From Tsuneonella suprasediminis (GTDB taxonomy: Bacteria > Pseudomonadota > Alphaproteobacteria > Sphingomonadales > Sphingomonadaceae), in the NCBI RefSeq assembly GCF_003605755.1, contig NZ_RAHJ01000021.1, positions 1-48,611 of the forward strand: DNA of 48,611 nt, written 5' to 3'. The position numbers and the translations under genes are program-made. Each line of letters opens with the position of its first letter. Within the stretch, counting starts at the first letter, position 1. Under the pieces are notes generated by a model, which worked only from the letters and a program-made list of their open reading frames with translations, searched no databases and was not told the origin of the DNA. Positions 1 to 48,611 of this stretch are shown here, one piece after another.

Positions 1-449
1 TAGGCCGTAGACTCATTAGCTGCGATCCATAACCGTGCTGAGAAGAGCTTGATGGCGGCGAGGAAGTTATCGGCGCGTTTGTCGTAGCGTGTCGCCAATC
101 CTCTGGCGTGTTTGAGTTTTCCGAAGAAGCGCTCGATCAGGTTGCGATAGCGGTAGAGGAAGGCGCTGAAGGCGAAGCCCTTTCGTCGATTACGCTTTGC
201 CGGGATGTTGGCGAAGCCGCCGTTGCTTTCGATCCGTGCGCGGATAGCATCGCTGTCATAGGCCTTGTCAGCCAGGAAAGTGCTGCCGGGTGGTACGACA
301 TCAAGCAGCGCTACAGCCTCGCGGCAATCGCTGGCTTGTCCTTCCGACAGATGCAGGCCGACCGGTAAACCCCGGCCATCAACCAGCGCATGGATCTTGG
401 TAGTCAGGCCGCCCCGGGAACGTCCCATGCAGCGATTGGGGTCCCCCTT
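1..449 (-). CDS. IS5-family transposase, C-terminal frame (orfB), cut by window edge
   Basis: This is the -1 frame that continues the transposase after the A5G5 slippery run. It shows GRSRGGLTTKIHALVDG, the second catalytic aspartate in LADKAYDSD and the catalytic glutamate in NLIERFFGKLKH, completing a DDE set with the first frame. An ATG at 428 could also start it separately. The frame reads straight through the terminal repeat. Its last two visible bases are TA, so if the target was CTAG the stop codon TAG is supplied by the target DNA. It is marked partial because that third base lies outside the window. Confidence 0.85.
3..21. repeat. Left terminal inverted repeat of the IS
   Basis: The core GTAGACTCATTAGCT at 7-21 aligns with GTAAACTCATAAACT read inward from the other end of the element, differing at three positions. 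The two outermost bases are GG at both ends. Confidence 0.65.
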
Positions 450-772
450 TTTAGGGTCGCACCATGCTGGTGGACCCGGATCGAGGAACTGTCGATCATG
501 ACCAGTTCGCCATCGAAAGCGGCGCTGACGGAGGACAGAAGCCGGTCCCATACGCCAGCTTTGCGCCAACGCACGAAACGGTTGTAGCACGTCGTGTATG
601 GCCCATAGCGCTCCGGGATATCCGCCCAGGGGCTGCCTGTGCGAAACCGCCACAATATCCCATTGATCACCCGACGATCATCAACACGCGGAACACCGCG
701 CACCTTGTTCGGCAACAACGGCTCGATCACCGACCACTCGAAATCCGTAAGCTCAAATCTGCGACGGCTCAT
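404..772 (-). CDS. IS5-family transposase, N-terminal frame (orfA)
   Basis: This is the first frame of the transposase, 122 residues from the ATG at 772 (MSRRRFELTD). It carries the DUF4096-type N-terminal domain (DFEWSVIEPLLP, WRFRTGSPWADIP) and the first catalytic aspartate in MIDSSS. The frame closes at 404 soon after an A5G5 run at 443-452. A -1 shift on that run joins it to the second frame, which holds the other catalytic residues. An in-frame methionine codon further upstream (820) is less likely, because family members begin near the SRRRFELTD motif. Confidence 0.85.
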   Translation of the reverse strand: MSRRRFELTDFEWSVIEPLLPNKVRGVPRVDDRRVINGILWRFRTGSPWADIPERYGPYTTCYNRFVRWRKAGVWDRLLSSVSAAFDGELVMIDSSSIRVHQHGATLKRGTPIAAWDVPGAA

Positions 773-823
773 CCAAGGATCCTTCAAATGCCTTGAATCA
801 ATCCAATCTACATCTCGCAAGCC

Positions 824-842
824 AGTTTATGAGTTTACCACC
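824..842. repeat. Right terminal inverted repeat of the IS
   Basis: The inverted partner of the repeat at 3-21. It lies directly upstream of the transposase frames and ends at the last base of the neighbouring dipeptidase stop codon. Confidence 0.65.
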
Positions 843-2107
843 TAGAACTGGGTCGGGTTTTCGATCGGCGGATCGTTTCGGTGCGCCGATGAATATGCTT
901 CCACAGCCTTAAACACCCGCGTGATATTCCCACTGGCTATCTTTTCGAGATCTGCCTTGCTGTATCCGCGCCGAGCCAGTTCGGTAAATAACACCGGATA
1001 TCCGGCGACATCTTCCATGCCTGCCGGACCGCTATCTATCCCGTCATAATCGCCGCCCACACCGATATGATCAATTCCCGCGATTTTGCGAACGTGATCG
1101 ACGTGGTCCGCCCAATCGCTTGCGCTGGCAACTGGCTGAGGATGTGCGTCCCGCCACACCTGCATCCCTGCCTCGACCTGTTGAGGTTGCCCCAGCCAGA
1201 GCGACTTCAGCCGCGCCTCCTCCGCAGACTTGTCCGCACCCCACTGGCGAAGCTTCTCACTTAGGAAAACGGGGTAGCCAACAGTCATGACGATCCCACC
1301 ATTCTGCTTAAGGCGGGCAAGAACCGAATCGGGAACGTTGCGCGCATGGCCATTCACCGCTCGCGCACCGGAATGGCTGAACATTACCGGAGCTTTGCTG
1401 ACATCGAGGGCATCCAGCATGGTCGCTTCGCTGACGTGGCTCAGGTCAACGATCATACCGATCCGGTTCATCTCGCGCACCACGTCGCGCCCAAAATCTG
1501 TCAGCCCGTCATGTTGCGGATCGTCTGTTGCACTGTCAGCCCATTGAATTGTCTTCGAATGGGTTAGGGTCATATATCGGGCACCAAGCGCGTACATCTG
1601 TCGCAATACGCCGAGGCTGCCGTTGATGGAGTATCCACCCTCCATCCCAATCAGCGATGCAATTTTGCCTGCCTTTCGTGCGGCCATCACGTCGCCAGTA
1701 GAATATGCCATCTGCAACTGATCAGGATAGCGCGCCACCAGACGCTTGATCGCATCGATCTGTTCGATCGTCGCCTGCACCGGTTGGGCATCCGGCAGAT
1801 TGGCACTCACATAAACCGACCAGAACTGCGCCCCGACCTTTCCTTTTGCCAGGCGCGGAAGGTCTGTATGCATTGCACCATCTTCCCCTTCGGCAGAAGG
1901 CGCTTTTGTGCTGTCGTTAAAGTCGAAATCGTGGATCTCGTTGTGCATCCGGGTCCGCAGTTGCCAGGGCACATCGTTATGGCCATCCCACACCGGTGCT
2001 TCAGCGAGGGCTTGCCGTGCGATTTGTTCAGGAGTTTGAGCAGCAACCGGAGCGGCAATTGCCGTGGTAACCAAAAGTGTCGCCAAGCCCAAACCGAAGT
2101 GTCGCAT
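842..2107 (-). CDS. Secreted membrane dipeptidase, peptidase family M19
   Basis: A zinc dipeptidase of the renal dipeptidase family, 421 residues, which hydrolyses dipeptides in the periplasm. The start is the ATG at 2107; a GTG one codon upstream is also in frame. Residues 1-24 form a signal peptide ending PVAAQ. Visible zinc ligands are H43 and D45 in DGHNDVPW, the glutamate in LIGMEGGYS, and the histidines in VDLSHVSE and [18 protein letters not shown] follows near the C-terminus. The last base of the TAG stop codon at 844-842 belongs to the adjoining IS, so the insertion sits exactly at the 3' end. The protein appears full length. Confidence 0.9.
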
Positions 2108-2232
2108 CACAAGTGATCCCCTGTTGCAGAATGCGTTCAGAGGAAAGCTCTATCTGTTGCCGACCGGACTTGCCAGCAAGAAACCATTCTCTCAGAGTTG
2201 CTCTGACATTTTGATGCCGTTTAGCGATAGAT

Positions 2233-2261
2233 CATAGTGATGCCTGAGCAATCACTATGAC
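2233..2261. promoter_or_regulatory. Perfect 10-bp inverted repeat, possible operator
   Basis: TCATAGTGAT and its exact reverse complement are separated by 9 bases. There is no T run on either side, so an operator is more likely than a terminator. It lies about 130 bp upstream of the dipeptidase start. No regulator is implied by the sequence. Confidence 0.35.
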
Positions 2262-2504
2262 CCAAATGTCTGCCCGAAGGGGCACACATTACTGTCAATT
2301 TGAAACGGCAGGCAGCGGATCAGGCGGGTAATTCAGATGCCTGAAAAGCCAGCAGATATGCGGCAAAAATATCAGCCTGAACAATCCGATAGGCACCAAT
2401 CGGCGCTATGGTCGCGATCGGATCGATCTATATCCGACTTGCTTTGTGGGCGGGCGCAACGTCCGGTCTGGCCGTTCGCCCGCCACACAAAGGAGAAAGC
2501 ACTC

Positions 2505-2519
2505 TTGCGCTACGCGCAA
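2505..2519 (-). terminator. Short hairpin directly after the SWIB gene
   Basis: TTGCGC-TAC-GCGCAA forms a 6-bp stem with a 3-base loop immediately downstream of the SWIB stop codon. Only a weak T-rich stretch follows. Confidence 0.35.
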
Positions 2520-2771
2520 TCAACTCATGTGCTTGGAAACAGCACCAGTCATCTTGAACATAGAAATCTGGGCAGAGCCGGTGACTTTGCCGAGAGTCGC
2601 GTCGGGATTGATCTGACGCTTGTCCTTGCTGTCCTGCAGGTCATGCTTCTTGATGTATTCCCACACCTTCGAAGTCACCTGAGCGCGAGTCATCGGCCCC
2701 TTGCCGACAACAGCTTCGAGGTCCGGAGTGAGGTTCACCGGCTTCTGCAGTGCATTGTTCTTACCAGCCAT
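2520..2771 (-). CDS. SWIB/MDM2 domain protein
   Basis: A small basic protein of 83 residues made almost entirely of a SWIB domain: PVNLTPDLEAVVG, PMTRAQVTSKVWEYIKKH, LQDSKDKRQINPD. SWIB domains are best known from eukaryotic chromatin remodelling; stand-alone bacterial copies occur widely in proteobacteria and chlamydiae and are thought to bind DNA or proteins, with no settled role. It lies 36 bp downstream of the PEBP-like gene on the same strand and probably shares its transcript. The length is typical for bacterial stand-alone SWIB proteins. Confidence 0.9.
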   Translation of the reverse strand: MAGKNNALQKPVNLTPDLEAVVGKGPMTRAQVTSKVWEYIKKHDLQDSKDKRQINPDATLGKVTGSAQISMFKMTGAVSKHMS

Positions 2772-2807
2772 CAGTTGGTCCTTTCATGCTTGGTCGTGAT
2801 ATTATCG

Positions 2808-3407
2808 CTAGTCGAAATCATCTTCGTCGGTCCAGTCTTCACTTTCGTCTGACCGGGCATAAGTGCCTGAATATATCGCTGCGGCGACGACATGCCCCTC
2901 AATCGCAGCAAAAACCTCGTCTTTTCCAGCCCCTGGCATCAGGGTCAAAGGCAGATCAAGCGCAAAAAGCTGGAAAACATAGTCGTGTGCGTCATCCTCT
3001 TGCGGTGGCTGCGGCAAAAGCCATTCGGAATTGCCGACGCTGTTTTTGCCAACTCGAGGCGGAACTTCGCCTTCTAACAATTGCCCTTTCTGCGCCGGCA
3101 AGCCCCAGACAAGCCAATGGACCAGCGGCTGCCCACTTCCTGCATCGGGGTCTTCAACCACCAAAACCAGTTCGTGGGCACCCGGCGGCGGCGCTGTCCA
3201 TTCAAGAGGCGGCGCGACCGCATCTTCCTCGTCCGCGGTAAAGCAGGGGTCGAGTTCATCCCCATCGCGGAACGCGGGGCTCGACAACTTGAAACCACCA
3301 CGCCCGAACGTACTCGCATCCGCAAACCGCGCAACGGCCAGTTGCGCGTGCGCCGCCTTAGGCGCGCCAAAGGACGGTACGAGCCAGCCGGGTACCGCAT
3401 CTGCCAT
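2808..3407 (-). CDS. YbhB/YbcL-family (PEBP, Raf kinase inhibitor-like) protein
   Basis: A phosphatidylethanolamine-binding-protein fold protein of 199 residues. The ATG at 3407 is chosen because a GGGAG motif lies upstream; a GTG 33 bp earlier is also in frame. Family signatures include LSSPAFRDGDELDPCFT, PPLEWTAPPPGAHELVLVVEDPDA and PLVHWLVWGLPA. There is no signal peptide, so a cytoplasmic location is likely. The substrate of bacterial members is unknown. It heads a likely two-gene unit with the SWIB gene. Confidence 0.88.
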   Translation of the reverse strand: MADAVPGWLVPSFGAPKAAHAQLAVARFADASTFGRGGFKLSSPAFRDGDELDPCFTADEEDAVAPPLEWTAPPPGAHELVLVVEDPDAGSGQPLVHWLVWGLPAQKGQLLEGEVPPRVGKNSVGNSEWLLPQPPQEDDAHDYVFQLFALDLPLTLMPGAGKDEVFAAIEGHVVAAAIYSGTYARSDESEDWTDEDDFD

Positions 3408-3649
3408 TACAATCCATCTCCCATTCGTAACGAAGAACACAGTTAGGCGCTTTCACGCACGACTGCGAGGGCGCAAGGCCAAAATCCGCAGTTTTCGACA
3501 GGTGTATGGGGCGGCTCGTCGCGCGACAGGCTTTTTGAAGATCCGAAAGCACCAGCACCTTCTTCACTTGATCAATAACCGTTAACCGCGCAATCTAACT
3601 TGTAAGCCCGAGTTTTCAGGATGAAGAATCGGGATAAGGGGAGAAAAAG

Positions 3650-5089
3650 ATGGGTATCGCCCGCAATTCGCTCACTTTGATGTTGTCAGTTGCGCTTTCC
3701 GCCTGTGGTGGAGACAGCTCGAATACTAGTGGCGGAACAATTTCTAGCGGAAGTTCTGGTGGCGGATCCAGTGGATCAAATACAAGTGGATGCTCATTAA
3801 GCGAGCGTCAGTCTTGGGTGAAATCACAACTCGACGAATGGTACTTATTCCCAAATCTCCTGAATAATAACGTTGCCCCTTCGGCTTATACCAATGTTCA
3901 GGATTATATCGATGCCCTGGTGGCACCCGCTCGCGCGCAATCCAAGGATCGCTATTTCACTTACATCACCTCGATCGCTGAAGAAAACGCATACTACAAC
4001 TCCGGTTCAACCGCCGGCCTTGGCATTCGGTTGGCATTTGACAGTTCCAGCAGTCGCCTGTTTGTAGTGGAATCCTTTGAAAGTGGCCCCGCCTTGGGCG
4101 TTGGGATCGATCGCGGCACCGAAATTCTGGCAATCGGCCCTGCCGCCAGCAGCCTGCAATCCGTGTCTTCACTGGTCGCCAGCGGCGGCACACAGGCGCT
4201 TTCGGACGCGCTTGGCCCCGATGATCCCGGAGTCAGTCGGGTCTTGCAGGTCCACACCAACGGTCAGGTTTCAAACGTCACCGTCACCAAAACGAATTAC
4301 AATATCGACCCGGTATCGGATCGGTATGGCGCCAAAGTGATCGACGATAACGGCACCAAAGTCGGCTATATCAATTTGCGGACCTTTATCGATAGCGCCG
4401 ATTCCGATCTTCGCACTGCGATGGACACATTCCGCAGTCAGGGAATCGACAAAATTATCGTCGATCTACGCTATAACGGTGGGGGTCTGGTCGATATTTC
4501 CGCTCTGTTCGGTGATCTGCTGGGCAAGGCCAATGTCGGCAAGGTTTTCAGTTACACCACCTTCCGCGATTCCAAGAGCGCGCGAAACACAACCACGAAC
4601 TTTTCCGCGCACCCCCAAGCGATTGCCCCTACAAAAATCGCGTTCATCGGAATGTACGGAACAGCTTCGGCCAGCGAACTCCTGACCAATGCATTCATCC
4701 CATATATGGGAAATAATATGGCTCTGGTCGGGACAAACACATACGGAAAGCCGGTGGGTCAGATCGGTCTCGATCGCTCAGCTTGCGACGATCGCTTGCG
4801 CGTGATGGCCTTCAAGACCGAAAACGCCAACCATCAGGGCCAATATTTCACCGGGCTGGCAACAGTGGTTCCCAACACATGCGCCGCCGGAGACGACATC
4901 TCCCGCCAACTGGGGGACCCATCCGAAGCTGCGACCCGCGCAGCACTTAATTTCCTTTCCGGGCAGAGCTGCACACCGATTACATCGTCGGCCAGCGGAA
5001 CGCGCACTCAGGATGCAACACCGCGCAGAACACTGATCAGGCCAGCGAACCCCAACGCCGCACAACACGAAACTCCCGGACTTTTCTAG
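3650..5089 (+). CDS. S41-family peptidase, lipoprotein
   Basis: A carboxyl-terminal-processing type serine protease of 479 residues. The N-terminus is a lipoprotein signal with lipobox LSAC at C19, followed by a Ser/Gly-rich linker to about residue 47. A PDZ-like region spans roughly 120-215 and the S41 catalytic domain about 235-410. The catalytic serine is in GTASASE (S340 or S342) and the general-base lysine is K367 in TYGKPVGQ; VDLRYNGGG is also typical. A strong ribosome site (AGGGGAGAAA) precedes the ATG. The linker suggests a domain tethered to a periplasm-facing membrane. A perfect hairpin follows the gene. Confidence 0.9.
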   Translation: MGIARNSLTLMLSVALSACGGDSSNTSGGTISSGSSGGGSSGSNTSGCSLSERQSWVKSQLDEWYLFPNLLNNNVAPSAYTNVQDYIDALVAPARAQSKDRYFTYITSIAEENAYYNSGSTAGLGIRLAFDSSSSRLFVVESFESGPALGVGIDRGTEILAIGPAASSLQSVSSLVASGGTQALSDALGPDDPGVSRVLQVHTNGQVSNVTVTKTNYNIDPVSDRYGAKVIDDNGTKVGYINLRTFIDSADSDLRTAMDTFRSQGIDKIIVDLRYNGGGLVDISALFGDLLGKANVGKVFSYTTFRDSKSARNTTTNFSAHPQAIAPTKIAFIGMYGTASASELLTNAFIPYMGNNMALVGTNTYGKPVGQIGLDRSACDDRLRVMAFKTENANHQGQYFTGLATVVPNTCAAGDDISRQLGDPSEAATRAALNFLSGQSCTPITSSASGTRTQDATPRRTLIRPANPNAAQHETPGLF

Positions 5090-5101
5090 CCACCACCACG
5101 G

Positions 5102-5131
5102 CCAGCGGTGCCGATCATTCTGCACCGCTGG
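5102..5131. terminator. Bidirectional terminator hairpin
   Basis: A perfect 10-bp stem (CCAGCGGTGC with its complement) and 10-base loop lie between the convergent S41 peptidase and TetR genes. The T tract is weak on both sides. Confidence 0.55.
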
Positions 5132-5136
5132 TTGAT

Positions 5137-5727
5137 TCAGGAACGTTCCGCGAGAGAACTGCTCAACATCTGTTCCGCGCGATCGCGTGCTGAATGTTCC
5201 GGCAAGCCTAGCGACCGAGCAAGCGCATGGCCCATCAGTGCATCGCCTAAAGCGAGCAACACCAAGGTAAGCGTATCTTCGTGCAGTGCACGAATATCGT
5301 CAGGCGTAGGTGCCGCAAGCGACGCAATTTCATCAATAAGCTTGTGAATTGTTTCAACTATTGGATCAAGGGCGTCTTCGTTCCCAGTAACAAGCATCCA
5401 ACTCGCCAGAGCACCGGCCCCCTCTTTGTCGAATGCATCGAACGTCAAATCGACAACATCGCGCGGGGAACCAAGGCCGGCACGGCTTGCCTTAACCGCG
5501 TCTCCGATGGTTTCGCACACAGTCTGCGCCAGATGTTGCGCCAGCGCCTTCTGAAGGCCCGATGCCGATCCAAAATGGTGCAGGAGATTTGCATGGGTTC
5601 GGCCGATCATTCCGGCCACCGCCTTTAGCGTCACAGCCTGTGGACCTGTTTCGATCAGTAACCGTCTCGCTGCTTCCAACGCAGCGGTGCGCGATTCTTC
5701 GGGGCTCCAGCGTTTACGGGTGGCCAC
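5137..5727 (-). CDS. TetR/AcrR-family transcriptional regulator
   Basis: A one-component repressor-type regulator of about 196 residues. The N-terminal helix-turn-helix is clear: SRTAALEAARRLLIETG, VTLKAVAGMIGRTHANLLHHFGS. The C-terminal ligand-binding half (FDAFDKEGAGALASWMLVTG) resembles regulators of lipid or xenobiotic genes only in general terms. The start is the GTG at 5727, where family homology begins; a longer frame extends to 5868 but lacks homology and runs into the divergent promoter region. It is divergent from the predicted diiron hydrolase gene, which makes that gene its probable target. Confidence 0.85.
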   Translation of the reverse strand: MATRKRWSPEESRTAALEAARRLLIETGPQAVTLKAVAGMIGRTHANLLHHFGSASGLQKALAQHLAQTVCETIGDAVKASRAGLGSPRDVVDLTFDAFDKEGAGALASWMLVTGNEDALDPIVETIHKLIDEIASLAAPTPDDIRALHEDTLTLVLLALGDALMGHALARSLGLPEHSARDRAEQMLSSSLAERS

Positions 5728-5880
5728 AACGAGGCCCCGGCGATGTGTGGTATATAGAGGGAAACATATTGGAACCTTGCGTAAAGTGAACCGCAACGAT
5801 GGACAAGTGCGCTGCCGCGACAACCGCCGGATACCGGCCCAGCTTACCGGGGCCACCAGCGGAAACACCCTATCCTCTTA

Positions 5881-5919
5881 TTGACACAGATGTAAATAGC
5901 ACTATTAACACCCGTGTTA
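5881..5919 (+). promoter_or_regulatory. Promoter with overlapping palindromic operator
   Basis: TTGACA at 5881-5886 matches the -35 consensus exactly and TATTAA at 5903-5908 can serve as -10, 16 bp away. TAACAC-CC-GTGTTA at 5906-5919 is a 6-bp-arm palindrome overlapping the -10 end and the likely start of transcription. This arrangement suits repression by the adjacent TetR protein. Which protein binds is inferred from position only. Confidence 0.55.
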
Positions 5920-5937
5920 GCAAACGGAGCTAGTCTC

Positions 5938-6816
5938 ATGAATGCGCCCGTTTACTTTGATGACCAACGCACAAAAACCCCCACCCCTGCAGACTTGGAA
6001 ATCGTCGTCCGTGATCGTCGCTTTGCCCGTTCGGCAGAGCCGCATCGCTGGTGGTTGAACAATGACCCAATCGCAACGGCCTGGTTCAATGCGCTTTCTG
6101 CCACTTTCCCGCGCGGCGAAGCGTTCTTCATCGAATCGGTGAAAGCGCATCGCGACGGGGCCAGCGCCAAGCTGGAGGCTGAAATCCGCGCGTTCGTTAA
6201 GCAGGAAATCAACCACACCCGCGAACATATCGTATTCAACAAACTGGCGGAAGCGAGCGGATACGATGTCAGCTTCATCGACAAGCGGGTTGCGGAGATG
6301 CTCGCGCTTACAAAAGATCGGCCTGTCATCCTCAATCTCGCCGCGACGATGGCACTGGAACACTTTACGGCCATGCTCGGGCACGAACTGCTCAAAAACC
6401 CTGCCCACCTGCACGGGGCCGATGGCGATCTGGGCGATCTGTGGCGGTGGCACGCAGCCGAAGAGATCGAGCATAAAGGCGTCGCCTATGACACCTGGCT
6501 TCACGCGACACGCGACTGGAGCCGTTTTCGCCGCTGGCGGGTGAAATCGATCATGATGTTGATCGTCAGCAAGAATTTCATCATCAACCGCGTGGAAGAT
6601 GTCGCCGCTTTGCTGGAGCAGGATGGGCTGACTGGTTGGAAGTGGAAAGCCAGGATCTGGGCATACCTGCTGTTTAAACCAGGTTTTCTGCGTAAGATTG
6701 CCGGACAGTGGTTCGCCTATTTCCTCCCCGGCTTCCACCCTTGGAACCACGACGACCGCGCTCTGATTGCGAATGTCGTCGAAGGAGATTTCCCCGACGC
6801 GGTCGCCCCGGCCTGA
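5938..6816 (+). CDS. Predicted metal-dependent hydrolase, PF10118 (COG3687)
   Basis: A ferritin-like all-helical protein of 292 residues from the ATG at 5938, which has GGAG 8 bases upstream. Candidate diiron ligands are the glutamates and histidines in EINHTREHIVFN, MALEHFTAMLGHELL and WRWHAAEEIEHKGVAYD. The reaction is not established for this family; related proteins are membrane-associated and often sit by lipid-metabolism genes. The C-terminal WKWKARIWAYLLFKPG stretch could associate with membrane. It is divergently transcribed from, and probably controlled by, the neighbouring TetR regulator. Confidence 0.85.
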   Translation: MNAPVYFDDQRTKTPTPADLEIVVRDRRFARSAEPHRWWLNNDPIATAWFNALSATFPRGEAFFIESVKAHRDGASAKLEAEIRAFVKQEINHTREHIVFNKLAEASGYDVSFIDKRVAEMLALTKDRPVILNLAATMALEHFTAMLGHELLKNPAHLHGADGDLGDLWRWHAAEEIEHKGVAYDTWLHATRDWSRFRRWRVKSIMMLIVSKNFIINRVEDVAALLEQDGLTGWKWKARIWAYLLFKPGFLRKIAGQWFAYFLPGFHPWNHDDRALIANVVEGDFPDAVAPA

Positions 6817-6870
6817 CGCGCCACGATTACACGCAGTAGTTTAGCCGATCGAACCCACGATAGCGAAGAC

Positions 6871-6907
6871 AGACGGTCACGCCGCTCGCATTTGCGGCGG
6901 ACCGTCT
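6871..6907. terminator. Bidirectional terminator overlapping the GNAT stop
   Basis: AGACGGTC (6871-6878) pairs with GACCGTCT (6900-6907), and inside it GCCGC pairs with GCGGC. The plus-strand 3' side continues TCTTCG. It separates the convergent diiron hydrolase and GNAT genes. Confidence 0.5.
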
Positions 6908-7422
6908 TCTTCGCATTCAACCTCCCGAACCAGTTCCACAGCGAGGGCTGCTCCGCCTCGGCCAAGCGAACTGTGAGGGCGGACAATGCCGGTCGGACGA
7001 AAGCCGACCTTGCGAAGCACCCTGCCGGAAGCTGGGTTGTCAACGAAATGGCTCGCGACCAGACGCCTGTGACCAATCGCATGGGCAATCTCACACACTG
7101 CACGCGCGGCCTCGGTCGCATAGCCCTGCCCCCACCAGCGGCGCCCCAGCCAATAGCCGAGGTTTGCCTCTCCGTTTTGGTTGTCGATCCCTACGCAGCC
7201 GATGGGACGGGCTCCATTCGCATCAGGGATCACAACCAAGAAGGATGGAAAGTCAGGATCCTGCCTTCGCGAAACAAATGCGCGCGCATCTTCCGGCGCG
7301 TAGGGCCATGGCGCTCGACCGAGATTCTGGACAATACCCTGATCGGCAATACCTTCGAAGACAGCTTCCCAGTCTTCCGGCCAGGCGGGCCGCAGGAACA
7401 GCCGCTCGCTGCGATGGAACAT
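6877..7422 (-). CDS. GNAT-family N-acetyltransferase (RimJ/RimL type)
   Basis: An acetyl-CoA dependent acyltransferase of 181 residues. The ATG at 7422 has AGGAG about 9 bases upstream; the frame is open further but without homology. Motifs run ERLFLRPAWPEDWEAVF at the N-terminus, then LGYWLGRRWWGQGYATEAA (acetyl-CoA loop, RRWWGQGYATEA) and NPASGRVLRKVGF. RimJ/RimL-like members acetylate protein N-termini or small molecules; the substrate here is unknown. It follows rpmA at a distance of about 195 bp, beyond a series of hairpins, so it is probably transcribed separately. Confidence 0.88.
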   Translation of the reverse strand: MFHRSERLFLRPAWPEDWEAVFEGIADQGIVQNLGRAPWPYAPEDARAFVSRRQDPDFPSFLVVIPDANGARPIGCVGIDNQNGEANLGYWLGRRWWGQGYATEAARAVCEIAHAIGHRRLVASHFVDNPASGRVLRKVGFRPTGIVRPHSSLGRGGAALAVELVREVECEEDGPPQMRAA

Positions 7423-7524
7423 CGTTACTCTCCTCGGCTCCACGCGACCGCCGATAAGCGCGCCGCATGACAGTGACGTTGCCGCGAAACAAAATTTCGC
7501 GAGGTATTCGAGGGAGATACGACA

Positions 7525-7598
7525 AGAGGGAGACGGGTGGCCCCATCTCCCTCTGAGAGCCGGATACAAATCCGGCTGGGCCATCCCGTGGACGGCCC
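7525..7598 (-). terminator. Three consecutive hairpins after rpmA
   Basis: Reading from rpmA, three stems follow one another: 7578-7598 (5 bp, GGGCC/GGCCC), 7558-7577 (8 bp, AGCCGGAT/ATCCGGCT, 4-base loop) and 7525-7554 (9 bp, AGAGGGAGA/TCTCCCTCT). The last is followed on the minus strand by TGTCGTATC. Together they form a plausible end for the ribosomal protein transcript. Confidence 0.55.
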
Positions 7599-7617
7599 CT
7601 TTATCGGTCCGTCCGGC

Positions 7618-7887
7618 TTATTCGGCGGCTTGGGCCTGCATATCGACCGACACGTATTTACGGCCAAGCTTGCCCGAATGGAATCGCACGCGACCTTCGA
7701 CGAGCGCGAAAAGCGTGTGATCCTTGCCCATCCCGACATTGCTGCCCGGATAAAACTTGGTCCCGCGCTGACGCACGATAATGTTGCCTGGAATCACTTC
7801 CTGGCTTCCGAATTTCTTGACTCCGAGGCGACGGCCAACGGAATCGCGACCGTTACGCGACGAGCCGCCTGCTTTCTTATGTGCCAT
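7618..7887 (-). CDS. rpmA: 50S ribosomal protein L27
   Basis: Ribosomal protein bL27, 89 residues, located near the peptidyl transferase centre. The N-terminus [16 protein letters not shown] and the motifs [19 protein letters not shown] and [11 protein letters not shown] are diagnostic. It lies 15 bp downstream of rplU in the usual rplU-rpmA order. Confidence 0.98.
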
Positions 7888-7902
7888 TGTCTCGTGCCTT
7901 CC

Positions 7903-8403
7903 TTACTTGTCTTCGGTCTTCTTGGCGGCCGGCTTCTTGGCCGGGGCCTTCTTCTCAGCAGCGGGCTTTTCAGCAGCCGCGGCCTTTGCAGCAGGCTTCT
8001 TAGTTGCCGTAGCTTTCTTCGGAGCATCGGCCTTGTCGGCCGTTGCAGCGTCATCAGCCTTCGGAGCGGCTTCCTTCTTGGGAGCAGCCTTCTTATCGGC
8101 CTTGCTGTCGCCCACTGCGGTGATACGCAGCAGTGTCATCTGCTGGCGATGGCCAGCCTTCCGACGATAATTGTGGCGACGACGCTTCTTAAAGACGACG
8201 ACCTTCTCGCTCTTCGCCTGGGCAATAATCTCGGCCGAAACGACGACCTTGGCCGCATCGGCCATCTTGTCGCCTTCGCCCGCCAGCAGGACATCGCCCA
8301 GCGTAACGGTATCGCCGGCTTCGCCTGCCAGCTTTTCGACTGCGATTTTGTCTCCGGCGGCAACCCGGTATTGCTTGCCGCCCGTGCGCACAACTGCGAA
8401 CAT
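7903..8403 (-). CDS. rplU: 50S ribosomal protein L21 with long Lys/Ala-rich tail
   Basis: Ribosomal protein bL21. The first 100 or so residues are the conserved fold ([41 protein letters not shown]). The protein is 166 residues, against about 103 for the usual bacterial form; the extra 60 residues are a low-complexity lysine, alanine and proline tail ([12 protein letters not shown]). Such tails occur in other sphingomonads and are probably disordered and RNA-contacting. It is first in the rplU-rpmA transcript. Confidence 0.97.
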
Positions 8404-8430
8404 GGTGGTTGTCTCTCAATCTCGTGTGAA

Positions 8431-8523
8431 CCGCCCTCAAGTGGGCGGCGCGCCCGATCGGCCACCAGAAGGTAGCTTCTCGGAAAGATGGGTGCCGTTA
8501 AGGTAAGAGGGCGGCCAAGTCAA
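8431..8523 (-). promoter_or_regulatory. Upstream region of rplU: -35 box and leader hairpin
   Basis: TTGACT at 8523-8518 (minus strand) is a good -35. A weak -10 (TAACGG) lies 17 bp on, at 8500-8495. Inside the leader, CCGCCC-TCAAGT-GGGCGG at 8431-8448 forms a 6-bp hairpin about 27 bases before the start codon. It could serve in feedback control, which is common for ribosomal operons, but this is inference. Confidence 0.4.
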
Positions 8524-8585
8524 CGTGTGGAATGCATAAACCTGCGAAGGCTGGAATCGCGCGCTGCCCGTGCTATGGCGGCGGC

Positions 8586-9101
8586 GTGAACCGATCGACT
8601 ATCTTTCTACCATTTGCGATCCTCGCATTGACTGCGGGGTGCGCCTCCAGCGAAGGCTATCCATCGCTGGCTATGCGCGATGCAGAGCGGGTATCTGGCA
8701 CTTTTTCTCCCACCACTGAAGGCGACGGCACAGATCAGGCGCCTCCGCCAGAAATCCCCGCAGACGCAGCACTTTCCACTCGCATCGACGGGCTTTTGAA
8801 TGCCGCTAAGGCCGCGCACACCCGCTTCATGGATGCGGCCCCCCGTGCTCAACGTTTGGCAAGCGCCGCTGGGGGTATCGGAAGTGACAGCTGGGCCAGC
8901 GCGCAGGTCGCATTGGCCGATCTCGAATCGCAGCGCAGTCAGGCCGCCATTGCACTATCCACACTTGATGAAATGCATGTGGAAGGTGTCACCACCAATA
9001 CGCTGCCCGGGGTCGTTACAGAGGCGCGCGACACAGTTATTTCTTTGATCGGTGAAGAGGATACACTTCTTTCACAGTTGCGGGCAAAGGTGCGCGGATG
9101 A
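8586..9101 (+). CDS. Hypothetical lipoprotein upstream of the FNR gene
   Basis: A predicted lipoprotein of 171 residues from the GTG at 8586; the lipobox LTAGC puts the lipidated cysteine at residue 19. The rest has a Pro/Gly-rich linker and an alanine-rich helical region (IDGLLNAAKAAHTRFMDAA, QVALADLESQRSQAAIAL). I do not recognise the family. The frame is open upstream to 8532, but only the GTG start places the signal peptide at the N-terminus. Its stop overlaps the start of the FNR-type gene (ATGA at 9098-9101), so the two are translationally coupled. Confidence 0.75.
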   Translation: MNRSTIFLPFAILALTAGCASSEGYPSLAMRDAERVSGTFSPTTEGDGTDQAPPPEIPADAALSTRIDGLLNAAKAAHTRFMDAAPRAQRLASAAGGIGSDSWASAQVALADLESQRSQAAIALSTLDEMHVEGVTTNTLPGVVTEARDTVISLIGEEDTLLSQLRAKVRG

Positions 9102-9787
9102 CACTTGCTTGTGATACCTGCTCCGTTCGCGATCGTGCCGCATGTTCAGTGTTGGCGGAGGCAGATCGTGCCGAGTTGTCGCGGATTGGCACGACCCGCC
9201 GCCTTGAACGTGGAGAAAGCCTGTTTTTTGCGGGGGATAGCAGCGACAGTTGCGCCACTTTGGTACGTGGCGCGCTGAAAGTCAGCTCGCTGGATGCCGA
9301 AGGGACAGAACGTATTCTCGCGCTCGTCCATCCCGCTGGATTTGCAGGGGAATTGTTCCAGCCCTTCACCCACCACGACGTGACGGCCCTGACCGACAGC
9401 GAACTGTGCGTGTTCGGGCGAAAGGATCTGGAAGCCGCGCTGGAGCGTTACCCCGAACTCGCCCGTGCGTTGCTCCGCCGATCGCAGGAAGATCTGTTTG
9501 CCGCCCGCGACTTACTGGCATTGACGGGCAAGCGCGAAGTCCGTGCCCGGCTCGCGGGCCTCATTCTGGCAATGGCACGCGCGGCCAGCGATTCGCCATG
9601 TCACCCCGCGGAACGATTCGAACTGCCGCTAAGTCGCGGAGAAATCGCGGCAATGCTTGGCACTACCATCGAAACGATCAGCCGCCGGATGACCGAGCTT
9701 GAGCGTGACGAGGTGATCCGGCGCACAGGTACGCGCGGAATCGAACTGGCCGATCCCGCGCGTCTGGCCGATCTGGCCCAGGGATAA
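9098..9787 (+). CDS. FNR-type oxygen-sensing transcriptional regulator
   Basis: A Crp/Fnr-family regulator of 229 residues. Cysteines C5, C8, C16 and C104 match the spacing expected for an oxygen-labile [4Fe-4S] cluster. A cyclic-nucleotide-like beta roll spans about 20-125, a dimer helix follows, and the winged helix-turn-helix at about 175-210 includes E192, S195 and R196 in IETISRRMTEL, the residues that in FNR read TTGAT-N4-ATCAA. It would activate or repress genes when oxygen is low. It is coupled to the upstream lipoprotein gene. A perfect FNR box lies 139 bp beyond its stop codon. Confidence 0.92.
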   Translation: MTLACDTCSVRDRAACSVLAEADRAELSRIGTTRRLERGESLFFAGDSSDSCATLVRGALKVSSLDAEGTERILALVHPAGFAGELFQPFTHHDVTALTDSELCVFGRKDLEAALERYPELARALLRRSQEDLFAARDLLALTGKREVRARLAGLILAMARAASDSPCHPAERFELPLSRGEIAAMLGTTIETISRRMTELERDEVIRRTGTRGIELADPARLADLAQG

Positions 9788-9848
9788 AGGCCGCAAAATA
9801 TCCCAACACCAGACCGGGCGCAGTCTTTGCCCGCGAAATAATTGATAT

Positions 9849-9866
9849 GGAGCAAGGAATTGCTCC
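9849..9866. terminator. Hairpin with GGAA tetraloop
   Basis: GGAGCAA-GGAA-TTGCTCC forms a perfect 7-bp stem capped by a GNRA-type loop. On the minus strand it is followed by ATATCAATTATTT. It may end the FNR transcript, the moa transcript, or a short RNA started near 9887. Confidence 0.5.
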
Positions 9867-9925
9867 AAAATCTTCTGTGAAATCGTGCTACGCTTAAGAG
9901 CCTAGGGCACCTACGGCACCAATCA

Positions 9926-9939
9926 TTGATTTACATCAA
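9926..9939. promoter_or_regulatory. Perfect FNR box TTGATTTACATCAA
   Basis: Both half sites match the FNR consensus TTGAT-N4-ATCAA exactly. The site lies in the spacer between the convergent FNR gene and moaE, so it is not in front of an annotated start codon. On the minus strand a weak -10 (TCTTAA, 9899-9894) lies at a spacing near that of a class II FNR promoter. Confidence 0.65.
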
Positions 9940-9956
9940 GATCGAAGCTGAGGCCG

Positions 9957-10424
9957 TTACCACCGCTCGCGATCGTGCAAGTCCTGCGCCCTCGGTTCGA
10001 TCCACCGCCAGCCTTCCGCGGTGCGCTCACGTTTCCAGAACCATGCAGCCGATTTCAAATGATCCATCATAAAATCAACTACTTGGAAGGCGGAACGGCG
10101 ATGGGCGGAAGCGGCAGCGACCAGCACGATTGGGTCGCCCGGTTCCATCACCCCCACCCGATGCCAAACCAGCAACCCATCGAGCGCCCAGCGGGCCAGC
10201 GCGTCACTCGCCAAATCGACCATGCCCGGCAGAGTAAGTGGTTCATAATGCGTGAGTTCAAGCCCACTCACACCGTCGCCGGGGCGCACCGAACCTGTGA
10301 AACTGACAACCGCCCCGCTTTGCCGGTAAACCCTTTGAAATTGCGCGAGAACTTCTCCTGCCGCGAAACCGCTGTGGAGCAGCCGGATATCCAGCGGAAC
10401 ATCGATCGCCACGTCAGCCACCAC
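9957..10424 (-). CDS. moaE: Molybdopterin synthase catalytic subunit
   Basis: MoaE, 155 residues, the large subunit that with thiocarboxylated MoaD converts cyclic pyranopterin monophosphate to molybdopterin. Recognisable parts are GAVVSFTGSVRP, ELTHYEPL, WHRVGVMEPGDPIVLVAAAS, and HLKSAAWFWKRE with the conserved lysines. The start is one of two consecutive GTG codons at 10424/10421 and overlaps the end of moaD. It is the last gene of the thrC-to-moaE run. Confidence 0.93.
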   Translation of the reverse strand: MVADVAIDVPLDIRLLHSGFAAGEVLAQFQRVYRQSGAVVSFTGSVRPGDGVSGLELTHYEPLTLPGMVDLASDALARWALDGLLVWHRVGVMEPGDPIVLVAAASAHRRSAFQVVDFMMDHLKSAAWFWKRERTAEGWRWIEPRAQDLHDRERW

Positions 10425-10656
10425 TAACCGGCGGTAATAGCGCGATTTCTTGCCCATCAAGGGCAACCAGCGCCGTCTTGTCCGGCAATACATGGCCCTG
10501 ACAGGCAACGTGGATACGCTCGCCCTGCAATTGCTCCGCCACTGTTCGGGGCACTGCCTCCAGCAACTGCCCCCAGCTCAGCGGTGCCGGCAAGCTCATC
10601 TCCGCCGTATCAAAAAGGTCAGATAAGGGGCCGAGAAACAACACTTTTACCGCCAC
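10414..10656 (-). CDS. moaD: Molybdopterin synthase sulfur carrier subunit
   Basis: A ubiquitin-fold sulfur carrier, 80 residues from the GTG at 10656, four bases after the moaA stop. The C-terminus ends PPVSGG, the Gly-Gly tail that is adenylated and thiocarboxylated. The N-terminus VKVLFLGPLSDLF is typical. It overlaps moaE by 11 bases, as expected for two subunits made in equal amounts. Confidence 0.9.
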   Translation of the reverse strand: MAVKVLFLGPLSDLFDTAEMSLPAPLSWGQLLEAVPRTVAEQLQGERIHVACQGHVLPDKTALVALDGQEIALLPPVSGG

Positions 10657-10660
10657 CTCA

Positions 10661-11650
10661 CTACCCCCCGGTGACCGACATATGGCGTGCCTGTGCGGGT
10701 GCGGCGCCGCGCTCGGTAATGGCGAACCGGTGGCGTTCGGGCTTGATCCGCATCGCTTCGTCGAGGACGCTGTCGAGTGCGGCCTGCGGATCGGGTGAGC
10801 GGAGTGCGGCGCGGAGATCGACCCGCTCTCCACCCCCCAGACAAGGGTAAAGCTGCCCCGTAGAAGTCACCCGTATCCGATTGCAACCATTACAGAAGTT
10901 ATCGGTCAGCGGGGTGATAAAGCCAATCCGCCCACCGGTTTCGCGCACATCGAAATACCGCGCGGGGCCGCTGGTGCGATAGCTGCTTGGCGACAGATTC
11001 CAGTGCATATCCAGAACCTTACGCACTTCGGTCAGGGGTAGATAGTGATCGACGCGGTCACCATCGACTTTGCCCAGCGGCATGACTTCGATCAGCGAGA
11101 CATCGTGCCCTTCGCCATGGGCCCATTCGATCAGGTTCGGCAAATTCGATTCATTGACAGATTTAAGTGCCACCACATTGATTTTAATCGTCAACCCCGC
11201 CGCTTTGGCCGCCGCAATTCCGGCCAGCACATCGGGCAAACGATCCCGCCGGGTCAGCGTCGCGAAGGTTTCGCGGTCGAGGGTATCGAGAGAGACATTG
11301 ATCCGCCGGACCCCGGCGCGGGCGAGCGCAGCGGCGTTCGCGGCCAGTTGAGTGCCATTGGTGGTGACAGTTAACTCATTGAGACCATTTCCCAATTTCT
11401 GCCCCAAGCGGGTAATGAGATCGATCGCATCGCGCCGCACCAGCGGTTCACCGCCGGTAATACGGATCTTGTTCACTCCGCGTGCGATAAACCCTTGAGC
11501 GAGTTTATATAATTCATCGATAGTCAGCAGATCGCGGCGCGGCAGGAACCGCATGGCTTCGGGCATGCAATAAGCGCAGCGTAAGTCGCAGCGGTCGGTT
11601 ATCGACAGGCGCAGGTACGAAATCGTGCGCTGGAAACCATCGACCAGCAT
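10661..11650 (-). CDS. moaA: GTP 3',8-cyclase (molybdenum cofactor synthesis, radical SAM)
   Basis: MoaA, 329 residues, a radical SAM enzyme that converts GTP to the precursor of cyclic pyranopterin monophosphate. The N-terminal [4Fe-4S] motif is C21, C25, C28 (CDLRCAYC). The second cluster is formed by FCNGC and the later cysteine in LYPCLGG near the C-terminus. TGGEPLVRRD is the SAM-binding stretch. The C-terminus ends VTGG, the conserved Gly-Gly that enters the active site. No moaC or moaB is present in the window. Confidence 0.96.
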   Translation of the reverse strand: MLVDGFQRTISYLRLSITDRCDLRCAYCMPEAMRFLPRRDLLTIDELYKLAQGFIARGVNKIRITGGEPLVRRDAIDLITRLGQKLGNGLNELTVTTNGTQLAANAAALARAGVRRINVSLDTLDRETFATLTRRDRLPDVLAGIAAAKAAGLTIKINVVALKSVNESNLPNLIEWAHGEGHDVSLIEVMPLGKVDGDRVDHYLPLTEVRKVLDMHWNLSPSSYRTSGPARYFDVRETGGRIGFITPLTDNFCNGCNRIRVTSTGQLYPCLGGGERVDLRAALRSPDPQAALDSVLDEAMRIKPERHRFAITERGAAPAQARHMSVTGG

Positions 11651-11655
11651 TCTCG

Positions 11656-11997
11656 CTACCCTGCCCTTTCATCAACAGAAAGGCTATCGACCTGAAAACA
11701 TTGGCCCGTCACCCCTGGCGCGCGCTCCAGATAGGCCAGCGTGGCGGCAATCGCCGCATCGTCGCCGCCGATCAATGCATTGACACGTTTGACACTAAAT
11801 GCCCGTGCAAGTTCCTGAACTGCGGAATGAATCCAGCCCTCGCCCTGAAATTCGCCCGAATTTATCACTAAGGCCAGCGATAATGCCTCCGACTGAAGCA
11901 ACAGACGCGCTTTTGGCGCCCAATCGGCATAAAATACCTGTGCCGCGTCCAGCGCATCGCCCGGCAATGGCCCGATCCGCAGGACGGCCTGCGCCAT
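11656..11997 (-). CDS. Hypothetical protein between folB and moaA
   Basis: A 113-residue protein that I do not recognise. Its ATG overlaps the folB stop (TGATG), and its own stop is 5 bp before moaA. Stretches such as LSLALVINSGEF and RVNALIGGDDAAIAATLAYLERAPGVTGQCFQVD resemble the second half of a Rossmann-fold dehydrogenase, including the position where SDR enzymes read V-T-G-Q near the C-terminus. A shortened or degenerate SDR-like protein is possible. The tight coupling on both sides argues for a real gene. Confidence 0.7.
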   Translation of the reverse strand: MAQAVLRIGPLPGDALDAAQVFYADWAPKARLLLQSEALSLALVINSGEFQGEGWIHSAVQELARAFSVKRVNALIGGDDAAIAATLAYLERAPGVTGQCFQVDSLSVDERAG

Positions 11998-12368
11998 CAG
12001 CGCCGATCCCGACTCAATGTCATGCCGATTTTTTCGCCCGCTTCGGCAATCGCCAGCTTAACGATTTTGACCGTGACGCGCTGGACCCGTTCATCGGCCA
12101 CGAACAGCGTTTCGCAAATGTGATCGGCCACCGCTTCGATCAGTTTGAAATGAACCCCGGCGGGCAAAGCTTCGCTGGCCGCGAATTTCAGTTCCATGTA
12201 ATTCTTGCTGGCATCGAGCGGGGTGTCGGGCGCGTAGTGATCGGCGGGCTTCAGCTCCGCCGTGACAGAGATCCGCAATGGTTGCGGCTTGCCCGTTTCC
12301 TCCGAATAAATTCCGGTGAGCACATCGACTTCGAGGTCGGCAACTTCCAGCGTCAGCGAATCGGCCAT
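11997..12368 (-). CDS. folB: Dihydroneopterin aldolase
   Basis: A FolB-like pterin enzyme of 123 residues acting in tetrahydrofolate synthesis. The fold signatures are LEVDVLTGIYSEETGKPQPL, NYMELKFAASEAL, HFKLIEAVADHICETLF and VTVKIVKLAIAEAGEKIGM. The conserved glutamate after the GIY segment and the lysine in the KIVK segment fit the family. It lies 11 bp after the methyltransferase gene. FolP, a later enzyme of the same pathway, is at the other end of the window. Confidence 0.88.
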   Translation of the reverse strand: MADSLTLEVADLEVDVLTGIYSEETGKPQPLRISVTAELKPADHYAPDTPLDASKNYMELKFAASEALPAGVHFKLIEAVADHICETLFVADERVQRVTVKIVKLAIAEAGEKIGMTLSRDRR

Positions 12369-12379
12369 ATGTCTTGTCC

Positions 12380-13270
12380 TTAGCCCGGATTGGACCAGCG
12401 CGCGAAAATCGCGGTGGGCAGCAGGCGGCCCCCTTCCCCCTCTTCGCGCACAGAGAGGTCACCGTGTTCGATCGTGCCGGGCATCCCGGCAAAGGTTTCC
12501 GCCAGCAATCCGCCCAGCGCAAGGCTGCTCATCCGCACGGCATAGACAGTGAGGAACAGGAAACGGCTGTCACCATCCAACAGGCGGCGGCAATCGGCCA
12601 CCAGCGGCCCCAGCCCTTCCTCTATCCGCCAGGTTTCCCCGTTCGGCCCGCGACCGAATTTGGGCGGATCGAGGATAATCCCGTCATAGCGCCGTTCGCG
12701 CCGCACTTCACGCGCGGCGAATTTGGCGGCATCGTCCACCAGCCAGCGGATCGGGCGGTCGCCCATTCCCGCCAGCGCGGCGTTGTCGCGGGCCTGCGCG
12801 ACCGATTTCTTGCTGGCATCGACATGCGCCACCGGACCATGCGCGCTGAGCGCCAGCGATCCCACCCCGGTATAGCCGAACAGGTTGAGCGTCTGCGCAT
12901 CGTCCCGCCCAGCCAGCTGATCGCGCATCCAGCTCCACACCGGGGCCATATCGGGGAAGAATCCCAGATGGCGAAACGGGGTGCAACTGGCGGTGAAGCG
13001 GACATCGTCCCACGCCATCGGCCACCCTTCGCGCGGTACCTGCCCGCTGAAACGCCAGCGCCCGCCGCCGTCTTCATCCGAACCGGGCACGAATTCGCCA
13101 TCGGCCTGCCAGTCGGGCAGGCGCGGCGACCACATCGCCTGCGGTTCGGGCCGGATAAAGCGATAGCGGCCGTACCGTTCCAGTTTCCGCCCGTGGCCCG
13201 AATCGACCAGGCCGTAATCGGCCCAGCCTTCACCCGCCATCAGGTGCGGTTGTTCGATCAGCTGAGCCAT
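12380..13270 (-). CDS. Class I SAM-dependent methyltransferase, RlmI/RlmK-like
   Basis: A methyltransferase of 296 residues in the family of 23S rRNA cytosine or guanine methyltransferases. The SAM-binding motif is LNLFGYTGVGSLALSAHG, the acidic residue follows in HVDASKKSV, and ILDPPKFGRG is the catalytic DPPK-type motif. The N-terminal 100 residues are less conserved. Its ATG overlaps the thrC stop (TGATG), so the two are coupled; this pairing gives no direct hint about the target RNA. Confidence 0.87.
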   Translation of the reverse strand: MAQLIEQPHLMAGEGWADYGLVDSGHGRKLERYGRYRFIRPEPQAMWSPRLPDWQADGEFVPGSDEDGGGRWRFSGQVPREGWPMAWDDVRFTASCTPFRHLGFFPDMAPVWSWMRDQLAGRDDAQTLNLFGYTGVGSLALSAHGPVAHVDASKKSVAQARDNAALAGMGDRPIRWLVDDAAKFAAREVRRERRYDGIILDPPKFGRGPNGETWRIEEGLGPLVADCRRLLDGDSRFLFLTVYAVRMSSLALGGLLAETFAGMPGTIEHGDLSVREEGEGGRLLPTAIFARWSNPG

Positions 13271-14670
13271 CAGGCCGAAGGCGTCGCCAGTCCGGCGACA
13301 TAGGCGCGCACGGCTTCGTAATCGCCGGGCAGCTCGTCATAGCGTTCTTCGCGGGCGAACAGATCGCCCACCCGTGCGGGCAGATGCGGGCGGGTGCCGG
13401 TGGCACGTTCCACCGCATCGCGGAACTTGGCCGGATGCGCGGTAGCCAGCGTGACCACGGGTACATCGGCCGCGATATCCGCCGCCCGTGCCGCATGCAG
13501 GCCAATGGCGGTATGCGGATCGAGCACTTCGCCGCAGTTTTCCCATGCCCAGCGCATCGCTTCGCCCATATCCTTGGCATCGGCGCGCGCGCTGGTGAAC
13601 AGCGCCGCGGCACCTTCGCGCTGGGCATTGGTGAGGCGCATCGCCTTGCTCGCTTCGAAACCGCGCATCTGTTCGGCCAGCGCCGCGCCATCGCGCCCGC
13701 CGGCATCGAACAGCAGGCGTTCGAAATTCGAACTGACCTGAATATCCATGCTCGGCGCGGCAGTGGGGGTGACCGTGCCCGCCGAATAGTCGCCATCGGT
13801 CAACGCACGGTGGAGAATGTCGTTCACATTGGTCGCCACGATCAGTTGTTCGATCGGCAACCCCATCTGCGCCGCGACATAGCCCGCAAACACGTCTCCG
13901 AAATTGCCCGTCGGCACGGCAAAGGCCACTTTGCGTTCGGGCGCGCCCAGTTGCAACGCGGCGGCAAAGTAATAGACCACTTGCGCCATCAGCCGCGCCC
14001 AGTTGATCGAATTGACCGCGCTGATGCGGAATCGCCCGGTCATCTCACTATCGGCAAACATGCGCTTCACCATCGCCTGCGCGTCGTCGAACGAACCGTC
14101 GATGGCGATATTGTGGACATTGGGCGCCAGCACAGTGGTCATCTGGCGGCGCTGTACATCGCTGACCCGGCCGTTGGGGTGCAGCATGAACACATCGACC
14201 TGCGCGCGACCCGCCAGCGCATCGATTGCCGCGCTGCCGGTGTCCCCGCTCGTCGCGCCGACAATCGTAAGGTGATCGCTGCGGCGCGAGAGGAATTCTT
14301 CGAACAGCAGGCCCAGCAATTGCAGCGCCACGTCCTTGAACGCCAGCGTCGGCCCGTGGAACAGTTCGAGCACCCAGTTCTGTTCATCCAGCTGGACCAG
14401 AGGCGTCACCGCCGCGTGGGCAAACCGGCCATAAGCCTGTTCACACAGTTCCAGCAGCCGTTCGGGCGACAGGCTTTCCCCCACGAATGGCTGCATGACT
14501 TTCGCCGCCAGTTGCGGATAGGGCAACCCGCGCAGCGCCGCGATCTCGGCAGCCGAGAAACGTGGCCACGCGCGCGGCAGATACAGCCCGCCATCGCTGG
14601 CCAGCCCGGCCAGAGTGACGTGTTCGAAATCGAGCGCAGGCGCGCTCCCACGGGTTGAGACATATTCCAT
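13270..14670 (-). CDS. thrC: Threonine synthase
   Basis: A PLP enzyme of 466 residues that converts O-phosphohomoserine to threonine. The start MEYVSTRG, GLASDGGLYLP, and HGPTLAFKDVALQLLG with PLP lysine K112 are diagnostic; TSGDTGSAAI and PTGNFGDVFAGY also match. It is the first gene of the compact minus-strand run ending at moaE. Upstream of it are repeat arrays, so the promoter must lie in or near them. Confidence 0.97.
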   Translation of the reverse strand: MEYVSTRGSAPALDFEHVTLAGLASDGGLYLPRAWPRFSAAEIAALRGLPYPQLAAKVMQPFVGESLSPERLLELCEQAYGRFAHAAVTPLVQLDEQNWVLELFHGPTLAFKDVALQLLGLLFEEFLSRRSDHLTIVGATSGDTGSAAIDALAGRAQVDVFMLHPNGRVSDVQRRQMTTVLAPNVHNIAIDGSFDDAQAMVKRMFADSEMTGRFRISAVNSINWARLMAQVVYYFAAALQLGAPERKVAFAVPTGNFGDVFAGYVAAQMGLPIEQLIVATNVNDILHRALTDGDYSAGTVTPTAAPSMDIQVSSNFERLLFDAGGRDGAALAEQMRGFEASKAMRLTNAQREGAAALFTSARADAKDMGEAMRWAWENCGEVLDPHTAIGLHAARAADIAADVPVVTLATAHPAKFRDAVERATGTRPHLPARVGDLFAREERYDELPGDYEAVRAYVAGLATPSA

Positions 14671-14765
14671 CGTGCGCCGCGCTTATCCCGCGAAAGCGCG
14701 AGCGGCAAGCAAACGCGACTTTAGCGGGGAAAAGCGGTGGGGTTTGTTTGGGGGTTTATTGGGCA

Positions 14766-14797
14766 AGCTGGACCCCGGCTCAGGGGCCGGGGTGACG
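14766..14797. repeat. Half copy of palindromic repeat A
   Basis: The segment matches the right half of the 89-bp repeat A seen complete at 43877, 47989 and 48444 (CTGGACCCCGGCTC then GGCCGGGGTGACG). Confidence 0.7.
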
Positions 14798-14844
14798 ACA
14801 GCGGACAGAATGCTATGTCCTATTTCGACAAGGACACGCCTCTT

Positions 14845-15330
14845 GTCATTGCGAGGAGGCGCAGGCGACGTGGCAATCCATGAACCGCCGTCAGCCCCAG
14901 CCACAACCGCCGCGATGGGCGGAACCGCCGGGTGGAAGCTTATCACACGAAGGCGCGAAGGCACGAAGTGGGTTTGGCTGAGGGGTAGAGCCATTAACCA
15001 CAATACTATCGCGTCTTCCCCACCCTCGTCATTGCGAGGACCCGCAGGCGACGTGGCAATCCATGAACCGCCGTCAGCCCCAGCCACAACCGCCGCGTCA
15101 GGCGGAACCGCCGGGTGGAAGGTTGTCACACGAAGGCGCGAAGGTACGAAGTGGGCTTGGTTGAGGGGTAAAGTCATTAACCACAACACTATCGCGCCTT
15201 CCCCACGCTCGTCATTGCGAGGAGCCGCAGGCGACGTGGCAATCCATGAACCGTCGTCAGCCCCAACCACAACCGCCGCGATGGGCAGAACAGCCAGTCC
15301 GTGGATTACTTCACTCCGTTCGCAATGACG
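14845..15330. repeat. Tandem array of a 182-183 bp unit built on repeat B
   Basis: Units begin at 14845, 15027 and 15210, each opening with TCATTGCGAGG and CAGGCGACGTGGCAATCCA. The first two are followed by a shared spacer with CACACGAAGGCGCGAAGG and ACCACAA(T/C)ACTATCGCG. The third goes on to the full inverted partner (GTTCGCAATGACG) and so forms a complete repeat B at 15210-15330. Long open frames on both strands here are by-products of the repeat. Confidence 0.85.
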
Positions 15331-15412
15331 AAGGGTGGGCGCACAGGCCACCCATTGGATACACGGCGCACTCCCCGCATACGTTCCCGCCGGATACGTT
15401 CGCCCCCCACAG

Positions 15413-15441
15413 CGTCGCCCCGGACTTGATCCGGGGCCCAG
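15413..15441. repeat. Left half copy of palindromic repeat A
   Basis: CGTCGCCCCGGACTTGATCC followed by GGGGCCCAGC matches the left half of repeat A. It is on the thrC-distal side of the tandem array, while a right half lies at 14766, so the array may have been inserted into, or assembled around, a full copy. Confidence 0.65.
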
Positions 15442-15618
15442 CTTTTCTTCGCGCGCCACTTTGCCCCGCGCTCTGTCAAAGAATCACATCAGGACACACC
15501 ACAAACAGCCAGTAATAGGGCACTAGCTATCTAAGAGTCGCCTCTGCATAGAATTCCCTTTGACTTCGCCCGAAAAATAACAATCATCGCAATTCCAAAT
15601 AATTAGGGGGAATATACG

Positions 15619-16353
15619 ATGGCTGGATTACTCAAAAATGCAACAATGGCTGCCGCACTGGCGATGTCGGGCAATGCTCTTGCCGCCGGGCCGCTGCCGG
15701 TGGATGCGCCGATCCCGAACGATATGAAGGAGCGCGTATTCCTTCCCGCGTCGGCGGTCGCCGGGGTGCGTGACAAGATGGAGCGGGTCGTCGGATACTG
15801 GGCGTTCGTCGACAAGAACGGCAAGATCGAAGTGACTACGCTGCGCCCCGCCTCCTTCACTGGAGAAAGCGCGCTGACCAAAGTCACGCTCGGTTCGGGC
15901 AAGCCGAGTTACGAAACCATTCTCACATCATCGAAAGATCTGAATGCCGCAATTCCGGTGCTCAATTTCTCGTGGTCGACCAATCAGAAAGGACAGGTCA
16001 CGATCACCGACAGCGCCCAGTTCGTCGCCAAAGGCGATCCGACCAGCACCGATTGGGACAATCTGCCTGTTCCGACCAATGGCGGCCACTGGGTGTTCAT
16101 CGATGCAGCAACGGTGAGCGTAGTGCAAACCTCTGTTCTGACAGAAAAATCAGGCGGGTTGAGCGCTTTGCTGCAAGCATTCAGCATCGGCGGCAAAAAT
16201 TATCAGGCGCTGAGCGGGACAAGCAGCGATCTGATCGTTGCGCTGTTCGTGAAACGCAATCCGCTCGACCTCGCCGCGGGGCTGGTTACCATGAAACAGG
16301 CCAGTGCACTGGCAGTGACGGAATCGTCGCTCAACGCACTCTCGGCGCAATAA
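15619..16353 (+). CDS. Hypothetical secreted protein
   Basis: A protein of 244 residues with a signal peptide (residues 1-22, ending NALA). A ribosome site AGGGGGA precedes the ATG. The mature part has the segments RVVGYWAFVDKNGKIEVTTLRPASF and HWVFIDAATVSVVQTSVLTEKSG; no cysteines, no known catalytic motif. I do not recognise it. It lies on the plus strand between the thrC repeat array and SURF1 and so splits two minus-strand gene groups. A TTGACT 59 bp upstream may be its -35 box. Confidence 0.75.
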   Translation: MAGLLKNATMAAALAMSGNALAAGPLPVDAPIPNDMKERVFLPASAVAGVRDKMERVVGYWAFVDKNGKIEVTTLRPASFTGESALTKVTLGSGKPSYETILTSSKDLNAAIPVLNFSWSTNQKGQVTITDSAQFVAKGDPTSTDWDNLPVPTNGGHWVFIDAATVSVVQTSVLTEKSGGLSALLQAFSIGGKNYQALSGTSSDLIVALFVKRNPLDLAAGLVTMKQASALAVTESSLNALSAQ

Positions 16354-16429
16354 TAGCTGGCGGGGATCGGGGGCGGCCCCTGCTAGTGTGGGGGAGCGGA
16401 TTGGCACCGCCTCCCTCATAGGCCGCGCC

Positions 16430-17014
16430 TTACCCGCGCCAGCGTTTCCGCAGCGCGAGGGCGTAGATCACCAGCGCGGTGGCGGCGAACAGAAACCACT
16501 GGATCGCATAGGCGAAATGGTTGTTGGGAATATCGCGCGGGTCGGGCCGGGCGAGCGGTTGCAGGCCCGCTTGCGGCGGATCGGCCACCAGCTTGGCCCC
16601 GCCAGTGGTCGGGCCGATCATCCCGGTGACAGCGCCGCCGCTCCATTGCACGATATCGGGCCGGTCGGACCAGCCCAGCGCGATTTCCGCCACCCGACCG
16701 CTGGCATTGCGACAGGTCACCAGATGCGCCCATCCCGGTTCGCCGCCCGCCGACTGACCCGAACGTTCCTGATGCCCGGTCACTTGCGCGCAATCGAACC
16801 GGCTGCGGTGATAGAGCGCGTTTTCAATGGCGGGTTCCGAAGTCGGCCACGCGACCTCTGCCGAAGACATTGCCGCGCCTTCATAGCGGACGAGCAGGTC
16901 TTCCTTCCATTCCTTGCGCTGCAACTGCCACACGCCCAGCGCGATCATGGTAGCGACCGCGGCCAGCACGACGATAGTCGCCACGATAGGGATACGCCGG
17001 GTCACCTGATTCAC
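16430..17014 (-). CDS. SURF1-family cytochrome oxidase assembly protein
   Basis: A SURF1 protein of 194 residues needed for heme a insertion into subunit I of the aa3 oxidase. It has the family layout of one membrane helix at each end (about 8-28 and 168-188) around a periplasmic domain. RIPIVATIVVLAAVATMIALGVWQLQRKEWK and the C-terminal NNHFAYAIQWFLFAATALVIYAL match well. It overlaps the DUF983 gene by four bases and is the last gene of the oxidase cluster. Confidence 0.92.
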   Translation of the reverse strand: MNQVTRRIPIVATIVVLAAVATMIALGVWQLQRKEWKEDLLVRYEGAAMSSAEVAWPTSEPAIENALYHRSRFDCAQVTGHQERSGQSAGGEPGWAHLVTCRNASGRVAEIALGWSDRPDIVQWSGGAVTGMIGPTTGGAKLVADPPQAGLQPLARPDPRDIPNNHFAYAIQWFLFAATALVIYALALRKRWRG

Positions 17015-17397
17015 TTGCGTTGCTGCCCCTCGCCCGCCTTGTTGCGAAACTCGCTTGCCAGCAAAGCAGCCTTCGACACGCGCAAACCACCCAGCACAAG
17101 CACCGTGGTGATCGGAATCCAGATCAGCGCCTGCACCCAGAACGGCGGCTCAGCCGCCAGTTGCAGCCAGATCGCCAGTCCGGCGACCAGCGCGCCAATG
17201 CCCAGCGTCAGAAACGCCGCCGGGCCATCGCCCACGTTGAACTTGCCGAAATCGAGCCCGCAGGCGCGGCAACGCGGGGCGAATTTCACCAGCCCGTCGA
17301 ACAGGGTTTTCGCACCGCATTGCGGGCACAAACCGGAAAGGGCAGCCTGACCAATGCCGGGCTGCCCCTTCGGTGAATCCGGATGTTCCGGTGTCAT
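17011..17397 (-). CDS. DUF983 family membrane protein
   Basis: A 128-residue protein with an N-terminal zinc-ribbon-like pair of CxxC motifs (CPQC, CRAC) and two membrane helices (about 60-80 and 86-106). DUF983 genes occur routinely inside alphaproteobacterial aa3 oxidase clusters next to ctaE or SURF1, and a role in oxidase assembly is inferred from that. It sits 14 bp after ctaE and overlaps SURF1. Confidence 0.9.
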   Translation of the reverse strand: MTPEHPDSPKGQPGIGQAALSGLCPQCGAKTLFDGLVKFAPRCRACGLDFGKFNVGDGPAAFLTLGIGALVAGLAIWLQLAAEPPFWVQALIWIPITTVLVLGGLRVSKAALLASEFRNKAGEGQQRK

Positions 17398-17411
17398 GTC
17401 AGCAGATCACC

Positions 17412-18239
17412 TCAGTGGATCGGCGCGCCCCAGCCGCCCCAGATATAGACGACCACGAACAGGAACAGCCACACCACGTCAACGAAGTGCCAGTACCACG
17501 CAGCCGCTTCGAAACCGAAGTGCTGCTTGGGTGTGAAGTGGCCCTTGTAAGTCCGCACGAGGCACACGATCAGGAAGATCGTGCCAACGATCACGTGGAA
17601 CCCGTGGAACCCGGTCGCCATGTAGAAGCCGGAGCTGTAGGTGTTGCCGCCAAAGCCGAACGGCGCGTGCATATATTCATACGCCTGAATGGTGGAGAAC
17701 AGCAGGCCGAGCAGGATGGTCAGCCACAGACCCTGCTTCAGCCCTTCACGATCACCGTGGATCAGGCGATGGTGTGCCCAGGTCAGCGTTGTGCCCGAAC
17801 ACAGCAGAATCATCGTGTTGAGCAACGGCAGATCGAACGGGTCCATCACTGCTTCGATTGCCTTGGGCGGGAAAACGCCGCCGATCACGTCAGAAAGCTC
17901 GCTCGGGAACAGCGCGAAGTCGAACCACGCCCAGAACCATCCGACGAAGAACATCACTTCCGAAGCGATGAACAGGATCATGCCATAGCGCAGGTGAAGC
18001 TGCACCACCGGAGTGTGATCACCTGCCTGCGCTTCCTTCACAATGTTGTAAAACCAGCTGAAAAACGTGGCAATCAGGCCCGCGATGCCCAGACCGAGGA
18101 CGATCGGCCACCCACTCATCGTGTCGCGGTGCATGAACAGCACCATGCCGCTGGTGAATGTCAGCGCCGAAATCGACGCGATCAGCGGCCAGATGTCGGG
18201 CGGAAGAATGTGATAATCGTGGTTCTTGGCGCCAGCCAT
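17412..18239 (-). CDS. ctaE: Cytochrome c oxidase subunit III
   Basis: Subunit III of the aa3 oxidase, 275 residues, with the usual seven membrane helices. Motifs include HILPPDIWPLIASI, WFWAWFDFALFPSE, GFHGFHVIVGTIFL and WYWHFVDVVWLFLF. The ATG at 18239 (MAGAKNHDYH) is where homology starts; the open frame goes 14 codons further. A spacer of about 110 bp separates it from ctaG. Confidence 0.96.
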   Translation of the reverse strand: MAGAKNHDYHILPPDIWPLIASISALTFTSGMVLFMHRDTMSGWPIVLGLGIAGLIATFFSWFYNIVKEAQAGDHTPVVQLHLRYGMILFIASEVMFFVGWFWAWFDFALFPSELSDVIGGVFPPKAIEAVMDPFDLPLLNTMILLCSGTTLTWAHHRLIHGDREGLKQGLWLTILLGLLFSTIQAYEYMHAPFGFGGNTYSSGFYMATGFHGFHVIVGTIFLIVCLVRTYKGHFTPKQHFGFEAAAWYWHFVDVVWLFLFVVVYIWGGWGAPIH

Positions 18240-18349
18240 TTCCGAATCGTCCCTGTTTTCTGTTCGAACCCGGCTTTCCACCGGATATTTCGCACTGCCT
18301 TAATGCGCGCTGCCGACCGGGTCCAGAGGGCAATACGCGGCTTTTCGCA

Positions 18350-18928
18350 TCATTCCGCCGCTGTGCCGGTGCTCGCGCGGTGGAATGTGTAACTGAGCGT
18401 CACCTGCTCCACCGGTGCGGCATCGGGATCGTCGCGGATCGACGGATCGACATAATACAACACCGGCATCACCACTTCCTGCCCCGGCTGGAGCGTCTGT
18501 TCGGTGAAGCAGAAACACTGTATCTTATTGAAATAAAAGCCAGTCTGGTCGGGCGACACGTTGAACGTGGCCGCGCCAGTGATCGGCTGATCGGAATTGT
18601 TTTTCGCGTAGTAGAACGCCATCTTGCGTTCACCCAGCGTGACGGTCTGCGTCGTCTGTTCTGCGCGGAAGGTCCACGGCAGGTTGGGATCGACATTGCC
18701 GTCGAACCGCACCGAAATCGTCGCCCCGCCCAGCTTGCGCCCGGCTTCCGCCGCAGCGGCGGCCTTCGATTCATCGGCGCGCTGCGTGGTGCCGGCAAAC
18801 CCGGTCACCTGACAGAACAGGCGATAGAGCGGCACCGCGGCGTAGCCCAGCGCCAGCATCGCCAACGCGATCGACAGGCCGATAATTCCGACCTTCAGAT
18901 TGCTGCGTTCGATTGCCTGTTCAGCCAT
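18350..18928 (-). CDS. ctaG: Cytochrome c oxidase assembly protein CtaG/Cox11
   Basis: A copper chaperone of 192 residues that delivers copper to the CuB site of subunit I. It has one N-terminal membrane helix (about 15-37), the PLYRLFCQVTGF segment, and the copper-binding CFCF motif in KIQCFCFTEQTL. The ATG at 18928 begins two bases after the stop of the small membrane gene upstream. A TTG two codons earlier is in frame but less likely. Confidence 0.95.
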   Translation of the reverse strand: MAEQAIERSNLKVGIIGLSIALAMLALGYAAVPLYRLFCQVTGFAGTTQRADESKAAAAAEAGRKLGGATISVRFDGNVDPNLPWTFRAEQTTQTVTLGERKMAFYYAKNNSDQPITGAATFNVSPDQTGFYFNKIQCFCFTEQTLQPGQEVVMPVLYYVDPSIRDDPDAAPVEQVTLSYTFHRASTGTAAE

Positions 18929-18930
18929 GA

Positions 18931-19053
18931 TCAACCCATCTTCGCGATCGTGATGAAGTAGAACAGCACCACAAAGAATGTGAGGCCCAGCGCGAGCGCC
19001 AGATTACGCCCTTTGCGACGGCGTTTGAAAATCTCTTCTTCTTCCGGTGTCAT
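18931..19053 (-). CDS. Small single-helix membrane protein of the cox cluster (CoxF-like)
   Basis: A 40-residue protein: a charged start ([17 protein letters not shown]) then one membrane helix of about 17 residues ([16 protein letters not shown]). The ATG overlaps the ctaB stop (ATGA) and the TGA stop is two bases before ctaG, so it is tightly coupled to both. Similar tiny proteins occur between ctaB and ctaG in other alphaproteobacteria and are thought to aid oxidase assembly. Confidence 0.8.
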
Positions 19054-19967
19054 GCCAACATCCCCTGCCCTGAAAGCGCGCGATCCGCAACCAGCATCGC
19101 GAACAGCGCGAACAGGTAAAGGATACTGAAAGCGAACAAGCGTTTTTCCGGCTTCATCGTGTCACCTTCGCGCGTGCGGCGCAACGCAACTGGCAGCGAC
19201 AGCACGAGAAACCCCAGCGACAGCACCAGCGCCGACACCCCATATATCGCGCCGGTCCCGCCGATAAACCACGGCGCCGCCGCCAGCGGCACCAGCAGAA
19301 CGGTATAAATCAGGATCTGATGCCGCGTGGCCACTTCGCCTTTCACCACCGGCATCATCGGGATGCCGACTTTGGCATAATCGCTCTGCACAAACAGCGC
19401 GAGCGCCCAGAAATGCGGCGGGGTCCAGAAAAAGATGATGGCAAACAGCAGGACCGGCATGGCCGAGATGTGCCCGGTCACCGCGATCCAACCTATCAGC
19501 GGGGGAAACGCCCCCGCCCCGCCACCGATCACGATATTTTGCGGCGTGCGCGGTTTCAGCCAGATAGTGTACACAACCGCGTAATAAACGATCGACACCG
19601 CCAGCACCGCCGCGGCCAGCCAGTGCACCGCCAGCCCCATCGTCGCAACCGATGCGCCCGACAGGAAAATCCCGAAATCGCGCGCGTCGGTGCGGTTCAT
19701 CCGCCCTTCGGGCAGCGGGCGGCGCGCGGTGCGCTTCATCCCGGCGTCGATATCGGCTTCCCACCACTGGTTGAGCGCCGCAGCGCCGCCCGCGCCGAGC
19801 GCGATGCACAGGATCGCGGTGAACCCTATCACGGGATTGATGTGCCCCGGCGCGGCCAGCAGCCCGCACAGGCCGGTGAAAATCACCAGGCTCATCACAC
19901 GCGGTTTGGTCAGCGCGAGGAAATCGCGCCAGTCGGTCGGCAATTGCAGGGTGGTTGGCTTCGTCAT
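19050..19967 (-). CDS. ctaB: Protoheme IX farnesyltransferase (heme O synthase)
   Basis: An integral membrane prenyltransferase of 305 residues that makes heme O from protoheme and farnesyl diphosphate for the aa3 oxidase. The substrate motif [21 protein letters not shown] is conserved, and [18 protein letters not shown] marks the N-terminus. The ATG at 19967 (MTKPTT) fits homologues; the frame is open 21 codons further. It overlaps the small CoxF-like gene. Confidence 0.96.
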
Positions 19968-20004
19968 GATATCGCGCGCGCTATAGAGCCAGAGGGCAGG
20001 TGCC

Positions 20005-20976
20005 TCAATGCCCCACCGGCAGTTTACCAAGCCATTCGAGCAACAGGCTATTCACCGCCTCCGGCTTTTCCTGCTGGGTCCAGTGCCCGGTGGCGGGCAG
20101 AATGTGCCCTTCCACCTTGGGTGCGAACAACCGCATCATCGCCACCGGATCGCTGACCGCACCGAACAGAGTGGTCGCCGGATCGCACTCGCCACCGATG
20201 AACAGGCACGGCTGTTCGATCTTCTGGCCTGCAAACTGTTGCAGCCATTCAAAATCCCGCTCGTGATTGCGATAGCGATTGAGCGGTCCACGGAAACCGG
20301 ACTGGCGGAATTCGGCTTCGTAAAAATCGAGATCGGCCTCGGTCAGCCAGTCGGTTGGCCGGGGATCAGGGAGGCCTTCGAGAAAGGTCGCGCCCAGCGG
20401 CTTGTCGAAATAGTCGCCAGGCGGCACATCGCCGCTGATCGAGTACATCATGCGGTGAACGAATTCGCGCGGGTCGGCCTCCGCCTCGGCCTCAGCGACG
20501 CCCGGCTCCTGAAAATACTCCTGATAGAAGAACTTGCCCTGCGCGGTGAAGTGGTCGCGAAACACCTCGGTAAAGGGGCGGTTGGGCACGCCGGAGAACG
20601 GCACCGACAGACCGGCGACCGCTGAAAACCGGTTCGGGTGCGTCAGGGCCGAATTCCATACGATGGGTGCACCCCAGTCATGGCCGATCAGGATCGCGGG
20701 GGTATCGGGCTGCAAGGCATCCGCCAGCCCGACGAGGTCACCCACGATCCGTTCGAGGGCATAAGCCTCAATCGCCTCCGGCTTGTCCGATCCGCCATAA
20801 CCGCGCACATCGATGGCGCAGGCAGTGAACCCGGCATCGGCAATCGGGCCGATCTGGTGGCGCCAGGAATACCAGCTTTCGGGGAAGCCGTGGACGAGGA
20901 TCACCAACGGCCCCGCCCCCTGCACCGCGCAACGCAGGCTCAGTTCACCGACATCGGTCATCCGCATTTCCGGCAT
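20005..20976 (-). CDS. Alpha/beta-fold hydrolase, soluble epoxide hydrolase-like
   Basis: A hydrolase of about 323 residues. [10 protein letters not shown] is the oxyanion-hole region, D100 in [10 protein letters not shown] is the likely nucleophile, and the histidine in [11 protein letters not shown] near the C-terminus completes the triad. The cap region ([14 protein letters not shown]) is typical of epoxide hydrolases, so epoxide opening to a diol is the best guess. The ATG at 20976 has AGGGAGAG upstream; another ATG is seven codons earlier. It interrupts the oxidase cluster between ctaD and ctaB, after a terminator. Confidence 0.85.
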
Positions 20977-21055
20977 TGCCCGCTCTCCCTCCGCCATATT
21001 TTTACGCTCTCAATCAGGCGCATCAGTCAATCCCAACTGTTCCGCCCAAAGCAAA

Positions 21056-21112
21056 CGGCCGGTCCTGCTGGACCGGCCGAACGCATATGTGGGGCCGGTA
21101 CACGCCCGGCCC
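21056..21112 (-). terminator. Double terminator hairpin after ctaD
   Basis: A stem of 10 bp with loop TGCT (21056-21079) is followed on the minus strand by TTTGCTTTGG. Closer to ctaD, GGGCCGG-N7-CCGGCCC (21092-21112) forms a second stem. They mark the end of the ctaC-ctaD transcript. Confidence 0.65.
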
Positions 21113-21126
21113 GATTCAATGGCACC

Positions 21127-22848
21127 TTACGCGGTGGCAGGCGCATCACCTTTGGGCAGGTGATTGTGATAGTCGTTGTCTTCCGAAATCACCGGCAGCG
21201 TTTCGAACTGGTGGAACGGCGGCGGGCTGGACAGGGTCCATTCCAGCGTCGTCGCGCCTTCACCCCAGTAGTTGGCCGGCGCCTTCTTGCCCGCGATAAA
21301 TGCGTAAGCAATGTTCACGAAGAAGAAGATCATGGAAAACGCCATGATTTCATAGCCGTGCGAGGCGATCTTGTTCCAGTACTCATATGCCAGCGCATAG
21401 TCGGGATAGCGACGCGGCATACCCTGCAGGCCGAGGAAGTGCATCGGGAAGAAGATCATGTTCACGCCGATGAAGAACACCCAGAAGTGGATGTGCGCCA
21501 GCAGTTCGGAGTGCATCTTTCCGCTCATCTTCGGGAACCAGTAGTAGAAGCCCGCGAACAGCGAGAACACCGCACCCATCGACAGCACGTAGTGGAAGTG
21601 TGCAACGACGAAATAGGTGTCGTGGACAACATCGTCGATCCCGCCATTGGCGAGATACACGCCGGTCACACCGCCAACGGTGAACAGGAAGATCATGCCC
21701 AGCGCCCAGACCATCGGGCTCTTGAACTCGATCGAACCGCCCCACATCGTGGCGATCCAGCTGAAGATCTTCACACCGGTCGGCACGGCGATAACCATCG
21801 TCGCGGCAGTGAAATACATCTTCTCGTTCACGGAAAGGCCGGTGGTGTACATGTGGTGCGCCCACACGATGAAGCCGACCACGCCGATGGCGACCATCGC
21901 GTATGCCATACCGAGATAACCGAACACCGGCTTCTTGGAGAACGTCGCGACGATCTGGCTGATCATGCCGAAGCCCGGCAGGATCATGATGTACACTTCG
22001 GGGTGACCGAAGAACCAGAACAAGTGCTGGTACAGGATCGGATCGCCGCCGCCCGCCGGATCGAAGAACGTCGTACCGAAGTTACGGTCGGTGATCAGCA
22101 TGGTGATCGCCGCAGCCAGAACCGGCAGAGCCAGCAACAGCAGGAATGCAGTGACCAGCACCGACCACACGAACAACGGCATCTTGTGCAGGGTCATCCC
22201 CGGCGCACGCATGTTGAAGATAGTGGTGATGAAGTTGATCGCGCCCATGATCGACGCAGCACCGGCAAGGTGCAGCGAGAAGATCGCGAAATCGACCGCC
22301 GGACCTGCAGAACCGGAGGTGGAAAGCGGCGCATAGACCGTCCAGCCCGTACCCGCGCCAAGGCCATTTACATCGCCCGGCACGAATGCCGAGAACATCA
22401 GCGAACAGAAACCCGCAACCGTCAGCCAGAAACTGATGTTGTTCATCCGCGGGAACGCCATGTCCGGCGCCCCGATCATGATCGGAACGAACCAGTTACC
22501 AAACCCGCCGATCATCGCCGGCATGACCATGAAGAACACCATGATCATACCGTGCGCGGTAATCAGCACGTTCCACAGGTGGGCATTGGCATCGAAAGAC
22601 GCCTCACCACCCATAAGCTGCACCCACCAGCCAAGGTACTGGATACCCGGTTCGGCCAGCTCCATACGCATGATGCCCGAAATGCCGCCACCGACGATCC
22701 CCGCGAAAATCGCGAAAATCAGGTACATCGTGCCGATGTCCTTGTGGTTGGTCGACATGAACCAGCGGGCGAAAAAGCCCGGCTTGTGGTCGGCGTCGTG
22801 ATGTCCGTGCTCTTCGTGAGCCTGGAAGGTATCGGCAGTGGTAGCCAT
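21127..22848 (-). CDS. ctaD: Cytochrome c oxidase subunit I
   Basis: Subunit I of the aa3 oxidase, 573 residues, with twelve membrane helices; it reduces oxygen to water and pumps protons. Heme ligands and the copper site are visible: [28 protein letters not shown] (the CuB histidine and cross-linked tyrosine), HHMYTTG, and [17 protein letters not shown] with the two heme histidines. It lies 36 bp after ctaC. Confidence 0.98.
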
Positions 22849-22884
22849 GACGTCTCTCTAGGTTTCGTAACTACTGAATACGGA

Positions 22885-23952
22885 TCAGGCCGCAGGGGCC
22901 GCGGCGGCAGGCGAAGCGGCGTCGGCGGGGGCCGAAGCCGCATCCGCCGGAGTAGCCGCAGCAGGCGTAACGGTGGCGGCTTCTTCAACCTTGCCGACCG
23001 TGCCACCCTGCGAGCGGACCCATGCCTCGAACTGCGGGCGCGGCAGCGCCTCAACGGCGATCGGCATATAGCCGTGCTTGCCGCCGCACAGTTCCGAACA
23101 CTGCCCGTAATAAATGCCAGGTTCCGACACGAAGAAACGCTTTTCGTTCAAGCGACCGGGAACGGCATCGAGCTTGAACCACAGCGAAGGCACCGCGAAC
23201 GAGTGGATCACGTCAGCGCCGGTGGTCTGCAGGCGAATCCATTCACCGGCAGGCACCACCATACGGTGATCGACTGCAAGCTGCGCCGGAAGGCCGCGCT
23301 TGATCGCTTCTTCATCGGGCAGCATGTTCGAGATGACTTCGAACCCGCCGTTATCCGGATAGGAATAGCCCCAGTACCACTGGTATCCGGTGACCTTCAC
23401 GGTCAGCGCATCTTTCGGCGGGGACTTGTATTGCGCCGAAACCAGACTGATCGAAGGCAGCGCAATGCCGACGAGGATCAAAACCGGGACCAGCGTCCAC
23501 ACCACTTCGAGCAGTGTGTTGTGAGTCGTTTTCGAAGGAACCGGATTGGACCGCTTGTTGAAACGAACGACAACGTAAACAAGCAGACCGAGGACGAAGA
23601 CGCAGATGATCCCCATGATCCACAGCAGCGCATAGTGCAGCTTGTCCGCCGTTTCACCGATCGGTGAATACTGCTGCTGAACATTGAGCCCGCCATCGTG
23701 CGGCTGCCCCTTGATCCATTCCGGGCCCAGCGGCTTGTACGCGCTGTCTTCCGCCGGTGCAGCGGCGGCGGCATTGTCGTTCGCCGCATCGGCGGAAACG
23801 GCTGCCTCGGTCGCCGCAGGCGCCGGAGCGGCCTGAGCACTGGCGACTTGCGGGCTGAGCGCCAGCATCAGAGCGGCCCACAACGGAGCCCAGAAACGCA
23901 CAAGCGTGCGGACGGTCGATTTGCCGGAAATCATTGGTGTGAAGCTTTCCAT
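22885..23952 (-). CDS. ctaC: Cytochrome c oxidase subunit II
   Basis: Subunit II, 355 residues, which accepts electrons from cytochrome c. A signal peptide (to about residue 39, VASAQ) is followed by an Ala/Pro-rich stretch, two membrane helices (about 108-130 and 150-172) and the cupredoxin domain. CuA ligands are H250, C285, E287, C289, H293 and M296 (YGQCSELCGGKHGYM). The C-terminal 30 residues are an alanine/proline tail of low complexity. It is the first gene of the oxidase cluster. Confidence 0.97.
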   Translation of the reverse strand: MESFTPMISGKSTVRTLVRFWAPLWAALMLALSPQVASAQAAPAPAATEAAVSADAANDNAAAAAPAEDSAYKPLGPEWIKGQPHDGGLNVQQQYSPIGETADKLHYALLWIMGIICVFVLGLLVYVVVRFNKRSNPVPSKTTHNTLLEVVWTLVPVLILVGIALPSISLVSAQYKSPPKDALTVKVTGYQWYWGYSYPDNGGFEVISNMLPDEEAIKRGLPAQLAVDHRMVVPAGEWIRLQTTGADVIHSFAVPSLWFKLDAVPGRLNEKRFFVSEPGIYYGQCSELCGGKHGYMPIAVEALPRPQFEAWVRSQGGTVGKVEEAATVTPAAATPADAASAPADAASPAAAAPAA

Positions 23953-24026
23953 TGCCCTTGTTTTCGTCCCGAATCCGACATGCAGCGCACACCGGAACGC
24001 CCCCCTGTCGAGGCTTGTTTGGCAGG

Positions 24027-24055
24027 GCTATACGCACGCTTGCCCCTGGCCTCAA
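24027..24055 (-). promoter_or_regulatory. Candidate ctaC promoter
   Basis: On the minus strand TTGAGG (24055-24050) and TATAGC (24032-24027) are separated by 17 bp, which is optimal spacing for the housekeeping sigma factor. The leader to the ctaC start would be about 70 bases. Confidence 0.45.
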
Positions 24056-24125
24056 GCACTTCTAGGGAGATTTTCACCCGGTCGTTGCACCGGGCCCACA
24101 TGTCCCCATAGCGAGCGACCACCGA

Positions 24126-24704
24126 ATGACCGACGAAGAGGTATTGCAGGAATTCCGCGCCAGCCAGGCTTTGCTAGAGGGACATTTCCTTCTTTCCAGT
24201 GGCCGCCACAGCGCGCAATACCTTCAATGTGCACGGGTTTTAATGAATCCCGAGCGCGCCGACCGACTCGCCCGCGCCCTCGCTCAGAAGCTCCCGCGTG
24301 AAATCCGAAGCGAGATCGACGTGGTTGTCAGCCCGGCAATGGGCGGCATCATTATCGGGCAGGAAATGGGGCGCGTTCTCAATAAGGACGCGATCTTTCT
24401 GGAACGCCCCACCGGAACTTTCGAACTGCGGCGCGGATTCGCACTCGAACCGGGAACGAAAGTTCTGATGGTCGAAGATGTCGTCACCACCGGCCTCTCC
24501 AGTCGCGAAGCGATCGAGGCAGTCGGGCGCGAAGGTGGCGAAGTTATTGCCGAGGTGTCGCTGGTCGATCGTTCCGCCGGGGAAGCCGATCTGGGCGTGC
24601 CGTTCTTCCCGCTGATCGCGCTGTCGGTGCCCAGCTATGCCGATAGCGAGGTTCCCGCCGATCTGGCCGCGATTCCCATCACCAAGCCGGGGAGCCGCAA
24701 ATAG
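24126..24704 (+). CDS. pyrE: Orotate phosphoribosyltransferase
   Basis: A pyrimidine biosynthesis enzyme of 192 residues that joins orotate to PRPP to give OMP. The PRPP-binding motif is [14 protein letters not shown] (113-126), and [18 protein letters not shown] is typical of this PyrE subfamily. It is first in a plus-strand run of seven closely packed genes and is divergent from ctaC. Confidence 0.96.
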
Positions 24705-24705
24705 A

Positions 24706-25440
24706 ATGCTCACTCCTCTGCGCCTCGGCGTCAACATCGATCATGTCGCTACGATCCGCAATGCGCGCGGCGGCGATCACCCCGATCCGGTGCGCGCAGC
24801 GGAAATCGTCGCTGCGGTGGGCGGCGACGGGATCACCGCGCATCTGCGCGAAGACCGTCGCCATATCCGCGACGAAGATATCGCCCGCATTCAGGCGGCA
24901 ACCGATCTTCCGCTCAACCTCGAAATGGCCGCGACCGACGAGATGCTGGCGATTGCCCTGCGCCATACGCCGCACGCCGCGTGTATTGTGCCGGAAAAGC
25001 GCGAGGAAGTGACGACCGAAGGCGGGCTGGACGCTGCCGGACAGCATAACCGGCTTGCGCCCATCGTCGCCCGGTTGAGCGATGCAGGCATCCGGGTCAG
25101 CCTGTTCATCGAACCGAGCGAGCGCCAGATAGAGGCCGCCGCCAAGCTTGGCGCGCAAGTGGTTGAGTTTCATACCGGCGAATATGCCAATGCCACCGGC
25201 GAAGACGCGGAACGCCAATGCGCGCGCATTGCAGCGATGGCCGCCGCAGCGGTCGATCTCGGCATCGAACCGCACGCGGGGCACGGGCTGACTTACGACA
25301 ATGTCATGCCGATCGCGGCCATTCCGCAACTGGCCGAACTGAACATCGGGCACTACCTCATTGGGGAAGCGGTATTCGTCGGGCTGGAATCGGCCGTGCG
25401 GCACATGCGCGAATTAATGGATCAGGCGCGTCAGCCATGA
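24706..25440 (+). CDS. pdxJ: Pyridoxine 5'-phosphate synthase
   Basis: A TIM-barrel enzyme of 244 residues that condenses 1-deoxyxylulose 5-phosphate with 3-amino-2-oxopropyl phosphate in vitamin B6 synthesis. [34 protein letters not shown] and [10 protein letters not shown] are diagnostic. The start at 24706 is one base after the pyrE stop. It overlaps acpS (ATGA). The pdxJ-acpS-lepB order is common in proteobacteria. Confidence 0.97.
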
Positions 25441-25838
25441 TTATCGGTATCGGTTCGGACCTGACCAATATGGACCGCATCGCCAATTCGCTCGACCGGT
25501 GGGGTGACAGGTTCGAAGCGCGGTGCTTCACTGAAGTGGAGCGAGCCAAAGCTGCCAAACGCCCCTACACCCGCGTTGGCACTTTCGCGAAACGATGGGC
25601 TGCGAAGGAAGCATTCGTCAAAGCGGTCGGCACCGGTTTCAGGCGCGGGGTTTATCACATCGACATCGGTGTCGTGAACGCCCCTTCGGGTGCGCCAACG
25701 CTGGCACTGGCCAATGGCGCAGCGGCCAGACTTGCGGAAATCACCCCGTCCGGCCATGAAGTGCTCATTCATCTTACCCTAACGGACGACCATCCATGGG
25801 CGCAGGCGTTCGTCGTTATCGAGGCTCAACCGCTGTGA
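25437..25838 (+). CDS. acpS: Holo-[acyl-carrier-protein] synthase
   Basis: A phosphopantetheinyl transferase of 133 residues that activates ACP by moving 4'-phosphopantetheine from CoA. The magnesium-binding [13 protein letters not shown] and [14 protein letters not shown] are diagnostic. It overlaps pdxJ by four bases and lepB by four bases. Confidence 0.96.
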
Positions 25839-26749
25839 ACCCACCGACCGGCTCCACCGCCGCACCTTCTTCCGAACCGCAGACTGTGACAGACACCGAT
25901 AAACCCCGCGAGAAAGTCAACTGGATCGCCGAATTGCGCGGGCTGGCGCTGATGCTGATTGCCGTGCTGGCGTTTCATACACTGGTGGCCAAGCCGTTTT
26001 ATATTCCCTCCACATCGATGGTGCCCAACCTGATGGTGGGGGACAGGCTGGTCGTGTCGAAGTACCCCTTTGGCTGGAACTGGTCGTCTGTCAGTTTCCA
26101 CCTGCTGCCCCGTGGTGACTGGCGTGTGTGGGGCGCGACGCCCGAATATGGCGATATCGTGATCGCCGTGCCGCCGGATAGCGACGAGGATTATATCAAG
26201 CGGGTGATCGGCCTGCCGGGCGACCGGATCGCAGTCGTCAACGGACAGGTCATCCTCAATGGCAAGCCGGTGCCGCAGGCGGTCGAACCCGATCTGCAGA
26301 TCCCTGTCGACGCGCAAATATGCGATGGCCGCCCGTGCCTGTATTACTTCGACAATTATCGCACCCGCCTGCCAAGCGGCGAACAAGTGTATGAAGTGCC
26401 CGTGCTGCGCGAAACGCTGCCCAACGGGGCGACTTATCGGGTGATCGACCATCGCGATCAGCAACTGGATAACTTCCCCGAAATCACCATCCCGCAGGAT
26501 TCGGTTTTCCTGATGGGTGACAACCGCGATCATTCGGCCGACAGCCGCGCGCCCGTGTGGGAACACGGGCTCGGCGGGCCGGTGCCGCTCGCCAATGTGG
26601 GCGGCCGTGCGGAGTTCATCACGTTTTCACTCGACGGATCGACCGGCTGGAATCCGCTGACGTGGTTCTCCTCCTTGCGAACGAACCGGGCGTGGAGCAC
26701 ATTGCGACCCGCAATCGCGCAGGGGAACCAGCAGAATGAGCGAAACTGA
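25835..26749 (+). CDS. lepB: Signal peptidase I
   Basis: A membrane serine protease that removes signal peptides from exported proteins, 304 residues from the GTG at 25835. That start overlaps the acpS stop (GTGA) and is preferred to the ATG at 25796, which lies within acpS. One N-terminal membrane helix (about 34-52) precedes the catalytic serine S61 (IPSTSMVP) and lysine K122 ([11 protein letters not shown]). [12 protein letters not shown] is the last family motif. The end overlaps the next gene by 14 bases. Confidence 0.95.
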
Positions 26750-27842
26750 AAATACCGGGCCATCGCCGGTTCACCACAGCGATATCGGCACCAGCCCCAG
26801 CCGGATCGGCAACCCCAAGCTGCGGTTCGAAGCCGAACGTGCGCTTGTCTGGGCGACGGTAATCGGCCTGTTCATACTGGCGATTTATGTCTCACAATCG
26901 CTGCTGGTGATTTTTGGCGCGCTGGTATTTGGCACGATGATCGATGGCGGCGCGCGCCTGATCGGCAAAGTGCTGCCCATTGCCCGCGGTTTTCGCGTGG
27001 CGCTGGTATTGCTGCTGACCGTGGCATTTCTGGCGTGGCTGGTGTTTTTCGCCGGATCGCAGATCTCTGAACAGGCGGCACAGTTTCCCCAGATCGTCAG
27101 CGAACAGGCCACCCGCGCTGTCCAGTGGTTGCAGTCGAAGGGGTTCGACATTTCGCAGGCCCAGATCGAATCGGTTATCGGCAGCGTGGTCAGTGGGGTC
27201 GGCACACTTGGGCGCGCCATCGGCGGTGCAGTCGGCGCAATTACTACATTGATTCTGATCCTGATTATCGGGATCTACCTCGCCATCGATCCCCGAATTT
27301 ATGAACGGGGCGTCGAATGGATGGTGCCGGAAGAAAACCGCGAGGCGTTTTCCGACACGCTGAGCCAGATGGCCTATAATATGCGGCGGCTGCTTGCCGG
27401 GCGATTGCTGGGCATGGTGTTCGAAGGCGTGTTCACATACATCCTGTTGTCGTGGATCGGAGTGCCAATGGCGGCGCTGCTGGGTATCATCACCGGCCTG
27501 CTGGCATTCATTCCCAATATCGGGGCGATTATTTCCGGCCTGCTGATGGTGCTGGTCGGCTTTTCCGGTGGCACCGAGATGGGGCTGTGGACTGTAGCCA
27601 CATACTTCTTCGTGCAGAACTTCGACGGGTATGTCGTGGTGCCGATGATCGCGAAGAAAACGGTCGATCTGGCCCCCGCTTTGGTGCTGGCCTTCCAGCT
27701 TATCATGGGGGTACTGTTCGGTGTGCTTGGCCTGATGCTGGCCGATCCGATGCTGGCGATGATCAAGGTCGGGCTGGAAAGGCGCGCGCATCGCTTCGAA
27801 ATGGCCGATCAGGCAAAGGCAGCAGGCGATAAAATCAACTGA
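26736..27842 (+). CDS. AI-2E family transporter (PerM/YdiK-like)
   Basis: An inner membrane protein of 368 residues with about eight membrane segments. Family marks are the long amphipathic region after the third helix, GRLLGMVFEGVFTYILLSWIG, GLLAFIPNIGAIISGL and FFVQNFDGYVVVPMI. Members export signals, lipids or sodium ions and the substrate cannot be told from sequence. The ATG overlaps lepB, so the genes are coupled. Confidence 0.9.
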   Translation: MSETENTGPSPVHHSDIGTSPSRIGNPKLRFEAERALVWATVIGLFILAIYVSQSLLVIFGALVFGTMIDGGARLIGKVLPIARGFRVALVLLLTVAFLAWLVFFAGSQISEQAAQFPQIVSEQATRAVQWLQSKGFDISQAQIESVIGSVVSGVGTLGRAIGGAVGAITTLILILIIGIYLAIDPRIYERGVEWMVPEENREAFSDTLSQMAYNMRRLLAGRLLGMVFEGVFTYILLSWIGVPMAALLGIITGLLAFIPNIGAIISGLLMVLVGFSGGTEMGLWTVATYFFVQNFDGYVVVPMIAKKTVDLAPALVLAFQLIMGVLFGVLGLMLADPMLAMIKVGLERRAHRFEMADQAKAAGDKIN

Positions 27843-27843
27843 T

Positions 27844-29010
27844 ATGGCCCGTAAATTCCTATATATTATCGCGTTTCTGATCGTTCTGGTAATCGCCGGG
27901 CTATTCGCTCTGCGTATCTGGTCGACCGAACTGACCAAGCTGGCACTGGTGCCCAGCACTGCGTTCGAACAACAGGCACCGCTCAAGGCAAATGCCTATG
28001 CCGATCCCAAGATGTGGATTTCGCGACCGGGGATGGCAAGTGACCCCGCGCGTTGGCAGCCGCCGCTCGGCACACCCGCCACCGACGGAGCGAGCGATGC
28101 CGCCAGCAGCGCGCCCTCCCCTAACGCATCACAGGCGGAGCGGCAGGATTACGCAGTGTTTTTCATCCACCCGACCAGTTACCTCGATCGCGCGCACTGG
28201 AATGCGCCGCTCGCTGGCGGGGAAGCGGATCGGATCGCGCAGATATATGTGAAGGGAATGGCCAGCCCGTTCAATCAGGCGAAGGAAATCTGGGCACCAC
28301 GTTACCGTCAGGCGACCTTCGGCGCATTCCTGACCGATCAGCCCGAAGCGACACAGGCCATCGATGCAGCTTATGCCGATGTGCATAATGCCTTCACCTA
28401 TTTCCTGTCGCAGATCGGCCCGGACACGCCAATCGTTCTGGCCGGGCACAGTCAGGGGGCATTGCATCTGCTGCGGCTGTTGCGGCAAGACGTTGCGGGC
28501 AAGCCGCTCGCAGGGCGTATCGCCGCAGTATATGCAATTGGCTGGCCCATTTCGGTGCAGCACGATCTGGCCGGGCTCGGCCTGCCGGGCTGCGACAAGG
28601 CTGATCAGGCGGGCTGCGTGATGAGCTGGTCGAGCTATGCCGAACCGGCCGATCCGAGCATGGTGCTCGACACCTATCGCAACTCGATCGGCTTTGATGG
28701 GCAGCCACGTGGCGACAGCCCTATTCTCTGCACCAACCCCCTCACCGGGAAAATCGGCGGCAGCGCCCCGGCCAGCGCCAATATCGGCACACTCGTTCCC
28801 GATGAAGAACTGACCAAAGGGCACCTCGTTGCCGGGTATACGCCAGCAAGATGCGACGAGCGCGGGTTGCTGCTCATCGGGGAACCGCCCGTGATGGGCA
28901 ATGCCGTGCTCCCCGGCAACAACTACCACGTGTACGATATTCCACTGTTCTGGAAGAACTTGCAACGCGATGTCACCCGGCGGGTGGCGGCCTGGCAAGG
29001 CGCGCAGTGA
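27844..29010 (+). CDS. DUF3089 family protein, probable alpha/beta hydrolase
   Basis: A protein of 388 residues with an N-terminal membrane anchor (about 5-22). The DUF3089 domain shows FFIHPTSYLDRAHWNAPL, WAPRYRQATFGAF and the nucleophile elbow AGHSQGALHLL (GxSxG). A lipase or esterase-like role in the periplasm is likely, but no substrate is known. It begins one base after the transporter gene and its stop overlaps the ruvX start (GTGA). Confidence 0.87.
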   Translation: MARKFLYIIAFLIVLVIAGLFALRIWSTELTKLALVPSTAFEQQAPLKANAYADPKMWISRPGMASDPARWQPPLGTPATDGASDAASSAPSPNASQAERQDYAVFFIHPTSYLDRAHWNAPLAGGEADRIAQIYVKGMASPFNQAKEIWAPRYRQATFGAFLTDQPEATQAIDAAYADVHNAFTYFLSQIGPDTPIVLAGHSQGALHLLRLLRQDVAGKPLAGRIAAVYAIGWPISVQHDLAGLGLPGCDKADQAGCVMSWSSYAEPADPSMVLDTYRNSIGFDGQPRGDSPILCTNPLTGKIGGSAPASANIGTLVPDEELTKGHLVAGYTPARCDERGLLLIGEPPVMGNAVLPGNNYHVYDIPLFWKNLQRDVTRRVAAWQGAQ

Positions 29011-29477
29011 TTACCGACAACGCGCTCGATTTCAGCGATGCGCTGGCCGATGGCGGTGTGTTGCTCGCGCTCGATCTTGGTACAAAGACCATCGGCATTG
29101 CCACCTGCGACGCCGGGTGGCGGTTTGCCACTGCGGGCAAGACTTTACCGCGCGGCAAATTCGGGCGGGATAAAGAGGCGCTGGCGGCAATCGTCCGCGA
29201 ACGGCAGGTGGCAGGTGTCGTGATCGGTCTGCCACGCAATATGGATGGCAGCGAAGGCCCCCGTGCACAGGCGAGCCGCGCCTATGCCCGCAATCTGTCC
29301 GAAGCGCTCGACCTGCCGATCTTGCTCTGGGACGAACGGTGGAGCACCACCAGCGCGGAACGCGCGCTGATCGATCAGGACATGAGCCGTGCCAAGCGCA
29401 AGGACAGGATCGACAGCCACGCCGCTGCTGTAATTTTACAAGGCGCGATAGACAGGCTGGCGGGCGCAGCGTTTTAG
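29007..29477 (+). CDS. ruvX: RuvX/YqgF-family pre-16S rRNA nuclease
   Basis: An RNase H-fold nuclease of 156 residues, essential in many bacteria for 16S rRNA 5' maturation. Acidic active-site residues are D23 in LALDLGTKTIG, the segment LWDERWSTTSAE, and the aspartate in RIDSHAA. The GTG at 29007 overlaps the DUF3089 stop and is preferred to an ATG 52 codons upstream inside that gene. It is the last gene of the run and a hairpin follows. Confidence 0.92.
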   Translation: MITDNALDFSDALADGGVLLALDLGTKTIGIATCDAGWRFATAGKTLPRGKFGRDKEALAAIVRERQVAGVVIGLPRNMDGSEGPRAQASRAYARNLSEALDLPILLWDERWSTTSAERALIDQDMSRAKRKDRIDSHAAAVILQGAIDRLAGAAF

Positions 29478-29478
29478 C

Positions 29479-29516
29479 GCGCCGGAACTGACGTTCGTAT
29501 CGCTCTTTTCCGGCGC
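29479..29516. terminator. Terminator hairpin after ruvX
   Basis: GCGCCGGAA at 29479-29487 pairs perfectly with TTCCGGCGC at 29508-29516 over a 20-base loop; TCCTCTCC follows. It would end the pyrE-ruvX transcript. Confidence 0.45.
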
Positions 29517-29595
29517 TCCTCTCCGGTGTGCCTTCCTTCTGTCGTCACCTTGACCCCGCGCTGGGATTGCACATCCAGTGCTCCCCTTCCCTGTT

Positions 29596-29704
29596 CGTCA
29601 TGGCGAGCGCAGGGGAGCAGTCCGTGCCGAGAAGGCGTCGCCCTCTATAACCGTTGTGCTGAGGGTGACGGGTACACCGCGTCGCTCCACTCATCGCAAT
29701 GACG
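29596..29704. repeat. Diverged copy of repeat B
   Basis: It opens CGTCATGGCGAGCGCAGGGG and closes CATCGCAATGACG, matching the two ends of repeat B but with a different middle part. Confidence 0.5.
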
Positions 29705-29811
29705 AAGAGAGAGGAGAAACTATTGCGCTGCCCCCGTCGATCCAGTTTGGCATCCGGGGTGACAAAGCATCAGACGAACCTTGCTTTCACATCACCACGG
29801 CCCATCGACCA

Positions 29812-31113
29812 TCAGTCGAATGCGCGTTGCCCTACTACGCTGAGGCCATACCCCTCCAGCGCGACCAGCGAATGTTCGGTATCGGTCAGTAAAACCATAT
29901 CCTGCACGCCCAGTTCAGTCAGCACTTGTGCGCCACCGCCATAATCGCGCTGCTCGCTGGCCGGAGTGCTGGCGGCCGGGCCTTTACCATTGGCCATATC
30001 AATCGCACGGCTGAAATATTCGCGTGTCGGGCGGCTGATAAGAACGATCACCCCTGACCCTTCTTCACCGATAATCCGCATCGATTTTTCGACGATGTCG
30101 CTGCGGTTGTTCTGTTCACCAAACAGATCGGGGAAGACGGACAGCGCATGCATCCGCACCAGTGTCGGCTTCGCCGGATCGACGGCGCCTTTCACCAATG
30201 CCAGCATCTCGTCATTGGTGGCTTTATTGTAGAACGTGATCGCCTGCCATTCGCCGCCCCAACGACTGGTGAACTGGCGCTCGTTACGGCGCACGATCAC
30301 TTTGTCATGTTTACGGCGATAGGCGATCAGGTCGCGGATCGTGCCGATTTTCATATTGTGCCGCCGGGCAAAACGAACGAGATCGTCCATCCGCGCCATC
30401 GTGCCATCGTCATTCATAACTTCGCAGATAACGCCCGAAGGGTTGAGCCCGGCAAGGCGCGAAATATCGACCGCGGCTTCGGTGTGTCCCGCGCGCACGA
30501 GTACCCCGCCATCGCGGGCGACCAGCGGGAAAACATGCCCCGGCGTCACGATATCGTCGCGCCCCTTGCTGCCATCGATCGCGACCGAAACGGTGCGCGC
30601 CCGGTCGCCTGCGCTGATCCCTGTGCTGACCCCTTCGCGCGCCTCGATCGAGGTAGTGAAGGCAGTTTCGTGGCGGGTGCGATTATTCTGGCTCATCAGA
30701 TCGAGGCCAAGCTGCTCGACCCGCTCACGGGTGAGCGAAAGGCAAATCAGCCCGCGCCCGTGCGTCGCCATGAAATTGATCGCATCGGGTGTTGCCATCT
30801 GCGCGGGAATAATCAGATCGCCTTCGTTTTCGCGATCTTCATCGTCGACAAGCACAATCATCCGTCCGTTGCGCGCTTCGTCGATAATCTCTTCCGCGCT
30901 CGCCATCACTGGGCGCTCATCGTTCTCGGCAAGAAAATCGTCGAGCTTCGCCAGCGTCTCGGCCGTTGGATTCCAGCTATCCTCAGTGCAATCACGCAGC
31001 GAGTTGGCATGAAGCCCGGCAGCGCGGGCGAGCGCAGTACGGCTCATGCGGTTTTCGGAAACGATCGCACGCACACGGGCGATGGTCGGATTGCTTGCTG
31101 TCTGAGTCGTCAT
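29812..31113 (-). CDS. ribB: HTH-fused 3,4-dihydroxy-2-butanone 4-phosphate synthase with degenerate RibA domain
   Basis: A 433-residue protein in three parts. Residues 8-64 are an XRE-like helix-turn-helix (MSRTALARAAGLHANSLRD, TAETLAKLDDFL). Residues about 72-270 are RibB, which makes the four-carbon precursor of riboflavin: VLVDDEDRENEGDL, RHETAFTTSIEA, TPGHVFPLVA and GHTEAAVDI hold the acidic and histidine residues of the magnesium site. The last 150 residues follow the GTP cyclohydrolase II fold, but the zinc cysteines are gone (HALSVFPDLFG and NNRSDIV at those places), so RibA activity is unlikely. The HTH suggests DNA binding, possibly to its own promoter. Confidence 0.92.
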   Translation of the reverse strand: MTTQTASNPTIARVRAIVSENRMSRTALARAAGLHANSLRDCTEDSWNPTAETLAKLDDFLAENDERPVMASAEEIIDEARNGRMIVLVDDEDRENEGDLIIPAQMATPDAINFMATHGRGLICLSLTRERVEQLGLDLMSQNNRTRHETAFTTSIEAREGVSTGISAGDRARTVSVAIDGSKGRDDIVTPGHVFPLVARDGGVLVRAGHTEAAVDISRLAGLNPSGVICEVMNDDGTMARMDDLVRFARRHNMKIGTIRDLIAYRRKHDKVIVRRNERQFTSRWGGEWQAITFYNKATNDEMLALVKGAVDPAKPTLVRMHALSVFPDLFGEQNNRSDIVEKSMRIIGEEGSGVIVLISRPTREYFSRAIDMANGKGPAASTPASEQRDYGGGAQVLTELGVQDMVLLTDTEHSLVALEGYGLSVVGQRAFD

Positions 31114-31127
31114 GCGACGGATATATG

Positions 31128-31160
31128 CACATTATAATGTGACGGCAACACTTCAATGTG
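31128..31160 (-). promoter_or_regulatory. ribB -10 box inside a 14-bp palindrome, plus second half site
   Basis: CACATTATAATGTG at 31128-31141 is a perfect palindrome. Read on the minus strand it contains TATAAT, a consensus -10 box, about 18 bases before the ribB ATG. CACTTCAATGTG at 31149-31160 is a related imperfect site, and the heptamer AATGTGA recurs 19 bp apart, close to two helical turns. No good -35 is visible, which suits activation or tight repression. No FMN riboswitch is present in the 39-bp gap. Confidence 0.6.
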
Positions 31161-31884
31161 ATTCAATTGCCGCAACGATAGAATTCAACCACTTGCGCGC
31201 CGCTGCCCGATTTCCAGCGTCTGCCACAAATTCCTGCCCTCTCGCAACCGTTTGCAGTCGATTTTCCGGCAACCAGCGATCGGCCCGGTCGTGATAACTC
31301 AACTCGCCTTCGCGTAACCATTCGGGGCGCCGCCAAATGCTGGGCGGCCCCTCCGGCACAGTCAACCGCAACCCGGAAGACGCCGCGGTGGCAACCTTGC
31401 CCGGACCACGATAAATCGTGTCGTTCCGCGCATGCAGCCCGAGCGCATGTGGGTGATCGAGTGCAGCCAGTTCCTGTCGTGCCTCCGCTGTACAATCGGT
31501 CAGATCGACAATTTCCGTCACATGCAGATAGCCGAAAATGCGATGGTGCGGCGCCTCACCTGTTGCCCTGAACAGGCCGAAAAACACGAACCAGTCGCCC
31601 ACCCCGACCCCGCGATTGGCCAGATGCGTCTGCGCCGCGCCGCATTGGCCCAGCAGGCATTCGCCCCGGTCGGTGAACATGGGGTCGTGATGGCACAGAT
31701 CATCTGCTTTATGCCGCCCACGACTGGCATGTTCGACATGATCGCCCAGCGACAGATCGGCCCACGAAGTACGCGAATACCCACCGCTGGGTATTGGCAG
31801 GCTTACCGGGCGGCCATCGATAACCGGCGAAGGCCCGCCCCCGGATGCGCTATCGAAACCCTTGCGACTGAAGACAATCCGCAT
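31153..31884 (-). CDS. Nmad3-like protein (nucleotide modification associated domain 3)
   Basis: A protein of 243 residues. The N-terminus RIVFSRKGFDSASGGGPSP then RPVSLPIPS is the hallmark of a family named nucleotide modification associated domain 3, predicted from its phage contexts to act with DNA base-modifying enzymes. GDWFVFFGLFR and HRIFGYLHV resemble its later conserved blocks. The function is unproven. It lies 5 bp after the NAD(P)-binding gene and 39 bp before ribB, downstream of dgt. I am fairly sure of the family, not of the role. Confidence 0.65.
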   Translation of the reverse strand: MRIVFSRKGFDSASGGGPSPVIDGRPVSLPIPSGGYSRTSWADLSLGDHVEHASRGRHKADDLCHHDPMFTDRGECLLGQCGAAQTHLANRGVGVGDWFVFFGLFRATGEAPHHRIFGYLHVTEIVDLTDCTAEARQELAALDHPHALGLHARNDTIYRGPGKVATAASSGLRLTVPEGPPSIWRRPEWLREGELSYHDRADRWLPENRLQTVARGQEFVADAGNRAAARKWLNSIVAAIESH

Positions 31885-31889
31885 CGCGA

Positions 31890-32576
31890 TCAGGCAACGG
31901 GCAGACTTGCCGCAGCACGCCGGATCGCATCGGGATCGTGCACAAACTTGCCTTTCGCCTTCCGCAGGGCAAGGGCCAGCGCCGCCTGCGCCACATCCTC
32001 TGTCCTAACGGAGCGATAGGCGCGGTATTTACCCTGCATCAGCAGGTCGGTGATCGGCGCAGCGATAATGCCAATCCGTTCGCCCAGACGACGCTCGCCA
32101 CCGCGTTCGCCACGCAACAGCCCGGGCCTCAGGAGATCAAGCCGGTCAAACCCAATTTGGCGCAAAGCGTTTTCCACCTCGCCCTTGACCTTCAGATAGA
32201 AATTGCGGCTCAGGCTGTTGGCCCCGGCAGAGCTGACCGCGACAAAGTTCCGCACCCCATGCGCCTTGGCCGCACGCGCCGTATCCAGCACAAGCCGTTC
32301 GTCCACCGCCCGAAATGCATCTTCGTCTTTGCCTGCCTGCGCCCATGTCGTGCCGAGGGCGGAGATCATCGCATCGGGCCGGATCGTGGCAATCAGTTCG
32401 GCCCATTGCGCGGGATCCGCGATATGCATCTCCATCCGTGCCCCGACCGGCAGAGGCATTTCGCGGCGGGCAATCGCAAACAGCCGCACATCGGTGCGGC
32501 CAACACATTGTCCGATCACCGTGCGCCCGATCAGCCCGGTGGCACCGACCAGCGCGATCCGCAGTGACTCAGACAT
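31890..32576 (-). CDS. NAD(P)H-binding atypical SDR-like protein
   Basis: A Rossmann-fold protein of 228 residues in the NAD(P)-binding group near HTATIP2/TIP30 and YwnB-like proteins. The dinucleotide motif is VGATGLIGRTV; ISALGTTWAQAGKDEDAF and FVAVSSAGANSLSRNFYLKVKGEVE (with a YxxxK-type site) follow. The reaction is unknown. The ATG at 32576 overlaps dgt by 8 bases, so it is co-translated with dgt. Confidence 0.85.
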   Translation of the reverse strand: MSESLRIALVGATGLIGRTVIGQCVGRTDVRLFAIARREMPLPVGARMEMHIADPAQWAELIATIRPDAMISALGTTWAQAGKDEDAFRAVDERLVLDTARAAKAHGVRNFVAVSSAGANSLSRNFYLKVKGEVENALRQIGFDRLDLLRPGLLRGERGGERRLGERIGIIAAPITDLLMQGKYRAYRSVRTEDVAQAALALALRKAKGKFVHDPDAIRRAAASLPVA

Positions 32577-33729
32577 TCTGCAATCCCGCCGGCACTTTGC
32601 CATATATCCGCGCACATTGATCCATCGCGTAACGGTCGGTCATACCGGCGATGAAATCGGCCAGCAGACGGCTGCGCTCCGGCTCCCGCGATGGCAGCTT
32701 CGCGCGCCATTCGGGGGGCAACTGGCCGGGATCCTGATCGTATGCCGCAAACAGCCGCGCCACCACCTCGCGCGCATTCTCTGCCGCAGATATCTGTTCA
32801 GGGTGGTAATACAGCTTGTCGTACATGAACCGCTTCAACCCCCGTTCCGCCAGCGCCATCGCGGGGGAGAAACCCGCCAGCGCCGATGGGTGGGCCCGGA
32901 CTTCCGCCACGTTGGCAATATCGGCAACCTGCGCGCGGGTGTGTTCGATCACATCGTTGACCATCGCCCCGATCTGGCTGCGGATCAGTTCGCGCAATTG
33001 CAGTTCGCGGCTGACAGATGGGAAGCGCCGCTCCACCGCGCGAAACTGATCCGCCAGCAGATCGATTTGCATCAGATCGTCCAGATCGAGGAAACCGGCA
33101 CGTAGTCCATCGTCGATATCGTGGTTGTCGTATGCAATGTCGTCGGCAACCGCGGCGACTTGCGCCTCAAGGCTGGGCCATGTGCCCAGATCGAGGGGAA
33201 ACGCCGCATCCAACTCTGCCAGCGCCCAGCCCGGCGATGCAACCGGGCCGTTATGCTTCGCCAGCCCTTCGAGCAAATCCCATGTCAGATTGATGCCGGG
33301 ATGCCCGATATAAGGGCTTTCCAGCCGCATCAGAGTGCGTAGCCCGTGGGCATTGTGGTCGAACCCGCCGCGCGTGGTCATCGCCTGTTCCAGCGCGGTT
33401 TCGCCTGCATGGCCGAATGGCGGATGGCCGATATCGTGCGCAAGGCACAATGCCTCTGTCAGATCTTCGTCCAGCCCCAGCGCACGGGCGATCACACGGC
33501 CGATCTGCGCCACCTCCAGACTGTGGGTCAGACGCGTGCGATAATGATCGCCATCGGGTGCGATAAACACCTGTGTTTTCGAACGCAGGCGGCGGAATGC
33601 AATGGAATGGATGATCCGGTCGCGATCCCGCTGGAATTCGCTACGCGGTCCGCGCGCGCCCTCCCGGTCTTCGGCAAATTCGCGACCGCGCGTGGCGGCA
33701 GGATCGGCAGCATATCGAGCGCGGTTCAT
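32569..33729 (-). CDS. dgt: Deoxyguanosinetriphosphate triphosphohydrolase-like protein
   Basis: An HD-domain dNTP triphosphohydrolase of 386 residues that removes tripolyphosphate from dGTP or other dNTPs. Metal ligands are H69 in RLTHSLEVAQIGR and H98-D99 in LAHDIGHPPFGHAGE. The RDRDRIIHSIAFRRLRSKTQVF region is typical of the shorter, dGTPase-like type. The ATG at 33729 begins at family homology; 13 further codons are open upstream. It is the first gene of the dgt-to-ribB run. Confidence 0.93.
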   Translation of the reverse strand: MNRARYAADPAATRGREFAEDREGARGPRSEFQRDRDRIIHSIAFRRLRSKTQVFIAPDGDHYRTRLTHSLEVAQIGRVIARALGLDEDLTEALCLAHDIGHPPFGHAGETALEQAMTTRGGFDHNAHGLRTLMRLESPYIGHPGINLTWDLLEGLAKHNGPVASPGWALAELDAAFPLDLGTWPSLEAQVAAVADDIAYDNHDIDDGLRAGFLDLDDLMQIDLLADQFRAVERRFPSVSRELQLRELIRSQIGAMVNDVIEHTRAQVADIANVAEVRAHPSALAGFSPAMALAERGLKRFMYDKLYYHPEQISAAENAREVVARLFAAYDQDPGQLPPEWRAKLPSREPERSRLLADFIAGMTDRYAMDQCARIYGKVPAGLQNV

Positions 33730-33814
33730 AGAGGTATGGGCGATAGTCGCAGCGACCGTCAGCGACAACCGGAACAGTCATGGAACATCGCCCCGGCAAA
33801 TACACGCGCCTTGC

Positions 33815-33849
33815 AAAAAGGGCTGCACACCGCGAACGATGTGCAGCCC
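33815..33849 (-). terminator. Strong intrinsic terminator
   Basis: Minus-strand stem of 10 bp (33849-33840 with 33829-33820, 10-base loop) followed directly by TTTTTGC. It is among the clearest intrinsic terminators in the window. Confidence 0.75.
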
Positions 33850-33910
33850 CCTTCGAGGTTGCCCGCTCTGGTGCGACCCGACGGGTATCCTCGAAACCGT
33901 TCGGGGTTGG
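33815..33910 (-). ncRNA. Candidate small RNA of about 95 nt
   Basis: On the minus strand a transcript beginning near 33910 would fold into two domains. TTCGAGG and CCTCGAA enclose a small ACCC-GTC-GGGT hairpin. Then GGGCTGCACA and TGTGCAGCCC form a perfect 10-bp stem followed by TTTTT. A -10-like CATAAT lies at 33921-33916 within a palindrome. I do not recognise it as 6S, SRP, tmRNA or RNase P RNA. It may instead be the 3' end of the racemase transcript or the leader of dgt. Confidence 0.42.
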
Positions 33911-33915
33911 CGACA

Positions 33916-33932
33916 ATTATGTCGTAACGACA
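33916..33932 (-). promoter_or_regulatory. Palindrome TGTCGTAACGACA overlapping a -10-like box
   Basis: The 13-bp palindrome at 33920-33932 has perfect 6-bp arms around one central base. Its minus-strand reading runs into CATAAT at 33921-33916. There is no good -35, so a regulator could be needed for activity. Confidence 0.45.
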
Positions 33933-34089
33933 GTCTGGGTGCACGCTGGCCATTCCACCGTCTATCCCCCTGATCTCCGTCGGACTTCCTATGATCCCGG
34001 GTCAGCGTAATGGCAGTTCGTGCAGAATTGAAAAGCAACAAATGATAAAACTGGTGTAATTTTTGTACGAATTTCTTGCGTAAGCGAAC

Positions 34090-34785
34090 TCACCCGCCAG
34101 TCAGCCACTGTATTGCGGCATCGCAATGCGCGCGGGTGGAATCGAATATCGGCAGAACATTGGCATCAACATCGATCACCAGCTCCAGTTCGGTACAGGC
34201 GAGAACGATCGCTTTTGCTCCATCCTGTTCCTTGCGGGTGATGAGAGTCTTAAACATCCTCTCCGCCTCCCGTGTGGCCTTGCCACGCATCAGATCGTCG
34301 TAAATCACGCGGTCGATCTGATCGATGACATCGCTATCTGGCGGCATCAAATCGACACCGTGTGCGACAAGGCGTTGGCGATAAAAGCTCTCGGTCATAA
34401 CGTTGCGCGTACCGAACAGCGCCGCATCGGTTGCCCCGGCCTCCTGCATTTCGCGGCCCACGCAATCGGCAATATGGATAATGGGGATCGATACCGATGC
34501 CGCCACCCTGTCATAGACCTTGTGCATCGAATTGGCGCAAATCATCAGTGCTCCGGCCCCGGCCTGTTCGAGCCGCTGCGCGCTCTCGCTCAACACCAGC
34601 GCGGCGCGGTCCCATTCGGCATCTTCGCGTAAGCCGTAGAGATGGGAGAAATCGAGGCTTTCGATCAGCAGGGGCGCGCTCGCATGCCCTTCTTCGCTGG
34701 CGCGTTGCACACCGCGGTTGATCCGTTCGTAATATGTACGGGTCGATACCCAGCTCATCCCGCCGATCAGGCCCAGCTTACGCAT
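34090..34785 (-). CDS. Aspartate/glutamate racemase family protein
   Basis: A cofactor-independent amino acid racemase of 231 residues. Two catalytic cysteines are visible, in LMICANSMHKV and VLACTELELV, and KLGLIGGMSWVSTRTYYERIN is the N-terminal signature of the YgeA-like group. The ATG at 34785 has GGAGG six bases upstream; an alternative ATG four codons earlier overlaps that site. The substrate could be aspartate, glutamate or a broader set. Confidence 0.9.
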   Translation of the reverse strand: MRKLGLIGGMSWVSTRTYYERINRGVQRASEEGHASAPLLIESLDFSHLYGLREDAEWDRAALVLSESAQRLEQAGAGALMICANSMHKVYDRVAASVSIPIIHIADCVGREMQEAGATDAALFGTRNVMTESFYRQRLVAHGVDLMPPDSDVIDQIDRVIYDDLMRGKATREAERMFKTLITRKEQDGAKAIVLACTELELVIDVDANVLPIFDSTRAHCDAAIQWLTGG

Positions 34786-34848
34786 GCGCGCCTCCATATC
34801 TTGTAACTAGTATTTGAATTTGCGACCGTTGGCCGCAAGCACCCGGCC

Positions 34849-35880
34849 TTAATGGCCTGCGCGTGCTGCGTCCATTTGCGGCAGCGCAGCAATCCACCGC
34901 TCCACCACTGCCAATCCGTCGCGGTCCACAGTCGCCTTGCCCAATTCGGGCATTGCCACCCCGGCCTCCGAACTGGCCATGCGATAGGTGAGGATCGATT
35001 GGTCGGGTTTGCCCGGCACAATATCGTACAGCAGGTTGCCCGCCCCGCGCCCGGCCGCAACCGGATGCTTCATGATGCCGATGGCGTGAGGATCGGATTG
35101 TTCCCACCGCAAATCGAGGCCCGAATTCGATGCGGTCGCGCCGGGGCGATGGCAATGGGCACAATTGGCATCGAGATAACCCCGCGCTGCCGCCTCCGCA
35201 GGGGCGCTGGCGCGGTCTTCCCATACGGGAAGCCTGTGCGCGACAGCCGGTACTGTGTCGATCATCCCGGCATCGGCAAACCGATCAAGCCAATCGGCCG
35301 AAAGATTGCGCGCTTTCGGACCGATAGGGATCACCGCGCCGTTCAGCCCGTGGCATTCCTTGCACTGATTCTTGTTGGGCACCCGATAATCGATCGCCTC
35401 ACCCGCCGGTGTCGTTACCGGCAGCCGCGCACCGGCAACCGCCAGTTTGGCTTCTGTCTGTTCGTCGTTCCACACATAGGGCAACGCCAGCCAGCCATCG
35501 GCGCGGTGCAGCAACACACGGGTTTCGATCAGGTGCCGCTTGCCATCTTTCTGAAAAGCGAAAGTCTTGATCAACGCCGCGCCCACCGGCAGGTCGATCA
35601 ATCCCTCCCCATCGGCCTTCGCCTGTGTGCCCTTGGGCACATAAACGAACCGCAGCTTCTCCGCCCCATTAGACCATAGCGGGGTATTCAGCCTATACGG
35701 GGTCACCCGTACCGCCGGTATCTGCGCGGCGGCATCGGTGAAGAACCCATATTCGGACAAAGTGCGCGGCAGCCCCGCTTCTGCAATCGCCACATCGTTC
35801 ACCGCCGCAGGTTTGGGTGAAGCAGCAAAAGCAACCGCAGCAGTTACCAGCGCAGCGCCGAATACGAGCGAACGAATCAC
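34849..35880 (-). CDS. SO2930-family diheme c-type cytochrome
   Basis: A periplasmic protein of 343 residues with a signal peptide (1-19) and two heme c motifs, CKECH and CAHCH. The N-terminal half (LSEYGFFTDAAAQIPAVRVTPYRLNTPLWSNGAEKLRFVY, given here only as landmark LNTPLWSNGAEK) is the TIGR03806-type domain. This family is always encoded beside a TIGR03805-type beta-helix protein, as here. The start overlaps that gene (ATGA). It probably transfers electrons from an unknown reaction on the partner's substrate. Confidence 0.9.
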   Translation of the reverse strand: MIRSLVFGAALVTAAVAFAASPKPAAVNDVAIAEAGLPRTLSEYGFFTDAAAQIPAVRVTPYRLNTPLWSNGAEKLRFVYVPKGTQAKADGEGLIDLPVGAALIKTFAFQKDGKRHLIETRVLLHRADGWLALPYVWNDEQTEAKLAVAGARLPVTTPAGEAIDYRVPNKNQCKECHGLNGAVIPIGPKARNLSADWLDRFADAGMIDTVPAVAHRLPVWEDRASAPAEAAARGYLDANCAHCHRPGATASNSGLDLRWEQSDPHAIGIMKHPVAAGRGAGNLLYDIVPGKPDQSILTYRMASSEAGVAMPELGKATVDRDGLAVVERWIAALPQMDAARAGH

Positions 35881-37085
35881 GAAACCAGCCGGGCCTCCAG
35901 CTCCTCAGGCGCACCGATTCCATCCATATTCCACGGCTGGCCATAGGCAGGCACGCTGAGCGGACCGGGCTTTGCCTCTGCCATCGATTGCCCTTGTTTG
36001 CTGAGATTAAGCGACCAGCCCGGCATTTCCGGGCTGGCGAGCACGGCGGGCGTATCGCCATCCTGCTGTAAACCGTCCCACATCAGCGTCGGCAGCGCAC
36101 CGCCGAATGCCTGCACTACGGGGGCGATACCCGGCAGATCGGGGTCCTGCCCATTATCGTATGCCTGATTGTCGGCCACCACCACCTCGCGTGGATAGGG
36201 GTTGTACCGCTTGTCCTCGAACGGCTTGATATAGGTGACCACCATCACCGCGGCCGTTGGGTTATCGACAATAGTATTGTTGTCCACCCACACCTGTTCG
36301 TTGGCCATCACCATGATGCCTGTGCCGCGCGGCACGCCTGCGACAATATTTCCCTTGGGAGCGAAATTGGGCGTGGTATTCGTGCTGACGAGGTTCTCCC
36401 GCACCAGCACGTTCCCGCCCCCCATCACCGGCAGATTGGGCAAATCGAACACCAGAATGCCACCGGTATTGCCGGTGACCATATTGCGTTCGACGATTGC
36501 ATCGCGACTGTTTTCGATTTCGATCCCGGCGACATTCTGCCGCGCGATGGAGTTCCGCACGGTAATCTTGCGCGACTGGCCGACATAGATCCCCGCATCC
36601 GAAGCGCCCGACACTTCGCATTCAGCGATCAGCACCCCGGTGCTTTCCACGGGATAGATGCCATAGGCACCGTTGGTCGGCTTTGGCCCGCCGGTCCAGG
36701 TCACGCGGACCCGTTGATAGACGATGTCGTCGGCCCCCTTCGATTTGATCCCGTCTCCTTGCGGATTTTCGACAGCGAAATCACGTAAAGTTACTTTGTC
36801 CGACGTCACCAGCAGCCCTTCGCCCGCGCCTTTCTGCCCGGTGAAGTCGAGGACGGTGGCATTCATCCCTGCACCGCGCACAGTCACGTTATCGACATCG
36901 AGGCTGAGCCCGTCATCGAGCACGAACCGCCCCGCGCCCAGCACGACCTCGTCCCCCGGCTCGCTCAGGATCAACGCTTCCTGCAATCGCTCCCCGGCAC
37001 CGTCGCCCGCGGCGATTTCGTGAGTGGCCGCATAGGCGGGGCTCGCGGCGCACAGCGCCAGCGCAGTCATACAGGTCATCCTCAT
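35877..37085 (-). CDS. Parallel beta-helix repeat protein, TIGR03805-type
   Basis: A secreted right-handed beta-helix protein of 402 residues with a signal peptide (1-19, ending SPAYA). Repeats of the type GDGIKSKGADDIVYQRVRV, GAYGIYPVEST, DAGIYVGQSRKITVRNS and AGIEIENSRDAIVERN stack as in pectate lyase folds. It forms an obligate pair with the diheme cytochrome downstream, with which it overlaps by four bases. The start is the ATG at 37085 or the one two codons later. The substrate of the pair is unknown. Confidence 0.9.
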   Translation of the reverse strand: MRMTCMTALALCAASPAYAATHEIAAGDGAGERLQEALILSEPGDEVVLGAGRFVLDDGLSLDVDNVTVRGAGMNATVLDFTGQKGAGEGLLVTSDKVTLRDFAVENPQGDGIKSKGADDIVYQRVRVTWTGGPKPTNGAYGIYPVESTGVLIAECEVSGASDAGIYVGQSRKITVRNSIARQNVAGIEIENSRDAIVERNMVTGNTGGILVFDLPNLPVMGGGNVLVRENLVSTNTTPNFAPKGNIVAGVPRGTGIMVMANEQVWVDNNTIVDNPTAAVMVVTYIKPFEDKRYNPYPREVVVADNQAYDNGQDPDLPGIAPVVQAFGGALPTLMWDGLQQDGDTPAVLASPEMPGWSLNLSKQGQSMAEAKPGPLSVPAYGQPWNMDGIGAPEELEARLVS

Positions 37086-37221
37086 ATGACAGATGCTGAT
37101 ACTGACAGAGCTGTAAGTCAATCACTACGTTGAGGATTTGTCCCCTTGCGATTATCCACTTGCGCGACTCATCGGTCAGGCGCAGTCCTCTGATGTCCTA
37201 CCTGGAGTGGAGCATTGTGAG

Positions 37222-37593
37222 ATGATGCGTGCAAAGCTTGCCTGCGCCCCGTTGGCGCTGGCCCTGATCACAACCCCGGCAATGGCTGAAGACTGGGATT
37301 TCGTGCTGACCAACGACACCGGCAAAACGGTGACACAGGTCGAACTAACGCCCACAGGTCAGGCCAAATGGGCCGCGCAACGCACCGAAGAAGGTGTGCC
37401 GAGCGAAGTGAAGAACGGCAATGACTGGACCGTCCATTTCGACAAGGCCGAAGGCACCTGCGATTATGACGTGCGCCTGACATTTGCCGACAAAAGCACC
37501 GCCGTGTGGACGGGATTGAACGTGTGCGACAACGCCTTTGCCGAATTCAGCTATCGCAATGGCAACCCGGTGATCGTGGTCGACGACGATTGA
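37222..37593 (+). CDS. Small secreted protein, unknown function
   Basis: A protein of 123 residues with a signal peptide (about 1-22, ending PAMA). The start is the first of two ATG codons at 37222/37225. The mature 100 residues contain two cysteines, in GTCDYDV and NVCDNAF, that could form one disulfide, and an acidic C-terminus (VVDDD). DWDFVLTNDTGKTVTQVELTP suggests a beta-sandwich. I do not recognise a function. It converges with pntB across a shared hairpin. Confidence 0.75.
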   Translation: MMRAKLACAPLALALITTPAMAEDWDFVLTNDTGKTVTQVELTPTGQAKWAAQRTEEGVPSEVKNGNDWTVHFDKAEGTCDYDVRLTFADKSTAVWTGLNVCDNAFAEFSYRNGNPVIVVDDD

Positions 37594-37607
37594 TCTGTAC
37601 TGATCGC

Positions 37608-37635
37608 AAGGCGCTCGCGATCAGTCGAGCGCCTT
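37608..37635. terminator. Bidirectional terminator overlapping pntB end
   Basis: AAGGCGCTCG and CGAGCGCCTT form a perfect 10-bp stem with an 8-base loop. The right arm encodes the last residues of PntB, so coding sequence and terminator overlap. Confidence 0.55.
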
Positions 37636-39174
37636 GACGATTTCCTCGACCATCTTCTTGGCATCGCTCAGCAGCATGGTCGTCTGGTTCATATAGAACA
37701 CATCGTTATCGACCCCGGCATAGCCCACGCCGCCCATGCTGCGCTTGATGAAGAACACCTGCTTCGCCTTGTCCACATCGAACACCGGCATCCCGTAAAT
37801 CGGGGATGACTTGTCGGTTTTGGCCGCGGGATTCACCACGTCGTTCGCGCCGATGATGAAGGCGACATCGGCAGTCGCGAATTCACTGTTGATGTCTTCC
37901 AGCTCGAACACTTCGTCGTAGGGCACATTCGCCTCTGCCAGCAGCACGTTCATATGCCCCGGCATACGGCCCGCGACCGGGTGGATGGCGTATTTCACCT
38001 CGACACCCTTCTCCTTCAGAACATCGCCCATCTCGCGCAAGGCATGCTGCGCCTGCGCCACGGCCATACCATAGCCGGGGATGATGATGACCTTTTCCGC
38101 CTGTTCCAGCATGAAGGCGGCATCGTCGGCACTGCCCTGCTTATACGGACGCTGCTCGCCACCGGCAGCGCTGCCGCCGGAGCTGTCTTCCGCGCCGAAG
38201 CCGCCTGCGATAACGCTGATGAAACTGCGGTTCATCGCCCGGCACATGATATAGCTGAGGATTGCGCCAGACGATCCGACCAATGCACCGGTGACGATCA
38301 TCGCGGTGTTGTGCAGCGTGAAGCCCATCGCCGCTGCCGCCCAGCCGGAATAGCTGTTCAGCATCGACACCACGACGGGCATATCCGCCCCACCGATAGG
38401 GATAATCAGCAGGAACCCGATGGCAAAGGCAAGGCCGAGCACGACCCAGAATATCCATCCCTCACCCGCACCAGCCACCGGCTGCATGGCGTAAAGAACC
38501 GTCAGCACGATAATCGCCAGCAATGTGCCGAGGTTGATGATATGCCGCCCCGGCAGCATGATCGGTGCGCCGCTCATATTCCCGTTCAGCTTGGCAAAGG
38601 CGATCACCGATCCGCTGAACGTGATCGCCCCGATGGCCGCGCCCAGCACCATCTCCACCCGGCTGACGGCAAGGATATTGCCCGCCGCGTCGAGAATGCC
38701 GAACGATCCGGGGTTGAGGAATGCCGCCGCTGCCACCAGCACCGCCGCCAGACCGACCAGGCTATGAAACGCCGCCACCAGTTGCGGCATCGCTGTCATC
38801 GCGATCCGCCGGGCGATCACGAACCCGACTGCGCCACCGATGGCGATGGCGATGGCGATTTCCCAGATATTGCCGACCGAATGCGTGACCAGCGTCGTCA
38901 CCACCGCGATCAGCATCCCCGCCATGCCAAACCGGTTGCCCCGGCGGCTGGTGGCCGGACTGGACAGCCCACGCAAGGCGAGGATGAAGAACACACCGGC
39001 GACGAGGTAGGCCAGCGCGACCCACGGGTTGACTGCCTGCCCCTCAGCCCCGGCAGCATAGGCCGGTGTTGCCGTAAACAGAGCCAGCACAGCGCCTAGG
39101 CTCGTCGTGACAACGGCTTTCATGCTGACGCCCTTTTCAGCGCGTTGGCGTATGATTGAGAAGAGCGACCTCAT
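37621..39174 (-). CDS. pntB: NAD(P) transhydrogenase subunit beta
   Basis: The membrane and NADP-binding subunit of proton-translocating transhydrogenase, 517 residues from the ATG at 39174, which overlaps the pntAB stop (TGATG). A second possible start is at 39123. About nine membrane helices are followed by the NADP-binding domain III: VIIIPGYGMAVAQAQHALREM and HPVAGRMPGHMNVLLAEA. It couples proton entry to NADPH formation. The last codons form one arm of a terminator. Confidence 0.95.
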   Translation of the reverse strand: MRSLFSIIRQRAEKGVSMKAVVTTSLGAVLALFTATPAYAAGAEGQAVNPWVALAYLVAGVFFILALRGLSSPATSRRGNRFGMAGMLIAVVTTLVTHSVGNIWEIAIAIAIGGAVGFVIARRIAMTAMPQLVAAFHSLVGLAAVLVAAAAFLNPGSFGILDAAGNILAVSRVEMVLGAAIGAITFSGSVIAFAKLNGNMSGAPIMLPGRHIINLGTLLAIIVLTVLYAMQPVAGAGEGWIFWVVLGLAFAIGFLLIIPIGGADMPVVVSMLNSYSGWAAAAMGFTLHNTAMIVTGALVGSSGAILSYIMCRAMNRSFISVIAGGFGAEDSSGGSAAGGEQRPYKQGSADDAAFMLEQAEKVIIIPGYGMAVAQAQHALREMGDVLKEKGVEVKYAIHPVAGRMPGHMNVLLAEANVPYDEVFELEDINSEFATADVAFIIGANDVVNPAAKTDKSSPIYGMPVFDVDKAKQVFFIKRSMGGVGYAGVDNDVFYMNQTTMLLSDAKKMVEEIVKALD

Positions 39175-39458
39175 CACTTCTTCTCCTTCTTCTTGTACAT
39201 CGCCAGCATCCGTTCGGTCACGGCAAAGCCGCCGAAGATGTTGACACTGGCGAGCACGACCGCCGCCAGCCCCAGCCACTTGGCCCCCGGCACGTTCGCC
39301 GCCGCAGCCGCGATCAGCGCGCCCACGATGATGACGCTGGAAATGGCGTTGGTCACCGCCATCAAAGGCGTATGCAACGCAGGCGTGACCGACCAGACGA
39401 CGTAGTACCCTACAAAACAGGCCAGCACGAAAATCGACAAGATGGATATGAAGTCCAT
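39174..39458 (-). CDS. pntAB: NAD(P) transhydrogenase subunit alpha, membrane part
   Basis: A 94-residue protein with three membrane helices (FISILSIFVLACFVGYYVVW, AVTNAISSVIIVGALIAAA, LAAVVLASVNIFGGFAV) corresponding to the membrane end of PntA, which is a separate gene in many alphaproteobacteria. It overlaps pntB by one base. A repeat-bearing gap of 246 bp separates it from pntAA. Confidence 0.95.
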   Translation of the reverse strand: MDFISILSIFVLACFVGYYVVWSVTPALHTPLMAVTNAISSVIIVGALIAAAAANVPGAKWLGLAAVVLASVNIFGGFAVTERMLAMYKKKEKK

Positions 39459-39478
39459 TAACGGATGGCTCCTGCTGA

Positions 39479-39690
39479 TCCTCCCCCAACCGGGGAGGTG
39501 GCAGCCGCCTCAGCGGCTGACGGATGGGGATTATCGGCCCAATAGCTCGCTATCGAATCTGCCATGACGGACGCATCGCGCAAGATCGCCTTTGCGGTTT
39601 GGAGGGATTGCCGAGCGTGGTTCTTCACTTCGTCCCCTCCGTCAGCGCTACGCGCTGCCACCCGCCCCGGCGAGCGAGGAATTTCGCGTT
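39479..39690. repeat. Pair of palindromic repeats (class C) in opposite orientation inside the pnt operon
   Basis: GGTGGCAGC-hairpin-GCTGACGGA-GGGG at 39495-39530 recurs inverted at about 39635-39670 (CCCCTCCGTCAGCG with GCTGCCACC). Each has a stem: CAGCCGC/GCGGCTG and CAGCGC/GCGCTG. A 67-codon open frame across this region (39458-39661) ends in TAATG over the pntAB start; it is more likely a by-product than a gene. Confidence 0.6.
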
Positions 39691-39704
39691 TTCAGGCGCC
39701 CCCT

Positions 39705-40826
39705 TCAACCCTGCAACCTCTCGTTCACGACCGCCCCGCCTTTGGTCAGGCGCACGGCATCGCCGATTTCTTCGTCCAGAGTGACAGTGCCCGCTTCCTT
39801 GTCCCAGAATGCGGAGAGGAAGTTGAACAGGTTGCGCGCGAACAGTGCAGAGGCATCTGCCGCCAGCGTGGCAGGAGTGTTGGCAAAGCCGATGATCTTC
39901 ACGCCATGCTTTTCCACCACCTGATCCGCGACCGACCCTTCGACGTTGCCCCCTTGGGCCACTGCCAGATCGAAGATCACGCTGCCCGGCTTCATGCTGG
40001 CAACCTGCGCGTCCGAAATCAGGCGCGGCGCGGCGCGGCCAGGGATCAGCGCGGTGGTGATAACGATATCCTGTTTGGCGATATGGCCCGATACCAGTTC
40101 GGCCTGCGCCTTCTGGTATTCTTCGCTCATTTCCGTGGCATAGCCGCCGCTGCCTTCGCCTTCGATTCCCGCGACGCTTTCGACGAAAATCGGCTTGGCC
40201 CCAAGCGACTGGATCTGTTCCTTCGTCGCGCTTCGCACGTCGGTTGCGGAAACCTGCGCGCCCAGCCGCTTGGCCGTGGCAATCGCCTGCAACCCGGCAA
40301 CACCGACGCCCATCACGAATACCCGCGCGGCCTGAACCGTGCCGGCGGCAGTCATCATCATCGGGAACGCCCGGCCATATGTATCGGCGGCAGCGATCAC
40401 CGCCTTGTATCCGGCAAGGTTGGACTGGCTGGATAGCACATCCATGCTCTGCGCGCGGGTGATGCGCGGCATGAACTCCATGCTCAGCGCTTCCAGCCCG
40501 GCGCTGGCATAGGCATCTACACGCGCACGGTTGCCAAACGGGTCGAACGTAGCGGCGACCATTGCGCCGGGATTCACCCCGACAAGAGCACCCGGATCGG
40601 GCGCCTGCACACCAAGGACGATATCCGCACCCTTCAGCACCTGCTCCGCCGGGCCAAGTTCGGCCCCGGCATCGGAATAGGCGGCATCGGTGATGGAGGC
40701 AGTTTGCCCGGCGCCCTGTTCAACCGCGACGACAGCACCCAACCCCATGAACTTCTTCACAGTTTCAGGTGTGACTGCGGCGCGGGTTTCACCCGGAGCA
40801 GTCTCCTTGAGGACAGCTATCCGCAA
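39705..40826 (-). CDS. pntAA: NAD(P) transhydrogenase subunit alpha, NAD-binding part
   Basis: The soluble NAD(H)-binding subunit, 373 residues. The N-terminus RIAVLKETAPGETRAAVTPE begins with TTG at 40826, nine bases downstream of the subunit IV stop; no better start is in frame, since translation upstream would enter that gene. The Rossmann motif is VFVMGVGVAGLQAIATAKRLGA, and FDLAVAQGGNVEGS contacts NAD. It is first of the pntAA-pntAB-pntB set. Confidence 0.94.
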   Translation of the reverse strand: MRIAVLKETAPGETRAAVTPETVKKFMGLGAVVAVEQGAGQTASITDAAYSDAGAELGPAEQVLKGADIVLGVQAPDPGALVGVNPGAMVAATFDPFGNRARVDAYASAGLEALSMEFMPRITRAQSMDVLSSQSNLAGYKAVIAAADTYGRAFPMMMTAAGTVQAARVFVMGVGVAGLQAIATAKRLGAQVSATDVRSATKEQIQSLGAKPIFVESVAGIEGEGSGGYATEMSEEYQKAQAELVSGHIAKQDIVITTALIPGRAAPRLISDAQVASMKPGSVIFDLAVAQGGNVEGSVADQVVEKHGVKIIGFANTPATLAADASALFARNLFNFLSAFWDKEAGTVTLDEEIGDAVRLTKGGAVVNERLQG

Positions 40827-40834
40827 GGCGGCGA

Positions 40835-40960
40835 TCAGCTTGCGATCGCGAGAACGACCAGCGCCACAATGATGATCAACACCGGAACGCTGATTTTGAC
40901 TAGCCCGATGAAGCCATCGTAAGTGCCTTCGTGTTCCTTCATATCGTTTGCAGATGCCAT
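40835..40960 (-). CDS. aa3-type cytochrome c oxidase subunit IV
   Basis: A 41-residue protein with a short charged start (MASANDMKEHEGTYDGFIGL) and one membrane helix (VPVLIIIVALVVLAIAS). This is the bacterial subunit IV family (COX4_pro_2), a single-helix subunit of aa3 oxidases. Unlike the rest of the oxidase genes it is encoded directly upstream of pntAA, nine bases away, and so appears to be co-transcribed with the transhydrogenase. Confidence 0.85.
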   Translation of the reverse strand: MASANDMKEHEGTYDGFIGLVKISVPVLIIIVALVVLAIAS

Positions 40961-41114
40961 TGTGATAAATACCCCTGTGTTAGGCAAACTCTCTTTCCCA
41001 CTTCCTATCGAACGCTCGCCACAGGCTCAAGCCCTGTCGCATCAGCCTTAATCTCGCATTTACTTGCCTGGCGTAAAGCGGGCTTTCGTACCATAACGGG
41101 ACATTCGGGTAACT

Positions 41115-42536
41115 ATGGCACACGGCGCAGAACGCCTCCTGATGCTGATTGACGACGAACCGGCGCAGAGCCGGTTAATCAGCGCGCTCGCCGCCCGTGA
41201 GGGCTGGCGTACGATCGTAGTGGCCGATTCGGAAAGCGCCATCGCCACCCTTGGCACACGCCAGGGGATGCAGCTGTCCGCGATCATCCTCGACCAGTGG
41301 GTGCCGGGCGACGATGCCTGCAGCCTGATCGAAGAACTCAAAGCCCGCCGCCCCGGTCTGCCGGTACTGATGCTGACCACCAGTTCCAGCCCGTTGCTGG
41401 CGGTAGAGGCGATGCGCGCAGGTGCCACCGATTACCTCATCAAACCGGTCGCGCCCGACCGTCTGATGCAGGCCCTCCGCAGTGCGACCCGGCAGGAAGC
41501 TCCGCGCGACGAACTGCAACCGCTGACCGAGAAGATGGGCACCGTGCTCGACTTCGACGCGATGGTCGGCACCGCGCCGATGTTCCGCGCCGCTCTCGCC
41601 AAAGCTGCCAAGGCCGCTCGCGGCCACGGCAACGTGCTGATCGAAGGCGAGAACGGCACCGGCAAGGAGATGCTGTTGCGCGCAATGCACGCGGCCAGCC
41701 CGCGTTCGAAGGCGCCGTTCCGGCTCATCAACGCACGCGGCATTCCGGCCCATTCCATCGAATCGGTGCTGTTCGGGCATGAGAAAGGCGCATTTCCCGG
41801 TGCGTTCGAACGGCAGATGGGCGCATTGCAGTTTTGCGATGGCGGCACACTGGTGATCGACGAAGTCGACCGGCTCGACATGGCAATGCAGGCCAAGCTG
41901 GCCGAAACGCTGGCCACCGGCGTGGTTCGTCCCGTTGGTGCGAAGCACGGTTTCCGCATCGATGTGCGGGTGCTGAGCGCGAGCAACCTGCCGCTGATCG
42001 ATGCGAAGAACGCGGGCTACTTCCACCCCGCCCTGCTCGAACAGCTCGGCGCAACGCGTATTGCGCTGCCCGCCTTGCGTGACCGGGCGGGCGATATCCC
42101 TGCCCTCTCACGCTATTTCCTGGCGCGTATCGGTGAACAGCCGGGGCTTCGCACGCTGACCATAACCGACAGCGCACTGTCGTTGCTGTCGGCATACGAC
42201 TGGCCGGGCAACGTGCGCCAGTTGCAACAGGTGCTGTTCCGCGCTGCCGTGTTCTGCGACGGCGATGCGCTGACCGCCGCCAGCTTCCCGCAACTGACCG
42301 AGATGCTGGGCAGCGAGTTCGACGATCAGCGCGACCCGCGACAGGAGGGCGTGGGCGTGATGCTCTACACCGACGATGGCAATCTGCGCCCGTTGGAAGA
42401 GATCGAGGCCGATGTGATCCGGCTGGCGATTGGCCACTATCGCGGGCGAATGACCGAAGTGGCCCGGCGGCTGGGGATCGGACGCTCGACGCTCTATCGC
42501 AAACTGGGCGATCTGGGGATCGACAACGCTGCATAG
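41115..42536 (+). CDS. NtrC-like response regulator with degenerate sigma-54 activation motifs
   Basis: A 473-residue regulator with the NtrC layout. The receiver domain (1-125) has the acidic pair D13-D14, phospho-acceptor D60, T89 and K110. The AAA+ domain (about 145-385) keeps Walker A GENGTGKE (178-185) and Walker B GGTLVIDE (243-250). The sigma-54 contact loop reads GAFPGA (225-230) instead of GAFTGA. Where activators have two arginine fingers (FRxDL...RL), this protein reads FHPALLEQL, so both arginines are absent. A Fis-type helix-turn-helix lies at about 430-468. It may bind DNA without activating sigma-54 polymerase. No partner kinase is adjacent. Confidence 0.88.
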   Translation: MAHGAERLLMLIDDEPAQSRLISALAAREGWRTIVVADSESAIATLGTRQGMQLSAIILDQWVPGDDACSLIEELKARRPGLPVLMLTTSSSPLLAVEAMRAGATDYLIKPVAPDRLMQALRSATRQEAPRDELQPLTEKMGTVLDFDAMVGTAPMFRAALAKAAKAARGHGNVLIEGENGTGKEMLLRAMHAASPRSKAPFRLINARGIPAHSIESVLFGHEKGAFPGAFERQMGALQFCDGGTLVIDEVDRLDMAMQAKLAETLATGVVRPVGAKHGFRIDVRVLSASNLPLIDAKNAGYFHPALLEQLGATRIALPALRDRAGDIPALSRYFLARIGEQPGLRTLTITDSALSLLSAYDWPGNVRQLQQVLFRAAVFCDGDALTAASFPQLTEMLGSEFDDQRDPRQEGVGVMLYTDDGNLRPLEEIEADVIRLAIGHYRGRMTEVARRLGIGRSTLYRKLGDLGIDNAA

Positions 42537-42850
42537 TGGCGGTCCGGTTCACGCAGACATGGACCGCTCCTTCAAGTTTTGAAAGTGTGACTTTCGTCCT
42601 CCAAAATCGCAACTCCGCGCAGCAAACACTTGTGTTCATGTCCATTTTTTTGGTCTGATCGTGGCACACGGCATCGTCACGATGTGGCTTTCGCATTTCG
42701 CCCGTTTGGACTGCCGGATCGCACTTTTTTCCAAACCTCCATTCCACCTGCAATTGCACCGCGCGAAACGCAGCTCCGACCGGCAAAGTGCCACGATGCA
42801 TATCGTGTAGGAAAACCGTTTCGCCGCCCGCTCTGCTCCGCTAGATTGCG
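42537..42850. other. Spacer with hairpin, no gene seen
   Basis: A stem GCGGTCC/GGACCGC (42539-42567, loop 15) follows the response regulator gene and is a possible terminator. A T7 run occurs near 42645. No coding frame on either strand looks real; the long minus-strand frame here is an extension of non-coding antisense sequence. Confidence 0.5.
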
Positions 42851-43639
42851 ATGATGACAGACACACACCATCCGGGCGCCAGCAACCCCCTCGACTTTTC
42901 CGGCAAGACCGCGCTCGTCACCGGGGCAGGATCGGGCATCGGGGCCGCCGCAGCGCGGTGGCTGGCCGATCATGGCATTGCGAAGCTGCATCTGGTCGAT
43001 GTCGATCCGGCAGGATTGGAGGCGCTCGCCCTGCACTGCGAAGTCGAACATCATGTACACGACGTGTCCGATCCGCAATTCTGGGGCGGGTTCGAACGCA
43101 GCGTGGGCAAACTCGATCACGCGCTGGTCAATGCCGGGATCGGCAGCGCTGGCCCGATTGCCGAACAGAGTTTCGAGGAATGGCGCCGCGTGATGGCAAT
43201 CAACCTCGATGGCGCGTTCCTGACGCTGGCCGCCGCGCTGCGACTGATGCGCGCCACTGGCGGCGGCAGCGCAGTCGTCACCAGTTCGATAACCGCAATT
43301 AAGCCAGTGGCCGGGATTGGTGCTTATGGCGTGGCCAAGGCCGGTGTGGCGCACATGGCGCGGATCGCTGCGGCAGAAAACGCCCGGCACAATATCCGCG
43401 TGAACGCCATCGCGCCGGGCGGGGTCGATACCAATATCTGGAACAGCGGAGAGGCTTTTCAGCAAGCGGTCGCCGCGCACGGGCGCGATGCCGCGATTGC
43501 AGCGATGGGTGCCGACACCCCGCGCGGTCGTTTCGCTACGCCGGACGAACTGGCCTGCGACATCGGTTATCTGCTGTCCGACATGGCAGCCAATGTTACC
43601 GGCACCGTTCTGGTGAGCGACGGAGGCTATTCGCTGTAG
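42851..43639 (+). CDS. SDR-family oxidoreductase
   Basis: A classical short-chain dehydrogenase/reductase of 262 residues; two ATG codons at 42851 and 42854 are possible starts. The cofactor motif is TGAGSGIGAAAARWL with D after strand 2 (LVDVD), which favours NAD(H). NAGIGSAGPI, the catalytic serine in VVTSSITAIKP and YGVAKAG (Tyr-Lys) follow. The substrate is unknown. It stands alone between a spacer and repeats. Confidence 0.92.
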   Translation: MMTDTHHPGASNPLDFSGKTALVTGAGSGIGAAAARWLADHGIAKLHLVDVDPAGLEALALHCEVEHHVHDVSDPQFWGGFERSVGKLDHALVNAGIGSAGPIAEQSFEEWRRVMAINLDGAFLTLAAALRLMRATGGGSAVVTSSITAIKPVAGIGAYGVAKAGVAHMARIAAAENARHNIRVNAIAPGGVDTNIWNSGEAFQQAVAAHGRDAAIAAMGADTPRGRFATPDELACDIGYLLSDMAANVTGTVLVSDGGYSL

Positions 43640-43727
43640 CGATCTGGAACGGAAGATCATCTGCGGGGGGCGCCGAGCCGGAATAGCGCAAGTGGGAACA
43701 CCGCATCGCCCAACCATCCTCTTTCCT

Positions 43728-43848
43728 CGTCATTGCGAGGAGCCGAAGGCGACGTGGCAATCCATCGTCCGCCCTTGGCCTCCGTCACAACCGCCGCGAT
43801 AGGCGGAACCCTCACCCCATGGATTGCTTCACTGCGTTCGCAATGACG
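43728..43848. repeat. Palindromic repeat B, full copy
   Basis: It opens CGTCATTGCGAGGAGCCGAA and closes TTCACTGCGTTCGCAATGACG less its first base; the two ends are inverted complements. The middle has CACAACCGCCGCGATAGGCG. Confidence 0.85.
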
Positions 43849-43876
43849 AGTGGGGAGGCATGCGACTATCCCAAGC

Positions 43877-43965
43877 CGTCGCCCCGGACCTGATCCGGGG
43901 CCCCGCTATTCTTCTGGCACGGCACTGGCAGAAGCTGGACCCCGGCTCGGTGGCCGGGGTGACGG
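43877..43965. repeat. Palindromic repeat A, full copy (89 bp)
   Basis: It contains two inner palindromes, GCCCCGGACCTGATCCGGGGC-like on the left and CCCCGGCTC...GGCCGGGG on the right. The same 89-bp length recurs at 47989 and 48444. Confidence 0.85.
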
Positions 43966-44019
43966 AAGCGGGGCGACGGGGCGACGGGGCGGGTAAGAAC
44001 GTAGCCTCACCCGCCCCCT

Positions 44020-44142
44020 CGTCATTGCGAGGGGCCGAAGGCGACGCGGCAATCCATCGACCGCCATTCGCCTCATCCCCAACCAGTGCGATGGGCGCGA
44101 CCGCCGAGCCTTGGATTGTGCTTCACCGCGTTCGCAATCACG
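44020..44142. repeat. Palindromic repeat B, full copy
   Basis: Starts CGTCATTGCGAGGGGCCGAA and ends GCGTTCGCAATCACG. It follows repeat A by 54 bases, with a linker containing AAGAACGTAGCCTC, as in the right-end modules. Confidence 0.8.
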
Positions 44143-44256
44143 AAGAGTGAAACGCGCTGGAGCCACCCGACACAATGGCCACGGTGAATGCACAGACTGT
44201 GCAGGGAAGCAGAACCGCCCCGGCAGCACCGGCCACAAACCCCGGATCGGGCATTC

Positions 44257-44281
44257 GGAACCACAGCGCTGGAATTCCGTT
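44257..44281 (+). promoter_or_regulatory. EcfG-type general stress promoter
   Basis: GGAAC at 44257-44261 and CGTT at 44278-44281 are separated by 16 bp, an exact match to the promoter recognised by the alphaproteobacterial stress sigma factor EcfG (GGAAC-N16/17-CGTT). Transcription would start near 44288, about 28 bases before the hemerythrin start codon. Confidence 0.7.
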
Positions 44282-44315
44282 CATTCGGCAAACACCGAAT
44301 AACGAAGGGAATTTT

Positions 44316-44831
44316 ATGGATATCGTCGATTGCATCCTTGCCGACCACGATCGCCAGCGCAGGATGTTCGCCGCGCTCGACCAAGCGCGCGGCGATAACG
44401 ACACGCTGGGCAAGATCTTCAACCGCCTTCGCAACTTCCTCGAAGCCCATGCGGAGGCCGAAGAGCTCTATTTCTACCCACGCTTGCTGCAACTGGGCGA
44501 AGGCGCGCTCGATTCCGACAGTGCGGAAGAAACCACCGACGATGCGATCGACGATCACAACAAGATCGCCGAAGCCGCCGAAGCCGCGAAGAAGGAGAAG
44601 GTCGGTTCGGACGCATGGTGGAAATGCGTCGATAAGACCAACCTTCAGAACTCCAAGCACATGAGCGAGGAGGAGCGTCAGGGCCTGACCGACTTCCGTC
44701 GCAAGGTGCCGTTAGAGGAACGCGTTCAGCTCGGCCTCAAATACCTTGCATTCGAATCGCACCATTCGGGCGAATACGAACGCGAAGAGAAAGACCCGGA
44801 AGAATATATCGAGAAAAACGAAGCAGCCTGA
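44316..44831 (+). CDS. Hemerythrin-like (HHE domain) protein
   Basis: A helical protein of 171 residues from the ATG at 44316, with GAAGGGA upstream. Candidate iron ligands are H11 (ADHDRQRRMF), H45 and E49 (HAEAEELYFYP) and H81 (DDHNKIAEA), with HMSEEERQG further on. HHE proteins bind a diiron centre and are linked to oxygen, nitric oxide or stress responses. The longer frame upstream (from 44175) has no homology. The EcfG-type promoter points to control by the general stress response. Confidence 0.88.
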   Translation: MDIVDCILADHDRQRRMFAALDQARGDNDTLGKIFNRLRNFLEAHAEAEELYFYPRLLQLGEGALDSDSAEETTDDAIDDHNKIAEAAEAAKKEKVGSDAWWKCVDKTNLQNSKHMSEEERQGLTDFRRKVPLEERVQLGLKYLAFESHHSGEYEREEKDPEEYIEKNEAA

Positions 44832-45029
44832 TCAAATACTCCGTTCAGAGATGGAGGATGCACCTCCCCCTTATTGGAAGTTTTCTATAAGCTTCAAAGA
44901 GATATCGCGGCATTAATATATTTTTGAGCGATTTAACCCTCTAATTGATTTGCGGTAAGGTGGCATCGTTGAAAAACGGCACCCGAACAATAGCCACAAC
45001 CGGCCTCAGGATTCGGGAAATACTAAGCC

Positions 45030-45773
45030 GTGAAAATGTCTCTGCCCGCCTTCATTGCAGCCATCCTTACCCTTGGCTGCGCCAGCGCTGCCTATGCCGA
45101 CACGAGCGGCGAACGGGACTGGCATTATCGCGATGGTGAAACGGCGGAAAACTGGTCTGCCGTCAATCCCCGTTACGGATTGTGCGATCGGGGCACGATG
45201 CAATCGCCAGTCGACCTGAGCGCAGTCGCCACGCGCGGCACAACGCGCTTCGCTGCCGCCTATGGCCCCGCCCCGGCGAAGCTGACGGTCGGCCCCGGCA
45301 AAATGAAGGCGGAGGTCGATCAGGGCATGGGCCTGATCCACGGGGGACGCCTGTTCCCGCTCAGGCAAGTCCATTTCCACACCCCGGCTGAACACAAGAT
45401 CCACGGCAAACTCTATCCACTCGCCGCGCATTTCGTCCATGCGACCGACGATGGCGAGTTGACGGTTCTGGGCGTGACATTCGAAGCGGGCGCGGAAAAT
45501 CCCGCCTTGCAGACAATACTCGACGCGGTGACTGCCGGGGCAGACAGTGTCGAACTCGATCTCGCGCAACTGGCACCGCGCGATCAGGCGGTCTATCGCT
45601 ACATGGGCTCGCTCACCACTCCACCGTGCAGCGAAGGGGTGAACTGGTTCGTTGCCGCCACCGTACTGACTGCCAGCAAGGAACAGATTGCCGCGATGAC
45701 CGATCGACTGGGCACCAGCAATCGATCGCTGCAACCACTCAACGGCCGTCTGGTTCTCGCGCCGGAGAATTGA
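45030..45773 (+). CDS. Periplasmic alpha-class carbonic anhydrase
   Basis: An alpha carbonic anhydrase of 247 residues from the GTG at 45030, or 245 from the ATG at 45036. The signal peptide ends AAYA near residue 23. Zinc ligands H115, H117 (QVHFHTPAEH) and H134 (LAAHFVHA) are present, with MQSPVDL and SLTTPPCSEGVNWFV. C52 and the cysteine in PPCSEG are placed to form the usual disulfide. It interconverts carbon dioxide and bicarbonate in the periplasm. An AT-rich spacer of 198 bp precedes it. Confidence 0.94.
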   Translation: MKMSLPAFIAAILTLGCASAAYADTSGERDWHYRDGETAENWSAVNPRYGLCDRGTMQSPVDLSAVATRGTTRFAAAYGPAPAKLTVGPGKMKAEVDQGMGLIHGGRLFPLRQVHFHTPAEHKIHGKLYPLAAHFVHATDDGELTVLGVTFEAGAENPALQTILDAVTAGADSVELDLAQLAPRDQAVYRYMGSLTTPPCSEGVNWFVAATVLTASKEQIAAMTDRLGTSNRSLQPLNGRLVLAPEN

Positions 45774-45830
45774 CGCTAGGAGAACAGGGCCTGCCGCCTC
45801 CCCAAGTGGAAGTGGCAAGCTTCGCAGCGA

Positions 45831-46166
45831 TCAATGCGCCGCCACTCTGGAAAAGAGATTCATTATCACCACGCCACAGATTATCAGCGCCATTCCCGCA
45901 ATCGCCGGACCATCCAGCTTCTGGCCGTGGAATATCCAGGCGACTGCCGATATCAGAACAATCCCGGCACCAGACCAGATCGCGTAAGCAATGCCCGTTG
46001 GAATCGACTTCAACGTCAGCGAGAGAAAGTAGAACGACACCAGATATGCGGCGACGGTGACAAGGCCTGGCACAAGCTTTGAGAAGCCGTCAGACTGCTT
46101 CAGAAAAGTGGTTCCGATCACTTCGGCAAGGATCGCCATACCCAGATAGACGTAGCTCACATTCAC
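45831..46166 (-). CDS. EmrE-like small multidrug resistance (SMR) transporter
   Basis: A four-helix membrane protein of 111 residues, proton-coupled exporter of cationic compounds. It matches EmrE closely: YVYLGMAILAEVIGTTFLKQS with the essential glutamate at E15, SIPTGIAYAIWSGAGIVLIS, and the C-terminal FSRVAAH. The GTG at 46166 has GGAG upstream. Another start 10 codons upstream lacks homology. No guanidine riboswitch is evident ahead of it. Confidence 0.93.
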   Translation of the reverse strand: MNVSYVYLGMAILAEVIGTTFLKQSDGFSKLVPGLVTVAAYLVSFYFLSLTLKSIPTGIAYAIWSGAGIVLISAVAWIFHGQKLDGPAIAGMALIICGVVIMNLFSRVAAH

Positions 46167-46631
46167 GCTCCATATCTCTGCGGGGAGCGCGAACACCTCG
46201 CCGCGCCACCCCGAACGTTGTTCGATTGACGCCGAGGCGGAGAAGAACCCGCAGTGCGGGTGCAGGAGCCACCACCCTGCTGCTCTATTTTCGACAGTGC
46301 GGATATAGGGCTTTCAGGCGTTGAAGTCAGTGTGCTTTTGGATTTGACTGTAACTAAGCGGGGTTACCGGTGCCGATCAGGCTGCCTCTACCTTCTGCAC
46401 GAAAACCATGCGCCGTTTGCGCCGCGCTGCGAGTTGCGCTTCCGCTGGTTACCTTTCGGGGGGGGCACACGCTGGCGGTTCGATGCTGCGTCCGCTATTC
46501 ACAGACGTGGCTGCCCGCGCTCCGCATGGGTTCCATCAAATGACCCCGACCGACCTTCCTGCCCCGACTTTCGCCTATTTCCCCCCGGCACCCTGCTCCA
46601 GGGCGGATAGTATAGCGGAGATCACAGCCGG
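46167..46631. other. Spacer between SMR gene and folP, no gene seen
   Basis: A small hairpin ACCCGC-AGT-GCGGGT lies at 46247-46261. The remainder shows no repeat copy, no convincing frame and no clear promoter. Confidence 0.5.
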
Positions 46632-47747
46632 TCAGTCCCCCGGCAGAGCGGAGAAATCGGTCAGTGCGGCATCGCGCAGACCGCGCCATACATTGCGCGC
46701 CTGCACCGTTTCGAACACGTCGTGGACCCGCACGATCTGCACCCCGGCGTCCATCCCCTTGACCGCCAGCGCCACGCTGCCGCCTTGCCGCTGTTGAGCG
46801 GCAACCTCGTTGCTGAGCGCGCCGATCATCCGTTTGCGGCTGACGCCTAGCATAATCGGCTGCCCCAGTGCATGAAAAAGCGGCAGTGCATTGATAAGAA
46901 ATAGATTTTCCGCCAGCGACTTACCAAACCCGATGCCGGGATCGAGCACGATATTGGCCCGCGCCACGCCGGCGGCCAGTGCCGCATCGCGCCGTTCGCG
47001 CAGCCAGTCGAACACATCGAACGCCACTGCGGCATAGTCGCCATCGGCATGCAGATCTTCGCCCTCCCCCGGCGCATGCATCAGCACCACCGGACAGCCG
47101 CGCGCCGCGACCAGTTCCATGCTGCGCGGATCGTGGCGCAGGGCGGATACGTCGTTGATCATATGCGCCCCATTGTCGAGCGCGGCCTCCATCACCGCGG
47201 CACGGCGGGTATCGACGCTGATCGCCGCGCCCATCTGCGCGCAGTATTCGACTGCAGGGCGGACCCGCTCAAGCTCGTCCCCCTCCCACACGGCAGGCGC
47301 GCCGGGACGCGTGGATTCGCCGCCGATATCAACCATCGCCGCGCCCGCTTCCAGCATCTGCGCCGCGTGGGCCGCGCCGTCTTCGGGCCGGTCGAGAAAC
47401 TTGCCTCCGTCGGAGAAGCTGTCGGGCGTGACATTGAGGATACCCGCCACTTGCGGCTGATCGAGCCGGATCGTGCGCCCGCCCATCTGCAACGGCGGAT
47501 GCGCCATCCGCAGATTGCTCCACTGCGCCTCCGCCTCTGCGCCCAGATCGGCCGGAAGCGCGGCGAAGGTATCGGCCGCCTCCGCCGGGCTGAACCGCAA
47601 GCGCTGCGTCACCTGCCCGCCCTGCCGCACGATCGCGGCAAAGCGGTGGGCATAGACCAGCCCTCCGGCCAGCCGTACCGCATCGCCCTCTTCGCTTTGC
47701 GGGCTATCGCAGAGGCCGATGGGCTGGAGGTAGATCTGCTGGCTCAT
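46632..47747 (-). CDS. folP: Dihydropteroate synthase
   Basis: A folate enzyme of 371 residues that joins 4-aminobenzoate to dihydropterin pyrophosphate; it is the sulfonamide target. The catalytic barrel starts at about residue 98 with VAGILNVTPDSFSDGG and DIGGESTRPGA; DPGIGFGKSLAENL and SRKRMIG follow. An N-terminal extension of nearly 95 residues is absent from E. coli FolP but is seen in other sphingomonads; its role is unknown. FolB lies elsewhere in this window, so the pathway genes are not clustered. Confidence 0.94.
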   Translation of the reverse strand: MSQQIYLQPIGLCDSPQSEEGDAVRLAGGLVYAHRFAAIVRQGGQVTQRLRFSPAEAADTFAALPADLGAEAEAQWSNLRMAHPPLQMGGRTIRLDQPQVAGILNVTPDSFSDGGKFLDRPEDGAAHAAQMLEAGAAMVDIGGESTRPGAPAVWEGDELERVRPAVEYCAQMGAAISVDTRRAAVMEAALDNGAHMINDVSALRHDPRSMELVAARGCPVVLMHAPGEGEDLHADGDYAAVAFDVFDWLRERRDAALAAGVARANIVLDPGIGFGKSLAENLFLINALPLFHALGQPIMLGVSRKRMIGALSNEVAAQQRQGGSVALAVKGMDAGVQIVRVHDVFETVQARNVWRGLRDAALTDFSALPGD

Positions 47748-47988
47748 CGCGCGCGCACCTTCATGTAACAGGGTGACATGGACCGCATGTTACACAGTCC
47801 TGAAGAGAAAAAATCCGCCTCTACCAATCGCCGTTTGCAATGGGGATGGAAAGGGCAATGGCGGCGCATTCCCCCGATCTATGGCGAGCGGGCGCTGTAG
47901 GAAAGAGGGTGAGAGGGTGGGAGGCACCGTCTGCCACCCACGCGCGGCGCCTGCGGTCATCTGGCCACCACCGCCCCGCATTTTGCAA
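47748..47988. other. Spacer upstream of folP
   Basis: Apart from the inverted repeat at 47764-47794 I see nothing that can be supported here; the open frames have no homology. Confidence 0.5.
47764..47794. promoter_or_regulatory. Inverted repeat TGTAACA/TGTTACA upstream of folP
   Basis: Two perfect 7-bp inverted half sites, 47764-47770 and 47788-47794, are 24 bp apart centre to centre, 17 to 47 bases before the folP start. They could bind a dimeric or paired regulator, or contain the promoter. Confidence 0.35.
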
Positions 47989-48443
47989 CGTCGCCCCGGA
48001 CCTGATCCGGGGCCCCGCTCCTCTTCCTGCGCGACACTGGCAGAAGCTGGACCCCGGCTCAAAGGCCGGGGTGACGGAACCGGTGCGGCGGCGAGAGGGG
48101 GTGGGCAAGAACGTAGCCTCGCCCCACCTCGCCATCCGTCATCGCGAGAAGCCGCAGGCGACGTGGCAATCAAAGGACCGCCCCTTTGCCTCCATCACAG
48201 CCGAAGTGATGGGCAGCATCCTCACGCCATGGATTGCTTCACTGCGTTCGCAATGACGAACGGAGGGGGCAGGACGATAGCCAAGCAGGCAAGAACGCGG
48301 CCTTACCCGACCCCGAGCCTCGTCATTGCGAGGAGCCGAAGGCGACGTGGCAATCCAAGGACCGTACCTCGCCCCTCTCACACCCGCCGTGATGGGCGGC
48401 ACCATCGCGCCATAGCTTGCGGAGAAGCCTGACCACCCCACAA
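47989..48443. repeat. Compound repeat module, first copy of a 455-bp tandem unit
   Basis: The unit consists of repeat A (47989-48077), a 59-bp linker with GGGCAAGAACGTAGCCTCGC, a full repeat B (48137-48258), a short spacer, and a truncated second repeat B from 48321. The next copy starts at 48444 with the same order. Confidence 0.85.
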
Positions 48444-48611
48444 CGTCGCCCCGGACCTGATCCGGGGCCCCGCTCTTCTTCCTGCGGGGCACTGGCAAAA
48501 GCTGAACCCCGGCTCGGTGGCCGGGGTGACGGAACCGGTGCGGGGGTGAGAGGGGGCGGGCAAGAACGTAGCCTCGCCCCACCTCGCCATCCGTCATCGC
48601 GAGAAGCCGCA
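48444..48611. repeat. Second copy of the 455-bp unit, cut by window edge
   Basis: Repeat A at 48444-48532, the same 59-bp linker, and the first 20 bases of repeat B from 48592 are in register with the first copy at a constant offset of 455 bp. The sequence continues beyond the window. Confidence 0.85.

Follow-up and report, generated by a model that had tools for sequence, protein, structure and literature searches.

The window analysed here, a stretch of 48,611 nucleotides from Tsuneonella suprasediminis, contains at 41115..42536 on the forward strand (ATG start, stop codon included) an open reading frame for a 473-residue response regulator with the architecture of a sigma-54 activator and a degenerate AAA+ domain. 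Pfam matches to Response_reg, Sigma54_activat (142.1 bits), AAA_lid_14 and HTH_8 place a receiver, an AAA+ domain and a Fis-type helix-turn-helix (HTH) in a single chain. The receiver spans residues 8-124 by Pfam and alignment (41136..41486) and has D13, D14, D60, T88 and K110 all present. The AAA+ alpha/beta subdomain, delimited by Pfam, alignment and an AlphaFold model, covers residues 149-320 (41559..42074) and retains K184 of Walker A and D249/E250 of Walker B, sensor II Arg368 (42216..42218) is likewise kept, and the HTH occupies residues 426-470 (42390..42524). Among NCBIfam families the best match was NtrC, at 281.8 bits against a cut-off of 558.6, and none of the best 25 of 89 families reached its own cut-off.

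Compared with the motifs of a bEBP, the protein thus has Walker A, Walker B and sensor II, and departs from the expected sequence in two places. In the L1 loop region (residues 220-232, 41772..41810) the GAFTGA motif, with Thr or Ser expected at position 4, reads GAFPGA (residues 225-230), Pro228 being encoded at 41796-41798. The segment FRxDLxxRL, which holds the arginine fingers, reads FHPALLEQL (residues 303-311, 42021..42047), with His304 (codon 42024-42026) and Gln310 (codon 42042-42044) at the two arginine positions. An earlier note, made from the sequence alone, had described both substitutions, as well as the persistence of the Walker motifs, the receiver aspartate and the HTH, and in this it was right; its statement that the contact loop had been lost went too far, since the Thr is substituted and not the loop removed, with loop length kept and Phe227 found in 159 of 159 family proteins. 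The AlphaFold monomer model reached a pTM of 0.54, with block means of 89-96 pLDDT over residues 151-320, and the domain folds look intact in this model, which as a monomer carries no information on rings. In a Foldseek comparison the six top-ranked PDB chains by E-value were those of NtrX from the alphaproteobacterium Brucella abortus (5m7n/o/p), with whole-chain TM-scores of about 0.5.

Pattern searches upstream of the gene found, on the forward strand, a CtrA-box-like site, TTAA-N7-TTTA (41048..41062), and a dyad, CGTACC-N5-GGGACA (41087..41103), which is a candidate operator of the regulator itself. The form TTAA-N7-TTWA matches that of the CtrA box. On the reverse strand lie a 41-residue open reading frame of the aa3-type cytochrome c oxidase subunit IV family (COX4_pro_2; 40838..40960), situated between the regulator and the pnt genes, a pntA-like transhydrogenase subunit gene (39705..40826) and, downstream of the regulator, a folP-like gene for a pterin-binding enzyme (46632..47747). 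A comparison of 94 loci of at least 7 kb, in which the clustering of reading frames was approximate because antisense frames entered, showed divergent pntA/pntB genes on one side and folP on the other to be recurrent neighbours; in many genomes a DNA methyltransferase gene comes next after folP (PntB and the methyltransferase were named by eye). Several copies with canonical motifs adjoin the same pnt genes (L177, L179, L181 and L226) or folP (L179 and L223), which makes at least these five positional orthologues; the remaining canonical copies lie elsewhere, or on contigs where the neighbourhood could not be seen. Short frames resembling the COX4_pro_2 frame seem readable upstream in relatives. 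Elsewhere in the window, the stretches at about 43824-44240 and 47770-48600 contain repeated fragments of reading frames (PDLIRGPA..., HCERSEAIH...) and resemble a family of repeats dispersed over intergenic DNA.

The genome of the strain (3.30 Mb) retains the sigma factor that such a regulator would serve. A search for rpoN, which the earlier note had proposed as a check, located its DNA-binding domain at G000:C17:201166-201642 (E 3.5e-69; G000 denotes the window's genome), and rpoN was present in 59 of 60 genomes searched, this one included, the exception being a genome that is 67% complete. Five strong activator-type AAA+ domains were found in the genome, and other AAA proteins account for four further, weak matches. 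By eye, the five belong to an NtrC-like (L001), a PEP-CTERM-regulator-like (L002), a PspF-like (L003) and an NtrX-like protein (L004) and to the regulator studied here. GAFTGA and the finger motif are intact in L001, L002 and L003, and the NtrX-like protein, encoded at a different locus, has a shortened L1 without GAFTGA and keeps FREDLFYRL. With rpoN and three intact activators in the genome, sigma-54 control evidently persists, and the loss is specific to the gene at 41115-42536.

An orthologue from Tsuneonella flava (L044) is 99% identical. Of 298 family genomes in the sample, 246 contain a match with an E-value of 1e-80 or better and 52 contain none, some of the latter being incomplete. 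From 226 loci, 159 distinct proteins of at least 280 bits were tabulated, the remainder being duplicates or below that score; they comprise 141 ingroup proteins (Sphingomonadaceae, at least 42% identity) and 18 outgroup proteins, all 18 of which have the canonical Thr, Arg and Arg. In the ingroup, 44 proteins keep all three residues, 54 have lost all three, and 43 are intermediate: 19 of these lack Thr and the second Arg, ten Thr and the first Arg, ten Thr only, three the second Arg only, and one both arginines with Thr kept. The 54 fully degenerate proteins nevertheless preserve most of the surrounding machinery, with the Walker A Lys and the loop Phe in all 54, the sensor II Arg in 53, the Walker B Asp and the receiver Asp in 51 each, and the Walker B Glu in 46. 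In the nearest clade (n = 76), residue 228 is Pro in 62 proteins and Ala in ten, with Thr kept in four. The earlier note had treated normal motifs in orthologues as a sign of a sequence error. Distant orthologues do have normal motifs and near ones are degenerate, a pattern which speaks for evolution; recurrence of the changes throughout the nearest clade rules out a sequencing error.

A tree of 95 representatives was built with the motif columns removed and rooted on the group that holds the Brevundimonas copy L086 and other alphaproteobacteria; its support is SH-aLRT only, with 29 of 92 inner branches drawn open. The minimum number of changes on this tree, with gain and loss undistinguished, was 11 for Thr, 11 for Arg304 and eight for Arg310, compared with ten for the Walker B Glu, five for the Walker B Asp, four for the receiver Asp and two for the Walker A Lys. 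The main degenerate clade (35 rows, support 100) includes copies from genomes recorded as Erythrobacter, Qipengyuania, Croceibacterium and Novosphingobium in addition to Tsuneonella. As counted from the tree, Arg310 is kept in two and Arg304 in 12 of its 35 rows, so the second finger, which by motif position corresponds to PspF R168 and NtrC1 R299 (PMC7175178), seems to have been the first to go in this clade. Separate changes occurred in other lineages, where L161 and L163 lack all three residues, L166, L167 and L169 lack Thr and Arg304, and L156, L165 and L172, as well as L159, lack Thr and Arg310. In a comparison of independent pairs, Thr loss and finger loss were not significantly associated, the sample being too small. 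The receiver Asp is replaced by Ser in L166, L167 and L169 (genus code g98) and by Gly in L039, and loss can therefore extend to the phosphorylation site. Two proteins of genus code g57, L160 and L164, show the reverse: GAFTGA and both arginines are intact, and the Walker A Lys is replaced (Ser, Thr).

The gene is under purifying selection. Whole-gene dN/dS, estimated by a simple count method and at high dS, was 0.02-0.12 in eight pairs from the degenerate group (at least 60% identity, 76 full-length proteins, a group not defined by the tree alone); two canonical pairs gave 0.04 and 0.21. Mean pairwise identity in the degenerate group (n = 76) was 0.79 for the receiver, 0.64 for the AAA+ alpha/beta subdomain, 0.76 for the lid and 0.94 for the HTH. 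The corresponding values in canonical sphingomonad proteins (n = 35, at least 50% identity) were 0.62, 0.77, 0.76 and 0.92, and it follows from the opposite trends in receiver and alpha/beta subdomain that constraint has shifted from the ATPase to the receiver. The low dN/dS, the HTH identity and the conserved receiver speak against a pseudogene, and that reading was rejected.

The same shift is visible at single positions. Positions were scored as lost when kept in at least 95% of 60 canonical proteins (the 44 ingroup and 18 outgroup proteins minus L160 and L164) and in less than 60% of the degenerate group. All 17 lost positions (188, 207-209, 214, 228, 238, 241, 247, 263, 264, 304-306, 309, 310 and 313) lie in the AAA+ alpha/beta subdomain, where 54 of the 105 conserved positions are located, and none of the 51 conserved positions elsewhere was lost (Fisher p = 3.8e-6, a guide only as the sequences are related). 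Conversely, ten positions are newly fixed in the degenerate group, and five of them (61, 63, 90, 93 and 107) are in the receiver, near Asp60, Thr88 and Lys110 in the sequence.

The promoter architecture is shared well beyond the window. Within 200 bases upstream, a TTAA-N7-TTWA site is present for 73 of 77 copies in the degenerate group, for 33 of 44 among the canonical sphingomonads and for ten of 18 in the outgroup; shuffled upstream sequence gave 0.3-0.6% (0.3% for the degenerate group). For dyads close to TGTCCC-N5-GGGACA, a spacer of 5 was the most enriched in all three groups. With at least nine of 12 matches, this dyad occurred in 83%, 50% and 57% of the copies, compared with 11-12% after shuffling; other spacers were also somewhat raised, up to 32% (spacer 3). 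The value for the degenerate group (n = 77) is 57%, against 11% in its shuffles, and the dyad is therefore weak or missing in many degenerate copies. In the 73 box-bearing degenerate copies, 49 dyad matches lay downstream of the box where 3.0 were expected; measured from the start of the box, the distance is exactly 39 bases for 25 of these matches and 37-40 bases for 37. In the 33 box-bearing canonical copies, 15 matches followed the box where 1.3 were expected, seven of them at 32-34 bases. Outgroup and canonical copies share the dyad form, and the HTH is strongly conserved; these patterns are most simply read as an ancestral site of the regulator itself that outlasted the loss of the motor.

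Searches for further binding sites gave little beyond the gene's own promoter. The pattern YGTAYC-N5-GGGACR stands directly before the regulator gene in seven of eight genomes (all but G003) and is the sole match in five of them; the single match in G003 lies elsewhere, and the window's genome and G225 have one further match each. In every one of the eight genomes, matches were fewer than for the reversed-pattern control, and the looser YGTNCC-N5-GGGACR, applied to six genomes, likewise gave counts no higher than its reversed control (six against nine in the window's genome); no regulon beyond the own promoter is thus demonstrable from pattern counts, and what the stricter pattern does show is that the site at this gene is close to unique in the genome. 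The second match in the window's genome (L312, around 1501-1517; G000:C21:177023-177039) is located some 100 bases upstream of the first Met in a frame that by eye resembles a LuxR-type protein with an autoinducer domain, and is possibly an additional target or a chance match. A related sequence, TGTnCCGCYAAGGGACG, recurs on either strand near position 1501 in L230, L233, L235, L241, L242 and L249, mostly close to a TonB-receptor-like frame. It might be part of a cobalamin riboswitch, and these TonB-receptor-adjacent matches were set aside as targets because they resembled another conserved element.

The protein probably belongs to the family of Caulobacter TacA, an assignment made by elimination in Brevundimonas and by shared features. 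TacA is the CtrA-controlled sigma-54 activator of the ShkA-ShpA-TacA phosphorelay, its gene is reported as a direct CtrA target (PMC7010744), and the bEBPs described for Caulobacter are NtrC, NtrX, FlbD and TacA, of which TacA and FlbD have GAFTGA and NtrC and NtrX do not (PMC10274813). TacA orthologues are reported in all analysed Brevundimonas genomes (PMC5590869). Brevundimonas aurantiaca has four strong activators, which by eye are FlbD-like (L256), NtrX-like (L271), DctD-like (L267) and a fourth, L261, identical with the tree's L086. As the other three are assigned otherwise, L086 is by elimination the probable TacA; it scores below the NtrC, NtrX and FlbD cut-offs and ends in Ala-Gly. 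The DctD-like protein (L267:973-2391, by eye) has GAFAGA with an intact finger motif and is another protein that deviates from GAFTGA.

With TacA the regulator shares the order of receiver, AAA+ domain and Fis-type HTH, a CtrA-box-like promoter site in most copies and a C-terminal pair of small residues, and L086 falls in the canonical outgroup of the tree. The pair is Ala-Ala here (42528..42533) and in 70 of 77 copies of the degenerate group, compared with the Ala-Gly through which TacA is degraded by ClpXP (PMC7010744), and its possible role as a ClpXP degron is suggested by this resemblance only. Judged by descent, the CtrA-box pattern at 41048-41062 agrees with a TacA identity, although no TTAA-N7-TTWA site was found within 200 bases upstream of L086. 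Judged by function the two differ: in TacA the GAFTGA motif is intact and sigma-54 is the partner (PMC10274813), whereas the regulator lacks the Thr and both fingers.

As to the phosphorelay, a single weak Hpt match was found in the window's genome, in a hybrid-kinase-like frame. A stand-alone Hpt protein of Sphingomonas (L294), which could not be identified as ShpA, occurs in 117 of the 298 family genomes; of 13 main-clade genomes searched for it, 11 lack it and two, G011 and G033, have it. In 71 rows, this Hpt was absent in 22 and present in 12 with the finger lost, and absent in six and present in 31 with the finger kept. A link between Hpt absence and finger loss was rejected as an effect of shared ancestry, a mean of 0.0 of four independent pairs being in agreement.

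Regulators without GAFTGA are already known, Caulobacter NtrC and HupR among them. FleQ is an activator-like protein reported or proposed to work without sigma-54 at least at some promoters. The same applies to TyrR, DhaR, HupR and VpsR (PMC3162934); all five represent other families, and no shared locus or CtrA link was seen. Further parallels are the NtrC proteins of Caulobacter and Rhodobacter capsulatus, response regulators that lack the sigma-54 contact motif and act at sigma-70 promoters (PMC10274813). In these, however, the loop is deleted (by eight residues in Caulobacter), whereas the present protein keeps the loop length, has the Thr substituted and has altered fingers as well. A survey from 2011 listed about 110 EBP homologues with minor GAFTGA deviations, with Pro the preferred replacement of Thr/Ser at position 4 (PMC3162934); proteins of the present type may be among its supplementary lists, and its main text has no mention of Novosphingobium, Sphingomonas, Erythrobacter or TacA. 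In a literature search that had most subscription papers outside its scope, we found no description of a repeated stepwise loss, fingers included, within one CtrA-linked orthologous family, nor of TacA or GAFTGA degeneration in Sphingomonas, Novosphingobium or Erythrobacter.

Taken together, the reading we favour, with moderate confidence, is that the protein is a sphingomonad member of a CtrA-linked family with sigma-54-activator architecture that has given up sigma-54 remodelling and now serves as a phosphorylation-gated DNA-binding regulator. It would probably act at sigma-70-type promoters and repress its own gene. Phosphorylation of Asp60 would control assembly on DNA, which ATP binding without productive hydrolysis perhaps also gates, and the HTH would still read the ancestral dyad close to TGTCCC-N5-GGGACA. 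Bound there, at a position relative to the transcription start that we infer, the regulator would silence the CtrA-driven promoter of its own gene, which is of the sigma-70 type; a small number of further sigma-70 promoters may also be among its targets, and ClpXP would clear it through the C-terminal Ala-Ala. A scan for the sigma-70 consensus over 40800-42700 found one site, which is not upstream of the regulator gene. The earlier note's suggestion of a phosphorylation-controlled repressor, or an activator with another sigma factor, agrees with an unimpaired receiver and with the operator-like dyad following the CtrA-type box. Its expectation that sigma-54 polymerase would not be remodelled is well supported, though short of proof, by the loss of Thr228 and both arginines, by the confinement of relaxation to the AAA+ alpha/beta subdomain and by published work on these residues (PMC2941729, PMC3162934, PMC7175178), and is weakened by the retained sensor II Arg368. 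A sensor II Arg may stand in for the finger in FleQ (PMC10723142), which speaks against a clean loss of ATPase activity, and with the Walker A Lys and sensor II Arg so widely kept in the fully degenerate proteins some ATPase activity may persist. Nucleotide requirements vary among the precedents: ATP binding rather than hydrolysis is needed by R. capsulatus NtrC, whereas both are reported as needed by Caulobacter NtrC, which has no GAFTGA (PMC10274813).

The same retained features could indicate that the protein is still a sigma-54 activator, in which a divergent L1 loop makes the contact and the sensor II Arg supports hydrolysis; Walker A/B, Arg368, loop length and Phe227 are all kept, rpoN is in the genome, and FleQ offers a model for the finger. 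This seems quite unlikely to us, as the Thr position holds Pro or Ala in 72 of 76 proteins and both arginines, together with E305, D306, Y309 and R264, are gone in most of the clade. In PspF the GAFTGA Thr is critical for the sigma-54 contact (PMC2941729), and single changes in the motif, of Phe or Thr above all, are reported to mostly abolish activity, Thr to Pro being a recurrent deviation (PMC3162934). The candidate site, moreover, follows a CtrA-type box, and a scan of the whole window for -24/-12 promoters gave no signal (three matches against 2.0 expected). That the protein is an inactive partner in mixed rings, modulating sigma-54 output through another activator of the cell, would agree with the predicted intact AAA+ fold and the canonical activators of the same genome. 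Nonetheless, the finger-segment residues and R264 are relaxed instead of being replaced by one fixed new set, and the recurrent neighbours include no second activator, so that we consider such a role very unlikely.

A relaxed ATPase part, varied substitutions at positions 304 and 310 and the lack of a match in 52 family genomes, some of them incomplete, might also be expected of a gene that is decaying towards loss. The low dN/dS over the whole gene, the highly conserved HTH, a receiver more conserved than in canonical relatives and the preserved promoter architecture render this highly improbable. Finally, the regulator could mainly activate sigma-70-type promoters, as R. capsulatus NtrC does (PMC10274813), and the conserved receiver and nucleotide site would suit that role. 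It is an unlikely alternative to autorepression in our view, because the only well supported site lies between the CtrA-type box and the start codon, where blocking is easier than activating.

For the history of the family we tentatively propose, with slightly less than even confidence, that a CtrA-controlled sigma-54 activator is being turned, in parallel and stepwise, into an ATPase-dead, phosphorylation-gated DNA binder that keeps its ancestral operator, often at a conserved locus, with Arg310 lost early and Arg304 later and repeatedly in the main clade. Living genera still contain all three kinds of copy, canonical, half-way and fully converted, and the route from sigma-54 activator to sigma-70 regulator could therefore be replayed. 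A possible cause lies in the cell-cycle circuitry, as Caulobacter DivJ is controlled by TacA/SpmX, and in the Sphingomonadales DivJ-PleC-DivK is degenerate or absent, with CckA-ChpT-CtrA retained and in many cases CpdR and RcdA as well (PMC2877005). If the main output of TacA disappeared in this way, sigma-54 activation would no longer have been needed.

If this reading is true, the family documents a repeated path along which an ATP-driven activator sheds its motor and its regulatory role stays, with the intermediates still alive. The annotation 'sigma-54-dependent regulator' can then mislead for genes of this type in Sphingomonadaceae. For the Erythrobacteraceae and Novosphingobium it would imply a differently wired CtrA-linked circuit, from which the TacA output known from Caulobacter may be gone.
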